In this document: positions 1 through 64,000 of the stretch, in pieces
How positions within the stretch are numbered: the first letter of the stretch is position 1
Layout: each line of letters begins with the position of its first letter
The notes under the pieces: generated by a model
What the model was told of the DNA's origin: nothing
Seen by the model: the letters and a program-made list of their open reading frames with translations, nothing else
Database searches by the model: none
Source: Bradyrhizobium sp. NDS-1
GTDB lineage: Bacteria; Pseudomonadota; Alphaproteobacteria; Rhizobiales; Xanthobacteraceae
DNA length: 64,000 nucleotides
Reading direction: 5' to 3'
Assembly: GCF_032918005.1 (NCBI RefSeq)
Contig: NZ_CP136628.1
Span: forward strand, 6,805,501 to 6,869,500
Translations under genes and position numbers: made by a program

Positions 1-1342
1 CCGGCGCGCGCAGCCGGTAGTATCCAATCTCCTGCGGGGTCTTGCCGCGTGCCTGCGCCATCAGCTCGGTGACGGTGAGACCGCAGAGCCGGCCCTGGCA
101 CGGACCCATGCCGGTGCGGCGATAGGCCTTGAGCTGGTTCGGCCCGGTCGCGCCGATCGCAACCGCGTCGAGAATGTCCTTCGCGGTGACCTCCTCGCAG
201 CGGCAGACGATGGTGTCGCCTGCGGGAATACGGAACTGCGGTGAAGGACGAAACAACGTGTCGAGGAAGACGCGGCCGCGCTCGGCCTTGGCGAGATCGG
301 AACGGAGCGTTGCCAGCGACGGTAGCTTCGCGCCGGCCGCGGGCGCCAATGCCTCCACCGCCGCGCGTGCCGCGATGCGACCGCGCACCACGGCCGCGTT
401 GGCGCCACCGATGCCGGCGCCGTCGCCGGCAATCGCGATGCCGGCCACCGACGAATTACCGCTCGCATCGAGCACCGGCGACCAGCACAACTGCAATTCA
501 TCCCAGCGATGCTCGACGCCTGCCGCCATCGCCAGATTGACGTTGGGCACGACGCCCTGATGCAGCAGCAGCAGATCGGCAGGAATGGTTCCGCGCTTGC
601 CGCCGGCGACATAGCTCACGTTCGCGAGCAGGCCGTCACCGGATGCCGAGAGTTCGGTGACGCCGGAGACGACCTGCACCTTGGCCTTCACCTCGCGCAT
701 CATCGAGAGACCCTTGGCGAAATAGGGCGAGGTCAGGAAGGCGAAGGCGTGCGGGAGCGCCGCGAAGTAATTGCCGCGCTCGGTGGTGTCGAGAATGCGG
801 TCGATGCGGCCGCCGAGCCGCAGGATCTGCGCGGCGAGCAGCCAGAGCAGCGGCCCCTGCCCTGCGATGACCGTGCGTCCGTCGGGCACGAGCGCCGACG
901 ATTTCAGCATCGTCTGCGCGGCGCCCGCGGTCATCACCCCCGGCAGCGTCCAGCCGGGAATCGGAAACGGCCGCTCCAGCGCGCCGGTCGCGAGGATCAC
1001 GCGCTTGGCCTTGACGAAGGCGGACGCGCCGCCGATCGACACGGCGATATCGAGATTGCGATCGAGGCTCCAGACGGTGGCACGATGAATGACCTCGGCC
1101 TTGCTTGCGTGCAGCGACTGCACGAGATCGGCACCGGCCCAGTAATCGGCGCCGAGCTGGTCGCGCTCGGTGACCGGCGTCGAGGCGATGGCACGGAACA
1201 CCTGGCCGCCGGGGCCGATATTCTCGTCGAGCAGCAGCGTCGATAATCCTGCTTCGGCGGATGTCGCGGCGGCCGCCAGGCCCGCGGGCCCGGCACCGAT
1301 CACCACGACGTCATAGGCTTCGCGCTTGGGAGTCACACTCAT
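1..1342 (-). CDS. FAD-dependent dehydrogenase alpha subunit, opine oxidase A/HcnB-like (3' end beyond window)
   Basis: Reading the minus strand from the ATG at 1342 gives MSVTPKREAYDVVVIGAGPAG, an N-terminal Rossmann FAD-binding motif (about residues 10-21), followed by GPGGQVFR, typical of the HcnB / opine oxidase subunit A family. Near the window edge the frame reads RRTGMGPCQGRLCG, the C-terminal BFD-like [2Fe-2S] segment of this family. The last residues lie outside the window. The start overlaps the stop of the ferredoxin-like gene by 4 bp (ATGA), so the two are co-translated. In this family the large FAD subunit works with a small [2Fe-2S] protein and a DAO-type flavoprotein to oxidise imino acids, opines or D-hydroxyproline. 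The substrate here is unknown. Confidence 0.85.
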   Translation of the reverse strand, partial: MSVTPKREAYDVVVIGAGPAGLAAAATSAEAGLSTLLLDENIGPGGQVFRAIASTPVTERDQLGADYWAGADLVQSLHASKAEVIHRATVWSLDRNLDIAVSIGGASAFVKAKRVILATGALERPFPIPGWTLPGVMTAGAAQTMLKSSALVPDGRTVIAGQGPLLWLLAAQILRLGGRIDRILDTTERGNYFAALPHAFAFLTSPYFAKGLSMMREVKAKVQVVSGVTELSASGDGLLANVSYVAGGKRGTIPADLLLLHQGVVPNVNLAMAAGVEHRWDELQLCWSPVLDASGNSSVAGIAIAGDGAGIGGANAAVVRGRIAARAAVEALAPAAGAKLPSLATLRSDLAKAERGRVFLDTLFRPSPQFRIPAGDTIVCRCEEVTAKDILDAVAIGATGPNQLKAYRRTGMGPCQGRLCGLTVTELMAQARGKTPQEIGYYRLRAP

Positions 1343-1635
1343 CTTCCGATCTCCCGCTTGCCCTTCTGGATCTCGATCTGCATGCCCTCGGCGACGGGCA
1401 CGAGGCAGCCCTGGCGGTTGCCGACGCCGTCGATGGTGACGAGGCAGTCGAAGCACACGCCCATCATGCAATAGGGCAGACGCGGCGCGCCGCTCACCGC
1501 GGTCGAGCGACGCGCGTCGCAGCCAGATGCCAGCAAGGCTGCGGAGACGGTATCGCCCTGGCGCGCCACTACGGCAACGCCATCGACAAAGATCTGCACC
1601 TGTGGGCGCTTGTCCCGTTCGGATCGTCTAAACAT
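1339..1635 (-). CDS. (2Fe-2S)-binding protein, small subunit of the flavin dehydrogenase (HcnA / opine oxidase C-like)
   Basis: A 98-residue protein with a plant-type ferredoxin fold signature. The cysteines at residues 56, 61, 64 and 77 (YCMMGVCFDC then C77) fit the C-x4-C-x2-C-x12-C ligand pattern; C39 is extra. It has no signal peptide, so it should act in the cytoplasm as the electron-transfer subunit between the two flavoproteins encoded on either side. Its stop codon overlaps the start of the downstream FAD gene, and it lies 18 bp after the DAO-type gene. Length and order match HcnA-like and D-hydroxyproline dehydrogenase gamma subunits. Confidence 0.85.
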   Translation of the reverse strand: MFRRSERDKRPQVQIFVDGVAVVARQGDTVSAALLASGCDARRSTAVSGAPRLPYCMMGVCFDCLVTIDGVGNRQGCLVPVAEGMQIEIQKGKREIGR

Positions 1636-1653
1636 CTGGCTTCCTCAATATCT

Positions 1654-2790
1654 CTAGTAGCCGCTGTTGTTCGCCGCGGCCGCAGCGCCAAAGCGCCTGG
1701 CGGAGAACGCGCCGACCAGCTCCGGCTCGAGCGCGCCCTGCGCCACCATGCGTGCGACCTCGAAGGCGTGGTTGGAGGCGAGCGTCACGCCGGAATGGCA
1801 GCAGGCGACGAAGGCCCCGGGATGCGTCTCCGACTGGTCGTAGATCGGAAAGCCGTCCTGCGGCATGACGCGGATGCCGGCCCAGCTCCTGACCACGTTG
1901 AGCCGCGACAGGTGCGGGAACATGCGCTGGGCGCGATCGGTCATCACGGCGCTGATCGAATGCTTCAGCGCGCGATCGTCCAGCTCGTCCTCCTTGCTGT
2001 CGCCGATCATCACCGTACCCTCGTCGGTCTGGCGGATCGTGGTCAGCGGGTGCGGCAGGAACGGCATGGTGCGCTCGGTCACCACGATCTGGCCGCGGGT
2101 CGGCCCCATGGGCGCGTACAGGCCGACCATCGGCGCCAGCGTCTGGTTGGCATTGCCGGCGGCAAGGACGATTTTCGCGGCGCGCAACTCGCCCTTCGGC
2201 GTGGTCAGGCGGAATTCGCCGCCGCTCTTGCTGATCGCCGAGACCGGACGCTCCGGAAGATAATCGATGCCGAACGCCTTGAAGCCGGTGTGGAACGCAC
2301 GGAACGTGCGCAGCGAATTGACATGGCCGTCGAGCGGGCAGTAGCTGCCGCCGGACACTTCGGGCCCGATCAGCGGCAACGCCTTCTTCACCTCGGAGGC
2401 CGGCAGCATCTCCATCTTGTAGTCGGCCGCGCCAGTCTGGTTGTGCATGCGCTTGACGAGCTCGGTGCGCTGGCCGAATTCGTCCTCGCCGAGCGTGAGA
2501 TGAAAGCCGCCGTTCTGCTGGAGCGAAACGTCGAGACCGGTCTGCTGCTTCAGTTCGGAGGCAAGCCGGCTCCATGCCTGTGACGCCTGTACGGTCCAGA
2601 CCGTATAGGCGGGCATGCCGAGCCCCTTGCTCTGGACCCACACCAGCGCAAAGTTCGCGCGCGAGGCGCGCTTGGTGATGTCGCCCTCGTCGAGCACGGC
2701 CACCTTCTTGCCGAGCCGGCCGAGGCCCCAGGCAATGGCGGAGCCGAGCAGCCCGCCGCCGACGACGGCGACGTCGTAGTCCCCTGACAT
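1654..2790 (-). CDS. FAD-binding oxidoreductase (DAO family), beta subunit of the dehydrogenase
   Basis: 378 residues. The N-terminus has the dinucleotide-binding motif VAVVGGGLLGSAIAWGLGR (about residues 8-26) of the DadA / sarcosine oxidase beta / glycine oxidase family. The C-terminal part contains SWAGIRVMPQDGFPIYD, a segment typical of DAO flavoproteins near the flavin. It sits 9 bp downstream of an ABC permease and upstream of the [2Fe-2S] and FAD subunits, so the five upstream transport/oxidation genes and these form one operon. The expected role is oxidation of an amine or imino-acid substrate brought in by the transporter. Opine oxidase subunit B is the closest named analogue; the substrate is not deducible. 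Confidence 0.85.
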   Translation of the reverse strand: MSGDYDVAVVGGGLLGSAIAWGLGRLGKKVAVLDEGDITKRASRANFALVWVQSKGLGMPAYTVWTVQASQAWSRLASELKQQTGLDVSLQQNGGFHLTLGEDEFGQRTELVKRMHNQTGAADYKMEMLPASEVKKALPLIGPEVSGGSYCPLDGHVNSLRTFRAFHTGFKAFGIDYLPERPVSAISKSGGEFRLTTPKGELRAAKIVLAAGNANQTLAPMVGLYAPMGPTRGQIVVTERTMPFLPHPLTTIRQTDEGTVMIGDSKEDELDDRALKHSISAVMTDRAQRMFPHLSRLNVVRSWAGIRVMPQDGFPIYDQSETHPGAFVACCHSGVTLASNHAFEVARMVAQGALEPELVGAFSARRFGAAAAANNSGY

Positions 2791-2799
2791 AAGATTCTC

Positions 2800-3609
2800 C
2801 TATCGTCCGGCGTCGCCACCCTTGCCGGCGAGCACGCGGTCGAGCCCGTAGAAGCGGTCGAGCAGAATGAGGGCGGTCATGGTGATCGCGATCACGCAGG
2901 CCGAGACCGACGTGACCAGCGGATCGATGTTGTCCTGGATGTAGAGAAACATGCGCACCGGCAACGTCTCGGTGCCGGGTGCCGCGAGGAAGACGGTCAT
3001 GGTGAGATCGTCGAAGGACTGGATGAAGGCGAGCGCCCAGCCGCTGATGACGCCGGGCAGGATCAGCGGCAGCGTGACCCGACGGAACAGGGTCCAGCCG
3101 CCGGCGCCGAGCGAGACCGCAGCCATCTCGACCGTGCGGTCCATGCCGGTCGCTGCCGCCAGGGTCAGCCGCAGCGCAAAGGGAAACACGATGATGACAT
3201 GCGCGATGATCAGCGCCGCAAAACTGCCGCCGAGACCGGCCGACGTAAAGAAGCGCAGGAAGGCGATGCCGAGCACGACATGCGGGATCATCAGCGGCGA
3301 CAGGAACAGCGCTGCGAGCGCATCACGTCCGCGGAAGCGATAGCGCGCGATCGCCAGCGCCGCCGGCACCGCGAACAGCAGCGCCACCAGGGACGACAGC
3401 GCGCCGAGCCCGAGGCTGACCCAGAACGCGTGAATGAACTCCGGGTAGTTCGCGATCGTCCTGAACCAGCGCAGCGAAAAGCCGTTGGTCGGCAGCGAAA
3501 GGAAACCTTCGGGAGTGAAGGCGACGAGGCAGACCACCAGGATCGGCGCCACCATGATGATGACGAAGACGGTGTGGAAGATCAGCGCGAGCGGGCCGTT
3601 CCGTCTCAT
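2800..3609 (-). CDS. ABC transporter permease (PotC-like)
   Basis: A 269-residue integral membrane protein with about six hydrophobic helices. The cytoplasmic EAA-loop region reads AAVSLGAGGWTLFRRVTLP, the binding-protein-dependent permease motif that contacts the ATPase. A strong Shine-Dalgarno (GGAGGT) precedes the ATG, and the start overlaps the stop of the first permease by 4 bp (ATGA). Together with the preceding permease, ATPase and binding protein it forms a PotABCD-type importer of the polyamine/opine/amino-acid group. Confidence 0.9.
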   Translation of the reverse strand: MRRNGPLALIFHTVFVIIMVAPILVVCLVAFTPEGFLSLPTNGFSLRWFRTIANYPEFIHAFWVSLGLGALSSLVALLFAVPAALAIARYRFRGRDALAALFLSPLMIPHVVLGIAFLRFFTSAGLGGSFAALIIAHVIIVFPFALRLTLAAATGMDRTVEMAAVSLGAGGWTLFRRVTLPLILPGVISGWALAFIQSFDDLTMTVFLAAPGTETLPVRMFLYIQDNIDPLVTSVSACVIAITMTALILLDRFYGLDRVLAGKGGDAGR

Positions 3610-4484
3610 CGAAACACCTCCGCATAGCGTCGCTCGATCAGCGCGTTGCTGCCGACGACGATCAGCACCAGTGCAGCCAGCAGCAGCGTGGCGACCGCAG
3701 CCCCGAGCGGCCAGTTCAAGGTGTTGAGGAATTCGTCATAGGCGAGCGTCGCAGCGACCTTGAGCCGGCGGCCGCCGATGATCGCCGGCGTCGCAAAGGC
3801 GCTGGCCGAAAGCGAGAACACGATGATGGCGCCGGACAGCACGCCCGGCATGATCTGCGGCATGATGATGCGGCGGATGATGGTGGCGGGGCCCGCGCCG
3901 AGCGACATCGCGGCATTCTCGATCTGCGGATCGAGCCGCTGCAGCGCCGCCCAGACCGACAGCACCATGAACGGCATCATCACATGCGCGAGCGCGATCA
4001 CCATGCCGGTTTCAGTGAACATGAAGGGAATCGGCGAGCCGATCACGCCGAGCGACATCAGGAGCTTGTTGACGAGCCCGTTATTGCCGCCGAACAGCAG
4101 CGCCCAGCCCAGCGTGCGCGCCACCACGGAGATCAAGAGCGGCCCGAGGATGATCAGCAGGAAGAAGCTCTTCCAGCGTCCGCTCATACGGTTGAGAATG
4201 TAGGCTTCGGGCGCACCGAGCAGCGCGGTCAGCAGCGTCGTCAGGATCGCAACGCGAAACGTCCGCCAGAACATTTCCGCGTAATAGGGATCGGTCGCGA
4301 TCTCGTGCCAGTTCTTGAGGATGAAGACCGGCTCGATGCCCTTGTACTGACCCCAATCGTGGAACGACAGCATCACCGTCATCGCCAGCGGAATCAGCAG
4401 CACGCCGACGAACAGCAACAGGGCGGGCGCGGTCAGGGCCCATGGCGCGCGTACGCTGCGCTCCTCCTCCGCGGCCGTACTCAT
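3606..4484 (-). CDS. ABC transporter permease (PotB-like)
   Basis: 292 residues from the ATG at 4484, which overlaps the ATPase stop codon (ATGA); the open frame runs further upstream inside the ATPase gene, but that start is unlikely. A short polar N-terminus (MSTAAEEERSVRAPW) is followed by about six membrane helices. The EAA loop reads NAAMSLGAGPATIIRRIIMP. It pairs with the PotC-like permease encoded directly downstream. PotB-type permeases form the heterodimeric channel of spermidine/putrescine-family importers. Tight overlaps on both sides imply translational coupling. Confidence 0.9.
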   Translation of the reverse strand: MSTAAEEERSVRAPWALTAPALLLFVGVLLIPLAMTVMLSFHDWGQYKGIEPVFILKNWHEIATDPYYAEMFWRTFRVAILTTLLTALLGAPEAYILNRMSGRWKSFFLLIILGPLLISVVARTLGWALLFGGNNGLVNKLLMSLGVIGSPIPFMFTETGMVIALAHVMMPFMVLSVWAALQRLDPQIENAAMSLGAGPATIIRRIIMPQIMPGVLSGAIIVFSLSASAFATPAIIGGRRLKVAATLAYDEFLNTLNWPLGAAVATLLLAALVLIVVGSNALIERRYAEVFR

Positions 4485-5521
4485 GCAGCGGCCCTCGCGC
4501 GAACGCTCATGTCCTCGGGACGCCACCACAGCCGAACCGCGTCGCCTTCGGCCGGCTGCGCCTGGCCGTCGTTCTGGCGGACCACGATCGCCGGGCCGCA
4601 TTCGCTGTCGCACTGGAACAGCCAGTGATTGCCCTGGAAGATGCGCGTGACGATCTTGGCGCTGAGACCGACGTCGCCAAAGCCGATCCGCTCGGGGCGA
4701 ATGCTGACGGTCACGGGGCCGCCAAACCCGGCCGGCGCCGGTGCGCGCCAGGAGCCCGCCACCAATTGTGTCGGCGAGACGGTCCGATCGATCGTCGCGG
4801 CAAAGTCGTTGGTCTTGCCCAGGAACTGCGAGACGAAGGCCGAGGCCGGCATCTCGTAAGTCTCCTGCGGCGTGCCGATCTGCTCGATCTTGCCCTGGCT
4901 CATCACCACGATGCGGTCGGACAGCGACATCGCCTCGTTCTGATCGTGGGTGACCAGGATCGTGGTGGTGCCGATGGTGCGCTGGATCTGGCGCAGCTCG
5001 ATCTGCATCTCCTCGCGCAGCTTGGCGTCGAGATTGGACAGCGGCTCGTCGAGCAGGAGCACGCTCGGCTTGATCACCAGCGCACGCGCCAGCGCCACGC
5101 GCTGCTGCTGGCCGCCGGACATGCGGCGCGGATGGCGGTCCTCGTAGCCCGCGAGACCCACCATCGCCAGCGCAGCGCGAACACGTTCGGCCCGCTCGCT
5201 ACGCGGCACATTGCGCATCTCGAGGCCAAAGGCGACGTTCTCCGCTGCGGTCATGTGCGGAAACAGCGCGTAGCTCTGGAACACGATGCCGAGCCCGCGC
5301 CTGGCCGGGTGGATCGCGGTCAGATCCTTGCCCTCCAGGCGGATCGCGCCGCGCGTGGGGTCGAGGAAGCCCGCGATCATCTGCAACGTCGTGGTCTTGC
5401 CGCAGCCGGACGGGCCGAGGAAGGAGACGAACTCCCCCTTCCCCACCGACAGACTGAAGTCGTCGACCACAGTCTGCGTGCCGAACTGTTTTGCGACCCG
5501 ATCGAGCTCGAGATAGGCCAT
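4481..5521 (-). CDS. ABC transporter ATP-binding protein (PotA-like)
   Basis: 346 residues. Walker A GPSGCGKTT lies at about residues 36-44, the signature is RMSGGQQQRVALARAL, Walker B reads VLLLDEPLSNLD, and the switch histidine is in LVTHDQ. The final 110 residues form a TOBE-like domain (VSIRPERIGFG), as in PotA, MalK and other type I importer ATPases. It energises uptake through the two permeases encoded downstream and is separated by 27 bp from the binding-protein gene. Confidence 0.92.
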   Translation of the reverse strand: MAYLELDRVAKQFGTQTVVDDFSLSVGKGEFVSFLGPSGCGKTTTLQMIAGFLDPTRGAIRLEGKDLTAIHPARRGLGIVFQSYALFPHMTAAENVAFGLEMRNVPRSERAERVRAALAMVGLAGYEDRHPRRMSGGQQQRVALARALVIKPSVLLLDEPLSNLDAKLREEMQIELRQIQRTIGTTTILVTHDQNEAMSLSDRIVVMSQGKIEQIGTPQETYEMPASAFVSQFLGKTNDFAATIDRTVSPTQLVAGSWRAPAPAGFGGPVTVSIRPERIGFGDVGLSAKIVTRIFQGNHWLFQCDSECGPAIVVRQNDGQAQPAEGDAVRLWWRPEDMSVRARAAA

Positions 5522-5548
5522 GCGCTGTCTCCGCTAGCGACGATCAGA

Positions 5549-6583
5549 TCAACGCTCGACCTCGCGATTCCAGCGCTTGGTCCACTCCTCGCGCTTCTCG
5601 TTGATGACGGTCCAGTCCGGATTGTAGAGCTTTGCCGCGCGCTCGCCGATCGGGGCCATCTTGCCGAGGTCGGGCGGGATCACCAGCGATTTCAGCACCG
5701 GGCCGTAGCCGTAATCCTTCAGCAGCACGAGCTGGATCTTGGGATCGAGCAGCATCTTGACGAAGCTTGCCGCGAGCGGCGAAGCGTTTGGCTTGTTGAT
5801 CGGGCATGCCGTCGTCAGCAGCGTCGCCGCGCCTTCCTTGGGATAGACGAAATCGACGGGGAAGCCGGTATTGGCAAAGCTCTGCACGCGGCCGGTGCCC
5901 CACACCGCGATCACGGCCTGGCCGGACTGGAACAGCTCGGTCATCTTGCCGGGCGACGGCTCATAGGCGAGCACGTTCGGATTGACCTCTTCCTTGAAGA
6001 TCTTGAAGCCGGAATCGACGTTGGTCTCGCCGCCGCCGTTCATCTTCGACAGCATCACCAGCGCCTCCAGGCCATAGGTGTTGTTGATCGGCGGGATCAC
6101 GAGCTGCTTGGCGTATTTCTTGTCCTTCAGATCGTTCCACGAGGTCGGCGGCGCCCAGCCTTTCTCCTTGAACACCTTGGTGTTGTACATCAGGCCGGTC
6201 GCGACGATGCCGATCGCGACCGCACGATCGTCCTTGAAGCGCGCGGTGTCGTAGAGATCGGCCGGCAGTCCCTCGAGCTTGCTGCAGAAGCCGAGCTGGA
6301 TCGCCTGGTACATCGGGCCGTCATCGACGATGGCGACGTCGATCTGCTGATTGCCCTTCTGCGCCTGAAGCTTGGCCAGCGTGTCCGTGGAGTTGCCGGC
6401 GACGTATTCGACCTTGACGCCGTTCTCCTTCTCGAAGGCCGGGATCACCTCATCGCGAATGGTCTTTTCGAACGAGCCGCCATAGCCGGCGATGTAGAGC
6501 GTCTTTTGCTGGGCCGAGGCGGCCGACGGGACGGCGATGAGCGCTGCGATGCTGACCGCGGTCAGAAGGCGAAAAGTTGTCAT
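5549..6583 (-). CDS. Periplasmic substrate-binding protein of the PotABCD-type importer
   Basis: 344 residues from the ATG at 6583; the open frame extends upstream but lacks a better start. MTTFRLLTAVSIAALIAVPS followed by AASA|QQ is a classical Sec signal peptide with an A-x-A cleavage site. A purine-rich GGAGA lies 9 nt before the ATG. The mature protein starts TLYIAGYGGSFEK and contains FEKENGVKVEYV, the N-terminal lobe pattern of the SBP_bac_8 (PotD/opine) family. As the first gene of the operon it captures the substrate in the periplasm for the two permeases. It diverges from the LysR gene, with two dyad elements in between. Confidence 0.9.
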   Translation of the reverse strand: MTTFRLLTAVSIAALIAVPSAASAQQKTLYIAGYGGSFEKTIRDEVIPAFEKENGVKVEYVAGNSTDTLAKLQAQKGNQQIDVAIVDDGPMYQAIQLGFCSKLEGLPADLYDTARFKDDRAVAIGIVATGLMYNTKVFKEKGWAPPTSWNDLKDKKYAKQLVIPPINNTYGLEALVMLSKMNGGGETNVDSGFKIFKEEVNPNVLAYEPSPGKMTELFQSGQAVIAVWGTGRVQSFANTGFPVDFVYPKEGAATLLTTACPINKPNASPLAASFVKMLLDPKIQLVLLKDYGYGPVLKSLVIPPDLGKMAPIGERAAKLYNPDWTVINEKREEWTKRWNREVER

Positions 6584-6675
6584 GTGGACCGATCTCCATA
6601 CCGGAATGAGGTGACGTGCCGACAAATCCCCGGCTGGGGCGCCTTCCGCATTTCCTTCCGCGCAAATTCCTCTCA

Positions 6676-6738
6676 GATCAGGGCTCCGGCCCCTGATCGG
6701 CGGGTTTTGACGCGATTTGGAGGTTTGAACCCCTCCAA
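6676..6738. promoter_or_regulatory. Two dyad symmetries between divergent transporter operon and LysR gene
   Basis: The 8-bp arms GATCAGGG and CCCTGATC (6676-6683, 6691-6698) form a perfect inverted repeat around a 7-bp spacer. A second repeat, TTGGAGG and CCTCCAA (6717-6723, 6732-6738), has its centre about 40 bp away, close to four helical turns. LysR regulators commonly bind paired sites of this kind in a divergent promoter. The assignment as LysR operator sites is inferred from position only. Confidence 0.45.
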
Positions 6739-6855
6739 TCTGCCGAAAAAGCGGGCTGGCTCCAGCGCTGATGAAAAAGATCGCAGAACCAGGCTTCCAT
6801 CGTCCAATGAATAATGGCACCCTCTGCATGCCAGAATGTTATGAATGGACTCGAG

Positions 6856-7782
6856 ATGGCGCGGATCAATTCGCGGCAGGTGGAAGCCTTCCGCGCGACG
6901 ATGCTCACCGGCAGCGTCACCGAGGCGGCGAAGCTGATGGTGGTGACGCAACCGGCGGTCAGCCGGCTGCTGCGCGACTTCCAGGCGCTGCTGAAGATGG
7001 AGCTGTTCGAGCGGCGGGGCACTGGCCTCGTGCCGACTGCCGCGGCCATGGCGCTCTACACGGAAGTGGAGCGCTCCTTCGTTGGCCTCGAACGTATCAC
7101 CGCGGCGGCCGAAGAAATCCGTGGCCGCCGCACCGGCTCGCTGCGCATCGCCGCGCTGCCGGCGCTGGCGAACGGCTATCTGCCGCGGCTGGCCGGCCAC
7201 TTTCTGATGGAGCGACCTAACCTGAACCTCGCCTTCTTCGGCGTGATCTCGCCGATCGTGGTCGATTGGGTGTTGAACAACCAGTGCGACATCGGCTTTG
7301 CCGAGGTGCCGATCGCCCATTCCGGCCTGCCAAGTCTGCGGCTGCCGGCGCCCGCGCGCGTCGCGGTGCTGCCGACCGGTCATCGCCTCGCGGAAAAGGA
7401 GGTTCTGGAGCCGCGGGATTTCGAGGGCGAGACGTTCATCTCGCTGTCGGCGGGATCATCGAGCCGGCATCTCGTTGACCAGGTCTTTCACCGTCACGAT
7501 GTCCGCCGCGTGCTCAGGGTCGAGACGACGTTGTCGGAGATCATGTGCGGCATGGTCTCGTCAGGGCTTGGCGTCGCGATCTGCGATCCTTTCACCGCAG
7601 CGGAATTCGCCACCCGCGGCGTGGTCGCGCGTCGCTTCCTGCCGCGCATCGACTTCGAATTCTCCGCCGTCTTCCCGGCGCAGCGCAGTCCTTCACCGGT
7701 GGCGCTGGATCTGGTGGAGACGATGCGCAAGGCGCTCGTCGAACTCGAGCACGAATCCACACCGGATTTTGCGCCCGGCTGA
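6856..7782 (+). CDS. LysR family transcriptional regulator
   Basis: 308 residues from the ATG at 6856 (alternative in-frame ATGs at 6841 and 6814; no strong Shine-Dalgarno decides). The N-terminal winged HTH spans about residues 5-64 and reads SRQVEAFRATMLTGSVTEAA then TQPAVSRLLRDFQ, the standard LysR recognition helix. The C-terminal two-thirds is the periplasmic-binding-protein-like effector domain. It is divergent from the ABC importer / dehydrogenase operon, so it most likely controls that operon in response to its substrate. Confidence 0.9.
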   Translation: MARINSRQVEAFRATMLTGSVTEAAKLMVVTQPAVSRLLRDFQALLKMELFERRGTGLVPTAAAMALYTEVERSFVGLERITAAAEEIRGRRTGSLRIAALPALANGYLPRLAGHFLMERPNLNLAFFGVISPIVVDWVLNNQCDIGFAEVPIAHSGLPSLRLPAPARVAVLPTGHRLAEKEVLEPRDFEGETFISLSAGSSSRHLVDQVFHRHDVRRVLRVETTLSEIMCGMVSSGLGVAICDPFTAAEFATRGVVARRFLPRIDFEFSAVFPAQRSPSPVALDLVETMRKALVELEHESTPDFAPG

Positions 7783-7833
7783 CTTGGACGCCTTGCGATT
7801 CCTGCTGTATCCTTCGCGTCTCGCAGGCAGCAC

Positions 7834-8541
7834 ATGGCACGCATCACCATCATCGAGACCGGGCTCGTCCCGCAAGAATATCGCGAGCGTCACGGCTCGT
7901 TCCCGGACATGTTCGAGCGCATGGTCCGTGCCGAGGATCCCGAAGTCACGGTGGATGTCATCAGCATCCCGAAAGGCGATACACTTCCCGATCCGCGCCA
8001 GCTCAAGGCGGTGCTGATCACCGGCGCTGCGGCCGGCGTCTATGACGGGCTCGACTGGATCGCGCCACTGGAAGATTTCGTACGCGCCGCTTATGCCAAC
8101 AAGACGCCGATGGTCGGCGTCTGCTTCGGCCATCAGCTGATCGCACAGGCACTCGGCGGCACCGTGCGCAAGTCGGAGAAAGGCTGGGGCATCGGCCGGC
8201 ATGTCTATCAGGTGCTGCCGGAGAACGGCGTCATTGCCGGCGAGGAAGTCGCCATCGCCGCCTCGCATCAGGACCAGGTGATCGAGCCGCCGAACGACGC
8301 GCTCACGATCCTCTCGTCAGAATTTACGCCACATGCCGGCCTGCTCTACGCCAACGGCACCACGCTGACCGTGCAGCCGCATCCCGAGTTCGACGTGGCG
8401 TTTGCGCAAGTGTGCTGCGACCTACGCGACGGCAAGGCGCCGGATGACATCGTCGCCACGGCAAGGGCATCGCTGGCGGAGCCGATGGACAACGCGAAAC
8501 TGGGTGGGGCGATCGCGCGGTTCTTGACGCGGCGCGTCTAG
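7834..8541 (+). CDS. Class I glutamine amidotransferase domain protein
   Basis: 235 residues, a stand-alone class I GATase fold. The nucleophile elbow GVCFGHQ places Cys97, and QPHPEFD supplies His183 and Glu185, so the triad is intact. Such proteins (YfeJ / GuaA-like GATase family) transfer or hydrolyse the amide of glutamine or gamma-glutamyl compounds. It follows the LysR gene after 51 bp on the same strand. Its neighbours suggest a link to nitrogen compound catabolism, but the acceptor is unknown. Confidence 0.85.
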   Translation: MARITIIETGLVPQEYRERHGSFPDMFERMVRAEDPEVTVDVISIPKGDTLPDPRQLKAVLITGAAAGVYDGLDWIAPLEDFVRAAYANKTPMVGVCFGHQLIAQALGGTVRKSEKGWGIGRHVYQVLPENGVIAGEEVAIAASHQDQVIEPPNDALTILSSEFTPHAGLLYANGTTLTVQPHPEFDVAFAQVCCDLRDGKAPDDIVATARASLAEPMDNAKLGGAIARFLTRRV

Positions 8542-8551
8542 CGAACGGCAC

Positions 8552-8702
8552 GCTCCCTTCCCTTCTTCCCTTGCGGGAGAAGGTGGCGCGAAGCGCCGGA
8601 CGAGGGTTCTACCCACTCGCTGGACTGCTCGTGAAGAGAGATACCCCTCACCCGTCTCGCCGCTGCGCGACGAGCCACCCGCTCCCACAAGGCGGAGAGG
8701 GT
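8552..8702. repeat. Imperfect palindromic intergenic repeat (family E)
   Basis: The stretch contains complementary arms (CCCTTGCGGGAGAAGGTGGC near the left; CCGCTCCCACAAGGCGGAGAG near the right) around GCGAAGCGCC. A related copy lies at 55730-55783. It is non-coding and resembles short dispersed palindromes common between rhizobial genes. Confidence 0.55.
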
Positions 8703-8725
8703 GCAGGGTGCTCGCCGGCGAAATT

Positions 8726-9193
8726 CTAGAACGGATCGCTGCCCAGCCCCGCCACATCCGCCGGCCGCGGCCCCGGCGCGGCCCAATGAAATCGTCGATC
8801 CTTCTCAGCTATCGCAATATCGTTGATCGAGGCCTCGCGCCGCTTCATCAGGCCGTGCTCGTCGAACTCCCATTGCTCGTTGCCGTAGGAGCGATACCAC
8901 TGGCCGCCGGCATCGTGCCATTCGTACTGGAAGCGCACGGCGATGCGATTCTCGTCGAAGGACCAGAGGTCCTTGATCAGGCGGTAGTCCTGCTCCTTCT
9001 CCCATTTGCGGGTGAGAAAGGCGACGATGGCCTCGCGACCCTGAAAAACCTCCGAACGATTGCGCCAGCGGCTGTCCTCGGTATAGGCGAGCGAGACGCG
9101 CACCGGATCGCGCGAATTCCAGGCGTCCTCGGCCATGCGCGCCTTTTGCGCGGCGGTCTCACGGGTGAAGGGCGGAAGCGGCGGGCGCGACAT
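8726..9193 (-). CDS. NTF2-like protein, DUF1348 family
   Basis: 155 residues from the ATG at 9193 ([14 protein letters not shown]); in-frame ATGs at 9205 and 9223 are less likely. The text [20 protein letters not shown] followed by [16 protein letters not shown] and [13 protein letters not shown] is characteristic of DUF1348, a small NTF2/SnoaL-like cone-shaped fold. The biochemical role is not known. It runs toward the family E repeat and away from the disrupted thioesterase. Confidence 0.85.
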
Positions 9194-9271
9194 GATGAGC
9201 CTCATGGGTTGGCGGAAGCGCAATCTATCGCCACATGCTGCGGAGTCGAGAGGCCGTCCCCAATCGGGCGA

Positions 9272-9646
9272 TCACGAAACCAGATCGGCCTTCATCAAGG
9301 TCCGGATCGATTTCGGGATCGGCTGGGCCCGGCCGCCGCTGATGAAGGCGACACGCACCTCGGCTTTCACCAGCACGTCTTCACCCTTCTTCACCTCCTG
9401 CGCAAGCATGATGGAGGCACCCTTCACCGCGATCGGCCAGGTCACGACGTCGAGCACGTCGTCCATCCGCGCCGGCTTGAGGAAATCCAGATGCATCGAG
9501 CGCACCACGAAGGCAAAACCCGCGCCCTCGGTCTCGACCTGATCGAACAGCGCCTGCTGCTCGGCGCCCATCAGCCTGAGATGATTGGTCCGTCCGCGCT
9601 CCATGTAGCGCAGATAGTTGGCGTGATAGACGATCCCCGAAAAATC
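9272..9646 (-). pseudogene. YbgC-like thioesterase, severed C-terminal part
   Basis: The minus strand reads DFSGIVYHANYLRYMERGRT and continues to the natural C-terminus, about 115 residues of a YbgC/hot-dog acyl-CoA thioesterase. The preceding residues of the motif (YYEDT) are missing and the frame upstream is foreign sequence. The missing N-terminus is found at 12497-12631. The only in-frame start is the internal ATG at 9604, so any product would lack the first strands and the catalytic Asp region. GC content matches the flanking chromosome. Confidence 0.85.
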
Positions 9647-9677
9647 CGTTCGGCCGCTATCGCAACAGCGCGCGGCA

Positions 9678-9980
9678 CTATTTTTTCTTGGGCGCTGGAA
9701 GCAACGAGCTGCGTGATTTCGTCCTTCGCTTCTTTACCGCTTGCGCTTCATGCGCCGCTAATCTCGCCCGAATTTCTCGGATTGCTTGTTGCGCTTCTTC
9801 GTCCGCCATTTGGCGACCGATAGCTCCCGCGAGCGCACACCATGCGTCCTCAAAATGGGATTGGGTAAAAATATTTCGCGGGTCATCGTGCGCGAGCGGA
9901 CGCATGACTGCGGATATTGGGGTTCTACGGTATCTTCCGGTGGGCATCGGACGCGCTCCCTCTGCGTCAACGATATTCAC
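9678..9980 (-). CDS. Hypothetical protein, 100 aa, lysine-rich tail (islet)
   Basis: The frame starts with GTG at 9980 (alternative ATG at 9947) and ends in a basic tail, KKRRTKSR to PAPKKK. The middle (IGRQMADEEAQQAIREIRAR) is likely helical. It lies inside the islet immediately next to the left junction and runs away from the other islet genes. No family was recognised. The opposite strand has an overlapping open frame of similar length, so coding status is uncertain. Confidence 0.4.
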   Translation of the reverse strand: MNIVDAEGARPMPTGRYRRTPISAVMRPLAHDDPRNIFTQSHFEDAWCALAGAIGRQMADEEAQQAIREIRARLAAHEAQAVKKRRTKSRSSLLPAPKKK

Positions 9981-10058
9981 TAACCTAAGTTTTTTCCACT
10001 GATGTTCTCGAAAAAGGTGAATTTTGACGTAAATTCAATATCTTAGTAGAAAGCTCGC

Positions 10059-10301
10059 ATGTCGCCGGAGCAATGTCGGGCAGCGCGAGCGTGGTTGAAT
10101 TGGTCCCAAGAAGAGTTGGCGACCAAGGCGAAGGTTTCGAGCAGCACGCTTCGCGATTTCGAAGCGGGGCGCCGGGTGCCTATTTCGAATAACCTGACGG
10201 CTATTCGGCGCGCCCTTGAAGACGGCGGAATACACTTTCTTTTCTCCAAGGCGGGCGACCAGCCTTGGGGCGTCAGCAACAGCCCCGATCAGCCGACGTA
10301 G
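10059..10301 (+). CDS. Small helix-turn-helix (XRE-type) regulator, islet
   Basis: 80 residues. It contains ARAWLNWSQEELATKAKVSS then TLRDFEAGRRVP and AIRRALEDGGIHF, a complete XRE/Cro HTH fold of the short type often found in rhizobial phages and integrative elements. There is nothing beyond the HTH except a short tail. It is the first plus-strand gene of the islet and may autoregulate it or control the adjacent toxin-antitoxin genes; this is inferred from position. Confidence 0.8.
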   Translation: MSPEQCRAARAWLNWSQEELATKAKVSSSTLRDFEAGRRVPISNNLTAIRRALEDGGIHFLFSKAGDQPWGVSNSPDQPT

Positions 10302-10413
10302 ATTTGAGCGCGACAGCCCTCCATTGGTAATGGAGCGCTCTACCGTTTTAATTGTCTGCCACTCCATGCAACCTGTAGTGTTGCCGAAGGCTTTGCCTTT
10401 TTAACCTTAATTC

Positions 10414-10441
10414 CTTAGCCGTTAGCGGTTGCCCTTATAAC
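10414..10441 (+). promoter_or_regulatory. Candidate promoter of the toxin-antitoxin operon
   Basis: CTTAGC, a 16-bp spacer and TATAAC resemble the rhizobial sigma-70 pattern (CTTGAC, N16-18, CTATAT). They lie about 60 bp before the toxin ATG in an AT-rich gap. The hexamers are imperfect and there is no experimental support. Confidence 0.3.
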
Positions 10442-10500
10442 AAAATTGATATATGTCGCTCGCACGCCTTCTTGCGGGTAGAACAAAAATGTGATATTTG

Positions 10501-10872
10501 ATGCCGCATGAACTTAAGCAATGGCCGGCTTCCGTCTACCCCGACGAAACTGAAGAGTTTCCCGAGGCGAAGCCGGACATTGACGTGGCATTGCTTGAAC
10601 TCCACCGGCGGGGACCGTCTCCGCTGGGCTATCAGGTCAAGGCTTTAGGTAAAGGTAAGGGTGGCCTTTGGCAGATGAACCTCAGGGTTGAGCGCAAGCA
10701 AATTCGGATCCTCTACGCGCCCTACAAGGATTCCATCGTTGTCTTCAGAATCCACAAGAAGGGATCACCGCAGGAGCAACAACGCGCTTACAAGTTAGCA
10801 ATGTCTCGCAAGAAAGAAGCCGAAGCGCTCATGAAAGGTGGAACCCATGTCAATTCACTTATCCTCCATTGA
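10501..10872 (+). CDS. HigB/RelE-like toxin (Gp49/DUF891 family)
   Basis: 123 residues from the ATG at 10501 (TTG at 10498 also in frame). The core shows GPSPLGYQVKALGKGKGGLW then LRVERKQIRILYA, VVFRIHKKGS and a C-terminal helix ending MSRKKEAEALMK, matching the pattern of HigB/Gp49-type mRNA interferases (gl.elR...RvlY...i.lLhgF.KK). It precedes the antitoxin, the usual HigBA order, and the two genes overlap by 26 bp. By family, it would cleave ribosome-bound mRNA unless bound by the antitoxin. Confidence 0.8.
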   Translation: MPHELKQWPASVYPDETEEFPEAKPDIDVALLELHRRGPSPLGYQVKALGKGKGGLWQMNLRVERKQIRILYAPYKDSIVVFRIHKKGSPQEQQRAYKLAMSRKKEAEALMKGGTHVNSLILH

Positions 10873-11389
10873 TCTTCGCCTACTGGAGAAGCTGCAAGGT
10901 GACCGCTCTTATCGACAAGCGTTCTTCCTTGCTGAGAGCTCCGCTCTAATTGCCAAACAACTAATTGAGCTACGGAAGCGTCGCGGGCTAAGTCAGAAAG
11001 AAGTCGCAGACGAACTACAAACAGGTCAGCCCGCAATCTCGCGCGTCGAACGCGCCGACTATCGTAACTGGTCATTTAATACACTTCGCCGTCTCGCGGC
11101 GGCGCTCGATGCACGAATTCGAGTAGTCATAGAACCCGCTGAAGACGTAATCCGCGAATACATCATTGAGAACAAGAGTGACCAAGTGAGCGAACTAAGA
11201 AGGATTTTCGTAAGGGGCGCGACGGATGCAAAACCCTCCGAGCGTGCGCTTATCGACGAACCGGAATCAGCTCTGACATCCCCTGCGCCTAAACAGCGCC
11301 CGCGTGCCAGCATATTAGATGACGCTGACGTGCCACCGCCAAAGCAAACGCCAAAGCAAAACGGATTGATGGGTGCAACGTGGAACTGA
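10847..11389 (+). CDS. XRE-type antitoxin with long C-terminal extension (HigA-like)
   Basis: 180 residues from the ATG at 10847, preceded by AAGGTGG 5 nt upstream inside the toxin gene. The HTH occupies about residues 38-90 (LRKRRGLSQKEVADELQTGQ, PAISRVERAD). The remaining 90 residues are an unusual extension: a helical part (DVIREYIIENKSDQ) and a proline-rich, probably disordered tail (PAPKQRPRAS, PPPKQTPKQ). Simple HigA antitoxins are about 100 residues. The gene overlaps the toxin by 26 bp and the next gene by 10 bp, so all three are translationally coupled. Confidence 0.8.
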   Translation: MSIHLSSIDLRLLEKLQGDRSYRQAFFLAESSALIAKQLIELRKRRGLSQKEVADELQTGQPAISRVERADYRNWSFNTLRRLAAALDARIRVVIEPAEDVIREYIIENKSDQVSELRRIFVRGATDAKPSERALIDEPESALTSPAPKQRPRASILDDADVPPPKQTPKQNGLMGATWN

Positions 11390-12024
11390 TTGGCTATGAC
11401 GTTTCAAGGATTGTTTATCTGACGAACTTTGTTCGCCGGGAAGGAAGCGGCTACCTACCCGAGATAGCTCAACGAGTTATTCAAACGTATTCCTTTTTAA
11501 AGTCTCCGAGCGCGGATGACCTACAAAAGGACGCGCAAACCTTTGCAATGGGCAAATTTCAGGGAATTCAGATCAACGAGCTTAGCGTTTATGGTGACGG
11601 CATCATTGTGTCTGGACGGTGCAGTACTCAAACACTCCAAGACTTCATAGCTGATCTTTTTGCAATGATGACAAAGGACTTCGGCTACATCGAAACCAGA
11701 GTCCTAGAGCCTGAAATGCATTACGAAAGTAGTTTAATTGTTCGATCGGGCAAAGCCCTCGATTCAGTCATCGCGCCACCGCAGCGAGTAACGACTACGA
11801 TCGAACAAACGCTTCGAGCGCAGACACGGGCCGAATATAGGCCAATCGGCTTCAATTTTGAAACCGATGTAAGCGGCCTGGGCACCCGTCGCCGACCTGT
11901 ACGTTTTTCGCTAGAGCGACGCTTAGGAGTGCCGTTCTCCAAAAACGTCTTCTACAGCCAAGCGCCGATAACTTCCGCAGATCACCTTGCGCTGCTTGAG
12001 AAGCTTGAACAGATCGCCGACTAA
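11380..12024 (+). CDS. Unrecognised 214-aa protein, third gene of the toxin-antitoxin operon
   Basis: The GTG start at 11380 overlaps the antitoxin gene by 10 bp. The sequence begins MELIGYDVSRIVYLTNFVRR and has a mixed alpha/beta pattern (QINELSVYGDGIIVSG, FIADLFAMMTKDFGYIETRV) and a basic patch (GTRRRPVRFSLERR). There is no signal peptide, membrane helix or obvious catalytic motif. I do not recognise the family. Its overlap with a HigBA-like pair suggests a modulator, chaperone or accessory effector, by analogy with toxin-antitoxin-chaperone loci. Base composition is lower in GC than flanking genes (26 G+C in the 60 bases 11461-11520). Confidence 0.65.
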   Translation: MELIGYDVSRIVYLTNFVRREGSGYLPEIAQRVIQTYSFLKSPSADDLQKDAQTFAMGKFQGIQINELSVYGDGIIVSGRCSTQTLQDFIADLFAMMTKDFGYIETRVLEPEMHYESSLIVRSGKALDSVIAPPQRVTTTIEQTLRAQTRAEYRPIGFNFETDVSGLGTRRRPVRFSLERRLGVPFSKNVFYSQAPITSADHLALLEKLEQIAD

Positions 12025-12032
12025 TAAACGCC

Positions 12033-12497
12033 TTAGTGATTAGCAGCGCCCATCGCGAGCCGAAGCGCGCGCGGTATGCGCTGCGCTTTTCCGTTACTTA
12101 CAAACGCCACTCTCACGCGCGCTTCGACAATTAGCTCGTTATCGCGTTTGCACCGCTGTAGCAGTGTAATAGACGCGCCTCTGACTTGATCAGGCTGGGT
12201 CACGACATCAAGGATGTCGTCCATGAAGGCAGGCTTCAGAAAATCGATCTGCATGGAGCGCACTACAAATGCAAAGCCGGACGGGGCTTCTCGTTCCGTA
12301 TCCTCAAAAAGCGCGCGCTGATCTGTCCCGAGCAATCTTAAGAAGTTTGTTCTACCCCGTTCCATAAATCTAAGATAGCTCGCATGATACACGGCTTTAC
12401 TGAAATCCGTATCTTCGTAGAACACACGCACTTTCATGTGGTGAGCGCCATCGCGAAGCTCACCATCGAGTGAAGTAATTTCGCTGGGCTCCGCCAT
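12033..12497 (-). CDS. ybgC: YbgC-like acyl-CoA thioesterase, intact islet copy
   Basis: 154 residues. The hot-dog motif VRVFYEDTDFSKAVYHASYL includes the catalytic Asp of the YbgC family and is followed by RFMERGRTN. It is homologous along its whole length to the split native thioesterase (compare FVVRSMQIDFLKPAFMDD with FVVRSMHLDFLKPARMDD) but has lower GC and different codon use. Its ATG at 12497 shares a base with the stop codon of the native N-terminal remnant (TGATG), so it is probably translated by termination-reinitiation from the native start region. It would supply the lost thioesterase activity. Confidence 0.88.
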   Translation of the reverse strand: MAEPSEITSLDGELRDGAHHMKVRVFYEDTDFSKAVYHASYLRFMERGRTNFLRLLGTDQRALFEDTEREAPSGFAFVVRSMQIDFLKPAFMDDILDVVTQPDQVRGASITLLQRCKRDNELIVEARVRVAFVSNGKAQRIPRALRLAMGAANH

Positions 12498-12631
12498 CAA
12501 GTCGAACCGAACAATTCTGATATTCCGTCTTTATGATAGACGAGCTGCAAAAAGTCGGTGTCCTCGTAATAGACGCGGACCTGCATGTGGTGGCGGCCGT
12601 CGCGGATCTCGCCGTCGAGATGGGCAGTCAC
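12497..12631 (-). pseudogene. YbgC-like thioesterase, severed N-terminal part
   Basis: From the GTG at 12631 the minus strand reads MTAHLDGEIRDGRHHMQVRV then YYEDTDF, the normal thioesterase N-terminus, before switching to unrelated residues (LQLVYHKDG...) and stopping at 12497, 44 codons in all. AGAGG lies 8 nt before the GTG. The remnant still has a start region and lies directly upstream of the intact islet copy, so it now acts as a leader peptide. The rest of the native gene is at 9272-9646. Confidence 0.82.
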
Positions 12632-12658
12632 GTCGCGAGCCTCTTCGCTTGTCGATCA

Positions 12659-12686
12659 CCGGCCCGTTTTGCGCAAAAACGGCCGG
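12659..12686 (-). terminator. Inverted repeat after the metallophosphoesterase gene
   Basis: The arms CCGGCC...GTTTT and AAAAAC..GGCCGG (12659-12670, 12675-12686) surround GCGC. The element lies just after the stop of the phosphoesterase on the minus strand and before the thioesterase start. It can form a strong hairpin but has no clear U-tract, so terminator function is tentative. Confidence 0.4.
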
Positions 12687-12699
12687 CCGCGCAAGCGGG

Positions 12700-13620
12700 T
12701 CAGGACACAACCGACGTGGCGCGTCCCAGCGTCACCTCGACGATCTCGGGCGGCACACCGACGCGGACCGGCATGATGCTGCAACCGAGGCCGCCGGAGA
12801 CGATGAGATCGCATTTCAGGCGGAAATGCCCGTAGGCGAGCCGCAGGCCATTCTTGGGCGAGACAGCCGGCGACCAGCCGAGCAGGCGGACCTGGCCGCC
12901 ATGGGTATGACCGGACAGTTGCAGCGCGACGCGCGCGGGCACCAGCGGCGCGATGTTGGGCTCATGCGCGAGCAGGATGACCGGCGCATCGTCGGTGACC
13001 TTGGCGAGCGTGGCGTTGAGATCGTCGGCGCCGAAGCGCGCCATGCTGCGGAACCGCCGCGCCGGCAGGAAGGCGAGTTGATCGCCTAGGCCGGCGAGCC
13101 AGAACGGGCGGCCGTCCTTGGAAAGGCGCACGACATCGTTCTCGTAGACGGGGATGCCGGCCGCCTCCAGCGCCCGATGCGCGATGGTCGGCCCGTGCCC
13201 CGCGCGCTGCACCGGCTTGTCGTCCCAGTAATCGTGATTGCCCATGACGGCATGGACGCCCAGCGGCGCCTTGAGGCCGGCGAGCACCCGCGCCCATTCG
13301 CGCGACGGAATGAACCGCGTGACGTGATGGAGGCCGGCGACATAGTCGCCGAGCAACACGATGAGATCGGCGTTCAGCGCGTTGGTGCGCTCGACGATGC
13401 CTTCGATCCGCCCCAGCGACATCCAGGGATCGCAGGCATGGATGTCGGCGATGGCGGCGATCTTCAGCGGAAAATCCGCCGGCCACTGCCGCGGCTTCGG
13501 ATGATAGCGGGTGACGCGAAGCCGCAGCACCGGCTCGATGCCGACGCCATAGGCGGCGGTCGAGACGCCGAGAGCGGACAGCCCGCCGATGGAACGGATG
13601 AAATGACGGCGCGTGATCAT
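12700..13620 (-). CDS. Tat-exported calcineurin-like metallophosphoesterase
   Basis: 306 residues from the ATG at 13620; the open frame continues upstream without a better start. The N-terminus MITRRHFIRSIGGLSALGVS is a twin-arginine signal. Metal-ligand motifs are in order: D59-x-H61 (IADIHACD), GD (LLGDY, 91-92), GNHDYW (127-132) and GHTHGG near the C-terminus. This matches YkuE/YaeI-type phosphoesterases, which act outside the cytoplasmic membrane. The substrate is unknown; lipid A precursors are one possibility for relatives. Confidence 0.88.
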   Translation of the reverse strand: MITRRHFIRSIGGLSALGVSTAAYGVGIEPVLRLRVTRYHPKPRQWPADFPLKIAAIADIHACDPWMSLGRIEGIVERTNALNADLIVLLGDYVAGLHHVTRFIPSREWARVLAGLKAPLGVHAVMGNHDYWDDKPVQRAGHGPTIAHRALEAAGIPVYENDVVRLSKDGRPFWLAGLGDQLAFLPARRFRSMARFGADDLNATLAKVTDDAPVILLAHEPNIAPLVPARVALQLSGHTHGGQVRLLGWSPAVSPKNGLRLAYGHFRLKCDLIVSGGLGCSIMPVRVGVPPEIVEVTLGRATSVVS

Positions 13621-13723
13621 GGAAGCTCGCTTCTGATGCAGCCTCGATGCGATCCGATTGGAGCGGAATTGGGGTGCGCTGGTGCAGGCCGTCAGCATCC
13701 TCGTGCAGAGACCTGCACGAACA

Positions 13724-14593
13724 TTACCAGCGGCTTTCGCCGATCAACGCATCCAGCCGCGCCTTCAACGCCTCGGGCGCGCGGTAGTACCAGATACCGC
13801 CGAGCAGATCGCGAAAGCGTTCGTTGACACGCGCCTCGCGCTCGATGCGGTCGATCGTGGCGGCGTTGATCACGTCTTCGAGGGGACCTGCGGCCAGCAG
13901 CGACAGCAGCACGGGGTTGGCCTCGATCTTCAGGATCTCCAGGACCAGGTCGATCAATCCGTCGGGATCCTCCTCGCGCAGGTCGCGCTCGAAATCCATG
14001 ATAGCAAACAGATTGTCGTCCCGGTCGCGATCGGATTTGGAATATTGCTCGACCCAGGCGCCGGCGAGTTCGGCAATCGACATGCTGGCGCAATCGAGCG
14101 GATGGCGCGGCGTGCGCTGGGCCAAATGGTCGGCCTGCCAGGCCTCGCTATCGGCATGCTCTGCAAGGCGCAACATCAGGGGATCGTCGGGCGCGATCGG
14201 CACGCCGCCGAGGAGCCAACGCAACCGGTCATTGTGCCCGGCCTCGTGCTCGATGCGCGCGATCATCGCCTCGCCATGTGCATAGAGCAGCGACAGCAGG
14301 AACTTGTCGTTGAGCTGCATCACCGTCGGCTTGTCGGCTTCGGTCTTGAGCACCTCCAGCACGAGATCGAGCGCTGCCTGCGGCCGGCGGTGCGGCAGAT
14401 GGTCGAAATACAGTTTCAGGGCCCAGACGCTGCCGGCCTGATCGCGCCGGCTGACGCGCTGAAGCGCGCACCACATGGACGCCAGCTCACTGACCGGCAT
14501 CGGATCGAGGAACGCCTCGGTGTCATCGGGCGTGCGCAGCTGTGGCGCGGCCACGATGACCTCGAGCAAAGCGGTATCGTCCGTCGTCCGCAT
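13724..14593 (-). CDS. Helical protein with tandem internal duplication (possibly DUF6869-like)
   Basis: 289 residues from the ATG at 14593 (alternative at 14602). The protein consists of two homologous halves. The first has MPVSELASMW, ALDLVLEVLKTEADKP and IARIEHEAGHNDRLRWLLGG; the second has MSIAELAGAW, LIDLVLEILKIEANPV and IDRIEREARVNERFRDLLGG. Both are mostly alpha-helical with no catalytic motif or signal. It follows ruvB by about 100 bp on the same strand. Function is not known; the family label is from memory and uncertain. Confidence 0.7.
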   Translation of the reverse strand: MRTTDDTALLEVIVAAPQLRTPDDTEAFLDPMPVSELASMWCALQRVSRRDQAGSVWALKLYFDHLPHRRPQAALDLVLEVLKTEADKPTVMQLNDKFLLSLLYAHGEAMIARIEHEAGHNDRLRWLLGGVPIAPDDPLMLRLAEHADSEAWQADHLAQRTPRHPLDCASMSIAELAGAWVEQYSKSDRDRDDNLFAIMDFERDLREEDPDGLIDLVLEILKIEANPVLLSLLAAGPLEDVINAATIDRIEREARVNERFRDLLGGIWYYRAPEALKARLDALIGESRW

Positions 14594-14691
14594 TCTTCCC
14601 ACTCCAATCCGTGTGCGTCAGCGGCAATTCAGATCGCCGCGTGTTCGGATTAGTGATGGGATTGACCCGGCGGGTTCACCGGTTGCGGCAG

Positions 14692-15753
14692 TCAGTCGTC
14701 CTCGGCCGGGTCCGTGCCGAACAGGCCGAACTGCGCCGCCGCATCGCGCGAGGGCTCGGCAATGCCGAGATGGCGGAAGGCGTGCGAGGTGAGCAGGCGG
14801 CCGCGCGGGGTGCGCTGGAGGTAGCCGCACTGGATCAAATAGGGCTCGATGATGTCCTCGATCGCATCGCGCGGCTCGGACAGTGCTGCGGCCATGGTCT
14901 CGACGCCGACCGGGCCGCCGCCATAGTTCATCGCGATGGTCGTGAGATAGCGCCGGTCCATGGCGTCGAGCCCTGCGGCGTCGACCTCGAGCGCGCTCAG
15001 CGCGTGGTCGGCGATCTTGCGGTCGATCTTGTCGGCATCGGCCGCCGAGGCGAAATCGCGCACGCGGCGGAGCAGGCGGCCGGCAATGCGCGGCGTGCCG
15101 CGGGCACGGCGCGCGATCTCGTTGGCGCCATCGGCGCTCATGCCGACATTGAGCACGCGCGCGCCGCGACTGACGATGCTCTCCAATTCCTCGATCGTGT
15201 AGAAATTCAGCCGCACCGGAATGCCGAAGCGATCGCGCAAGGGATTGGTGAGCAGGCCAGCGCGCGTGGTGGCGCCGACGAGGGTGAATTTCGACAGCTC
15301 GATCTTCACCGAGCGCGCGGCCGGACCTTCGCCGATGATGAGGTCGAGCTGAAAATCCTCCATCGCGGGATAGAGCACCTCTTCGACCGCCGGGCTGAGG
15401 CGATGGATCTCGTCGATGAAGAGCACGTCGCGCTCTTCGAGATTGGTCAGCAGCGCAGCAAGATCGCCGGCCTTGGCGATGACAGGCCCTGACGTGGCGC
15501 GGAAACCGACGCCGAGCTCCTTGGCCACGATCTGCGCCAGCGTGGTCTTGCCGAGGCCGGGGGGACCGACGAACAGCACGTGATCCAGCGCCTCGCCGCG
15601 CTTGCGCGCCGCCTCGATGAAGATCGAGAGGTTCTTGCGCGCCTGCTGCTGGCCGACGAAATCGGACAGCGATTGCGGACGCAGCGCGGTATCGCCGACA
15701 TCGTCGCTGCGGCGTTCGGGCGAGACCATGCGGTTGGCCTTGGGATCGCTCAC
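14692..15753 (-). CDS. ruvB: Holliday junction branch migration ATPase RuvB
   Basis: 353 residues from a GTG that overlaps the ruvA stop. Walker [13 protein letters not shown], Walker [10 protein letters not shown] and sensor 1 VGATTRAG are all present; the C-terminal winged helix includes RTPRGR. RuvB hexamers drive branch migration of Holliday junctions loaded by RuvA, with RuvC resolving them. Length and gene order ruvC-ruvA-ruvB are standard for alphaproteobacteria. Confidence 0.97.
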
Positions 15754-16367
15754 TTCGCGAGCTCCTTCAGGCCGAGACGAATGAGCTGTGCCGTTTCGGC
15801 ATTCTCACCGGCACTACGCGACGCAGACGCAATCGCCGCAGCCGCCTGCGGCTGGCCATAGCCGAGATTGACCAATGCAGAGATCGCATCCGCCACGGGG
15901 CGCGGCGCGCGCTGGTCATCGACGGCGCCGGCGAGATGCACCACGGCCGGATCGACATTGGCGAAGGCCGGCGCCTTGTCCTTCAACTCGGTGACGATGC
16001 GCTCGGCGACCTTGGGGCCGACGCCGGGCGTCCGCGCCACCGCCGCCTTGTCACGCAACGCAATGGCATTGGCGAGATCGGACGGCGCCAGCGTGCCGAG
16101 CACCGCGAGCGCGACCTTGGCGCCGACGCCCTGCACGGTCTGAAGCAGGCGAAACCATTCGCGCTCCTGATCGGTGCGAAAGCCGAACAGCTTGATCTGG
16201 TCCTCGCGGACATAGGTCTCGATCGACAGCACGGCGGCTTCGCCCGGCGAGGGCAGATGCTGCAAGGTGCGCGAGGAGCAATGCACCTGATAGCCGACGC
16301 CGCCGACGTCGAGGATGACGAAATCCTCGCCGTAGGAATCGATCAGGCCCTTGAGCTTGCCGATCAT
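15750..16367 (-). CDS. ruvA: Holliday junction DNA helicase subunit RuvA
   Basis: 205 residues. It begins [20 protein letters not shown], the OB-fold domain I of RuvA. Helix-hairpin-helix elements include [17 protein letters not shown] and [16 protein letters not shown], and the C-terminal domain III ([12 protein letters not shown]) contacts RuvB. ATGA-type overlaps join it to ruvC upstream and ruvB downstream. Confidence 0.97.
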
Positions 16368-16891
16368 ATCCCCACCACCTTCAGCCTGAGCGCGGTGCTC
16401 TGGCGGTGATGGGCGTGGGTGATGGCGATGGCGAGTGCGTCGGCGGCATCCGCGGACGGCGGCTCGGCCTTGGGCAGCAGGATCTTCAGCATCATCGCGA
16501 TCTGTTGCTTGTCGGCGTGACCGGCGCCGACCACGGTTTTCTTGACCTGGTTCGGCGCGTATTCGGCGACCGGGATGCCGAACATCGCGGGCGCCAGCAT
16601 GGCGACGCCGCGGGCCTGGCCGAGCTTCAGCGTCGCAACGCCATCCTTATTGACGAAAGTCTGCTCGACCGCGGCTTCCATCGGCTGATGATTCGCGAGC
16701 ACGGCCGCGAGCCCTTCATGGATCGCGAGCAGCCGGCTCGCCAGCGGCAGATCGTCCGGCGGCTCCACCGAACCGCAGGCGATGTAGATCAGGCGGTTGC
16801 CCTCGGTCTCGATCACGCCCCAGCCGGTGCGGCGCAGGCCGGGGTCAATGCCGATGATGCGAACGGGGCCACGAATCGGGAGCGCAGTCAT
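16364..16891 (-). CDS. ruvC: Crossover junction endodeoxyribonuclease RuvC
   Basis: 175 residues from the ATG at 16891; the frame is open further upstream but homology begins at [14 protein letters not shown], which carries the first catalytic Asp. [20 protein letters not shown] holds the second acidic residue, and the final acidic pair is in [13 protein letters not shown]. It resolves Holliday junctions by paired nicks. The 4-bp overlap with ruvA indicates one operon. Confidence 0.96.
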
Positions 16892-16960
16892 GGGCCAGTG
16901 ATAGCGGCTGGCCGTCGCGGGGGAAACAGAAACAGAACGGAAGTAACAGGGGAGTGGGGG

Positions 16961-17012
16961 GTCCCGGCTCTGCGCGGCCGCGTTCACGCTGCAGCGCGTC
17001 CGGGACACGAGA
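16961..17012. repeat. Palindromic intergenic repeat, half copy (family C)
   Basis: Contains GTCCCGGCTCTGCGC and CGCGTCCGGGACACGAG as facing arms. The same words occur in longer copies at 51227-51367 and 62170-62309. It lies between yebC and ruvC. Confidence 0.55.
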
Positions 17013-17018
17013 GCGGCA

Positions 17019-17765
17019 TCAGCCGCCCATCTTCGCCATCAGCGCGTCCGACACCTCGAAATTGGCGTAGACCTGCTGGACGTCGTCGTGCTCGTTGAGC
17101 AAATCCATCAGCTTGAGCAGCTTCTCGCCGGTCTCGTCGTCGACCGCGACCGTGTTCTGCGGCTTCCAGATCAAAGCGGCCTTGCGCGGCTCGCCGAACT
17201 TGGCTTCCAGCGCCTTGGCGACGTCGCGGTAGCCTTCGGTCGAGGCGTAGATCTCGTGGCCGCCCTCGCCGGAGACCACGTCGTCGGCGCCGGCCTCGAT
17301 TGCGGCATCCAGCACGGCGTCATCGGAGGCGACGCTGCGGTCGTATTCGATGATGCCGGTACGGTCGAACATGAAGGAGACCGAGCCGGTTTCGCCGAGA
17401 TTGCCGCCCGATTTGGTGAAGAAGGAGCGGATGTCGGAGGCGGCGCGGTTGCGGTTGTCGGTCAGCGCCTCGACGATGACGGCGACACCACCGGGGCCAT
17501 AGCCTTCGTAGCGGATCTCGTCATAGTTCTCGCCCTCATTGCCGAGCGCCTTCTTGACGGCGCGCTCGATATTGTCCTTCGGCATGTTCTCTTGGCGCGC
17601 CGCGATGATGGCGGCTCGCAGGCGGGGGTTCATGTTGGGGTCGGGCGTGCCCAGCTTGGCGGCGACCGTGATTTCCCGCGCCAGCTTGCCGAACAGCTTC
17701 GACTTCTGCGCATCCTGCCGCCCCTTGCGGTGCATGATGTTCTTGAATTGGGAATGTCCGGCCAT
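17019..17765 (-). CDS. yebC: YebC/PmpR family DNA-binding regulator
   Basis: 248 residues, starting [20 protein letters not shown], the nearly invariant YebC N-terminus. [25 protein letters not shown] and FMFDRTGII follow in the usual order. Members act as transcription regulators and some affect translation of polyproline stretches. It precedes ruvC by about 130 bp, the arrangement found in many bacteria. Confidence 0.93.
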
Positions 17766-17988
17766 GCGTGGTCTCTTGAATGGTCTTTGGAGGTGTTCGC
17801 CGATGGGGTGGGAAGCGCGGCCTTATAGGCCGCCGGCCCACCGGAATCAAAGGGCTCTGGTGCCCTAAGGTAGCACTGTAGAGGTAGCCGCCGTAATGGT
17901 TCGTGCCTAGAGGTCGGGCATCGTTAACCCTGATTTCATTCCGGACTGCGAAAATAGCGTCCACCCGTTCCACGACAAGAGAGACGTG

Positions 17989-19737
17989 ATGGCGTTCGGA
18001 CTATTTCGGAAGCGTCTGCCGGAGGCGGCTGCGCCTGCACCAGCCCCGCAGGCTGCGCAGCCGGCGGCCCATTCCGATCTCGTGGCCGCGGCCCAAACTG
18101 ATTCGGCCCGGGAAATCCTCGAACTGCTGGAACTCGAGCTCGGCGCCATGATCCGCCAGCTCGAGCGCGCCGCCAATTCGGTGGCCGGCGGCGCCGAGGC
18201 GACCGCGACGACGCTTGCCGCCATTCGCGACCGCACCGACGCCCTGACCGGCCGCACCAATGCCGCGCAATCGAACGCCTCCACCTTCGCCCATGCCGCC
18301 GACAAATTCACCCAGTCCGCCCTCGGCATCGGGGCCCAGGTCCGCGAAGCCGGCAAGCTTGCCGACGAGGCCAGTGCCGCGGCGCAGGAAGCCCGTGCCA
18401 ATGTCGACCGCTTGCGCGAATCCTCTGCCGCCATCGGCAACGTCGTCAATCTGATCGCCCAGATCGCGCGGCAGACGACGCTGCTCGCGCTGAACTCGAC
18501 CATCGAGGCCGCGCGTGCGGGTGCCGCCGGCAAGGGCTTTGCGGTCGTCGCGACCGAGGTCAAGGCCCTCGCGGTGCAGACGCAAGGCGCCACGGAAGAG
18601 ATCACGAAGAAGATCGACGCGCTCCAGCGCGACGCCGCCGGCTCCGCAGATGCCGTGCACCGCATTTCGCAGGCGATCGAGGCGATCCGCCCCGTGTTCG
18701 AAACCGTCAACGGCGCGGTCGCCGAGCAGAACGCCACCACCAGCGAAGTCTCCGGCAATGCCGCCAGCGCCTCGGAGTTCATCGTCGCGGTCGGCGAGAG
18801 CGCGGCCGAAATCGACGCCGCGACCAAGGCGGCCGAGAGCCACGGCGAAAACGTCGCCAGCGCCGGCAAGGCCGTCACGACTTTTGCTCAAAAGCTGAAA
18901 TCGCGCTGCGCCGTGCTGCTCCGCCAGAGCGAGCACGACGATCGCCGCAAGACGGAACGGCTGCCCTGCCACCTCAAGTTCGAGAGCGCGCGCGGCGTGA
19001 TGCCGGTCTATGAAATCTCGATGGACGGCGTGTTGATCGGCGGCGCGGATGCAGGTCGGCTCACACCGCAAGCGATGATCGAAGGCACGCTCGAAAACGT
19101 CGGCGCCTGCCGTCTGCGCGTGATCGAGCAATCCAAGGCCGGTGCCCGCGCGCAATTCGCCAGCCCCGATGCCGAGCTCCGCGAAAGGATCGAGGACAGG
19201 CTCTGGTCGATCCACGAGGAGAACACCGAGTTCGTCACCCGCGCCATGGAGGCGGGCAATGCGCTGACGAAGATATTCGAACAGGCGGTTGCGCGCGGCG
19301 AGGTCAAGATCGACGACCTCTTCGATACCGACTATGTCGAAATCGCCGGAACCGACCCCCAGCAATACCGTACGAAATATCTCGACTGGGCCGACCGCGC
19401 CCTGCCGCCGTTCCAGGAAGCATTCCTGGCGAAGGACCCGCGCATGGCGTTCTGCGCCATGGTCGATCGCAACGGCTTCCTGCCGGTGCACAACAAGATC
19501 TATTCGCATCCGCAGCGGCCGGGCGACGTCGCCTGGAACACGGCCAACAGCCGCAACCGGCGGATATTCAACGATCCGGCGGGGTTGGCCGCCGCACGCA
19601 ACCTGCGATCGTATCTGGTCCAGAGCTATGCGCGCGACATGGGCAACGGGAATACCGTCATGATGCGGGAGATCGACGTCGCGATCCGCGTGCAGGGCCG
19701 TCACTGGGGTGGATTCAGGACGGCCTACAAACTGTAG
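17989..19737 (+). CDS. Soluble methyl-accepting chemotaxis protein with PilZ-like module and C-terminal sensor
   Basis: 582 residues from the ATG at 17989 (a GTG sits one codon upstream). There is no membrane helix or signal. The signalling hairpin is at about residues 158-195 (QIARQTTLLALNSTIEAARA, KGFAVVATEVKAL). At 318-323 RRKTER and at 341-346 EISMDG match the PilZ c-di-GMP-binding pattern RxxxR...(D/N)xSxxG with Asp replaced by Glu. The last 180 residues (LWSIHEENTE to the end) match the end of the next gene and are probably a Cache/PAS-like sensor. The order signalling-then-sensor is reversed from classical receptors. Confidence 0.85.
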   Translation: MAFGLFRKRLPEAAAPAPAPQAAQPAAHSDLVAAAQTDSAREILELLELELGAMIRQLERAANSVAGGAEATATTLAAIRDRTDALTGRTNAAQSNASTFAHAADKFTQSALGIGAQVREAGKLADEASAAAQEARANVDRLRESSAAIGNVVNLIAQIARQTTLLALNSTIEAARAGAAGKGFAVVATEVKALAVQTQGATEEITKKIDALQRDAAGSADAVHRISQAIEAIRPVFETVNGAVAEQNATTSEVSGNAASASEFIVAVGESAAEIDAATKAAESHGENVASAGKAVTTFAQKLKSRCAVLLRQSEHDDRRKTERLPCHLKFESARGVMPVYEISMDGVLIGGADAGRLTPQAMIEGTLENVGACRLRVIEQSKAGARAQFASPDAELRERIEDRLWSIHEENTEFVTRAMEAGNALTKIFEQAVARGEVKIDDLFDTDYVEIAGTDPQQYRTKYLDWADRALPPFQEAFLAKDPRMAFCAMVDRNGFLPVHNKIYSHPQRPGDVAWNTANSRNRRIFNDPAGLAAARNLRSYLVQSYARDMGNGNTVMMREIDVAIRVQGRHWGGFRTAYKL

Positions 19738-19845
19738 TGCACGCTCAGGCAAGACGCCGGGCGCGAATCATCCCTTAAGATCGAGATTGGAATGGGAATG
19801 CCGCCGCGAGCCGGCTTACGGCTCTGACTGGAGGACTCATCGAAC

Positions 19846-21270
19846 ATGTCCGTCGCACAACTTGCCGTCATGGACACCGGCTCCAACCGCACGCTGGCCG
19901 AACGGCTGATTGATCAGCTCGCCGACCGCATCGGCGGCCTCGGCGTGGAACTCGCCGACATTGCCGGCAACGTTCAGGAAGTCGCAAACCGCGTCGCGAA
20001 CCAGTCGGAACGGTTCCACCACCTCCAGAAGACGGCCGAGACGATGGTCTCGGCCAACCACGACATCGCCAATGCATCGCAGGCGGTGCAAACGACCACG
20101 ACCGCCGCGGTCGGCGAGATCGCGCAGTCGCGCGGCGCCGTCGACACCGCAGTCAGCCACATCTCCGAGCTGGTCGCAGCGGTGGAGCGCATCGAAACGC
20201 GCCTCAGCGCCGTCGGCTCGGCGCTGGCGCAGGTCGCGAAAGTCTCCGGCTCGATCGAGGCGATCGCGAAGCAGACCAATCTGCTCGCGCTGAATGCGAC
20301 GATCGAAGCCGCGCGCGCCGGCAACGCCGGCCGCGGCTTCGCAGTGGTCGCAAGCGAGGTGAAGAACCTCGCGGAGGCCACCCGCCAGGCCACGCATCAG
20401 ATCTCCGACACCGTGCGCGATCTCGACGGCCAGATCGAAGGCCTGATCGGCGAAAGCAGCGACGCATCGCAGCGCGCGAAGACCGCAGGTGAAGGCGCGC
20501 AAGCGATCTCCGGCATCATCTCGCGGGTCCAGCAGGGCTTTGCCTCCGTGGAGGCGGAGATCGGCAGCGTCACGCGCGCGGCGACCTCCAATCTCGGACA
20601 TTGCGACACCGTCATCAGCGAGCTGAACGAGCTCGCCAAGGGCGTCGACCTCTCCTCTCGCGATCTCAGAAGCGCCGATCAGCGGGTGACGAAGCTGCTC
20701 GACACCTCGGAAGGCCTGATCGCGTTGATCGCGGACAGCGGCGTCGAGACATCGGACGCACCGCTGATCCGAATCGTCGTCGAGACCGCGAAGCGGATCT
20801 CGGCCGAATTCGAGGCCGCGATCGACCGCGGCGACATCACGCTCGACCGGCTCATGGACGAGACCTATCGCGAGATCCCCGGTACCGATCCGAAGCAGTA
20901 CCTCACCAACTACGTCGACTTCACCGACCGCGTGCTGCCCGCGATCCAGGACCCGATCCAGAAATCCGATCCCCGCATCGTGTTCTGCGTCGCCTGGGCC
21001 AGGGGCGGCTATCTGCCGACCCACAATCCCAACTACCGCCTGCCGCAGGGCAAGGACCCGGTCTGGAATAACGCCAACTGCCGCAACCGCCGCCTGTTCA
21101 CCGATCGCGCGGTGCAGAAGGTCGCAGGCAACACCAAGCCGTTCCTGCTGCAGACCTACCGCCGCGACATGGGCGGCGGACAGTTCGTGCTGATGAAGGA
21201 CCTGTCCTCGCCGATCATGGTTCGCGGCAAGCACTGGGGCGCCTTCCGGATGGGTTTCCGGCAGAGCTGA
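19846..21270 (+). CDS. Soluble methyl-accepting chemotaxis protein with C-terminal sensor domain
   Basis: 474 residues with no membrane segment. The MCP signalling hairpin is at about residues 138-175 ([35 protein letters not shown]). The C-terminal part from about residue 308 ([53 protein letters not shown]) is homologous to that of the preceding chemoreceptor, but here no PilZ-like segment is present. The two genes are tandem paralogues separated by about 110 bp. The role is cytoplasmic sensing coupled to CheA/CheW; no other che genes are in the window. Confidence 0.87.
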
Positions 21271-21395
21271 CGGCCGCGGGAAGGCGTCCTTGAAACCATA
21301 AAATCTCGAAAACAACCCCATGCACAGTAGCCGGGGCGTGCGGAATCAATGGCTTGCGACGGCAGGTCATGGGCGTATTTTGACACGTCGGGCAA

Positions 21396-21418
21396 AACAG
21401 GAGCGTGATGCTCCTGTT
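21396..21418. terminator. Hairpin between convergent genes
   Basis: AACAGGAGC and GCTCCTGTT form a 9-bp perfect stem with a 5-nt loop in the 288-bp gap between the converging chemoreceptor and cyclase genes. It could terminate either side, but the flanking T-run is short. The rest of the gap shows no gene. Confidence 0.4.
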
Positions 21419-21558
21419 CTGAAAGACCATCGTCGCGTTGCCGTCGTCTCCGCCGGGATAGAGCTGCTCCGCGCTGCAGCCCGGGCTTTTCCAAGCATTG
21501 GTTCGGCACATCGTGCATCGGTGCAGGCATCTCGTCCGCCCGCACCGATGCGCTTTTC

Positions 21559-22656
21559 TCATGTGATCGCGATGGGGCAGCCGTTGCTTCCGGTAGCGCC
21601 CTTGATCGGGGCCGGGGTGAAACTATAGACGAACTGGTACTTCTTGTCGGCGATCAGCTCGTCGAAGATCAGGTTCTCGTGGTTGTGGATGCCGTTCTTG
21701 GTTTGCAGTTCGGCGTGAACCACGAAGGCGAGCGTCTTGTCGGGATTGGGCACCACCTCGACTGCCCAGGTGTCGGCCCCCGTCAGCGCGAGATCCTTCT
21801 CGACGATCCATTTCGCAGCGTCGAGGCCGATGCCCGGCTCTCCGCTGTTGAAGCGATCGTTGTTCTTCATCCAGAGCGAGCCCCAACCGGTGTGGAACAT
21901 GATCGCGTCGCCGGGCTTGATGTCGCTCTCGGGGATATTCTGCTTCGCCAGCGCCGCCTTGATATCGGCTGAGGTGATCTCCTGCCCCGCATCCATCATG
22001 CCGCCCTTGAGCGCGACCATGTCGATCAGATGCGCGCGGGTGAAAATCGGCTTGAGCTTCTCGATGCCGAGCTTCTTCAGGCCGTAGGCGTCGCTGATCT
22101 CGGCCGCTGTGAAGCCGTTGTAGAATCGCATCTCGCTCTTGTCGCCCTCCTTGCCCATCTGGATGCCGATGTGACCAAGACCGTCGAACTGCGTGCCGGT
22201 CTGGCCGATCTCGGTCGCAAGAAACTCGTCGTGATACACGAGCTTGTTGTCGCCGAACGGTCCGCCAGTCGGGCTGCCGGGAATACGCAGTGCGAACACG
22301 CGCGCGCCGAACAGCGGCATCGCGGCCTCATAGACGCGACCGATCTTGTAGATCTTGCCGTCCTTGATCCATTTCGCCGCGTCGAGGACCTTCGCCGGGG
22401 TGATGTGGTTGGATGCGCCAGCCTCGTCATCCTTGCCCCATTTCGAGGGCCACCATGGCTTGTCGACGTTCTTGGGCATGGAGGCTGCAGTCTGTGCCTG
22501 GGCTTGGCTGATCGGCGCGAGCGAGAACTTGCCGTGCATCGAGCCGGCGAGCGCCGCGCCGGCGACGCCAGCGATGCCCGCAGTGCGGAGCAAGGTCCGG
22601 CGGTCGGTCGTGGCGCCGCTGGCATCTTGATCTACGTCGTTGATCTCATTAGACAT
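21559..22656 (-). CDS. Tat-exported cyclase-family (kynurenine formamidase-like) hydrolase
   Basis: 365 residues from the ATG at 22656, with GGGAGGG about 5 nt upstream. The Tat motif DRRTLLRTAGIAGVAGAALA precedes a cleavable hydrophobic stretch ending SQAQAQ. The metal-binding segment TGTQFDGLGHIG corresponds to HxGTHxDxxxH of the cyclase/kynurenine formamidase fold, in the variant with Q replacing H. Members hydrolyse amides, lactones or cyclic compounds in the periplasm. It is divergent from the G3E GTPase gene with about 120 bp between. The substrate is unknown. Confidence 0.85.
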   Translation of the reverse strand: MSNEINDVDQDASGATTDRRTLLRTAGIAGVAGAALAGSMHGKFSLAPISQAQAQTAASMPKNVDKPWWPSKWGKDDEAGASNHITPAKVLDAAKWIKDGKIYKIGRVYEAAMPLFGARVFALRIPGSPTGGPFGDNKLVYHDEFLATEIGQTGTQFDGLGHIGIQMGKEGDKSEMRFYNGFTAAEISDAYGLKKLGIEKLKPIFTRAHLIDMVALKGGMMDAGQEITSADIKAALAKQNIPESDIKPGDAIMFHTGWGSLWMKNNDRFNSGEPGIGLDAAKWIVEKDLALTGADTWAVEVVPNPDKTLAFVVHAELQTKNGIHNHENLIFDELIADKKYQFVYSFTPAPIKGATGSNGCPIAIT

Positions 22657-22776
22657 TGCACCCTCCCAGGTTGTGGCCCAGATAAGCCTGGACTCTAAAA
22701 TGATTTCTGCCACCCTCCCCCTCCGCTAGGTTGTTGTCCAGCGACAAAAATAAGACCGTTGGTGCGAGTGATTCCA

Positions 22777-23844
22777 ATGAGCCTATTTGAAGGCGACAAA
22801 TCCGCGCAGCGACTTCCTGTTTCGCTGATCACCGGCTTTCTCGGCAGCGGCAAGACGACGTTGCTCAATCGCCTGCTGCGCCACGACGGTATGAAGGACA
22901 GCGCCGTTATCATCAACGAGTATGGCGAGGTCAGTCTCGATCATCTTCTGGTCGAGCGCGTCGATGGCGAGGTCGCCGTGCTCGCAAGTGGCTGCATCTG
23001 CTGCACCATCCGCAGCGATCTCGAGGAGACGCTGCGAAGCCTTCTTGTGAAGCGCGACCGCGGCGAGATTCCGCCATTCCGGCGTATCCTGGTCGAGACC
23101 ACCGGTCTTGCCGACCCCGCGCCGATCGTGCAGCTCCTGCTCAACAATCCCCTCGTCTCCCACTTCCTGCGGCTCGACACGGTCGTGACCACGGTCGATG
23201 CCATCAACGCGCCGCATCAGCTCGATCGGCAATATGAGGCGGTGAAGCAGGTGGCGCTGGCCGACCGGCTGCTGATCACCAAGAGCGATCTGGTCGAGAA
23301 CATCGCGACGCTGGAGCTACGCCTGCGGCGGCTCAATCCCGGGGCCAGAATCGAAAGCGTCAGTCATGGCGAGATCGATCCCGCACGGCTATTCGGTGCC
23401 GGCCTGATCGATCCCGAGTTGAAGAGGATAGACGTAGAGCGGTGGCTCAACGAGCGGGCCTTCGCGGAACCCCATACGCATGCCGGTCAATCGCATCGCG
23501 ATCATCACGCGCACCATGACCACGGCCATCATGATCACGATGCGTCGATTGCCAGCTTCATGCTAGCGTTCGACGAGCCGCTCGACTGGATGGCGGTGAC
23601 GCACTGGCTTTCCTATCTGCGCAACGCGCGCGGAGAGGACCTGCTGCGAGTAAAGGGAATTCTCAATCTCCGTGGGGAGCCGACGCCGATCGTGATCCAC
23701 GGCGTGCACCACGTCTTCCATCCGCCGGTCGCGCTTGGTGACTGGCCCGACAGCGATCGCCGCTCGCGCATCGTTTTCATCACGCGCGGGATCGCGCGTG
23801 ATGAAGTGCTCGAGCTCTGGCAGGCCGTCCGCGCGGCGGCCTGA
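22777..23844 (+). CDS. G3E family GTPase (CobW/YjiA-type metal chaperone)
   Basis: 355 residues from the ATG at 22777 (GTG at 22762 also possible). Walker A GFLGSGKTTLLNRLLRH, the CxCC metal site in ASGCICCTIRSDL, and the base motif ITKSDLVE are all present. A histidine-rich stretch (HTHAGQSHRDHHAHHDHGHH, about residues 232-251) follows, then the CobW C-terminal domain (GILNLRGEPTPIVIHGVHHV). Such proteins load zinc, cobalt or nickel onto client enzymes. The adjacent, divergently encoded metal-dependent hydrolase is a possible client, but that link is speculative. Confidence 0.9.
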   Translation: MSLFEGDKSAQRLPVSLITGFLGSGKTTLLNRLLRHDGMKDSAVIINEYGEVSLDHLLVERVDGEVAVLASGCICCTIRSDLEETLRSLLVKRDRGEIPPFRRILVETTGLADPAPIVQLLLNNPLVSHFLRLDTVVTTVDAINAPHQLDRQYEAVKQVALADRLLITKSDLVENIATLELRLRRLNPGARIESVSHGEIDPARLFGAGLIDPELKRIDVERWLNERAFAEPHTHAGQSHRDHHAHHDHGHHDHDASIASFMLAFDEPLDWMAVTHWLSYLRNARGEDLLRVKGILNLRGEPTPIVIHGVHHVFHPPVALGDWPDSDRRSRIVFITRGIARDEVLELWQAVRAAA

Positions 23845-23861
23845 GACAGCCGAACTTGCCG

Positions 23862-24686
23862 TCAGCTCAACCAGAATTTCGGCGTTGCCGGCTCCAGCCT
23901 TCCCCCGACGCGCACCGGCGCAATCCTGAGCGCAAGCCCCGTCGCGTCGTCCGTCTCGACCGCCACGCCGCTGAGCGTTGCAGCGCCCGCGGCCGGCTCG
24001 AACCGGCCTGACGGAATTCCCGATGTGAACCGCCGCAGCGGTTCTTCCTTCTGCATGCCGATGATGGAATCGTAGTCGCCGGTCATGCCGGCATCGGTCA
24101 TGTAGGCGGTGCCGCCTGAGAGGATCTGGTGATCGGCGGTGGGCACATGGGTGTGGGTGCCGACGACGAGGCTGGCGCGGCCGTCGCAGAAGAAGCCGAT
24201 GCCCTGCTTCTCGCTCGACGCCTCGCAATGGAAATCGACGACGATGGCGTCGGCGGCAACGCCGAGCGGGCAGGCCCCTAACTCGCGCTCCAGCGCGGCG
24301 AAGGGATCGTCGAACGGAGTCATGAAGACGCGGCCGAGCGCGTTGACGACGAGCGCATGCTTGCCGTTCTTGGTCTCGACCAGAGCGGCACCGCGGCCGG
24401 GCGTGCCGCGCGGATAGTTCGCCGGACGCACCAGCCGCTCGGCGCGTTCGATGAACACCAGGGCTTCGCGCTGATCCCAGGAGTGATTGCCGAGCGTCAC
24501 CGCATCGGCGCCGGCATCGAGAAACTCCTGATAGATCGCTTCCGTGATGCCGAAGCCTCCGGCCGAATTCTCGCCGTTGACGACGACGAAATCGAGCGAC
24601 CAGTCCTTGACCAAGCCGGGCAGATATTCGGCAATGGCATTGCGGCCGCTGCGGCCGACGACATCACCCACGAAGAGAATGCGCAA
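23862..24686 (-). CDS. YmdB-like metallophosphoesterase (TIGR00282 family)
   Basis: 274 residues. It begins MRILFVGDVVGRSGR and has VVNGENSAGGFGI, TLGNHSWDQ and GTHTHVPTADHQIL, the ordered metal ligands of the TIGR00282/YmdB family. Relatives hydrolyse 2',3'-cyclic nucleotides. The start overlaps the end of the 5-FCL gene by 23 bp, so they are one operon. There is no signal peptide. Confidence 0.93.
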   Translation of the reverse strand: MRILFVGDVVGRSGRNAIAEYLPGLVKDWSLDFVVVNGENSAGGFGITEAIYQEFLDAGADAVTLGNHSWDQREALVFIERAERLVRPANYPRGTPGRGAALVETKNGKHALVVNALGRVFMTPFDDPFAALERELGACPLGVAADAIVVDFHCEASSEKQGIGFFCDGRASLVVGTHTHVPTADHQILSGGTAYMTDAGMTGDYDSIIGMQKEEPLRRFTSGIPSGRFEPAAGAATLSGVAVETDDATGLALRIAPVRVGGRLEPATPKFWLS

Positions 24687-25260
24687 CTTCAGAACTCCGG
24701 AAATCGAACACGTCCGATTCCGTTAGCACATAATCCAGCGCCACGTCGTGGGCCAATGCCGGAACCGCCTTGATCTCCTGCGCTGCAAAAGCGAGCCCGA
24801 TGCCGACGATGTTCTTGGTCTTGCGCAGATGCGCGAAGGTGAAATCGTAATGCCCCGCACCATAGCCGATGCGGTGGCCGAGACGGTCGAACGCCGCGAG
24901 CGGCGTCAGCATGACGTCCGGAATGACTTCAGCCGCCGCCGGCGACGGCTCAGGGATGCCGAGCGGGCCCAGCATCAGACGATCGTTCGGATGGAAGATG
25001 CGGAAGATCAGCGACTGCCCGCGCGCGGAGACGCAAGGCAGCGCCAGCCTGGCCCCCTGCTCCGCGAGCCTCGTGAGCAGCGGCATCGGATCGATCTCGC
25101 TGCGGATCGGCGAATAGCCGGAGACGATGCTGCCGAGCAGCAGGTCGAACGGCAGCCCGCGCTTGGCGAGCTTTGCGGCGGCGGCGGCGCGCTTCTTCTC
25201 GCTCAGCGCGTCACGCGCCGCGAGAGCTTTGGCGCGGAGTTCGGCTTTGGAAGCAGGCAT
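24664..25260 (-). CDS. 5-formyltetrahydrofolate cyclo-ligase
   Basis: 198 residues. N-terminal ASKAELRAKALAARDALS, the substrate region PIRSEIDPMPLLTRL and the ATP-binding IGYGAGHYDF match the family. It converts 5-formyl-THF to 5,10-methenyl-THF using ATP. It is encoded downstream of the 6S RNA gene and zapA, the order known from E. coli (zapA-ssrS-ygfA) and from alphaproteobacteria. Confidence 0.95.
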   Translation of the reverse strand: MPASKAELRAKALAARDALSEKKRAAAAAKLAKRGLPFDLLLGSIVSGYSPIRSEIDPMPLLTRLAEQGARLALPCVSARGQSLIFRIFHPNDRLMLGPLGIPEPSPAAAEVIPDVMLTPLAAFDRLGHRIGYGAGHYDFTFAHLRKTKNIVGIGLAFAAQEIKAVPALAHDVALDYVLTESDVFDFRSSEVAHSLRG

Positions 25261-25486
25261 GTGCGTTTTCCCCCGAAGACAGAGCCTTGCTCCGCCGTCA
25301 TCGTCCGCCTTGTGCGCCTTTGCGCACTGGGGCGGACGATCAGTATTCCAGAGACGCCAGTGCTAGACCTCGACGCCGCGGCGTACCGGATGCCCCGCTT
25401 TCGCGGGGCATGACACCGAGATTGATTGAACCGCAGGCGTGTCGGGGACGCAATTCGACAGGCACGAACCAGAAGGAAGAAACAGT

Positions 25487-25648
25487 GCGAAGCCGCGTAC
25501 GCCGTTGAAGCACTCGATCCCGGAGTTCCCTACGAAAGTAGGTGGGCACCATATGTCCGGGCCCACGGGCCCGGCCAGGGACAGTTCCCTAAAGGATCGA
25601 TAAGGCCCCGGGGATATATGGCTCCTGACGCGCGTCGCAGCCTCGCGG
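25487..25648 (-). ncRNA. ssrS: 6S RNA (ssrS)
   Basis: The minus strand between zapA and 5-FCL folds as a long rod. The closing stem pairs GCGAGGCTGCG (5', near 25646) with CGCGGCTTCGC (3', 25487). Further inside, ATCCCCGGGGCCTTATCGAT and GGAACTCCGGGATCGAG flank a central bubble, and the terminal stem GGCCGGGCCC/GGGCCCGG caps it. This matches the 6S open-promoter mimic that binds sigma-70 RNA polymerase. A TACATT-like -10 lies just upstream of the 5' end, and the 3' flank is pyrimidine-rich. The ends are approximate. Confidence 0.82.
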
Positions 25649-25706
25649 AGCCAATGTAACAACGATACTGACGAATCGCCAGTGGCGTGAAGTGGGGCTG
25701 TGGCCA

Positions 25707-25831
25707 TCCTTCGAGACGCCCGCTTTGCGGGCTCCTCAGGATGAGGACTGAGCGCTTGGCAGCAATTCTATAGGCAAAGCTGTCGGTCAGCCTCATCCTG
25801 AGGAGACCGCGGAGCGGTCGTCTCGAAGGAC
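25707..25831. repeat. Long palindromic intergenic repeat (family F)
   Basis: Nested arms: CCTTCGAGACG (25708) with CGTCTCGAAGG (25819), and CCTCAGGATGAGG (25734) with CCTCATCCTGAGG (25791). The centre is unpaired. It lies between 6S RNA and zapA. The arrangement resembles rhizobial dispersed palindromes; no coding capacity is seen. With 6S RNA this accounts for most of the 25261-25862 gap. Confidence 0.65.
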
Positions 25832-25862
25832 GAGGCGCTTGCGCAGGCCGCGCGGCAGCCCC

Positions 25863-26246
25863 CTAGCCGATCGCGATGCCGTTGCCGACGGTGCGGTTCA
25901 GGACCTGGGTCGACTTCTCGATGCGTTCGGCGGCGGCGTTCAGGGCGTTCACTACCGCGGTCTGCGTCATCCTGGCGCGCTCGACGGCGGCATTGCGGAA
26001 ATCGCGAAGCTCGGTCAACTCCTGCTCCAGGGCGCGGACACGGTTGCCGACGTCGACAAGCTCGTCGCAGACGGTCAGCGCCGCCATCACGGTGAGGCGC
26101 GCATCGCCGATCTCGCCGAATTTTCCGCGCAGCGACTGAATCCGTGTCTCCAGGCTTTCGGCGAGCTTGAGCAGCCGCACCTCCTGGCCCTCCTCGCAGG
26201 CCATGCGGTATTGCCGGCCGTTGATGGTGACGTTGATGTGGCTCAT
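25863..26246 (-). CDS. zapA: Cell division protein ZapA
   Basis: 127 residues from the ATG at 26246. [20 protein letters not shown] then [19 protein letters not shown] match the beta-hairpin and first helix of ZapA. The C-terminal coiled coil ([27 protein letters not shown]) mediates dimerisation. ZapA crosslinks FtsZ filaments at midcell. Its start overlaps the stop of the DUF4164 gene (ATGA), and it precedes 6S RNA. Confidence 0.92.
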
Positions 26247-26563
26247 CCGTCCTCTCCGGTATCGAGCACCGAGCGTATCGTGACGATCGCGGAATCCAGC
26301 CGGTCGGAGATCTCGCGATTGGTGCGCTCGAGCTTGCGCGCCTTCACCAGCGCGCCGTCGAGCTCGTCGGCGAGGCGCGAGCGGTCGGCGCCGAGGGCCT
26401 GGATCCGCGCCGCGAGCTCGTTCTCGTCGCGATCGGCATCGCGCCGCCGCTCCACCGCGCTTTCGAGCGCGTCGAGCGCTGCCATCAGCCTGCGGGTCGC
26501 GATCTCGATCTCGACCGCGGAGGACTCCGTCATGGCGGAACTGTTGGACACGCGATCGTTCAT
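26243..26563 (-). CDS. DUF4164 domain protein (coiled coil)
   Basis: 106 residues from the ATG at 26563 (ATG at 26533 possible; neither has a strong Shine-Dalgarno). The body is one long helix ([40 protein letters not shown]) ending [14 protein letters not shown]. This pattern is DUF4164, which in alphaproteobacteria lies directly before zapA. The function is probably division-related, inferred only from that linkage. The stop overlaps the zapA start. Confidence 0.82.
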
Positions 26564-26826
26564 TGCAGTCAGCGGTGGAACCTGGCGGCCTTTGCCCAGT
26601 GGCCTTTTTCCTGGGGCTTGCCGCCCGGCAAAAGACTCGGTTCGGCAAGCGGTTAGAAGCAGAAATTTACGTGGCAAGCTAGGGAAGCGCAACGTCGCCG
26701 CGAAACTATGCACCGATAGATCGGATGGAGCTCGTCCCAATTCGACCGTTGCTCCCACGCGCGAGCCCGGTGGAAAAGCGATCTCCACAGAGGCAACTTT
26801 TGCGGCCAAATCCGCGTTTGACTGCC

Positions 26827-26854
26827 TTGGACTCCCGGAACCGAGGTGCTATCC
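26827..26854 (+). promoter_or_regulatory. Candidate sigma-70 promoter of tkt
   Basis: CTTGGAC, a 16-bp spacer and CTATCC resemble the rhizobial consensus CTTGAC-N17-CTATAT. They lie about 85 bp before the transketolase ATG. The 26564-26936 gap contains no other gene. Confidence 0.35.
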
Positions 26855-26936
26855 CAGCCCCGACCTTCAGTGGCCGCCAGGCTCCTCCCGCGCGGGCGTG
26901 CATCGCCAAGCGCCTCATTTCAGACGGATTTCAGAC

Positions 26937-28922
26937 ATGACGCAGGTCGATCACTCCCGTATGGCCAACGCGATCCGCGGCCTTTCGATGGACGCTGTCG
27001 AGAAGGCGAAATCGGGCCATCCCGGCCTGCCGATGGGCGCCGCCGACATCGCCACGGTGCTGTTCACGCAGTTCCTGAAATTCGACGCCGCCGCGCCCGC
27101 CTGGCCGGACCGCGACCGCTTCGTGCTCTCGGCCGGTCACGGCTCGATGCTGCTCTATTCGCTGCTGTATCTGACCGGCAATGCCGAGATGACGCTGGAC
27201 CAGATCAAGCAATTCCGCCAGGTAGACTCGCTCACCCCTGGCCATCCCGAGAATTTCCGTACCAAGGGCATCGAGACCACGACCGGTCCGCTCGGCCAGG
27301 GCATCTCGACCGCGGTCGGCATGGCGCTCGCCGAGAAGATGCTCGCCGCCGAGTTCGGCAAGAAGATCGTCGATCACCACACCTATGTGCTCGCCTCCGA
27401 CGGCGACCTGATGGAGGGCGTGTCGCAGGAAGCGATCGCGATGGCCGGGCACTGGAAGCTCAACAAGCTGATCGTGCTCTACGACGACAACGGCATCTCG
27501 ATCGACGGCCCGACCTCGATCTCCGATTCCGTCGACCAGGTGAAGCGCTTCAAGTCGGCGGGCTGGGCCGCCGAGAAGATCGACGGCCACGACCAGGCGG
27601 CGATCGCCGACGCGATCACGCGCGCCAAGAAGTCCAACAAGCCGACGCTGATCGCCTGCCGCACCACCATCGGCTTCGGCGCGCCCACCAAGGCCGGCAC
27701 CTCGAAGGTGCATGGCGAGGCGCTGGGGGCCGACGAGCTCAAGGCCGCCAAGGAGAAGCTCGGTCTCTCGCTCGAGCCGTTCGCGGTCGCCGAGGACGTG
27801 CTGAAGGCGTGGCGCGCAGCCGGTAGCCGCGGCGCAGCCGCACGACAGGAATGGGAAACACGACTTGGCGAGCTCGGCAGCCGCAAGCGCGCCGAATTCG
27901 AACGCCGCCTGCGCCATGAGCGTCCGGCCTCGCTGGCAAAGGCGCTGCGCGCGTACAAGAAGGAATTGCTGGAAAAGCCGATGACCGCGGCGACCCGCAA
28001 ATCCTCGGAAGCCGTGATCGAAGTCATTGCCGGCGCGATGCCGATGGAATTCCTGGCAGGCTCCGCCGATCTGACCGGCTCCAACAACAACAAGGCGAAA
28101 TCGGCGACCGCGTTCTCGGCCAAGACGCCGAAGGGGCGTTTCATCCATTACGGCATTCGCGAGCACGGCATGGCCGCCGCGATGAACGGCATCTTCCTGC
28201 ACGGCGGCTACGCGCCGAACGGCGCGACCTTCCTGGTGTTCACCGACTACGCACGTCCAGCGATGCGGCTTGCCGCGCTGATGGGCTCCGGCGTCGTCTA
28301 TGTGATGACGCATGATTCCATCGGCCTCGGCGAAGACGGTCCGACCCATCAGCCGGTCGAGCATCTCGCCGCGCTTCGCGCCATTCCGAACATGCGCGTG
28401 TTCCGCCCGTGCGATGCGATGGAGGTCGCCGAATGCTGGGAGCTCGCGCTCAATCGCGTGGACGGACCGACCGTGCTGGCACTGACGCGCCAGAACCTGC
28501 CGCAGCTCCGCACCACCGCACCGAACGACAATCCGTGCGCGGCCGGCGCCTATGAGCTGGTCGCAGCCCAGGGCGAAGCCAAGGCGACGCTGTTCGCGTC
28601 CGGCTCCGAGGTCGAGATCGCGGTCGCCGCCCAGAAGCAGCTTGCGGAACGCGGCATCGCCTCGCGCGTTGTCTCCGTTCCCTCGCTCGAGCTGTTGTTA
28701 GCGCAACCAGAGGCCAAGCGCGCAGCCATCATCGGCAACGCGCCGGTCAGGATTGCAATCGAGGCCGCCGTGCGCTGGGGTTGGGACGCCGTGATCGGCC
28801 AGGATGGCGAATTCATCGGCATGCATTCCTTCGGCGAAAGCGGTCCTGCCAAGGAGCTATACAAGCATTTCGGCATTACCGCCGAGGCCGCGGTTAACGC
28901 CGTGCTGAAACGCGTTTCCTGA
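26937..28922 (+). CDS. tkt: Transketolase
   Basis: 661 residues from the ATG at 26937; the frame is open upstream but homology starts at [20 protein letters not shown]. Thiamine-diphosphate site elements are [28 protein letters not shown] and the pyrimidine-domain ESxG region ([15 protein letters not shown]). Transketolase moves two-carbon ketol units between sugar phosphates in the pentose phosphate and Calvin cycles. It is the first gene of a glycolysis/Calvin-type cluster (tkt-gap-pgk-fba-fba). Confidence 0.97.
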
Positions 28923-28945
28923 GAGTTGAGCTTGCCCCAAAAAAG

Positions 28946-28957
28946 GACTACGTAGTC
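28946..28957. promoter_or_regulatory. Perfect 12-bp palindrome upstream of gap
   Basis: GACTACGTAGTC lies in the 148-bp gap between tkt and gap, about 115 bp before the gap ATG. It could be an operator for the glycolytic cluster or chance; no known regulator consensus was identified. Confidence 0.25.
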
Positions 28958-29070
28958 TCTCATATGATCAAGCACCGCCCGGCCGAACCGGGCGCCCGCC
29001 CCTAAAAAACCCTCGCAGGCGCGCATAGCGCGTTGTGCGGGATGACAACGGTCATTGAAGGAGACGAAAC

Positions 29071-30078
29071 ATGGCAGTCCGCGTTGGAATTAACGGTTTT
29101 GGCCGCATTGGCCGCAACATCCTGCGGGCTATTGCCGAGTCGGGCCGCAAGGACATCGAGGTCGTCGGCATCAACGACCTCGGTCCGGTCGAAACCAACG
29201 CCCATCTGCTCCGCTTCGACAGCGTCCATGGCCGTTTTCCCGGTACCGTCACCGTCGACGGCGACTCGATCAACCTCGGCGGCGGCAAGATCAAGGTGAC
29301 CGCCGAGCGCGATCCCTCGAAGCTGCCGTGGAAGGATCTCGGCGTCGACATCGCGATGGAATGCACCGGCATCTTCACCTCGAAGGACAAGGCTTCCGCG
29401 CACCTGACCGCCGGCGCCAAGCGCGTTCTGGTCTCCGCGCCCGCCGACGGCGCCGATGCCACCATCGTCTACGGCGTCAACCACGACACGCTGACCAGGG
29501 ATCATCTGGTCATCTCGAACGGTTCCTGCACCACCAACTGCCTCGCGCCAGTCGCCAAGGTGCTGAACGACCTCGTCGGCATCGAGACCGGCTTCATGAC
29601 CACGATCCACGCCTATACCGGCGACCAGCCGACGCTCGATACAATGCACAAGGATCTCTATCGCGGCCGTGCGGCTGCGATGTCGATGATCCCGACCTCG
29701 ACCGGTGCGGCGAAGGCGATCGGCCTCGTGCTACCCGAGCTGAAGGGCAAGCTCGACGGCGTCGCGATTCGCGTGCCGACCCCGAACGTCTCGGTGGTCG
29801 ATCTCAAGATCGTCGCCAAGCGCGCCACCGACGCCAAGGAAATCAACGCGGCGATGAAGCGCGCCAGCGAGCAGCAGCTCAAGGGCATCCTCGGCTACAC
29901 CAGTGCGCCGAACGTCTCGATCGACTTCAACCACGACCCGCACTCCTCGACCTTCCACGAGGACCAGACCAAGGTGCAGAACGGCACGCTGGTGCGCGTG
30001 ATGTCATGGTACGACAACGAGTGGGGCTTCTCGAACCGCATGGCGGACACCGCCGCTGCGATCGCGAAGGTGATCTGA
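29071..30078 (+). CDS. gap: Glyceraldehyde-3-phosphate dehydrogenase, type I
   Basis: 335 residues. It begins [20 protein letters not shown] and has the catalytic [17 protein letters not shown] with the active-site Cys, and the C-terminal [26 protein letters not shown] precedes the ATG. It interconverts glyceraldehyde-3-phosphate and 1,3-bisphosphoglycerate with NAD(P) and phosphate. It sits between tkt and pgk in the same orientation. Confidence 0.97.
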
Positions 30079-30100
30079 GTATCCGGCGTTCCAGTTGCAC

Positions 30101-30181
30101 CGTCATTCCGGGATGGTCCGAAGGACCAGACCCGGAATCTCGAGATTCCGGGTTCGTGCTAGCGCACCGCCCCGGAATGAC
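30101..30181. repeat. Palindromic intergenic repeat (family A)
   Basis: Outer arms CGTCATTCCGGG and CCCCGGAATGAC; inner perfect palindrome CCCGGAATCTCGAGATTCCG. Related copies are at 32554-32659 and 36465-36592. It lies between gap and pgk and could form an mRNA hairpin in the cluster transcript. Confidence 0.65.
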
Positions 30182-30212
30182 CTCCTAGAGGCCCGGGACA
30201 AGAGAGCCGAGC

Positions 30213-31409
30213 ATGACCAACAAATTCCGCACCCTCGACGACGTCGACGTGAAGGGCAAGCGCGTGCTGCTGCGCGTCGATCTCAACGTCCCCATGGACA
30301 ATGGCCGCGTCAGCGACACGACCCGGCTCGAGCGCGTCGCGCCGACCATCACCGAAATCGCGGACAAGGGCGGCAAGGTCATCCTGCTCGCGCATTTCGG
30401 CCGGCCGAAGGGACGCGATGCCAAGGACTCGCTCAAGCCGGTTGCCGAGGCGCTGTCGAAGGTCGTGAAGAAGCCCGTCGCCTTCGCTGAGGACTGCATC
30501 GGCGAGCCCGCGGCCAAGGCGGTCGCCGGCCTGAAGGACGGCGATATCCTCTGTCTCGAAAACACCCGCTTCCACAAGGAAGAGGAAAAGAACGATGCCG
30601 CCTTCGTCGCGGAGCTCGCAAAGCTCGGCGACATCTGGGTCAATGATGCGTTCTCGGCGGCGCACCGCGCCCACGCATCGACCGAAGGTCTCGGCCACAA
30701 GCTGCCCGCCTATGCCGGCCGCACCATGCAGGCCGAGCTCGACGCGCTGGAGAAGGCGCTGGGCTCGCCGACCAAGCCTGTCATCGCGATCATCGGAGGC
30801 GCCAAGGTCTCGACCAAGATCGACCTGCTCGAAAACCTCGTCAGCAAGGTCGATGCGCTGGTGATCGGCGGCGGCATGGCCAACACTTTCCTGCACGCCC
30901 AGGGCGTCGGCGTCGGCAAGTCGCTGGCCGAGAAGGATCTCGCCGCCACCGCGCTACGCATCATGGAGAAGGCGGAAGCCGCCAACTGCGCCATCATTCT
31001 CCCCGTGGATGCCACCGTCGCCTATCATTTCGCCGCCAACGCGCCCTCGCATGCCTATGGGCTCGACGCGATCCCGGCCGACGGCATGATCCTCGACGTC
31101 GGTCCGCAGTCGATCGCCCGCGTCCACGCCGCGATCGACGACGCTGCGACGCTGGTCTGGAACGGACCGCTGGGCGCCTTCGAGATGCAGCCATTCGACC
31201 GCGGCACGGTCGCGGCCGCCAAGCACGCTGCCGAGCGCACCAAGGCCAAGAAGCTGATCTCGATCGCGGGCGGCGGCGACACCGTCGCGGCGCTCAACCA
31301 GGCCGGCGTCGCCGGCAGTTTCACCTATGTCTCGACCGCCGGTGGCGCGTTCCTTGAATGGATGGAAGGCAAGCCCCTGCCCGGCGTTGAGGTGCTGCGC
31401 GTCAAGTAA
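30213..31409 (+). CDS. pgk: Phosphoglycerate kinase
   Basis: 398 residues. [20 protein letters not shown] (substrate loop), [27 protein letters not shown] and the C-terminal [12 protein letters not shown] are the PGK hallmarks. It produces ATP from 1,3-bisphosphoglycerate, or runs in reverse in carbon fixation. The gene follows gap and precedes the class II aldolase. Confidence 0.97.
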
Positions 31410-31466
31410 GCTTCGATCGGCAAACATTGAGCGGCCTTGGAAGGCCCAAACGGGAGAAAAAGACAG

Positions 31467-32534
31467 ATGGCTCGGATCACGTTACGTCAATTGCTCGACC
31501 ACGCGGCGGAGAACGATTACGGCGTACCGGCCTTCAACATCAACAACATGGAGCAGGCGCTGGCGATCATGGACGCGGCCAACCAGGTCGATGCCCCCGT
31601 CATCATCCAGGCCTCGCGCGGCGCGCGCTCCTATGCCAACGACATCATGCTCAAGCACATGATGGACGCGGTCACCGAAATCTACCCGCACATCCCGGTC
31701 TGCGTTCATCTCGACCACGGCAATGAAGCGGCGACCTGCATGACCGCGATCCAGGCCGGCTTCACCTCGGTGATGATGGACGGCTCGCTCAAGGCCGACG
31801 GCAAGACCCCCGGCGACTGGGCCTACAATGTCGGCGTCACCAAGACCGTGACCGACATGGCCCATCTCGGCGGCATCTCGGTCGAAGGCGAGCTCGGGGT
31901 GCTCGGCTCGCTCGAAACCGGCATGGGCGACAAGGAAGACGGCCACGGCGCCGAAGGCAAGCTCAGCCACGACCAGCTCCTGACCAATCCGGACGAGGCC
32001 GTGAAGTTCGTCCAGGAGACCAAGGTCGACGCGCTCGCGATCGCGATGGGGACTTCTCACGGCGCCTACAAGTTCACCCGCAAGCCCGATGGCGACATCC
32101 TCGCCATGAACGTGATCGAGGAGATCCATCGCAAGCTGCCGAACATGCATCTCGTCATGCACGGCTCCTCCTCCGTACCGCAGGACCTGCAGGAGATCAT
32201 CAACGCCAATGGCGGCAAGATGAAGCCGACCTGGGGCGTGCCGGTGGCCGAGATCCAGCGCGGCATCAAGAACGGCGTGCGCAAGATTAACATCGACACC
32301 GACAACCGCATGGCGATGACCGGCCAGATCCGCAAGGTGCTCAAGGACAGCCCGGAAGAGTTCGATCCGCGCAAGTACCTGAAGCCGGCGATGGAAGCCA
32401 TGACCAAGCTGTGCAAGCAGCGGCTCCAGGAGTTCAACACCGCGGGGCAAGCCTCCAAGATCAAGCGGGTCCTGACCACCGCCGAGATGGCCAAGCGCTA
32501 CGCCAAGGGCGAGCTGGATCCGAAGGTGGCGTAA
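31467..32534 (+). CDS. fba: Fructose-bisphosphate aldolase, class II
   Basis: 355 residues from the ATG at 31467, after CGGGAGAAAAAGACAG; the open frame reaches 31437 but that start lies outside homology. The zinc-site [17 protein letters not shown], and HGSSSVPQ with NIDTDNRMA match class II aldolases of the Calvin-cycle subtype (CbbA). It condenses or cleaves fructose-1,6-bisphosphate with a divalent metal. A mechanistically different class I aldolase is encoded next. Confidence 0.95.
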
Positions 32535-32553
32535 GCGACGTAAGGGCAGGCAC

Positions 32554-32659
32554 CGTCATTCCGGGGCGCGCGCAGCGCGGGCCCGGAATCCACGGTGCCA
32601 CCGTCGACGCGGATCAATGGATTCCGGGCTCGCGCCAAGGGGCGCGCCCCGGAATGACC
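32554..32659. repeat. Palindromic intergenic repeat (family A)
   Basis: Arms CGTCATTCCGGGGCGCGC and GCGCGCCCCGGAATGACC, with inner words GGAATCCA and TGGATTCC. It lies between the two aldolase genes and is a sister copy of the elements at 30101 and 36465. Confidence 0.65.
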
Positions 32660-32760
32660 GGCCTCCCCCCTTTACCCTGCGACGAACGTTAACTCGGCAA
32701 TTGCCCGAGAACGGTCTATTTTCACGGGCAAGGGCAGAATCGTTTTGGGAGGACCTCTCG

Positions 32761-33786
32761 ATGAATCTGACTGAGCTCAACAGGGTGGCGACCGCCATGG
32801 TCGCATCAGGCAAGGGTATCCTTGCCGCCGACGAATCCTCCGGCACCATCAAGAAGCGCTTTGACGCGATCGGCGTGGACTCGACCGAAGAGAACCGCCG
32901 CGACTATCGCGAGATGCTGTTCCGCTCCAAGGATGCCATGAGCCAGTACATCTCCGGCGTAATCCTCTATGATGAGACGATCTGGCAGGATGCCAAGGAC
33001 GGCACACCGCTGGTCAGGTTGATCGAACAGAGCGGCGCCATTCCCGGCATCAAGGTGGACGAGGGCACGCAAGCTCTGCCGATGTGCCCGGGAGAACTCG
33101 TCACAGTCGGGCTCGACAAGCTCGCCGAGCGGCTGAAGAAATATCATGAGCGCGGTGCACGCTTCGCCAAATGGCGCGCCGTGATCGACATCGGCGGCGG
33201 GATTCCCTCGATGACCGCGATCAGCGTCAACGCCCACGCGCTGGCGCGCTATGCCGCGCTGTGCCAGGCCGCCCAGATCGTGCCGATCGTCGAGCCCGAG
33301 GTGCTGATGGACGGCGACCACGACATCGACCGCTGCTATGACGTCACGCAACGCGTGCTCAACAAGACGTTTCAGGAATTGCGGGTGCAGCGGGTCGCAC
33401 TCGAAGGCATGGTGCTGAAGCCCAACATGGCGATCTCAGGCAAGAAATGCGCGAAACAGGCCTCCGTCGAGGAAGTCGCGGAGAAGACGATCCGGCTCTT
33501 GAAGGCCTGCGTGCCCGCGGCGGTGCCCGGCATCGCCTTCCTGTCCGGCGGACAGTCGGATGAAGAGGCGACCGCGCATCTCAACGCCATGCACAAGCTG
33601 GGCCCGCTCCCCTGGGGCCTGACGTTCTCCTACGGCCGCGCGCTGCAGGCCGCGCCGCAGAAGGCCTGGTCCGGCAAAGCCGAGAACGTCGCGGCCGGAC
33701 AACGCGCCTTCAGCCATCGCGCGCGGATGAACGGACTAGCTTCCAAGGGCGAATGGCAAAGCAGCCTGGAAAAGAAGGCGGCCTAG
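32761..33786 (+). CDS. Fructose-bisphosphate aldolase, class I
   Basis: 341 residues from the ATG at 32761, with GGGAGGACC upstream. MVASGKGILAADESSGTIKK is the class I aldolase N-terminus. The Schiff-base lysine lies in EGMVLKPNMAISG, and the C-terminus shows PGIAFLSGGQSDEEATAHLN and WGLTFSYGRALQ. It is metal-independent, unlike the class II enzyme upstream. The protein ends LASKGEWQSSLEKKAA. Confidence 0.95.
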   Translation: MNLTELNRVATAMVASGKGILAADESSGTIKKRFDAIGVDSTEENRRDYREMLFRSKDAMSQYISGVILYDETIWQDAKDGTPLVRLIEQSGAIPGIKVDEGTQALPMCPGELVTVGLDKLAERLKKYHERGARFAKWRAVIDIGGGIPSMTAISVNAHALARYAALCQAAQIVPIVEPEVLMDGDHDIDRCYDVTQRVLNKTFQELRVQRVALEGMVLKPNMAISGKKCAKQASVEEVAEKTIRLLKACVPAAVPGIAFLSGGQSDEEATAHLNAMHKLGPLPWGLTFSYGRALQAAPQKAWSGKAENVAAGQRAFSHRARMNGLASKGEWQSSLEKKAA

Positions 33787-33789
33787 ATC

Positions 33790-34473
33790 TTGTCGAACAA
33801 ACCACCTCCGCCGCGCCCGGCGCCGCGTCTCTATCTCGCGACGCCTGTCGTCGATGATCCCGCTTCGCTTCTTGCCGAGCTGCCGGGCCTGCTCGCCGCC
33901 GCCGATGTCGCGGCCGTGCTGCTGCGGTTGAAGGAGACCGACCAGCGCACCATGATCTCGCGTATCAAGGCCTTCGCACCGCCGGTGCAGAAGGCGGGCG
34001 CCGCGCTGCTGGTCGACGGCCACGCCGAGCTGGTCGCGCGGGGCGGTGCCGACGGCGCGCACCTGCCCGGCATCGCCGCGCTGAAGGAGGCGCTGCCATC
34101 GCTGAAGCCCGATCGCATCGCCGGCGTCGGCGGGCTGACGACGCGGCACCATTCCATGGATGCGGGCGAGATGGGGGCGGATTATTTGCTGTTCGGCGAG
34201 CCCGATGCGAAAGGCCAGCGTCCCCAGGCGCAAGCGATCGCGGAACGGCTGGACTGGTGGGCCGAGCTGTTCGAGCCGCCCTGCGTCGGCTTTGCGATGT
34301 CGCTGGAAGAAGCCCACGACTTCGCCGCCAGCGGCGCCGATTTTGTGCTGGTCGGCGACTTCATCTGGTTCGATCCGCGCGGGCCCAAGACCGCGCTGAT
34401 CGAGGCGGATGCTGCGATCAAGAAGGCCCATGCGACCGCGAGCCAAGATCCTGCGAGCCGGGAGCACGGCTAG
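33790..34473 (+). CDS. Thiamine phosphate synthase-like (TMP-TENI fold) protein
   Basis: 227 residues from a TTG at 33790, 3 bp after the aldolase stop; no ATG is available near the start. PRLYLATPVV, the barrel strand AAADVAAVLLRLKE, VDGHAELVARGGADGAHLPG and VGGLTTRHHSMDAGEMGADY resemble ThiE/TenI. The usual ThiE phosphate-binding and HMP-PP residues are not all conserved, so it may not make thiamine phosphate. Tight spacing to the class I aldolase implies co-transcription. Confidence 0.72.
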   Translation: MSNKPPPPRPAPRLYLATPVVDDPASLLAELPGLLAAADVAAVLLRLKETDQRTMISRIKAFAPPVQKAGAALLVDGHAELVARGGADGAHLPGIAALKEALPSLKPDRIAGVGGLTTRHHSMDAGEMGADYLLFGEPDAKGQRPQAQAIAERLDWWAELFEPPCVGFAMSLEEAHDFAASGADFVLVGDFIWFDPRGPKTALIEADAAIKKAHATASQDPASREHG

Positions 34474-34481
34474 CGCCCGAC

Positions 34482-35549
34482 ATGAAGCTCCCGCGCATCA
34501 CCATCCTGATCACGCTGCTGCTCACGACGCCCGCGGCGGCACAGCTCCAGATCACCCCGCCGGCCACGACGCCGAGCGCGGCGCCTGAGAAGCAGAAGGC
34601 CAAGCCGCCCGCGCCTGCCAAGAAGAAGGAGGCGGCGCCGAAGGCGTCACCATCCCCCAAGCCGTCGCCGTCGCCCAAGCCCGCGACCGTCATCCCTGCG
34701 CCTCCGGCCGACAATCCCAATGTCGATCTGGTGTACGGCGCCTATCAGCGCGGCCAGTACAAGACGGCGTTCGAGCTGGCCACTGCCCGCGCGCAAGCCG
34801 GCGATCCCAAGGCGATGACCATGCTCGGCGAGCTCTATTCCAACGCCATGGGGATCCGGCGCGACTACGCCAAGGCCGCCGAATGGTACAAGCGCGCTGC
34901 GGACGCCGGCGACCGCGAGGCGATGTTCGCGCTCGCCATGCTGCGCATTTCGGGCCGCGGCGGCACGGTCGACAAGGGCGAAGCGGTGAAGCTGATGGCG
35001 TCCGCCGCCAAGCTCGGCGAACCCAAGGCGGCCTACAACCTCGCTTTGCTCTATCTCGACGGCCAGACCCTGCCGCAGGACGTCAAGCGCTCCGCCGAGC
35101 TACTGCGCCAGGCCGCCGATGCCGGCCTGCCCGAGGCGCAATACGCGCTCGCGACCTTCTACAAGGAAGGCACCGGCGTCGCGAAGGACGCCGAACGCGC
35201 CGTGCGGCTGCTTCAAGCCGCCTCGCTCGCCGACAATGTCGACGCCGAGGTCGAATATGCCATCGCCATGTTCAACGGCACGGGCACGCCGAAGAACCAG
35301 CCGGCCGCCGTGGCCCTGCTCCGCAAGGCATCCCGCCAGGGCAGTGCGGTCGCGCAGAACCGGCTGGCGTGGGTGCTGATCAACGGCGTGGGCGCATCCG
35401 TGGACAAGGTCGAGGGCTTCAAATGGCACCTGGTGGCCAAGACCGCCGGCAAGGGCGACCCGGAGCTCGACAAGCAATTGTCCGACTTGCCGGCCGAAGA
35501 CCGGGCCAAGGCGGAGGCCGCCGCCAAAAAATGGCTCGGAACCAAATGA
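34482..35549 (+). CDS. Exported Sel1-repeat protein
   Basis: 355 residues from the ATG at 34482. The signal peptide is MKLPRITILITLLLTTPAAA with cleavage before QLQ. A low-complexity Pro/Lys/Ala linker (PPAPAKKKEAAPKASPSPKP) follows, then at least six Sel1-like repeats (KAMTMLGELYSNAMGIRRDY, EAQYALATFYKEGTGVAKDA). Sel1 repeats are alpha-alpha solenoids for protein interactions. The product is periplasmic. It is 8 bp after the TMP-TENI gene. Confidence 0.88.
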   Translation: MKLPRITILITLLLTTPAAAQLQITPPATTPSAAPEKQKAKPPAPAKKKEAAPKASPSPKPSPSPKPATVIPAPPADNPNVDLVYGAYQRGQYKTAFELATARAQAGDPKAMTMLGELYSNAMGIRRDYAKAAEWYKRAADAGDREAMFALAMLRISGRGGTVDKGEAVKLMASAAKLGEPKAAYNLALLYLDGQTLPQDVKRSAELLRQAADAGLPEAQYALATFYKEGTGVAKDAERAVRLLQAASLADNVDAEVEYAIAMFNGTGTPKNQPAAVALLRKASRQGSAVAQNRLAWVLINGVGASVDKVEGFKWHLVAKTAGKGDPELDKQLSDLPAEDRAKAEAAAKKWLGTK

Positions 35550-35584
35550 CTTGACCCCGAAATGACTTGACCCAATGACTTGAC
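35545..35584. repeat. Three tandem copies of AATGACTTGACC-type unit
   Basis: AATGACTTGACCCC, AATGACTTGACCC and AATGACTTGAC lie consecutively at 35545, 35561 and 35574. The first copy includes the Sel1 gene stop codon, and the third supplies a TTG in frame with the inositol monophosphatase gene. Confidence 0.8.
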
Positions 35585-35663
35585 GCAAGCGCCCTCGCAG
35601 GGCACCCCATTGCTCAAACAGGCGCGATTTCCCGCCCTTTCCCCCGATCAAATCCGAAGGCTC

Positions 35664-36455
35664 ATGCTGTATTCCGCCACTATCAATGTCATGGTCAAGG
35701 CCGCGCGCCGCGCCGGCCGCAGCCTCAAGCGCGATCTCGGCGAGATCGAGCATCTCCAGGTCTCGCTGAAAGGGCCGGCAAATTTCGTGTCGCTCGCCGA
35801 CAAGCGCGCCGAGGAGATCGTCTATCAGGATCTCGCCAAGGCCCGTCCCGGCTACGGCTTCATCGGCGAGGAAGGCGGCACCCGCGAGGGCTCCGACAAG
35901 AGCCACACCTGGATCGTCGACCCGCTCGACGGCACCACCAACTTCCTGCACGGCATTCCGCAATTCGCGATCTCGATCGGCCTCGTGCGCGAGGGCACGA
36001 TCATTGCGGGCGTGATCTACAACCCCGCCAATGACGAGCTCTACATCGCCGAGCGCGGCAAGGGCGCCTTCCTCAACGACCAGCGTCTGCGGGTGGCCGG
36101 GCGCCGCCAGCTCAACGAATGCGTGGTCGCCTGCGGCCTGCCCCATATCGGCCGCGGCGACCACGAGGAATTCCGCCGCGAGATGACCGCGATCCAGGAC
36201 CGCGTCGCAGGCCTGCGCCGCTTCGGCGCCGCCTCGCTCGACCTCGCCTTCGTCGCCGCCGGCCGCCTCGACGGCTATTGGGAGCGCAACCTGCAATCCT
36301 GGGACATCGCCGCCGGCATGCTGATGGTGCGCGAGGCAGGTGGAACGGTGAGCGACATCGCGACGCCCGGCGATCCGCTGGTCACGGGCCACGTGGTATG
36401 CGGCAACGAGTTCGTCCACGGGGAATTGGTGAAGATCTTGAGGAAGCCCGCGTAA
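35664..36455 (+). CDS. Inositol monophosphatase family protein
   Basis: 263 residues from the ATG at 35664 (a TTG at 35580 would add 28 residues). GFIGEEGG, WIVDPLDGTTNFLHGIPQFA and ERNLQSWDIAAGMLMVREAG are the three metal-binding motifs of the IMPase/FBPase superfamily. It hydrolyses inositol-1-phosphate or related substrates (SuhB, CysQ or HisN-like alternatives) with Mg. A family A palindrome follows it. Confidence 0.92.
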   Translation: MLYSATINVMVKAARRAGRSLKRDLGEIEHLQVSLKGPANFVSLADKRAEEIVYQDLAKARPGYGFIGEEGGTREGSDKSHTWIVDPLDGTTNFLHGIPQFAISIGLVREGTIIAGVIYNPANDELYIAERGKGAFLNDQRLRVAGRRQLNECVVACGLPHIGRGDHEEFRREMTAIQDRVAGLRRFGAASLDLAFVAAGRLDGYWERNLQSWDIAAGMLMVREAGGTVSDIATPGDPLVTGHVVCGNEFVHGELVKILRKPA

Positions 36456-36464
36456 GGCGGCGCT

Positions 36465-36592
36465 CCGTCATCGGGGCCGCGCCTTTTGGCGCTGGCCTGG
36501 AATCCATTGGTCTGCATCGCTACTGTCGCGATGGATTCCCAGATGCGCATTTGCGCATCGGAGTTCGCGCTACGCGCGCCCCGGAATGACGG
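36465..36592. repeat. Palindromic intergenic repeat (family A)
   Basis: Contains CCGTCATCGGGGCCGCGCC at the left and GGCGCGCGTAGCG in complement with CCCCGGAATGACGG at the right, plus GGAATCCAT/ATGGATTCC inside. It separates the converging IMPase and RND permease genes and may serve as a bidirectional terminator. Confidence 0.6.
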
Positions 36593-36600
36593 AAAAACCG

Positions 36601-39600
36601 TCAGTGGCCGGTCCTTGCCGGCGCGGGCGGTCCGTACGCCGCGCCCTCCTTCGCCTTCGGCTCCCGGTCTCCCGCGAGCACGCGCTGCACGGAGACGAAG
36701 AACACCGGCACCATCAAGAGCGCCAGGATCACGACCGCGATCATGCCGCCCATCACGACGCTGCCGAGCGCCTGCTGGCTGGCGCCGCCGGCGCCATGCG
36801 CAATCGCCATCGGCAGCACGCCGCAGATGAAGGCAAGACCCGTCATCAGGATCGGGCGGAAGCGCAGGCGGCAGGCTTCGATGGTCGCTTCCACCAGCGG
36901 CTTGCCCTCTTTTCGCAGATCCTTGGCGAATTCGATGATCAGGATCGCGTCCTTTGCCGCAAGGCCGATGATGGTGATCAGGCCGACGGTGAAGTAGACG
37001 TCGTTGGGCAGGCTCCGCAGCGTCGCTGCGACGACCGCGCCGACGATGCCCAGCGGCACGGTGAGCAGCACCGCGAGCGGGATGGTCCAGCTCTCGTAGA
37101 GTGCCGCGAGGCACAGGAACACCACGAACACCGACAGCGCCAGCAGGAACGGCGCCTGCGAGCCCGAGAGCTTCTCCTGCAGCGACTGCCCGGTCCATTC
37201 ATAGCCGAAGCCGCGCGGCAACCTGCCGGCGAGCCGCTCCATCTCGGCGATGGCGTCGCCCGAGGTGAAACCGGGTTTCGCCTCACCGGAGATGCGCACC
37301 GCCGGATAATAATTGAAGCCGGCGATCTGCGTCGGTCCCCGCGCCCATTCCACCGTGGCAAAGGACGAGAACGGCACAAGCTGGCCGCGGCTGTTCTTGA
37401 CGTTGTAGTTGAGGATGTCCTCGGTCCGCATGCGGTCGCGGGCGTCGGCCTGCACCACGACGCGCTGCATGCGGCCGCGGTTCGGGAAGTCGTTGATGTA
37501 GTTCGAGCCGAGATTGGTCGAGATCGTGTTGTTGATGTCCTCGAAGGTGACGCCGAAGGCGCCGGCCTTCTCGCGATCGATCATGAGATTGACCACGCCC
37601 GCCTCGGGCAGGCCCTCGATATAGACCTTCTGCAGCACCGGGCTCGCATTGGCCTCGGCAATCAGTTGATCGGCGGCGCGCATCAATTGCTGATAGCCCT
37701 TCTGGCCGCGGTCCTGGAGGCGGAACGAGAAGCCAGAGGAGTTGCCGAGATTGTCGATCGGCGGCGGCTGCAGCGCCGAGATTTTTGCGTCGCGGATCGA
37801 CGAGCCCAGGTCGCGGTTGACGTCGTTGACGATCGCTGAAGCGGAATCCTTCGGCCCGCGCTCCGACCAGTCCTTCAAGGTGATGAAGGCCTGCGCGGTG
37901 TTCATGCCCTGGCCGGAGAAGCTGAAGCCGGTGAGGAAGGTGACGTTGTCGACGCCCGGCCGTGCGGCAAGGTATTTTTCCACCTTCTCGATCACGGCCT
38001 CGGTACGGGCATAGGACGAATCCGAGGGCGTCTGCACGTCGGTGGTGATGAAGCCCTGGTCGTCGACGGGCAGGAAGCCGCCAGGCAGATTGACGAAGGC
38101 CCAGGACAGGCCGACCAGCAGAGCGACATAGACCAGCATCAGGCGGCCGGTGCGGTTCAGCGAGAAGCCGACGGTGCGCGAATAGCGTTCCTTGATGCCT
38201 TCGAGCAGGCGGTTGAACCAGCCGAACACGCCCTTCTTCGCATGACCGTGCCCGGCCGCGACCGGCTTGAGCAGGGTCGCGCACAGCGCCGGTGTCAACG
38301 ACAGCGCAAGGAAGGCGGAGAAACCGATCGCGGCGACCATGGTCACCGAGAACTGGCGATAGATGATGCCGACCGACCCCGGGAAGAATGCCATCGGCAC
38401 GAACACTGCCATCAGCACCAGCGTGATGCCGATGATGGCGCCGGATATCTGCGACATCGCCTTGCGCGTCGCTTCCTTCGGCGGCAGTCCTTCCTCGGAC
38501 ATGATGCGCTCGACGTTCTCGACCACGACGATGGCGTCGTCGACGAGGATGCCGACCGCGAGCACCATGCCGAACATCGAGAGCATGTTGATGGAGTAGC
38601 CGGCGAGCAGAAGCGTGGTGCAGGCGCCCAGAAGCGCCACGGGCACCACGATGGTGGGGATGATGGTATAGCGGATGTTCTGGAGGAACAGGAACATCAC
38701 CACGAACACCAGCACCACGGCTTCGACCAGCGTCGTCAGCACCTTCTTGATCGAGGCCTCGACCACGGGCGTGATGTTGTAGGGGATCTCGTAGGTGATG
38801 TTGGCCGGGAAGAAGCGCGACAGCTCCTTCATCTTCTCTTCGACCGCGCTCGCGGTCGCCAGCGCGTTGCCGGTCGGCGACATCAGGACGGAGAGGCCCG
38901 CGGTCGGCTTGCCGTCGAGCCGCGTGTTGAACTGATAGCTGAGACCACCGACCTCGACACGCGCGACGTCGCGCAAGCGCACGGTCGAACCGTCGGCATT
39001 GGCGCGCAGGATGATGGCGCCGAACTCGTCCGGTGACGAGAGCTGGCCTTTGACCAGCACCAGCGCGGAGGTGCGCTGGCTCGACGTCGACGGCTCGGCG
39101 CCGATGCTGCCCGAGGCGACCTGCGCGTTCTGTGCGGTGATGGCCTTGTTGACGTCGTCGGCGGTCAACCCGTAGCCGACGAGCTTGGCCGGATCGACCC
39201 AGACGCGCAAGCTGCGCTCGGTAGAGTACAGCGTGGCGCGGCCCACGCCGGGAATGCGGCGGACCTCGCCCAGCACGTTGCGGATCATGAAGTCGCCGAG
39301 GCCGACCTCGTCGAGGCTGCCATCGGTCGAATTCAGCGTGATGATCTGCAGCACCGCGCTGGATGCTTCCTCGATCAGAATGCCCTGCTGCATCACCGCG
39401 CGCGGCAGGCGCGCCTCGACGCGCTTGATGCGGTTCTGCACCTCGACCGAGGCGGCGCTGGTATCGGTGCCCGGCTGGAAGTTGGCGATGATCTCGACCT
39501 GGCCGAGCGAGTCGCTGGTCGATTCGAAGTTGAGGATGTTGGCGGCGCCGTTGAGCTCCTCCTCGATCAGCCGCGTGACGCTGTTGTAGAGGTTTTCCGG

Positions 39601-39759
39601 CGAGGCGCCGGGATAGCTGGTCGAGATAGAGATCGAGGGCGGCGCGATGATCGGATATTGCGCGATCGGGAGCAGCGGCACGGCGATCGCGCCGATCAAG
39701 CAGATGAACAGCGCGACCACCCAGGCGAAGATTGGCCTGTCGATGAAAAAGCTCGCCAT
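36601..39759 (-). CDS. Efflux RND transporter permease (AcrB/MexB family)
   Basis: 1052 residues. The N-terminus MASFFIDRPIFAWVVALFIC is the first helix of HAE1-type pumps; LPIAQYPIIAPPSISISTSY, VLAVGILVDDAIVVVENVER (TM4 with the proton-relay Asp pair) and GLAAKDAILIIEFAKDLRKE are conserved. Twelve membrane helices and two large periplasmic loops are expected. It pumps hydrophobic compounds by proton antiport in complex with the adaptor encoded 6 bp upstream and an outer membrane factor not in this window. No local regulator is seen. Confidence 0.96.
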   Translation of the reverse strand: MASFFIDRPIFAWVVALFICLIGAIAVPLLPIAQYPIIAPPSISISTSYPGASPENLYNSVTRLIEEELNGAANILNFESTSDSLGQVEIIANFQPGTDTSAASVEVQNRIKRVEARLPRAVMQQGILIEEASSAVLQIITLNSTDGSLDEVGLGDFMIRNVLGEVRRIPGVGRATLYSTERSLRVWVDPAKLVGYGLTADDVNKAITAQNAQVASGSIGAEPSTSSQRTSALVLVKGQLSSPDEFGAIILRANADGSTVRLRDVARVEVGGLSYQFNTRLDGKPTAGLSVLMSPTGNALATASAVEEKMKELSRFFPANITYEIPYNITPVVEASIKKVLTTLVEAVVLVFVVMFLFLQNIRYTIIPTIVVPVALLGACTTLLLAGYSINMLSMFGMVLAVGILVDDAIVVVENVERIMSEEGLPPKEATRKAMSQISGAIIGITLVLMAVFVPMAFFPGSVGIIYRQFSVTMVAAIGFSAFLALSLTPALCATLLKPVAAGHGHAKKGVFGWFNRLLEGIKERYSRTVGFSLNRTGRLMLVYVALLVGLSWAFVNLPGGFLPVDDQGFITTDVQTPSDSSYARTEAVIEKVEKYLAARPGVDNVTFLTGFSFSGQGMNTAQAFITLKDWSERGPKDSASAIVNDVNRDLGSSIRDAKISALQPPPIDNLGNSSGFSFRLQDRGQKGYQQLMRAADQLIAEANASPVLQKVYIEGLPEAGVVNLMIDREKAGAFGVTFEDINNTISTNLGSNYINDFPNRGRMQRVVVQADARDRMRTEDILNYNVKNSRGQLVPFSSFATVEWARGPTQIAGFNYYPAVRISGEAKPGFTSGDAIAEMERLAGRLPRGFGYEWTGQSLQEKLSGSQAPFLLALSVFVVFLCLAALYESWTIPLAVLLTVPLGIVGAVVAATLRSLPNDVYFTVGLITIIGLAAKDAILIIEFAKDLRKEGKPLVEATIEACRLRFRPILMTGLAFICGVLPMAIAHGAGGASQQALGSVVMGGMIAVVILALLMVPVFFVSVQRVLAGDREPKAKEGAAYGPPAPARTGH

Positions 39760-39765
39760 GCCGCG

Positions 39766-40998
39766 TTACCGCGTGAGTTGCTGGGCGGCGTGCCGGTTGT
39801 CCGCGGTCGCGTCGGCTTCCGACCAGGATTGCGGTTTGACCTTGTCGCCGGCTGCGAACTTCTGGAAGCCTTCGACCACGACCTTGTCACCGGCTTTCAG
39901 GCCTTCAGTGACGAACCAGAGGCCGTCCTGCACCGAACCGGTGCGCACCGCCTGCACGGCGATGTGGTTGTCGTCCTTGACGACGAACACCTCGCTGCCG
40001 CCGCCGCCATTGCGCTGGATCGCCTGCTGCGGCACCGCGATCGCGTCGGAATCGAGACCCTGGTCGAGACGGACGCGGACATACATGCCGGGCAGGAGCT
40101 CACGCTTGGGATTGGGAAACTGGCCACGCAGCGTCACCTGTCCGGTATGGGCATCGACCTTGGCATCGGAGAACAACAGCTTGCCGTCGAGCGCATAGAT
40201 CGTGTTGTCGTCGAGCACGAGCCGGACCTTGGCGGTGTCGGACGCAATACGCTCGAGATCGCCGGTTTCGAAGGCGCGGCGAAGCTGATTGAGTTCGTTC
40301 ACCGACTGGGTGAAGTCTGCATAGATCGGATCGAGCTGCTGGATGCTGGCGAGATTGGTCTCGTTCTGCACGACGAGCGCGCCCTCGCTGACGAGGGCCG
40401 CACCGACGACGCCGTCGATCGGCGCACGCACGGTCGCATAGTCGAGATTGAGCTTGGCGCGCGCGAGGTCCGCCTTGCGTCCCTCGACGTCGGCATGGGC
40501 CTGGCGCTCGGCCGCGATCGCCTTCTCGTTTTCGGCCTCCGGCGCGGCGCGGTCCTTGGTGAGCGCAGCGACGCGGCGTGCCTGCTGATGCGCCTGCATC
40601 GCAGCGGCCTCGGCCTTGGCCAGCGCCGCCTCGTTAGCCTGCACCTCGACCTCGAACGGGCGCGTATCGATGCGGTAGAGCGGATCGCCCGCCTTCACCT
40701 CGCTGCCCTGGCGGAACAGGCGCTCCACCACGATGCCGGAGACGCGCGGCCGCACGTCGGAGACGCGGGTCGGCGCGATGCGGCCCGGCAGCTCACGCAC
40801 GATGGCGCGCGACTGTGGCTTCACGATCACGATGCTGACGTCAGGAGCCGACGGAGGCGCGGCAGAAATCGCGGAGCTGGATTCATCGCAGCCCGCCAAC
40901 AGCGGCGCCAAGGCCGCGAGCATCATTGCAACGCATGCCGATCGCGCACGAAGTCCTGACATGAAGTGGGGTGCCCCAAAATTGTTGAAACTGGTCAT
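39766..40998 (-). CDS. Efflux RND periplasmic adaptor (AcrA/MexA-like lipoprotein)
   Basis: 410 residues from the ATG at 40998 (ATG at 40962 is an alternative). The signal ends in the lipobox LLAGC. A barrel-sandwich/lipoyl half (VSDVRPRVSGIVVERLFRQG), a helical hairpin (EAALAKAEAAAMQAHQQARR) and the second half (NLDYATVRAPIDGVVG) follow in MexA order. It links the RND permease to an outer membrane channel. It is the first gene of the two-gene pump operon. Confidence 0.93.
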   Translation of the reverse strand: MTSFNNFGAPHFMSGLRARSACVAMMLAALAPLLAGCDESSSAISAAPPSAPDVSIVIVKPQSRAIVRELPGRIAPTRVSDVRPRVSGIVVERLFRQGSEVKAGDPLYRIDTRPFEVEVQANEAALAKAEAAAMQAHQQARRVAALTKDRAAPEAENEKAIAAERQAHADVEGRKADLARAKLNLDYATVRAPIDGVVGAALVSEGALVVQNETNLASIQQLDPIYADFTQSVNELNQLRRAFETGDLERIASDTAKVRLVLDDNTIYALDGKLLFSDAKVDAHTGQVTLRGQFPNPKRELLPGMYVRVRLDQGLDSDAIAVPQQAIQRNGGGGSEVFVVKDDNHIAVQAVRTGSVQDGLWFVTEGLKAGDKVVVEGFQKFAAGDKVKPQSWSEADATADNRHAAQQLTR

Positions 40999-41229
40999 GC
41001 TCGCGCGAGGCCCGTTCTGGGCCTTTTGCACGCGGCTGATGCCGCCAAAATAGAGTGCATCTGCTGCAATGCAACGCATCGCGCGGGCGGCTCAATGTCA
41101 CACGGGCTATGGTGCTGAGTTCTTGGCGTTTTTTACAGCTCACCCGATTGTGAGTCCGGTTCCATCCCCGCGTGCCGCGACAGAAGACCGCAACGAGCGG
41201 TGCTCCCGCCCACCGGCAGGCGGCGTCGA

Positions 41230-43935
41230 TCACCAGGTGAGGCGGAAGCCGCCGGTACCCTTGTAATTGCGGTTGTCCGCACTGTTGTTGAGGCTCGCAT
41301 TGTAGGAGACCTCGCCGAACACAGCGTAGCGCCCATTGGCCCAGCTATAGGTGCCGCCACCGCCGATGCTGCCCCACAGCCGGTCCTGCGCATTGGCAAA
41401 ACCGGTGCCGGCGACATCGACGTTGGTGCCGTTGAGAAACTCGTAGCGCAGGTTGGCGATGCCGTAGACGTCGGAGCGCACGATGCCGGTGCCGTCGTTC
41501 CAGGTCCTCTGATGGTTGAGGGCAAGCCCGGCGCGGCCGAGCAGGCTGTCGCCATCGCGCAACGCCACCGGCGCGCCGAACCGATCGGCAAAGCCGTCGA
41601 AGGCAACCTTCGAATAGGACAGCTGCGCCTGCGGCGTCAGCAGCCAGCCGTTGCCCAAACCGATCCGCTTGCCGGCTTCGGCGCTGAAGGCGTAGCCGAA
41701 GCCTTCATTGCCGTGGATCAGGCTGCCGGCCGGCACGGAGGACAGATCGCTGCGATAGAACATCGACTGCGCCTGACCGTCGACATAGAAGCCGTTGTCG
41801 CCATACCAGGTCAGGGTGCTGCCGACGCCCGTGCCCTCGACGCGGATACGCCCGTTGCCGAAGAACGAGGCGACATCGGCGGTCGTCAGGCCGTATTGCG
41901 CCGTGAGGCCGACGAACAAGCGGCCCCGCTCGTTCTCCAGCACAAGGCCGTCGAGCCCGGTCTGCACTTTCAGATGGTCGGCCTTGTAGGTCGAGCCGGT
42001 GGTGCTGGCAGGCTGCAGGTCGGAATGCCCGCCTTCGATACGGCCCCAGAACGCCGTCGGCGGCGGTGAAGCCGCGCCCGGCATCGTCGTCGCGCCACCG
42101 GCGCGCGCAAACGCATCGCTGCCGCCCCAATAACGGTTGCCGACGCGCTGCTGCAGCGTCGGCAGATCGTTCATGCCGAGCAGCACCTGCGCATAATTCT
42201 CGTACAGCGGAACGCCGGGCTGGTAGAGCGGACCGGGGGGTGTCACCGGCGGCGGGTTGATCAGGCTCGAGCGCAGATACCAATCGCCGTCGCCGAGACT
42301 AGCGATGCCGTTCTTCTGCAACGTATAGGCATAGGCCCCGCCGACCACCGCCTGCTCGCCGTGAAAGACATAGCTGCCCAGCAGCGAAAAGCTGCCGTTG
42401 GACGCGCCTGCTACGTCGACCACCTTGATGCCCTCGACGGTCTGCGCGCCGCTGCCGCCGACATTGGTGATGCGCAGCGACGATGTGCCCGACGTGCTCC
42501 CCTGCACCCGCAACAGGTCGGTCGGCGAACTGTCGTCGCCGAGCCGGGTGTTGAGCTGCACGGTGCCGCCATTGCCGACATAATTGCCGGCCACGGTCAG
42601 CGTGGTGCCCGACGCGCCGCCGAGGCTGACCGTGCCGGCATTGTCCAGCGAAGTCAGCGTTTGATTGAAGCCGGCCAGGTCGAGCGTGCCGCCGGAGGCC
42701 ACGGTGAAGGCCGAGGCGGCGCTGAATGTATTCGCGGCTCCGGCGCGGAGGATGCCGCCGTTCACAGTGGTCGCGCCGGTGTAATTGTTGCTCCCCGACA
42801 GCGTCTGGGTGCCGCCAGCGAGCGTCACGCCGCCGGTGCCGCCGATCACTCCGGCGAACTGATCGTTCGCGTTGGTGATGGTGAGATTCTTCGCGCCCAG
42901 CGCGACGGTGCCGGTTCCTGCCAGGCTTTGAATGCTGGTGCCGGCAGCAGTGATGCCCGAGATGCTGAAGGCTCCGTTTGCGACGACCCGGCTCGACGCT
43001 GCAACCGAGCCACTGCTAGCGAGGGCGAGCGTGCCGGCCTGGATCACCGTCGCACCAGCATAGGTATTGGCTGCGCGGAGATTGAAGGTGCCCGCGCCGG
43101 TCTTGGTCAATCCGCCGACGCCGGAAAAACCGGCGCCCGCGCTCACAGTGAAAGCCTGGCTGTCGACGGTCAGGCCGCCCGCCGCGATATTGAGCGTCCC
43201 TGGCGAAAATCCACTGATGAAGAAGTTGTTGTTTATCCGGGCGCGCAGGGTGGCGTTATCGAAATTGACCTGCCCGGCTCCTGAACCGCCCTTCGCGAGG
43301 TTGATCGTCTCGAGCGTGCCGCCACTATTGATATTCAGCGTGCCTGTGCCGCCTGCGAAGGTTCCGAGAAAAACCCCTGTTTGGGCGACGACTCTGGCGC
43401 CGCTCTGGATGTTGAGCGTACCGTTGCCACTGGCGCCGATTTCGATCTGATCGCCGGATGTGATCCATTGCGATCCGGCGCCGCTGACAGTCACGGTGCC
43501 GTTATTCCCGCCTGCGACTCCAATCGCGAGAGACGCGCCGTTGCTCGTCAGCGTGCTGCCGTTCTGAATCGTCAGACTGCTGGAAGATCCGCCAAGGAAG
43601 AGGCTTCCGGTCGCTCCGACCGCTGCGCCACTGGCGCCGAGCACGGTCGGGTTTGGCGAGGTCGAATTGATGTTGACGACGTTGCCTGCGATTGGGACCA
43701 CTCCGCCCGACCAGTTGCTGCCGACCGTCCAGTCGTTGCTGGTCGCGCCGGTCCAGTTGGCCTGGGCCGAGGCCGATCCTATCGAGGCGACCGTCAGCGC
43801 CGCTGCCGACAGGCTGGCCAGAAGCAAGCGAAATATTCGGGTACAGAGGGAAGATGGTCTGGTTCGAAACTGATTCCGGAAGGGCCGATTTTCCTGCCGT
43901 CTACGGATCGAGGCAGCCCGGATGCATTCACGCAT
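41230..43935 (-). CDS. Autotransporter with beta-strand (PATR) repeats and outer membrane barrel
   Basis: 901 residues. A long basic N-terminus precedes the hydrophobic LLASLSAAALTVASIGSASA signal (extended type). The passenger contains repeated autotransporter-associated strands (GGLTKTGAGTFNLRAANTYA, GGVTLAGGTQTLSGSNNYTG, GSTLTSNGASLAIG). From about residue 633 the barrel begins (FWGRIEGGHSDLQ) and ends in aromatic GGFRLTW. It secretes its passenger to the cell surface. No protease or lipase motif was seen in the passenger, so adhesion is the default guess. Confidence 0.9.
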   Translation of the reverse strand: MRECIRAASIRRRQENRPFRNQFRTRPSSLCTRIFRLLLASLSAAALTVASIGSASAQANWTGATSNDWTVGSNWSGGVVPIAGNVVNINSTSPNPTVLGASGAAVGATGSLFLGGSSSSLTIQNGSTLTSNGASLAIGVAGGNNGTVTVSGAGSQWITSGDQIEIGASGNGTLNIQSGARVVAQTGVFLGTFAGGTGTLNINSGGTLETINLAKGGSGAGQVNFDNATLRARINNNFFISGFSPGTLNIAAGGLTVDSQAFTVSAGAGFSGVGGLTKTGAGTFNLRAANTYAGATVIQAGTLALASSGSVAASSRVVANGAFSISGITAAGTSIQSLAGTGTVALGAKNLTITNANDQFAGVIGGTGGVTLAGGTQTLSGSNNYTGATTVNGGILRAGAANTFSAASAFTVASGGTLDLAGFNQTLTSLDNAGTVSLGGASGTTLTVAGNYVGNGGTVQLNTRLGDDSSPTDLLRVQGSTSGTSSLRITNVGGSGAQTVEGIKVVDVAGASNGSFSLLGSYVFHGEQAVVGGAYAYTLQKNGIASLGDGDWYLRSSLINPPPVTPPGPLYQPGVPLYENYAQVLLGMNDLPTLQQRVGNRYWGGSDAFARAGGATTMPGAASPPPTAFWGRIEGGHSDLQPASTTGSTYKADHLKVQTGLDGLVLENERGRLFVGLTAQYGLTTADVASFFGNGRIRVEGTGVGSTLTWYGDNGFYVDGQAQSMFYRSDLSSVPAGSLIHGNEGFGYAFSAEAGKRIGLGNGWLLTPQAQLSYSKVAFDGFADRFGAPVALRDGDSLLGRAGLALNHQRTWNDGTGIVRSDVYGIANLRYEFLNGTNVDVAGTGFANAQDRLWGSIGGGGTYSWANGRYAVFGEVSYNASLNNSADNRNYKGTGGFRLTW

Positions 43936-44120
43936 ACACTATTCCAATTGGGTCCACAGCTTCGAGGGTGCGGATTTTCTTATCATGTGATTCACGAAGG
44001 ACGTCTGCGAGGCTTAAGCGAGCGGAAACAATCAGACAACAATCGAAACGTGTTTGCTCGAAGAAATACCCGGCGTGTGCCGTCCGCACAACGCAACACA
44101 CTTAACGACTTCTTTAGAAG

Positions 44121-45146
44121 TCAATCCGCTCCGGCCGCTTTCATCCGATACTGGCTGACGCCCCATTCGGTTCCATCGGCGTAGCCGAACAGGCCCGAGG
44201 TCGCGAGCAGGAACCAGCGCCAGCGCCGCAGCCAAAGTGCGGTCTCCTCGCCATGGGCCTTGCGCAACGACGCCTCGATCGCGTCCCGATGCGTATCGAA
44301 ATTGGCGAGCCAGTCGTTCGCGGTGCGCTGATAATGCGTGCCGCTCCAGCACCATTCCTTTTCGACCGTGAAGATGTCGCCGAATTGCCTCACGAGGTGA
44401 TGGCTCGGCATCAGCCCGCCGGTGAAGACGTGCTGCGCGATCCAGTCGTCGCGATCCAGCCGGTCGAACAGCTGCGAGCCGGAGCGATGGGTGACGATCT
44501 GCATGAAGAAGCGGCCGTCGGGCGCGAGCCATGTCCGCAGGCGCGTCATCAGCTTCCGCCAGTTCATCATCCGCTCGAACATCTCGACCGAGACGATGCG
44601 GTCGAACTGGCCGTCGGGCGCGAACACGTTCATGTCCGCTGTGACCACGCGAAGGTTCGGCAAACCGCGCCGCTGCGCCTGCTCCTCGACATGGGCGCGC
44701 TGCGCCTGCGAGATCGCCACCGCCGTCACCTCAGCATGCGGAAACTGCCGGGCCATCCACAGCGACAGCGAGCCCCAGCCGCAGCCGAGCTCGAGGATGG
44801 TCTGGCCGTCGGCAAGACCGGCATGCTCGACAGTCTGGCGCAGCGCCTCCTCCTCCGCCTCCTGCAGGGTGGTCGCACCGGTCTTGTAGAAACAGCAGGA
44901 GAATTTGCGGCTGGGGCCGAGCATCTCGGCGAAGAACGAAGCGGGCACCTCGCCGCCCCCGGCCTCGGCATCCCCAGCGATCGGCCGCAGCATCATCCGG
45001 CCGGCGAAAGCGGCATCGGCGGCGGCGTCATGTGCGGCGAGGCGGGTTGCGCTGCGGGAGCACAGGCGCTGGATCGCGGCACGGACCACCACGTCCGGAA
45101 GCGGCACCCGTTCGGCAGTCCCGATGATCGCGGAAACGACGCTCAT
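44121..45146 (-). CDS. CFA synthase-like class I SAM-dependent methyltransferase
   Basis: 341 residues from the ATG at 45146. FSCCFYKTGATTLQEAEEEA and ILELGCGWGSLSLWMARQFP (SAM site) followed by IVSVEMFERMMNW match the cyclopropane-fatty-acyl-phospholipid synthase family, although the N-terminal lipid-binding part is shorter than in Cfa (about 380 residues). It may methylate unsaturated lipids or another acceptor. It ends near a gap without genes (43936-44120). Confidence 0.85.
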   Translation of the reverse strand: MSVVSAIIGTAERVPLPDVVVRAAIQRLCSRSATRLAAHDAAADAAFAGRMMLRPIAGDAEAGGGEVPASFFAEMLGPSRKFSCCFYKTGATTLQEAEEEALRQTVEHAGLADGQTILELGCGWGSLSLWMARQFPHAEVTAVAISQAQRAHVEEQAQRRGLPNLRVVTADMNVFAPDGQFDRIVSVEMFERMMNWRKLMTRLRTWLAPDGRFFMQIVTHRSGSQLFDRLDRDDWIAQHVFTGGLMPSHHLVRQFGDIFTVEKEWCWSGTHYQRTANDWLANFDTHRDAIEASLRKAHGEETALWLRRWRWFLLATSGLFGYADGTEWGVSQYRMKAAGAD

Positions 45147-45342
45147 GCGCCCCCCCGAATGGCGAACTTCTGCAGATACCCGGCTATCAAAGCGCCGCTT
45201 CGGCTCCGGGTTCCCCGAGCTGTCCCCGAAATCGGCGCATCCGGCGCTTTTTTTGGGCCGGCGCTGTGCCATAGTGCGCGCCGCAAGCAAGCTTTCGTAA
45301 TGGATGATACCGGCCATGCCGCCTGGCACTTCCCGCTCCACC

Positions 45343-46335
45343 ATGGATATCGAGTACACCAAACTGTCCTCACCCAGCGTCTTCCTGGTGCGGATGCTCG
45401 TCTTCCTGGTGCTGTGCACGCTGGTGGGCGTGGTGCTCTACAAGCAGATCATCCAGGCCTTCTTCGCCAATCCCGGGCTCAACGCCCTGATCGGGGCGGT
45501 GCTGTTCATCGGCATCATCCTGGCCTTCCGCCAGGTCATCCGGCTCTATCCTGAGGTATCCTGGGTCAACAATTTCCGCATTGCCGATCCCGGCCTGGCA
45601 CCGGCGCGGCACCCGAAACTGCTGGCGCCGATGGCGGCGATCCTCGGCGGCGAGCGCTCGGGGCGGATGTCGATCACCCAGACCACCATGCGACACCTGC
45701 TCGATTCGATCGCGACTCGCCTGGACGAAGCCCGCGACATCTCGCGCTACATGACCGGCCTTTTGGTCTTCCTCGGCCTGCTCGGCACCTTCTGGGGCCT
45801 GATCGAGACGGTCGGCTCGGTCGGCAAGGTGATCGACGGGCTCAAGGTCGGCGGCGATTCCGGCGCATTGTTCGACACGCTGAAGGAGGGCCTCGCCGCC
45901 CCGCTCGGCGGCATGGGCATCTCGTTCTCGAGCTCCCTGTTCGGCCTCGCCGGCTCGCTGATCCTCGGCTTCCTCGATCTGCAATCGAGCCAGGCGCAGA
46001 ACCGCTTCTACACCGACCTCGAAGACTGGCTCGCCACCACGGTGCGGGAATATGGCAGCGGCGAAGTCGCGGTCGCTTCCGGGGGCGGCGGCGGTGTCGC
46101 CAGCGGCGAGCTCCAGGCCGCGGTCGAACGCTTGCGCTCCGTGCTCGAGGAAGGCAGCGCCAGCCGCGGCACCACGGCCGCGATGGCAAGCCTTGCCGAA
46201 GCCATCCAGGCACTGGTCTCGCACATGCGCACCGAGCAGCAGATGATCCGCGAATGGGCCGATGGCCAGGGCGAGCAGAACCGCGAGATCCGGCGGCTGC
46301 TGGAACGGCTCGCACGCCAGCCGGAGAAGAGTTAG
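45343..46335 (+). CDS. MotA/TolQ/ExbB-type inner membrane protein
   Basis: 330 residues from the ATG at 45343 (MDIEYTKLSS); ATGs at 45304 and 45316 are in frame. Hydrophobic helices at VFLVRMLVFLVLCTLVGVVL and LIGAVLFIGIILAF are followed by the MotA-like TM3-TM4 pair (MTGLLVFLGLLGTFWGLIET, GMGISFSSSLFGLAGSLILG). The last 100 residues are helical (QAAVERLRSVLEEG). Proteins of this type form proton-driven stator units with a MotB/OmpA partner, which is encoded 4 bp downstream. No flagellar genes are nearby. Confidence 0.82.
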   Translation: MDIEYTKLSSPSVFLVRMLVFLVLCTLVGVVLYKQIIQAFFANPGLNALIGAVLFIGIILAFRQVIRLYPEVSWVNNFRIADPGLAPARHPKLLAPMAAILGGERSGRMSITQTTMRHLLDSIATRLDEARDISRYMTGLLVFLGLLGTFWGLIETVGSVGKVIDGLKVGGDSGALFDTLKEGLAAPLGGMGISFSSSLFGLAGSLILGFLDLQSSQAQNRFYTDLEDWLATTVREYGSGEVAVASGGGGGVASGELQAAVERLRSVLEEGSASRGTTAAMASLAEAIQALVSHMRTEQQMIREWADGQGEQNREIRRLLERLARQPEKS

Positions 46336-46339
46336 CGAT

Positions 46340-47368
46340 ATGGCTCTAGCGCGCGGCCGCCGCAGCGACGGCGGCCTCAACTACTGGCCCGGCTTCGTCG
46401 ACGCACTGTCGACGCTGGTGCTGTCGATCGTGTTCCTGCTGTCGGTATTCCTGGTGGTGCAGTTCTTCCTGTCGCAGGAGGTCACTGGCAAGGACAAGGC
46501 GCTGGAGCAACTCAACGCCAAGATCGCGCAGCTCAACGAGCTGTTGTCGCTCGAAAAGCTCGGCAAGCTCACGCTCGACGATCAGGTCTCATCGCTGAAG
46601 GCCGGCCTCGCCTCCGCCGAGAGCGAGCGCGACCGCATCAAGGGCCTCTATGACGGCCTGGCTGCCGCCGGCAACGACGCGCAAGGCAAGACCTCGGAGC
46701 TCGGCAAGGCGCTGGACTCGGAGAAGGCCGTTTCGGCGCGGGCGCTGGCGCAGATCGAGGTGCTGAACCAGCAGATCAGCGCTTTGCGCCGGCAGCTGGC
46801 GGCGCTGGAAGAAGCGCTCGACGCCAGCGAGAAGCGCGACAAGGAATCACAGAACCGGATCGCCGATCTCGGCTCTCGCCTCAACGTGGCACTGGCGCAG
46901 CGCGTGCAGGAATTGTCGCGCTACCGCTCGGAGTTCTTCGGCCGGCTGCGCGCCATCCTCGGCAACCGGCCCGACATCCGCATCGTCGGCGACCGCTTCG
47001 TGTTCCAGTCCGAAGTGTTCTTCGACACCGGACAGGCGATGCTGCTGCCCGAGGGCCGTGCGGAACTCGACACATTGGCGACCGCGCTGATCGAGCTCGA
47101 CAAGAAGATCCCGAGCGAGATCCCCTGGGTGCTGCGGGTCGACGGCCATACCGACGTCCGCCCGGTGAGCGGTGCGAACTTCAAGTCGAACTGGGACCTG
47201 TCGGCTGCGCGCTCGATCTCGGTGGTGCAATATCTGGTCTCGCTCGGCGTGCCGGCCCAGCGCCTCGTCGCGGCCGGCTTCGGCGAATTCCAGCCGCTCG
47301 ATGCCGGCAACACGGAAGAAGCCTACAAGCGCAACCGCCGCATCGAGCTGAAGCTGACGGAGCGGTAG
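46340..47368 (+). CDS. OmpA/MotB-like peptidoglycan-binding protein with coiled coil
   Basis: 342 residues from the ATG at 46340. One N-terminal membrane helix (LSTLVLSIVFLLSVFLVVQF), a long coiled coil (about residues 50-190, KALEQLNAKIAQLNELLSLE, LRRQLAALEEALDASEKRDK), then an OmpA C-terminal domain (VDGHTDVRPV, WDLSAARSISVVQYLVSLGV, YKRNRRIEL). It should span the periplasm and bind peptidoglycan, paired with the MotA/TolQ-like protein upstream. The stop overlaps the next start (TAGTG). Confidence 0.88.
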   Translation: MALARGRRSDGGLNYWPGFVDALSTLVLSIVFLLSVFLVVQFFLSQEVTGKDKALEQLNAKIAQLNELLSLEKLGKLTLDDQVSSLKAGLASAESERDRIKGLYDGLAAAGNDAQGKTSELGKALDSEKAVSARALAQIEVLNQQISALRRQLAALEEALDASEKRDKESQNRIADLGSRLNVALAQRVQELSRYRSEFFGRLRAILGNRPDIRIVGDRFVFQSEVFFDTGQAMLLPEGRAELDTLATALIELDKKIPSEIPWVLRVDGHTDVRPVSGANFKSNWDLSAARSISVVQYLVSLGVPAQRLVAAGFGEFQPLDAGNTEEAYKRNRRIELKLTER

Positions 47369-47814
47369 TGAGCGCCCTCCACCTCCGCGCCTATCGCCCC
47401 GAGGACGAAGCAGCCTCGATCGACCTCTGGCATCGCACCTGGCAGCAGGCCTATCCGCAGATCGACTTCGCGGCCCGTCTGGAATGGTGGCGCGAGCGCT
47501 GGCGCAAGGATCTGGTGCCGAAAGCCCGGATCGTGGTGGCGGAACTGAATGGCGGGCCGATCGGTTTCGTCACGATCGATGGCGAAGGCTATCTCGACCA
47601 GCTCGTGGTCGACCCCGATCACTGGGGCTCGGATGCCGCAAAGCTGCTGGTCGAAGAGGCCAAGCGCCTGTCGCCGTCGGGCATCACGTTGCTCGTCAAC
47701 AAGGACAACAGCCGCGCCATCCGCTTCTACGAACGCAACGGCTTTGCCCATGCCGGGGACGATGTGAACCCGACCTCGGGGCGACCGGTGCTGAAAATGG
47801 AATGGCGGGCGTGA
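47368..47814 (+). CDS. GNAT family N-acetyltransferase
   Basis: 148 residues from a GTG that shares a base with the upstream stop codon. The acetyl-CoA site reads LDQLVVDPDHWGSDAAKLLV and the C-terminal strand shows NSRAIRFYERNGFAHAG. The acceptor is unknown. Overlap with the OmpA-like gene implies co-translation, but no functional link is evident. Confidence 0.88.
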   Translation: MSALHLRAYRPEDEAASIDLWHRTWQQAYPQIDFAARLEWWRERWRKDLVPKARIVVAELNGGPIGFVTIDGEGYLDQLVVDPDHWGSDAAKLLVEEAKRLSPSGITLLVNKDNSRAIRFYERNGFAHAGDDVNPTSGRPVLKMEWRA

Positions 47815-47870
47815 TGACAGTGCGGGTGAGGCGACGATCGCAGCGCTGCACGTCGCCCCGGCTCGGCGCC

Positions 47871-49733
47871 TCAAGCGCCCTCGAACTGCAGCCGCGCCAG
47901 CCGCGCATAAAGCCCGTTCGCAGCGACGAGCTCGGCATGCGTGCCCTGCTCGACGATCCTGCCCTGGTCCATCACTAGGATGCGGTCGCAGGACAGCACG
48001 GTGGCGAGGCGGTGCGCGATCACAAGCGTGGTGCGGTGGCGCATCAGCTCTTCGAGCGCGGTCTGCACCAGCGTCTCGCTTTCGGCATCGAGCGCGGAGG
48101 TGGCTTCATCGAGCAGCAGCAGAGGCGCATCGCGCAGGATCGCGCGGGCGATCGCGATGCGCTGGCGCTGGCCGCCCGACAGCGTCACGCCGCGCTCGCC
48201 GAGCGGGGTGTCGAAACCTTCGGGCAGGCGGCGGATGAATTCGGCGGCATGGGCGAGCTCGGCGGCGCGCTCGACCTCGGCGTCGGTCGCATCGGGCCGT
48301 CCGAAGCGGATGTTCTCGCGCGCGCTCGCGGCGAACACGTTGGATTCCTGCGGCACCAGCGCGATGCGCGCGCGGAAATCCCGAGGATCGGCGGATTTGA
48401 CCGGCACGCCGTCGAGCGAGATCGCGCCGCTGCGCGGATCGTAGAAGCGCAGCAAGAGGTGAAAGATCGTGCTCTTGCCGGCGCCGGACGGACCGACGAT
48501 CGCGACCTTCTCGCCGGGGCGCACCGTGAATGACACGGCATCGAGCACATTGACGTCGCGCCGCACCGGATAGGCAAAGCTGACCTGATCGAAACTGACC
48601 TCGCCGCGCGCCGGCACCGGCAGCGCTCGGGGGGACGCAGGCGCCTCGATGTCCGGCTTCACGTGCAAGATCTCGAACAGGCGCTCGGCCGCGCCTGATG
48701 CCGCCGACACCTCGCCCCAGACCTCGCTGAGCTGGCCGAGGCCGGCTGCGGCGAACACCGCATACAGCACGAACTGACCGAGCCGGCCCGGCGAGATCGC
48801 GCCTGACAGCACGTCGTGCGAGCCGATCCAGAGGATCGCGACCACGCTTGCGAACACGATGAAGATGATGATGGCCGTGAGCACCGCGCGGGCCTGCGTC
48901 GAGGTGCGCGCCGCCTCATAGGCCTGCTCGACCTCGCCGCCGAAACGCTTCTCGGCGAATTGCTCGCTGGTATAGGCTTGCACGGTGCGGATCGCGCCAA
49001 CCAGCTCGCCGGCATAGGCCGAGGCGTCGGCGAGCGTGTCCTGCGCATTGCGCGACAGCCGCCGCACCCAGCGGCCGAAGGCGACGAGCGGCAGCACGAT
49101 CAAGGGGATGGCCAGCAGCACGAAGCCCGACAGCTTGGGGCTCGTGATCACCATCATCGCCGCGGCGCCCAGGAACATCATCAAATTGCGCAGCGCGATC
49201 GACACCGAGGCGCCGACGGCCGATTTGAGCTGGGTGGTGTCGGCGGTGAGCCGCGAGATCAACTCGCCGCTGCGCGCGGAATCGAAGAAGGCTGGGGAGA
49301 GCGAGAGCAGATGAGCGAAGACGTCGCCTCTGAGGTCGGCAACGATGCGCTCGCCAATCGTCATCACGAGGTAGTAGCGCGCGGCGCTGGCGAGCGCGAG
49401 CACGGCGACCACCGCGAGCATCACCGAGAAGTAGCTGTTGATCAGCTCGATGCCCTCGGGCGTCAGGCCGAAATCGATCATCCGGCGCACCGCGATGGGC
49501 ACCAGCAGCGTGGTCATCGCCGCGACCGTGAGTGCGACGAAGGCCAGCGCCGCCCGGCCGCGATAGCGGATGACATAGGGCGCCAGCGCGAGCAGCGGCC
49601 GCAGCTTGGCGCGACCTTTGGCCGGCTCTTCGATCAGCTCGGCTTCGATCGAGGGGGTCTCGGCCGAATTCACTTGGGGATTCATTCCAGGCCGATCGAC
49701 ATACTGGTCATCAAGCCGTTCCACTGCGCTCAT
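47871..49733 (-). CDS. ABC transporter ATP-binding/permease protein (MsbA/lipid exporter-like)
   Basis: 620 residues from the ATG at 49733 (ATG at 49685 is an alternative). The transmembrane half has about six helices and [20 protein letters not shown], the typical type IV exporter sequence. The nucleotide-binding domain has Walker [21 protein letters not shown], signature [20 protein letters not shown], Walker [13 protein letters not shown] and switch VIAHRL. It works as a homodimer exporting lipids or drugs. It converges with the GNAT gene. Confidence 0.92.
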
Positions 49734-49927
49734 GAGATCCGACCCATTGCATTCGTTTGCTCCCAATAGGCCGGTGCAAGAGTAGTGGCAAATCCGGGAT
49801 GTCCCTTAGGGGGAAGCCCGGTTCGCGGCCTGCCACGTCTTGTTTTACCTGATATCGTGGGGTATAGAGCCGCCCAAATCCGTCATTCGTTAGCCACCAG
49901 AAGGCGCCGGGGCGCCGAGGAATTGCC

Positions 49928-50155
49928 ATGAAAGCCGAAATTCACCCGAACTATCATACGATTAAGGTCGTGATGACCGACGGAACCGAGTACCTGACCC
50001 GCTCCACCTGGGGCAAGGAAGGCGACACGCTGAACCTCGACATCGACCCGAAATCGCACCCGGCCTGGACCGGCGGCAACGCCCAGCTGATGGATCGCGG
50101 CGGCCGCGTCTCGCGCTTCCAGAAGAAGTTTTCGGGCTTCCTCAAGAAGGACTGA
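49928..50155 (+). CDS. rpmE: 50S ribosomal protein L31
   Basis: 75 residues. [20 protein letters not shown] then [20 protein letters not shown] and [14 protein letters not shown] match L31. The CxxC zinc ligands of the zinc-binding form are absent, so this is the C-minus type. The gene is followed by a strong intrinsic terminator and stands alone. Confidence 0.96.
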
Positions 50156-50180
50156 TCCGGCCCGCAAGGTTGGACACGAA

Positions 50181-50216
50181 AAACGCCCCCGGGAGAGCCG
50201 GGGGCGTTTTTGTTTG
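50181..50216 (+). terminator. Intrinsic terminator of rpmE
   Basis: AACGCCCCCGG and CCGGGGGCGTT form an 11-bp GC-rich stem with a 4-nt loop, followed by TTTTGTTTG. It lies 26 bp after the rpmE stop. Confidence 0.92.
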
Positions 50217-50248
50217 TGAGGTGCCTGAGCAAGGCCGAGATTTCGAAA

Positions 50249-50340
50249 GGTGGGCAAAGCGAAAGCGTGCCCACGAAACTCCAGCTGTAGTGCCAGGTGA
50301 AAGATGTGGGCACAGCGCTACGCGCCTTTGCCCACCCTAC
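50249..50340. repeat. Palindromic intergenic repeat (family D)
   Basis: Arms GGTGGGCAAAGCG and CGCCTTTGCCCACC, with inner GCGTGCCCAC and ATGTGGGCAC. It lies between rpmE and the converging rcdA gene and has no coding potential. Confidence 0.6.
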
Positions 50341-50368
50341 GGCAGCGTGCCCTTACGGCACGTAAGGT

Positions 50369-50878
50369 TTAACGCTCGAACGCCGCCTTCAGCGCGTTGA
50401 GGTGCGGCACCAGCGGATTGCCGATCGCGACGTGCTCGGCCGGCGGGGTGTGGATGGTGGTGTCGAGGCGGCGCACGCGGGTCTGCAGGCTCATCGAGCG
50501 ATGGATCAGGTCCTGGAGCTGCGAGGGCAGCTTCTCGATGGTGTCGACGGGGCCGGGATCGGCCGCGCTGAGCTTGACCTTGGTCTTCTCGCGATTGGCC
50601 TGGCTCAGCGTCATCTCGCCTTCCTTCACCGCGCGGTGCAACAGCAGCCACGAAGCGAGCTGCATCAGGCGGGTGGTGAGACGCATGCTCTCGGTTGCGT
50701 AGGTGAGGCTCACGGCACGGTCGAGGGCCTTGGCCTCGGTGCGGCCGTCGCCGTCGAGATAGGCGGCAGTCTCTTCGACGAGGTCCATGCCCTCGCGGAA
50801 CAGGACGCCGAACGCCGCAGAATTGGTAAACCGCTCGCTGAGTTGAACGAGAGCGCCGTCGGCCTGCAAACGTTCCAT
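50369..50878 (-). CDS. rcdA: RcdA-like protein (DUF1465), regulator of CtrA proteolysis
   Basis: 169 residues. FTNSAAFGVLFREGMDLVEE then YATESMRLTTRLMQLASWLL and LHRAVKEGEMTLSQA match DUF1465, the family of Caulobacter RcdA. RcdA is an adaptor that helps ClpXP degrade the cell-cycle regulator CtrA. AAGAGGCG lies just before the ATG. The role in this organism is inferred from the family. Confidence 0.82.
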   Translation of the reverse strand: MERLQADGALVQLSERFTNSAAFGVLFREGMDLVEETAAYLDGDGRTEAKALDRAVSLTYATESMRLTTRLMQLASWLLLHRAVKEGEMTLSQANREKTKVKLSAADPGPVDTIEKLPSQLQDLIHRSMSLQTRVRRLDTTIHTPPAEHVAIGNPLVPHLNALKAAFER

Positions 50879-51046
50879 GGTTAACGCCTCTTACGCAACT
50901 GTTTGACGATCCGGCTTTGGCGCCGGCTTATGATGAACAAATCATTGCGCGCCGGGAGCGCCGAGTCCAGTGACAAGCGCGGATATGGTTTCCGCGGGTC
51001 AATCCCGGGAATTCAACCGCAACGCGATGCAAAAACGCAAAAAAAG

Positions 51047-51069
51047 AGCCGCCGGAGACCGGCGGCTTT
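51047..51069 (-). terminator. Intrinsic terminator on the minus strand in a gene-free gap
   Basis: AAGCCGCCGG, loop TCT and CCGGCGGCT form a stable hairpin on the minus strand, followed by CTTTTTTTGCG. It lies about 170 bp upstream of rcdA, with no obvious gene directly upstream of it, so it may end a small RNA or leader transcript, or the DUF1192 transcript. The 50885-51375 gap otherwise holds the rcdA promoter region and a family C repeat. Confidence 0.7.
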
Positions 51070-51226
51070 GAAAGTTGATAACAGGGAGGCGTCAAACAGA
51101 GTGGACAGGAGCCACTCGGTGTCCAAACGAGGACAGCTCCAGTCATAAACCCGAAAGCTTAATCTGGAGTAAACGAGCTAAATTTTTGAGAGTTCGTTAG
51201 CCATATCGGCCAGTGGCCGAGCCAGG

Positions 51227-51367
51227 TCTCGTGCCCCGGACGCGGTGCGGCACGAAGTGCTGCGCTGCTGAGCCGGGGCCCAGTTCTTTGGCCGAGCGTT
51301 CGGTGAGGCATGGGTCCCGGCTCTGCGGAGCGTCACTGCGTGCCGCACCGCGTCCGGGACACGAGAG
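51227..51367. repeat. Palindromic intergenic repeat (family C)
   Basis: Arms TCTCGTGCCCCGGACGCGGT and CCGCGTCCGGGACACGAGAG, with inner GCCGGGGCCCAG and TGGGTCCCGGC. It is shared with 16961-17012 and 62170-62309. It lies just downstream of the DUF1192 gene. Confidence 0.65.
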
Positions 51368-51375
51368 CGTGAATC

Positions 51376-51567
51376 CTATTTCTTGAAGAAATGATCCGCC
51401 GCATCGCGCGAGGCGCGCTTTTTGGTGGCGGCTTCCTCCAGTCTGGCGATCTCGGTCTTGAGCAGCGTGACGCGCTCGGTCAGTTCCTCCACCGACAACA
51501 GTGAGAGATCCTGTCCGATTTCATGCGTGATCTTCTTGCGCGGGCGGTCATCGTCTTCCGTCGCCAT
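51376..51567 (-). CDS. DUF1192 domain protein
   Basis: 63 residues from the ATG at 51567, preceded by GCAGGAGGAACGAG, a strong Shine-Dalgarno. The protein is acidic and helical: LSLLSVEELTERVTLLKTEI, then ARLEEAATKKRASRDAADHF. The pattern is DUF1192, a short alphaproteobacterial coiled-coil family of unknown function. It diverges from the quinone oxidoreductase gene. Confidence 0.88.
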   Translation of the reverse strand: MATEDDDRPRKKITHEIGQDLSLLSVEELTERVTLLKTEIARLEEAATKKRASRDAADHFFKK

Positions 51568-51673
51568 CTCGTTCCTCCTGCGTTCGCGGCACAATGCTGA
51601 GGCGGTTGCCAGCGTCGGCCGCGCTGGCTAAGCAATGGCCTCGTTCTCCCGCACCTTTGCTCAAGGACACATC

Positions 51674-52672
51674 ATGGACAAGCTGCCCGCGCAAATGACC
51701 GTGGTCGCCATCTCCAAGCCCGGCGGACCGGAGGTGCTGGTTCCGGAACAACGCGCGCTGCCGCAGCCGGGACCGGACGAGATCCTGGTCAAGGTGATGG
51801 CTGCCGGCGTCAACCGGCCCGACGTCGCGCAGCGCTCCGGCGCCTATCCGCCGCCGCCCGGCGCCAGCGACCTGCCGGGTCTGGAGATTGCGGGCGAAGT
51901 GGTTGCGGTCGGCAGCAACGCCAAGCGGCACAAGATCGGCGACAAGGTGATGTCGCTGGTCGCAGGCGGCGGTTATGCGCAGTACTGTATCGCGCAGGAC
52001 GCCCAGGCGATGAGCGTGCCGCCGGCGCTGTCGATCAAGGAAGCCGGCGCGCTGCCGGAAACGCTGATGACGGTCTGGCACAACGTGTTCGAACGCGGCG
52101 GCCTGAAGGCCGGCGAGACGCTGTTGATCCATGGCGGCTCCTCCGGCATCGGTACCATGGCAATCCAGCTCGCGAAGGCGTTCGGTGCGAAGGTGTTCGT
52201 CACCGTGGGATCGCAGGACAAGATCGATGCCTGTCTCAAGCTCGGGGCCGATCGCGCCATCAACTACAAGAACGAAGACTTCGTCGCCGTGGTCAAGGAA
52301 GAGACAGGCAAGGAAGGCGTCAATCTGATCCTCGACATGGTCGCGGGCGACTATGTCGATCGCAACTATGATGCCGCCGCGATCGACGGCCGCATCGTGC
52401 AGATCGCGACGCTGAACGGGCCCAAGGTCAGCGTCAACATCGCCAAGGTGATGGTCAAACGCCTCACCCATACCGGCTCGACCCTGCGCCCCCGTAGTAA
52501 TGCGGACAAGGCGGCCATGGTGGCGGCGATCGAACAGAAAGTGATGCCGCTTTTGCGTGAAGGCCGCGTCAAGCCGCTGATGGACAGCACTTTCCCGCTG
52601 GAAAAGGCAGCCGATGCTCATCGGCGCATGGAAACCAGCGCACATATTGGCAAAATTGTGTTGGAAGTGTAG
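51674..52672 (+). CDS. NAD(P)H-quinone oxidoreductase (PIG3/QOR family)
   Basis: 332 residues from the ATG at 51674, with AAGGA 7 nt upstream. The GroES-like N-terminal half (AAGVNRPDVAQRSGAYPPPP, LPGLEIAGEVVAVG) precedes the Rossmann NADPH site LIHGGSSGIGTMAIQLAKAF. There are no zinc ligands, as expected for this MDR subgroup. It reduces quinones or enals using NADPH. Confidence 0.92.
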   Translation: MDKLPAQMTVVAISKPGGPEVLVPEQRALPQPGPDEILVKVMAAGVNRPDVAQRSGAYPPPPGASDLPGLEIAGEVVAVGSNAKRHKIGDKVMSLVAGGGYAQYCIAQDAQAMSVPPALSIKEAGALPETLMTVWHNVFERGGLKAGETLLIHGGSSGIGTMAIQLAKAFGAKVFVTVGSQDKIDACLKLGADRAINYKNEDFVAVVKEETGKEGVNLILDMVAGDYVDRNYDAAAIDGRIVQIATLNGPKVSVNIAKVMVKRLTHTGSTLRPRSNADKAAMVAAIEQKVMPLLREGRVKPLMDSTFPLEKAADAHRRMETSAHIGKIVLEV

Positions 52673-52835
52673 GCCGCCGGCCCACAGGGCTGGGCGGAAA
52701 CCCTTTGATTTTCCTTGCTTTCGTGGCATCTATCGCGACGCACCGGACGTTTCCGTCCGGCCGAAATCGCCTTTTAGAATCGCCTTGTAGAGTTGCCTTG
52801 CACTCGAAATTTGCGTCAAACGCGGAGAACTGACC

Positions 52836-55712
52836 TTGCGTCTGATCAGGTGCCTCGCGCCCATCGCGCTGGGCCTCATGATGCTCGTTGCCGCGTCTCC
52901 TGCACGCGCGCTCGACGCTGTCAGCGTTCGCAGCGACGCGCCCGCGATCGACCTCACCGGCGTGCTCGAGCACCAGCGCAGTGACGCCGATCGTATCCAG
53001 GTCTCCACCGCGCCCGGCACCGACGGCATCGTCCGCCGCATCGAGGTGCGCGCCCGCGAGGGCGGCCAGAACTGGATCGTGTTCGCGCTCGCCAACAACA
53101 CCGACGACCAACTCGACCGGCTGATCGTCGCTCCGCATTACCGCATCGTCTCCTCGGGGCTGCTGTGGCCCGACCTCGGCCTGTCGCGCATCGCCACCAT
53201 CACGCCCTCGATCGGCGATCGGCCTGAGCGTCAGGAAAGCGCAACCGCCGACGTGTTCCGCATCACGCTCGACCCCGGCGCCGTCGTCACCTTCGTCGCC
53301 GAGCTGCGCACCGACAAGCTGCCGCAGCTCTATCTGTGGGAGCCGGAATCCTACAAGGACAAGGTCAACTCGTTCACGCTGTACCAGGGCATCGTGATCG
53401 GCATCTCCGGCTTGCTCGCGCTGGTGCTGACGATCCTGTTCGTGGTGAAGGGCAGCATCATGTTCCCGGCAGCCGCGGCGCTGGCCTGGGCGGTGCTGGT
53501 CTATATCGGCGTCGATTTCGGCTTCTGGGGCAAGGTGCTCGACATGTCGAACAACGCCGAGCGCATCTGGCGCGCGGCGGGTGAAGCGATCCTGGCGGCA
53601 ACGCTGCTGGTGTTCCTGTTCGCCTATCTCAATCTCAGCCGATGGCATGTGCGCTATTCGCACATCACCGTGGGCTGGCTGGCCTTCCTGGGCTCCCTGG
53701 TCGCGCTCGCGCTGTTCGATCCCGCCGTCGCCTCCGGCATCGCGCGCATATCGCTGGTGCTGATCGCCTTCGCGGGCTTCGCGCTGATCGTCTATCTCTC
53801 CACCCACGGCTTCGACCGTGCCGTGCTCTTGATCCCGACCTGGTTCCTCCTGGTGGTCTGGGTGGTCGCGGCCGGCATGACGGTCGCGGGTTCCGTGACC
53901 AACGACATCGTGGGCCCTGCCCTGCTCGGCGGCCTCGTGCTGATCGTGATGCTGATCGGCTTCACGGTGATGCAGCACGCCTTCGCCGGCGGCGGCGCCA
54001 GCACCGGCGTCGTCTCCGACATCGAGCGGCGGGCGCTCGCCCTGGCCGGCTCCGGCGATCTGATCTGGGACTGGGACGTTTCCGCCGACAAGGTCTTCAC
54101 CAGCCCCGAGACCGAAGCCCTGCTCGGACTGAAGCGCGGCACGCTCGAGGGACCGGCGGCCTCGTGGCTCGAGGTGCTGCATCCGCTCGACCAGGATCGC
54201 TTCCGCGCCGCGCTCGACAGCGTGCTCGACCAGCGCCGCGGCCGCCTGGTGCAGGATTTCCGCCTGCGCACGCCGGACGGCCATTTCATGTGGTTCGCGC
54301 TGAAGGCGCGCCCGGTGGTCGGCTCCGACGGCGAGGTCTCGCGCGTGGTCGGAACGCTCACCGACGTCACCGATCTGCGCAACGCGGAAGAGCGCCTGCT
54401 GCACGATTCCGTGCATGACAACCTCACCGGCCTGCCGAACCGCAAGCTGTTCATGGACCGGCTGGGTGCGGTCGCGCATTTCGCCAAGACCATGCCGACG
54501 CTGCGGCCGACGCTGATGGTGATCGATCTCGACCGCTTCAAGCAGGTCAACGATTCCGTCGGCATCGCGGTCGGCGATTCCATCCTGCTGACACTGGCCC
54601 GGCGTCTCACCCGCATCCTGAAGCCGCAGGACACGCTGGCCCGCATGGCCGGCGATCAGTTCGGCCTGATCCTGCTGTCGGAGCAGGACCCGGCCCGCAT
54701 CACGGCCTTCGCCGAGACCATCCGCAAGACCATCCGCGCGCCGATCGCCTTCAACGACCGCGAGATCTTCCTCACGGCGTCGATCGGTCTGGCTCTGTCC
54801 GATCCGCAAGTTCAGCTCACGGACGAGATCATCAAGGACGCCGAGCTGGCGATGTATCACTCCAAGCGCATCGGCGGCGACCGTATCGACGTCTACAAGC
54901 CCGCGATGCGGGCGCGGAAGACGGACCGCCTGACGCTGGAGAGCGAGCTGCGCCGCGCCATCGAGCGGCAGGAGCTCACCATCCTGTACCAGCCGATCGT
55001 GCGGCTGGAGGATCGCTCCGTCGCCGGCTTCGAAGCGCTGGTGCGCTGGGATCACCCCAAGCTCGGACGCATGGCGCCGTCGGAGTTCATCACCATCGCG
55101 GAAGAGACCGGCCTGATCGTCGACCTTGGCATGTTCGTGCTCGACCAGACCGCCAAGCAGCTGTCGATCTGGCAGCGCGCGATGCGCTCCCGCGAGCCGA
55201 TCTTCGCCTCCGTCAACGTCTCGTCACGGCAATTGCTGCGCCACGACCTGATCCATGACATCCGCACCGTGCTGTCGCGCTCCTCGGTGGCGCGCGGCAC
55301 GCTCAAGCTCGAATTGACGGAATCGCTGGTGATGGAGAACCCGGAGCACGCGGCACAGATGCTGACGCGAATTCGCGAGCTCGGCACCGGGCTCTCGCTC
55401 GACGATTTCGGCACCGGCCATTCTTCGCTGGCCTATCTGCAGCGCTTCCCGTTCGACACCATCAAGATCGACCAGTCCTTCGTCCGCACCACCAACCGTG
55501 GCACGCGGCCGGTGATCCTGAAGTCGATCATCGCGCTCGCGCACGACCTCGGCATGGACGTGGTGGCCGAGGGCGCCGAGACCGATTCGGATGCGGTCGA
55601 GCTCTACCAGATGGGCTGCGAATACGCCCAAGGCTTCGCCTTCGGCGAGCCGATGGACGCCGATGCCGCGATGCGCCTGCTGACGGAAGTGCGGCTGGAA
55701 GCGGCGAGCTAG
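52836..55712 (+). CDS. Membrane c-di-GMP phosphodiesterase-type protein: 7TMR-DISM, PAS, degenerate GGDEF, EAL
   Basis: 958 residues from a TTG at 52836 with GGAGAA upstream. A signal peptide (to about 25) is followed by an extracellular beta domain, a membrane region (about 190-375, seven to eight helices), a PAS domain (about 395-510), GGDEF from about 523, and EAL from about 701. The GGDEF site reads AGDQF (604-608), so cyclase activity is likely lost. The EAL site EALVRW (733), TESLVMENPEH and DDFGTGHSSLAYLQRFPFDT are intact, implying c-di-GMP hydrolysis in response to an external ligand. Confidence 0.9.
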   Translation: MRLIRCLAPIALGLMMLVAASPARALDAVSVRSDAPAIDLTGVLEHQRSDADRIQVSTAPGTDGIVRRIEVRAREGGQNWIVFALANNTDDQLDRLIVAPHYRIVSSGLLWPDLGLSRIATITPSIGDRPERQESATADVFRITLDPGAVVTFVAELRTDKLPQLYLWEPESYKDKVNSFTLYQGIVIGISGLLALVLTILFVVKGSIMFPAAAALAWAVLVYIGVDFGFWGKVLDMSNNAERIWRAAGEAILAATLLVFLFAYLNLSRWHVRYSHITVGWLAFLGSLVALALFDPAVASGIARISLVLIAFAGFALIVYLSTHGFDRAVLLIPTWFLLVVWVVAAGMTVAGSVTNDIVGPALLGGLVLIVMLIGFTVMQHAFAGGGASTGVVSDIERRALALAGSGDLIWDWDVSADKVFTSPETEALLGLKRGTLEGPAASWLEVLHPLDQDRFRAALDSVLDQRRGRLVQDFRLRTPDGHFMWFALKARPVVGSDGEVSRVVGTLTDVTDLRNAEERLLHDSVHDNLTGLPNRKLFMDRLGAVAHFAKTMPTLRPTLMVIDLDRFKQVNDSVGIAVGDSILLTLARRLTRILKPQDTLARMAGDQFGLILLSEQDPARITAFAETIRKTIRAPIAFNDREIFLTASIGLALSDPQVQLTDEIIKDAELAMYHSKRIGGDRIDVYKPAMRARKTDRLTLESELRRAIERQELTILYQPIVRLEDRSVAGFEALVRWDHPKLGRMAPSEFITIAEETGLIVDLGMFVLDQTAKQLSIWQRAMRSREPIFASVNVSSRQLLRHDLIHDIRTVLSRSSVARGTLKLELTESLVMENPEHAAQMLTRIRELGTGLSLDDFGTGHSSLAYLQRFPFDTIKIDQSFVRTTNRGTRPVILKSIIALAHDLGMDVVAEGAETDSDAVELYQMGCEYAQGFAFGEPMDADAAMRLLTEVRLEAAS

Positions 55713-55729
55713 GTTGCAGCGCCCGCCGC

Positions 55730-55783
55730 CTTCCCTTCTCCCCTTGTGGGAAAAGGTGGCGAGAAGCGCCCACAAGGGAAACA
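55730..55783. repeat. Palindromic intergenic repeat (family E)
   Basis: CCCTTGTGGGAAAAGGTGGCG, GAAGCGCC and CACAAGGG form a short imperfect palindrome related to 8552-8702. It separates the EAL gene from a converging small gene. Confidence 0.5.
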
Positions 55784-55791
55784 ACGGCGCT

Positions 55792-56061
55792 CTATCCCGG
55801 CCTGCGCCCGTCCTTCTTCAGCTTCGTGAACCGCACGCTCGCCCCGTCGGGCATCCGCACGGCCTTGAACCCCGCGGCGAGGCAGGCTTCGCGCTGCGGC
55901 ATCTGGATGTCGGGGCTGCGCAGGCTGTCCCACCATGAGGCACGATTGGCCGCGCGCGGCAGCGCCGCGCCGATGATCTCCTCGATCTGCTCGAAGCTCA
56001 GGACGAATTCGGCTTGCTTCTGCCGCATCAGATAGTCGCGCAACGCGTCGTAGTCGTTCAC
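55792..56061 (-). CDS. Small protein of the DUF7662 type
   Basis: 89 residues from a GTG at 56061 preceded by GAGAGGG; an upstream in-frame ATG at 56103 lacks a good ribosome binding site. The sequence YDALRDYLMRQKQAEFVLSF, EQIEEIIGAALPRAA and WWDSLRSP follows the pattern of a small domain common in alphaproteobacteria (I believe DUF7662). The C-terminus GFKAVRMPDGASVRFTKL is a beta hairpin. Function is not known. Confidence 0.7.
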   Translation of the reverse strand: MNDYDALRDYLMRQKQAEFVLSFEQIEEIIGAALPRAANRASWWDSLRSPDIQMPQREACLAAGFKAVRMPDGASVRFTKLKKDGRRPG

Positions 56062-56208
56062 AATCGCCCTCTCGCCCGGACCGTCCCATTGAGATCTGCC
56101 CAAAACCGTGGGCCGTGTAAACCGATCCTTAACTCATTGCGGCAGCGAAATCCCGCCTTAAACACTGCTCAAGCTTTCGGGCGCATCCACTGATGTCGGG
56201 AGCAAGCG

Positions 56209-57705
56209 ATGTTGTCTGGATGGCGCGAGTTCACGGTCCGCCGGCCGTGGCGGATTTCGGCGAAGCTGCTGATCATCTCGTCCGTGGTGACGGTGATCGG
56301 CTTTTCCGCCGTTTGCGTCAACGTGATGCTCGACATGCGCAAAGGCGAGGAGGCGCTCGCCCGCCAGACGCTGGAGAACCTCGCGACGAGCATCGAGTCC
56401 GACGTCAGCCGCAACGTCGAGATCTACGATTTGTCGCTGAAGGCGGTGGCCGGCAACATGCTGCTGCCCGAGCTCGCAACCGTCTCCAAGACGATCCGTC
56501 ACCTGATCCTGTTCGACCATGCAACCACCGCCAAGCATTTCGGCGCCATCCAGGTGTTCGATGCCGAGGGCCGGCTGACCATCGACGCCTCCACGCTCGA
56601 TCCCCTGCCGGAGAGCCGGGGCGAGGAGGACTACTTCAAGGTTCATCGCGACAATCCCAATGCCGGGCTCTTCATCAGCCGCCCGATGCTGTTCCGCGGG
56701 GCCTATTCCATCGTGCTGAGTCGGCGCATCAGCGACACCGCCGGCGGGTTCCTCGGCGTCGTCGCCGGCTCGATCCGCTTCAGCTATTTCCACGAATTGT
56801 TCGAAAGGCTGAACCTCGATCCCGAAGACACCATCACCGTGCTCAAGCGTGACCGCACCATCATGATGCGGCGGCCTTTCGACCTCGACGTGATCGGCAC
56901 GAACCTGAACGACCGCAAGGCCTGGAAGCCCGAGAATCTCCCGATTGGCGCCTCCTATTCGGGACAGGGCCCGGTCGATCCGACGCCGCGGCTCTATGTC
57001 CGCAGCTCGGACAGCGGACCGCTGTTCGTGGTGGCGGGCAAGCCTCTGGCTGCAGTATTTGCGCTCTGGCAGAGGGAAGCGTTTCGCATTGGCGCGGTGG
57101 TGCTGGTCCTTGCCCTGTTCGTGCTGGGATCGACGCTGGTGCTGGCGCGCGAGATCGGCCGGCGCGCCGAGGCCGAGCGCAAGCTCGAGGAGATGGCGAC
57201 GACCGATGCGCTCACCGGCCTGAAGAACCGCCGCAAGTTCGATTCCGTCATCGACGTCGAATGGCGGCGCGCCATGCGCCAGAAGACCCCGCTCGCGCTG
57301 CTGATGATCGATGCCGATCACTTCAAGGCCTACAACGACACGTTCGGCCATCAGGCGGGCGACCAGGTGCTGGTCGGCATCGCCATTTGCATTTCCGATT
57401 CGGTGAGCCGGGCCGGCGACTGCGCCGCCCGCTATGGCGGCGAGGAGTTCGCCGTGCTGCTGCCGAACGTTTCGGCCAGCGATGCCTTCAAGGTCGCCGA
57501 GGCGATCCGCCTCAAGGTGCAGGGCTGGTCCGACGAGCCGGTGATTTCAACGGTCTCCTGCGGCGTCGCCAGCCTCATTCCCACTGCCGGCATGGACTGG
57601 CCGGTCCTGGTCGCCGCCGCCGACAAGGCGCTCTACGCCGCGAAGGCTGGCGGGCGAAACCAGTCGGTGGTTGCGAGCCTGCCGAAGCTGTCGCTGGTGG
57701 CGTGA
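56209..57705 (+). CDS. Cache-domain diguanylate cyclase
   Basis: 498 residues. Membrane helices at about 20-42 and 292-315 flank a periplasmic Cache-like sensor (about 45-280; VFDAEGRLTIDASTLDPLPE, YSGQGPVDPTPRLYVRS). The GGDEF domain starts TTDALTGLKNRRKFDSV and has the active site GGEEF at 408-412. It makes c-di-GMP from GTP in response to an external signal. The opposite-acting EAL protein is encoded about 500 bp upstream. Confidence 0.92.
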   Translation: MLSGWREFTVRRPWRISAKLLIISSVVTVIGFSAVCVNVMLDMRKGEEALARQTLENLATSIESDVSRNVEIYDLSLKAVAGNMLLPELATVSKTIRHLILFDHATTAKHFGAIQVFDAEGRLTIDASTLDPLPESRGEEDYFKVHRDNPNAGLFISRPMLFRGAYSIVLSRRISDTAGGFLGVVAGSIRFSYFHELFERLNLDPEDTITVLKRDRTIMMRRPFDLDVIGTNLNDRKAWKPENLPIGASYSGQGPVDPTPRLYVRSSDSGPLFVVAGKPLAAVFALWQREAFRIGAVVLVLALFVLGSTLVLAREIGRRAEAERKLEEMATTDALTGLKNRRKFDSVIDVEWRRAMRQKTPLALLMIDADHFKAYNDTFGHQAGDQVLVGIAICISDSVSRAGDCAARYGGEEFAVLLPNVSASDAFKVAEAIRLKVQGWSDEPVISTVSCGVASLIPTAGMDWPVLVAAADKALYAAKAGGRNQSVVASLPKLSLVA

Positions 57706-57719
57706 AGCGCTCCCTCCAC

Positions 57720-57804
57720 GTCATTGCGAGCGAAGCGAAGTAATCCAGACTTTCTCCTCGGAAGCAGTTTGGATTGCTTCGTCGCTTCGCTCCTCGCAAT
57801 GACG
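57720..57804. repeat. Palindromic intergenic repeat (family B)
   Basis: GTCATTGCGAGCGAAGCGAAG and its complement (GCTTCGCTCCTCGCAATGAC) form long arms around TTTCTCCTCGGAAGCAG. It lies between the converging cyclase and galU genes and could act as a terminator. Confidence 0.7.
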
Positions 57805-57811
57805 AGGGGCG

Positions 57812-58687
57812 CTACTGCCCCAGATACTTCTTCATCTCTGCGATCAGCCCGTCGTGCAGCTCCGGCCGCTTCAGGCCGTAGGCGATGTTGGCGCGGAGGA
57901 AGCCGGGCTTTGAGCCGCAATCGTGGCGCTCGCCCTCGAACTCGACGCCGTAGAATTTCTGCGACTTTGCGAGCCCGATCATGGCGTCGGTGAGCTGGAT
58001 CTCGCCGCCGGCGCCGCGCTCCTGCGTCTCCAGGATCTTGAAGATCTCGGGCTGGAGGATGTAGCGGCCGGTGATCGAGAGGTTGGAGGGCGCGGTGCCC
58101 TTGGCCGGCTTCTCGACCATGCCCTCGACCTCGAACATCTTGCCGCTGCGCTTGCCGACGCCGCAGATGCCGTATTGATGTGTGAGATGGTCGGGCACCG
58201 CCTCGACCGCGACCAGATTGGATTTCTCGCCAAGCGAGGATGCCATCTCGATCATCTGCTTGAGGCAGCCCGGGGTGTTGAGCACGAGCTCGTCGGGCAG
58301 CACGACCGCGAACGGCTCGTCGCCGACGATGTCGCGCGCGCACCAGACCGCGTGACCGAGGCCGAGCGGCGCCTGCTGCCGGGTGAAGCTGACGGCGCCA
58401 GCTTCGGGCTGGTTCTGCGCCAGGATGTCCTGCTCGGCCTTCTTGCCGCGCGCCGCGAGCGTGGCGTCGAGCTCGAACATCCGGTCGAAATGATCTTCAA
58501 TGACATTCTTGTTGCGGCCGGTCACGAAGACGAAGTGCTCGATGCCGGCCTCGCTCGCCTCGTCATAGACGTATTGGATCAGCGGCTTGTCGACGATGGT
58601 CAGCATTTCCTTCGGCATCGCCTTGGTGGCGGGCAGGACGCGGGTGCCGAGGCCGGCGACGGGGAATACGGCTTTGCGAATTTTCAT
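57812..58687 (-). CDS. galU: UTP-glucose-1-phosphate uridylyltransferase
   Basis: 291 residues. KAVFPVAGLGTRVLPATKAM then PKEMLTIVDKPLIQYVYDEA is the nucleotidyltransferase N-terminus, and FVFVTGRNKNVIEDHFDR and GGEIQLTDAMIGLA follow as in GalU. It makes UDP-glucose for exopolysaccharide, glycans and lipopolysaccharide. It is transcribed divergently from the lytic transglycosylase gene. Confidence 0.95.
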   Translation of the reverse strand: MKIRKAVFPVAGLGTRVLPATKAMPKEMLTIVDKPLIQYVYDEASEAGIEHFVFVTGRNKNVIEDHFDRMFELDATLAARGKKAEQDILAQNQPEAGAVSFTRQQAPLGLGHAVWCARDIVGDEPFAVVLPDELVLNTPGCLKQMIEMASSLGEKSNLVAVEAVPDHLTHQYGICGVGKRSGKMFEVEGMVEKPAKGTAPSNLSITGRYILQPEIFKILETQERGAGGEIQLTDAMIGLAKSQKFYGVEFEGERHDCGSKPGFLRANIAYGLKRPELHDGLIAEMKKYLGQ

Positions 58688-58892
58688 GTGATTGTTCGAA
58701 TACCTGGGGGCACATGGGGACGGAGCAATCGGATCTTGCTAACCTGTTTGCAACCGCCAACAAAGGCGGTTGTGGGGCCTCATCCGCGCAGAGTTAAGAA
58801 AAAGGCCGCCACCAAAATTTCACCTTTGTTAAGCTATTGGCAACCGTAACCAGGCCTCCTGATGGCGGATTCCAGAGGCCGACGGGTGGGAC

Positions 58893-60290
58893 ATGATGCA
58901 ATCGGTGGCAGGGCAGGCAGGACGGGTGGTATCCGCGACCGGCGCAATGATGATTGCCGCCGCTTTGCTGCTGCCCACCAGCGCGCACGCCCAGGCACAG
59001 AACGGCCTTTCCAACCTGTTCGGCGGCATCTTCTCCGGTGCAAGCCCCGCACCTTCGCAAGCGGCGCCCAGCCCGGGCGGCGCGCCAACGGGGGCGATCC
59101 CCTGGAGCGGCGAGGACGGCGGTTCGGGCCATCCGCTGATGACGGCCGCGGCGATCCGCGAGGCCGCCGGCAATTTTGGCAATTGCGTCGCCGGGATGTG
59201 GCCCGATGCCGCACGGCGCAACATCACCCAGGAGAATTTCCAGCGCTTCACGGCCGGGCTCTCGCCTGACCTGCGCATCATGGACCTGATGGATTCGCAG
59301 CCGGAGTTCACCAAGTCGATCTGGGCCTATCTCGACATCCTCGTGAACGACAACCGCCTCGCCAGGGGCCGCGAGATCCTCACCCAATACAAGGCGCAGT
59401 TCGACGCCACGGAAAAGGCCACCGGCGTCGACCGCTACATCATCGCCTCGATCTGGGGCATCGAGTCCAATTACTCGACGCAGATGGGCGACCGCAGCGT
59501 GTTGCAATCGACCGCGACGCTCGCCTGCATTGGCCGCCGCCAGGCCTATTTCAAGGACGAATTCCTCTCCGCACTGGAAATCCTGAACCGCGGTGATCTC
59601 AGGCCCGAGCAGCTGCGCGGCTCCTGGGCCGGCGCGTTCGGCCCGACCCAATTCATGCCGACCGCGTTCAAGCGCTTTGCCGTCGATGGCGACGGCGACG
59701 GACGGCGCGACGTCGTCGACAATCCGACCGACCTGATCGCCTCGACCGCCAACAATCTGAAGAAGGACGGCTGGCAGGCCGGCCAGACCTGGGGCTTTGA
59801 AGTCGTGGTGCCGCAAGGCTTCAACTACATGCTGGCCGACCGCGCCAAGGCGATGACCATCGCGCAATGGGAGAAGCTCGGGCTGAAGCGGGCGACGGGG
59901 CAGCCATTCCCGCATCCGGCGGAGAAAGCCTATTTGCTGGCCCCGGCGGGCGCGCAAGGGCCCGGCTTCCTGATGCTGCAGAATTACCGCGTCATCATGA
60001 AGTACAATCCGGCCGAGGCCTATGCGCTGGCGATCGGCCATTTCGCCGACCGCCTGCGCGGCGGGCAGCCTTTCGTGCAGCCCTGGCCGCGGCAGGAGCG
60101 CGAACTGTCGCGCACCGAGCGGCTGGAACTGCAGCAGCTGCTGGCCCAGCGCGGCTTCTACAAGGGCACTCCGGACGGCCAGTTCGGGGGCCAGACCAGG
60201 GAAGCGCTGCGCAACTTCCAGGCCTCGATCGGGGTCCCCGCGGACGGCTTTGCCTCCTCGAATGCACTGGATCGACTGCGCGGACGGTAA
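58893..60290 (+). CDS. Lytic murein transglycosylase (MltB family) with peptidoglycan-binding domain
   Basis: 465 residues. A signal peptide ends at SAHAQ. The catalytic region has IIASIWGIESNYSTQMG with the active-site Glu, ATLACIGRRQAYFKDEFLSA and GSWAGAFGPTQFMPTAFKRF. A C-terminal PG_binding_1 domain (LQQLLAQRGFYKGTPDGQFG, LRNFQASIGVPADG) anchors it to the wall. It cleaves peptidoglycan to 1,6-anhydro products. The DUF459 gene follows in the same orientation. Confidence 0.94.
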   Translation: MMQSVAGQAGRVVSATGAMMIAAALLLPTSAHAQAQNGLSNLFGGIFSGASPAPSQAAPSPGGAPTGAIPWSGEDGGSGHPLMTAAAIREAAGNFGNCVAGMWPDAARRNITQENFQRFTAGLSPDLRIMDLMDSQPEFTKSIWAYLDILVNDNRLARGREILTQYKAQFDATEKATGVDRYIIASIWGIESNYSTQMGDRSVLQSTATLACIGRRQAYFKDEFLSALEILNRGDLRPEQLRGSWAGAFGPTQFMPTAFKRFAVDGDGDGRRDVVDNPTDLIASTANNLKKDGWQAGQTWGFEVVVPQGFNYMLADRAKAMTIAQWEKLGLKRATGQPFPHPAEKAYLLAPAGAQGPGFLMLQNYRVIMKYNPAEAYALAIGHFADRLRGGQPFVQPWPRQERELSRTERLELQQLLAQRGFYKGTPDGQFGGQTREALRNFQASIGVPADGFASSNALDRLRGR

Positions 60291-60460
60291 AATCGCCCCG
60301 AAAGTAACCCTGAACAGGGATTTTGGCACGCAGCCTTGACGGAGGCGGCTGTTCCCCGGTGTATGGGGCAAGAATCTGCAACGGAATTTGCCTGTTTGGC
60401 GCCCGATTCCGTTATTATGTTAAGCCGCTTCCGATCCCCGTTGCGCGTGCCCGAGATCGC

Positions 60461-62149
60461 ATGTCGAAAAAGTCCCTGTTCAAGGCGCTGACCGAGACCG
60501 GCCCATTGATCGCGCTGGGGACGGCGCTTGCGATTCTGGTGGCGGTCGCAGGGCCCGCCTCTGCGCAGTTCTTCAACTTCCCCGGCTTCGGCGGCCCGCC
60601 GCAGCGCGCGGCCCCACCGCCACAACGCGGCGGCGGTGGCGGCGGCTGGTTCGGCGGCGACTTCTTCGCGCCGTTCCAACAGCAGCAGCAGCAGGCACCG
60701 CGCCAGGATTTTTCACGCGCGCCGGCGCCTGCGAAACGCGACACCATCCCCGAGAAGAACGTGCTGGTGATCGGCGACGCCATGGCCGACTGGCTCGCCT
60801 ACGGACTGGAGGACGCCTACAGCGAGCAGCCCGACATGGGCGTGATCCGCAAGCACAGGACCACCTCCGGCCTGATCAAGTACCAGCCGAAGGGTGAGCC
60901 CTCGGATTGGGCGGCAGCGGCCAGGGGTATCCTCGAGACCGAGAAGCCCGACGTCATCGTCGTCATGCTCGGACTCAACGACCGCGCCGCAATCCGCGAG
61001 CCTGTCGCCGACAAGTCGGACAAGGCCACGGAGAAGGACAAGAAGAACGACAAGGGCGCCCGCGCCAAACCACCGGCAAAACCCGGCGAGACCAAGCCCG
61101 GCACCGACAGCGCCGCCAAACCGGACGACAAGCCGGCCGATGCCGACTTGCCGCAGGACGACGCCGACAATGCCGACACACCTGCGGCCACGCCGGAAAA
61201 GACCGCACGCAATCCGAGCGGCCTCTACGAATTCCGTGACGAGCGCTGGATCGAACTCTACGGCAAGAAGATTGAGGAACTGGCCAATATCCTCAAGGCC
61301 AAGGGCGTGCCCGTGCTCTGGGTCGGCCTTCCCGCCATCCGCGGCCAGAAGGGCACGGCCGACATGCTGTTCCTCGATTCGCTCTATCGCGAAGGCGCGG
61401 CCAAGGCCGGCATCACTTATGTCGACGTCTGGGACGGTTTTGTCGACGAGGCCGGCCGCTTCCTTCAGAAGGGCCCCGATTTCGAAGGCCAGATCCGTCA
61501 GCTCCGCAGCTCCGACGGCGTCTTTTTCACCAAGCCCGGCGCGCGCAAGCTCGCCCACTACGTCGAGCGCGAGATCACACGCCTGCTCGCAGGACGCTCC
61601 GGCCCGATCGCGCTGCCGAGCGAGCCGGCGACACCCGACACCAGCGTCGAGCCCGGCAAGCCCGCGCCACGGCCGCTGGCGGGCCCGATCGTGCCACTGG
61701 TTGCGGCCTCGATCTCGGCCGATCAATTGCTGGGCGGACCGGGCTCGCGTCCCGCCGCCGTCGATGCGCTCGCTGCGAAAACGATGGTGAAGGGCGAGCC
61801 GCTGACGGCTCCGGCCGGCCGTGCCGACGACTACGCCTGGCCGCGCCGCGAAGTCGGCCGCGAGCAGGCCAAGGGCGATACGCCTGTTGCGGCGACGACG
61901 CCTGACGGCAATACGGCTGCGGGCGCAGCGGCCGTGATCGCGCCGCCAAAGCTCGCACCGAAAAGGCCGCCGATGCAGCAGCCGGCCCAGGCCCAGCCGT
62001 TATTCCGGGATTTCTTTGGCTTCGGTTCGCCGCAGCCACCGCCGCCGCGTCAACTGGCGCCGCCGCCCGGGCCACGCAATCCGAATCTCAATCCCGGGGC
62101 TCCACGTCCGCCCGGGAACGTCGGGCGCTCAGCCGAGATGTTCCGGTAA
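60461..62149 (+). CDS. Exported DUF459 (SGNH hydrolase-fold) protein
   Basis: 562 residues from the ATG at 60461; the upstream open frame lacks homology. A signal peptide ends GPASA|QFF, followed by Pro/Gln-rich linkers (GGWFGGDFF, QQQQQQ). The SGNH-like core has NVLVIGDAMADWLAYGLEDA, VIVVMLGLNDRAAI and DGVFFTKPGARKLAHYVERE. The usual nucleophilic Ser of GDS is replaced (GDA), so catalysis is doubtful or uses another residue. A charged insert (KATEKDKKNDKGARAKPPAK) interrupts the core, and a Pro-rich C-terminus follows. Peptidoglycan or glycan O-acyl chemistry is the family guess. Confidence 0.8.
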   Translation: MSKKSLFKALTETGPLIALGTALAILVAVAGPASAQFFNFPGFGGPPQRAAPPPQRGGGGGGWFGGDFFAPFQQQQQQAPRQDFSRAPAPAKRDTIPEKNVLVIGDAMADWLAYGLEDAYSEQPDMGVIRKHRTTSGLIKYQPKGEPSDWAAAARGILETEKPDVIVVMLGLNDRAAIREPVADKSDKATEKDKKNDKGARAKPPAKPGETKPGTDSAAKPDDKPADADLPQDDADNADTPAATPEKTARNPSGLYEFRDERWIELYGKKIEELANILKAKGVPVLWVGLPAIRGQKGTADMLFLDSLYREGAAKAGITYVDVWDGFVDEAGRFLQKGPDFEGQIRQLRSSDGVFFTKPGARKLAHYVEREITRLLAGRSGPIALPSEPATPDTSVEPGKPAPRPLAGPIVPLVAASISADQLLGGPGSRPAAVDALAAKTMVKGEPLTAPAGRADDYAWPRREVGREQAKGDTPVAATTPDGNTAAGAAAVIAPPKLAPKRPPMQQPAQAQPLFRDFFGFGSPQPPPPRQLAPPPGPRNPNLNPGAPRPPGNVGRSAEMFR

Positions 62150-62169
62150 TTGCCGCCATGTCTGCCGCC

Positions 62170-62309
62170 GTGTCCTGGACGCGGCGCAGCACTTCTTGGT
62201 GATGCGCCGCAGCCGGGACCCAGCTCTCTCACGCCAACTCTCTTGCAAAAGAATGGGCCCCGGCTCTGCGCAGCAGCGCTCTGGCGCTGCGGCGCGTCCG
62301 GGGCACGAG
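62170..62309. repeat. Palindromic intergenic repeat (family C)
   Basis: GTGTCCTGGACGCGGCGCAGC and GCTGCGGCGCGTCCGGGGCAC form outer arms, with inner GCCGGGACCCAGCTC and GGGCCCCGGCTC. It shares words with the copies at 16961 and 51227 and fills the gap between two genes that converge on it. Confidence 0.65.
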
Positions 62310-62330
62310 TGCGTGCTTGTCGCCCAGCTG

Positions 62331-62699
62331 TTAGTAGCGCCAGCGCGGCGGCGGACGGCGGGCAGGCCGCGACATCAGGAGCGCGAGCGCAAACCCGATG
62401 CCGCCGGCCACCAGCAGCGAGCCGAGCGGATTGTCCTGCACCTTCTTCGTCAGTGCCTGTGTTCCGTCGCGGAAAGTCTCGCCGCTGTTCTCATAGGCAT
62501 CCTTGGCGTAGCCGGCCGCAGTTTCGCCGGCGTCGCGCACGGCATCCTTGGCTTGGCCGTACAGATTCTGCACCGTACCCGCGGCTTCCCGAGCCTTGCC
62601 CGATGCCTGCGTCTTCGCATCGCCTGCCATGTCTCCGATCGCGCCTTCCGCGCGTCCGGCATATTCCTTGGCCGATCCAACAATCCGATCCGTGTCCAT
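62331..62699 (-). CDS. CsbD/YqjD-like stress protein with C-terminal membrane anchor
   Basis: 122 residues. The N-terminus (DTDRIVGSAKEYAGRAEGAI) is CsbD-like and amphipathic; the middle is an Ala-rich helix (AKDAVRDAGETAAGYAKDAY), and the C-terminus has DNPLGSLLVAGGIGFALALL followed by MSRPARRPPPRWRY, a YqjD/ElaB-type anchor. Such proteins associate with the inner membrane and respond to stress. GAGGATCAT precedes the ATG. Confidence 0.85.
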   Translation of the reverse strand: MDTDRIVGSAKEYAGRAEGAIGDMAGDAKTQASGKAREAAGTVQNLYGQAKDAVRDAGETAAGYAKDAYENSGETFRDGTQALTKKVQDNPLGSLLVAGGIGFALALLMSRPARRPPPRWRY

Positions 62700-62782
62700 G
62701 ATGATCCTCCTCGGGGGTCAGCCGAAGTAACCGATCAGGCGCGGCACAGTTCCAAGTCGCGACGAAAGTGTAGCTCGCTCGA

Positions 62783-63520
62783 CTACAAGATCAGCCCGCC
62801 GTCGACGACCAGCGTCTGGCCGATGATGTAGGACGACAGCGGCGAGGCCAGGAACAGCGCGGCGCCCGCCATGTCGGCCGGCGTGCCTAATCGCCGCAGC
62901 GGAATACGCGCAAGCGCGCCTTCGAGCCGCTTCGGATTGTCAGTCGTCACCTTCGTCATCTTGGTGTCGACGAGCCCGGGCGCGATGCCGTTGACGCGGA
63001 TGCCGTCCTCGGCCCAGGCCTCGCCCAGCGTCCGCGTCAATCCGACAGCGCCGGTCTTCGAGGCGTTATAGGCGGGATTGCCCATGGTGGAATGATAGGC
63101 CGCGGTCGAGGACACCATGATCAGCGAGCCCTTCGCATCCCGCAACATGGAATGAAACCGCGTCGCGCAGGCCATCAGACTCATGAGATTGACCTCGACC
63201 ACCTTGCGGAAGCCGCTCATCTCGAACTCGCCGCGGCGATAGAGCACCGCGCCTTGCGCGAGCACGAGCACGTCGAGCCTGTCGAAGGACGGCTTGAACG
63301 CCTCGATCGCACTGGGGTTACCGACATCGAGCTGCGCATAAGAGAGGCCCGTGAGATCAGAGCCTTCCTCGATCGAATAGTCCTTCGGTTGTGCCCGCGT
63401 GCCGCAAACCGCGACAAGCGCGCCCCTCGTGCGAAAAGCCTGCGCGATGCCGTTGCCGATCCCGCTCGAACCGCCGACGACCAGCACCTGCCTGCCTGAG
63501 AAATCCAGCTCGTTCGCCAT
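62783..63520 (-). CDS. SDR family oxidoreductase
   Basis: 245 residues. The cofactor motif VVGGSSGIGNGIAQAFRTRG, the active-site Ser in MVSSTAAYHST, and YxxxK in PAYNASKTG are intact, and the C-terminus GAALFLASPLSSYIIGQTLV is typical. It uses NAD(P)H to reduce an unknown carbonyl. A divergent SDR gene begins about 100 bp away. Confidence 0.92.
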   Translation of the reverse strand: MANELDFSGRQVLVVGGSSGIGNGIAQAFRTRGALVAVCGTRAQPKDYSIEEGSDLTGLSYAQLDVGNPSAIEAFKPSFDRLDVLVLAQGAVLYRRGEFEMSGFRKVVEVNLMSLMACATRFHSMLRDAKGSLIMVSSTAAYHSTMGNPAYNASKTGAVGLTRTLGEAWAEDGIRVNGIAPGLVDTKMTKVTTDNPKRLEGALARIPLRRLGTPADMAGAALFLASPLSSYIIGQTLVVDGGLIL

Positions 63521-63617
63521 CGCGGCCTCCCTTTATGTCTTGTTTGTTTGACCTGTCTGCGGATCGATGCCAGCCTTGTCAATCATAACAAGAACAAGCA
63601 GGCCGCGAGGAAACAGC

Positions 63618-64000
63618 ATGCCCGATTTCAAGCAGCTCAGCCGGTCCGTCAAGGGCTTGACCGTTCTCGTCACCGGCGCGGCCAGCGGCATGGGGCGCGC
63701 TACCGCGCGCGTGTTCGCCGCGGAAGGCGCCAACGTCGCCGTCACCGACTTCGATGCGCATGGCGCGCAGGCTGTGGCCGGGGAGATTGCCGCGAGCGGC
63801 GGCGCAGGAAGGGCGTGGAAGCTCGATGTTGCCGCTGGTGACGAGATCAAGCGCGTGGTCGGCGAGGCCGCCGCGCATTTCGGCGGGCTCGACATCGTCG
63901 TCAACAATGCCGGCATCTCCGTGCGGGTTGCGATCGACGACGAAGGCTATGAGGACGCCTGGGCCAAGGGGATCGCGGTGATGCTGACGGCGCATCCGCG
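63618..64000 (+). CDS. SDR family oxidoreductase (5' part; continues beyond window)
   Basis: 127 complete codons are visible. The N-terminus MPDFKQLSRSVKGLTVLVTG then AASGMGRATARVFAAEG is the Rossmann nucleotide site, and IVVNNAGIS is the NNAG motif. GAGG precedes the ATG. The catalytic Tyr lies outside the window. It is encoded divergently from the other SDR gene and may share a regulatory region with it. Confidence 0.9.
   Translation, partial: MPDFKQLSRSVKGLTVLVTGAASGMGRATARVFAAEGANVAVTDFDAHGAQAVAGEIAASGGAGRAWKLDVAAGDEIKRVVGEAAAHFGGLDIVVNNAGISVRVAIDDEGYEDAWAKGIAVMLTAHP

Follow-up and report, generated by a model that had tools for sequence, protein, structure and literature searches.

In the 64-kb stretch of DNA analysed here (the window), an islet of about 2.9 kb (2884 nt) of lower-GC DNA interrupts the native, minus-strand thioesterase gene ybgC at its DTDF codons and carries a complete, divergent ybgC of its own. 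The GC content is 0.52 in the islet and 0.62 in both the N-terminal piece (N-piece) and the C-terminal piece (C-piece) of the native gene, compared with 0.647 for the window. An earlier note, made from the sequence alone, had described the two severed pieces in host-like composition as well as the low-GC DNA and complete divergent thioesterase between them, and both descriptions hold. A whole-genome search (E 1e-3) of the 7.65-Mb single-contig genome finds three ybgC matches, which are the native N-piece, the native C-piece and the islet copy. The islet and its flanks comprise the following parts, where G092 is a genome of the same species.

12550 to 12631, minus strand: N-terminal remnant of native ybgC, running from its GTG start as far as the DTDF codons; protein 100% identical to that of the G092 gene
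12550 to 12553, minus strand: left crossover core TTTT
12534 to 12549, minus strand: islet left end, with the host att half-site repeated as TCGTCTATCA; no significant match to known left ends
12497 to 12549, minus strand: islet-encoded tail of the truncated N-terminal ORF; its TGA stop (12499-12497) overlaps the islet ybgC ATG (12497-12495)
12033 to 12497 (or 12500), minus strand: islet ybgC, a complete replacement thioesterase of the element-type clade
11380 to 12024, plus strand: 214-aa protein with a predicted TATA-binding-protein (TBP) fold
10838 to 11389, plus strand: helix-turn-helix (HTH) protein, HigA-like antitoxin candidate; HTH_3/HTH_37 above the Pfam cut-off
10498 to 10872, plus strand: HigB/RelE-like toxin candidate; Gp49 below cut-off, Foldseek matches to the protein model
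10059 to 10301, plus strand: small HTH (XRE) regulator, with a 77% relative in G223
9678 to 9980, minus strand: 100-aa hypothetical ORF, Pfam match below cut-off only
9644 to 9703, minus strand: islet right end, related to the right ends of serine-recombinase elements; alignment score 32.4
9640 to 9643, minus strand: right crossover core TTTT
9272 to 9643, minus strand: C-terminal remnant of native ybgC; protein likewise 100% identical to that of the G092 gene

In G092, ybgC is uninterrupted at the corresponding locus, which provides the islet-free strain that the earlier note had proposed to look for. Alignment of the window flanks to this empty site gives 96% identity over 1469 nt for one and 98% over 1650 nt for the other, and the two alignments share 26 nt at precisely the point of insertion; the corresponding 26-nt repeat at the two junctions shows 77% identity. 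Moreover, when the remnants are aligned with G092, as had also been suggested, both fall on one continuous gene. The uninterrupted gene and the 96-98% flanks show that the insertion is real, and the empty site rules out chance or artefact. Host DNA runs through GACTTTT at the left junction and from TTTTCGGGG at the right junction, placing the crossover inside TTTT, a run common to the empty site and both junctions. The "TDF" ahead of the C-piece is islet-supplied DNA that mimics the gene (ACGGATTTT), so that the stretch common to both junctions is TTTT and not the whole of DTDF; the earlier claim of identical codons at both ends is correct as to the site of the break and too broad as to what is shared. 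The A-rich words reported at the junctions are present, and are this T-run as read on the plus strand (9640-9644 and 12549-12553). Likewise, the pieces had been placed correctly at 12497-12631 and 9272-9646, although the host part of the first ends at about 12550 and the second at about 9643: in the 44-aa truncated N-terminal ORF, host codons extend from 12631 to about 12550 and the remainder, to 12497, is islet-encoded. No tRNA that might serve as a target is present in the 64-kb window.

The islet ybgC was used to query 242 Bradyrhizobium genomes (that of the window included), of which 79, comprising most of those with multiple matches and a few others, were taken in full. Native ybgC is severed, its C-terminal and N-terminal parts lying separately, in 42 further genomes; 41 belong to the 241 searched besides that of the window, and G264 was added by a subsequent search. 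G132 was left out because both halves reach contig ends at the core. Following the earlier proposal to look for insertions at the same codons, we find the junction at DTDF/S codons in all 39 of the 42 severed genomes that were read, one or both junctions being covered (the right one in 38 genomes, the left one in 20); the C-piece side of G217 and G264 lies outside this count, and in G236 the C-piece is truncated and the junction lost. The neighbourhood is also conserved: of 20 N-pieces, 19 have the same metallophosphatase as their neighbour, and of 38 C-pieces, 36 adjoin the same DUF1348 gene, the exceptions being the N-piece of G015 (no metallophosphatase), G055 (a fragment only) and the C-pieces of G081 and G073 (no DUF1348). 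In several complete genomes the ybgC halves lie 2-3 Mb apart, for example at 7,971,118 and 2,463,095 of 7,998,085 in G021. We conclude that the insertion is genuine, at a recurrent site and with gene replacement, and that it is most likely site-specific. Among the matches listed for 265 genomes of the genus, coverage of the islet reaches at most about 430 of its 2884 nt and no second copy is found. In G145, an islet-type ybgC has itself been cut at the same codon by a later element.

Two further arrangements were seen at these sites. Serial right ends occur at or near the ybgC site of G155, G105 and G264 (L128, L097 and L197), where the stretches between right ends carry their own ybgC and no recombinase match; these arrays represent stepwise accretion of elements. 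In G123 (L213, L214) the polarity is inverted, with a right end against the N-piece and a recombinase end against the C-piece, reflecting either a true event or misassembly.

The earlier note was correct to suggest that thioesterase genes contain a defined integration site, and this site has already been published: in the available portions of PMC9174649 and PMC9239051, ybgC is attBY, an attachment site of the bipartite symbiosis ICEs of Bradyrhizobium, and the model places a small B element "near ybgC" with attBY inside the gene. The recombinase-bearing elements described below agree with this model. Those portions of the two papers contain no mention that we could find of ybgC being cut or of a replacement copy being carried.

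As the earlier note had observed, no integrase or transposase is visible in the islet, and inspection of its ORFs together with a profile search finds no integrase, transposase or conjugation genes there. That note left the transfer mechanism open; it can now be narrowed, on the evidence of related elements, to large serine recombinases. In a PF07508 search of 19 other genomes, with the recombinase of G076 as reference, a large serine recombinase lies directly against the N-piece in 18, G015 being the single exception. Identity to the reference protein, which contains Resolvase, Recombinase and zinc ribbon domains, is 81-99% in 16 genomes and 39% in G224. The genome of the window itself has five PF07508 places, none of them a close relative of this family; the best shows about 26% identity over part of its length and two give no match. 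A search of five genomes for tyrosine integrases found no PF00589 place at a ybgC junction. Elsewhere in these genomes, a weak PF00589 match (E 1e-8) is present at G021:C1:2459595-2460008, about 2.6 kb upstream of the element ybgC, and G105 has a PF00589 place about 63 kb upstream of its element ybgC.

In the family elements, the left end is the 3' end of the recombinase gene, and the right end, which adjoins the C-piece, is conserved. The two ends show an inverted likeness around a TT-containing core, clear in some genomes and weak in others, and such inverted ends are the shape expected of a serine-integrase attP. In G198 (L203, G198:C81, about 2469) a left end comes immediately after a right end, next to an element ybgC that has decayed, and this join is an unreacted attP. 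Against a set of 24 right ends, which excludes the window and the differing or truncated ends of G224, G028 and G073, the mean alignment score of the islet right end is reached by none of 1500 random window positions and by none of 1000 positions in the islet interior. In addition, the best match of a right-end HMM in the window is in register with the junction (E 0.031). The islet left end lends no such support: its likeness to family left ends is not significant, as its score is equalled or exceeded at 207 of 1500 random positions. The islet therefore has in common with the attBY elements the insertion at DTDF, the core, the conserved right end and an element-type replacement ybgC, and is without a large serine recombinase of its own and the left end that the 3' end of such a gene provides. 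The likeness of the right end and the crossover inside TTTT suggest, at the level of sequence, that the islet itself would have been moved by such a recombinase.

The islet ybgC scores above the cut-off for TIGR00051 (YbgC/FadM family) and, at 141 bits, just under that for TIGR02799 (YbgC equivalog, 141.35); its identity to native ybgC over the C-piece is 63%. A tree of 95 rows separates the copies into two clades. One holds the native genes of Bradyrhizobium, with two MAG rows alongside; the other (support 98/91) unites the copies carried by elements and by the islet with the database proteins closest to the islet copy. The alignment has few columns, so that inner forks are weak. Within this tree, the islet ybgC groups with the severed C-piece of G145 (support 99/89). 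Bradyrhizobium sp. 187 has an element-type ybgC on its 620-kb plasmid p187_1 (L229). Phage records hold no close relative of the islet ybgC, with three matches at 32-33% identity, and a scan of viral contigs confirmed none of five pattern matches; both results argue against a phage origin for the islet. At the level of titles in the open-access literature, we recognised no description of the replacement gene or of the cassette described below.

Of the 42 genomes whose native ybgC is severed, 41 have an intact element copy, compared with 2 of the 14 whose native gene is intact (Fisher p 2e-9, or 5e-7 with about 8 independent breaks); these figures are hand counts uncorrected for shared descent. 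The 12 broken copies amount to about 8 events, since G039, G057, G103 and G229 (together with G226) appear to share one frameshift and G019 and G222 another. The sole severed genome without an intact element copy, G133, is a draft assembly in which fragments lie at the edges of contigs. Among the 14 intact native genes, the native type was confirmed by sequence in 6 and assumed from identity and coverage in the other 8; G014, G034, G071, G094, G118, G166, G192 (short ybgC fragments only), G226 (hybrid) and G242 were left out of this group. Element copies are thus intact where they are needed and usually decayed where the native gene is intact. The G226 hybrid stands at the native locus (G226:C230, L110) and switches near the DTDF codons from an N-terminal part 93-97% identical to native copies to an element-type C-terminal part at 65-72%; some 1 kb of additional DNA follows it downstream.

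In most element copies the motif is DTD[S/A]G[Q/K]IVYH rather than DTDFSGIVYH, and DTDF is kept in four element copies (G076b, G182, G224 and G028), the G226 hybrid and the islet copy. We do not claim that element genes were deliberately recoded to escape the recombinase, because DTD[A/S]G is common in YbgC elsewhere. The truncated N-terminal ORF and the islet ybgC are co-directional and meet at TGATG, where stop and start have one base in common. This overlap suggests translational coupling, by which the islet gene may be expressed from the native promoter.

The remaining cargo consists of intact ORFs in a tidy unit. The protein model for 10498-10872 gives Foldseek matches to HigB2, YafQ and HigB1 (probability 1.0, with modest E values of 0.004-0.006), making the product a toxin candidate with a predicted RelE/HigB fold. 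This protein has no PDB match by sequence and falls below the cut-offs of the curated HigB/HigA families, and its HTH partner passes general HTH families only. For the 214-aa protein, the predicted structure has the TBP fold, a likeness of fold only given the 6-13% identity in TBP rows, and a PDB sequence search returns only a weak list of longin-domain and uS5 entries. An assignment of this protein to TIGR04255 proved wrong, as no NCBIfam family matches it. The cassette resembles HigBA/RelBE type II toxin-antitoxin systems in its predicted toxin fold, HTH partner and leading toxin candidate gene, and differs from them in its third, TBP-fold gene and in sequences below the family cut-offs.

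With the B element of the bipartite tRNA-Val symbiosis ICE (PMC9239051, PMC9174649), the islet shares the target gene, a related right end and a ybgC copy of its own. It differs from that element in its size of 2.9 kb, its lack of an integrase, the position of its ybgC at the left end, its cargo, and native pieces that are 2.9 kb rather than megabases apart. From their layout, we take the recombinase-bearing genomes with megabase-separated ybgC halves to be of the B-element type. Cis-mobilisable elements (CIMEs) of ICE families lack an integrase, reside at the ICE site and have one end related to that of the ICE. The islet is similarly without integrase or conjugation genes, at an ICE site and with a related right end; compared with the attL and attR of a CIME, its right end is similar to that of the ICE family and its left end is not, and use of the two ends by an ICE integrase is putative. 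Some phages and ICEs insert in a conserved gene and restore it, most of them via its 3' or 5' end. The islet would likewise supply the function of its target, but unlike most of these it brings a complete divergent gene, and the G226 hybrid at the DTDF codons is closer to the end-restoring kind.

Our preferred reading, to which we assign a probability of roughly 0.78, is that the islet is an integrase-less member of an element family that targets ybgC (attBY) in a site-specific manner, its insertions falling at the DTDF codons. In those members that retain an integrase, the putative large serine recombinase beside the N-piece most likely joins attP to attB via the short TT-containing core, and the full replacement ybgC, from a separate element-borne lineage, would let the host keep the function. 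In the islet, the integrase would have been lost, the replacement gene follows the severed N-terminus immediately and in the same direction, and mobility, if any, would be in trans. The empty site, the 42 severed genomes, the recombinases in 18 of 19, the conserved synteny, the right end, the attP of G198, the contrast of 41/42 with 2/14 and the separate clade all count in favour. Against this reading stand the non-significant left end, islet coverage limited to about 430 nt, the missing recombinase of G015, and an islet ybgC at the left end where most relatives read have theirs about 100 bp from the right end. Its most distant rivals fare much worse. Illegitimate or transposon insertion with a coincidental ybgC would suit the weak left end and the missing integrase and transposase, yet the same codons in 39 of 39 genomes read, the common right end and the element-type clade make it very improbable. 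We found nothing to support an assembly artefact or two separate functional genes, and the single-contig genome, the empty site with its 96-98% flanks, pieces that are not complete domains, and the same structure in many other assemblies leave next to no room for either.

Two versions of the preferred reading differ in what the islet can still do. At about even odds, it is a decayed remnant of a once-autonomous ybgC-targeting element that was fixed after deletion of its integrase and most of its genes, and kept for the ybgC that the cell needs. The absence of a close integrase from the genome (best PF07508 place about 26%), the mere 50 nt or so preceding the islet ybgC where relatives have their integrase, and the existence of arrays with leftover right ends fit this version; the tidy unit of intact cargo ORFs and boundaries both still at the crossover core do not. 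The islet could instead be a cis-mobilisable element, with usable att sites at both bounds, that moves when a ybgC-integrating element enters the cell. Homology of the right end and the recombinase-free, ybgC-bearing stretches between right ends in G155, G105 and G264 speak for this version, which we nevertheless consider rather unlikely, as the left end is not recognisable as that of the family and no second islet copy is among the matches listed.

A broader interpretation, which we offer tentatively and hold to be somewhat less probable than its converse, is that a thioesterase lineage living mainly on mobile DNA has made itself indispensable: its elements would cut the host ybgC at one codon and sell back a copy that persists only as long as the native gene stays broken. 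The islet would be its stripped-down form, in which loss is made costly, even without an integrase, both by a replacement coupled to the host N-terminus and by a toxin-antitoxin-like cassette of three genes, the third encoding the TBP-fold protein.

The use of ybgC as attBY was already known; what is added here is the severing of the gene, the class of recombinase, an element-type YbgC lineage that decays conditionally, and an islet without an integrase. These results describe at codon resolution the attBY site that the symbiosis ICEs of Bradyrhizobium use, and name the class of recombinase found there. Moreover, the replacement ybgC suggests how cells tolerate a cut ybgC whose halves are often megabases apart. 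An integrase-less islet can occupy attBY, and, as G145 illustrates, an islet-type ybgC can in turn be cut by a later element.
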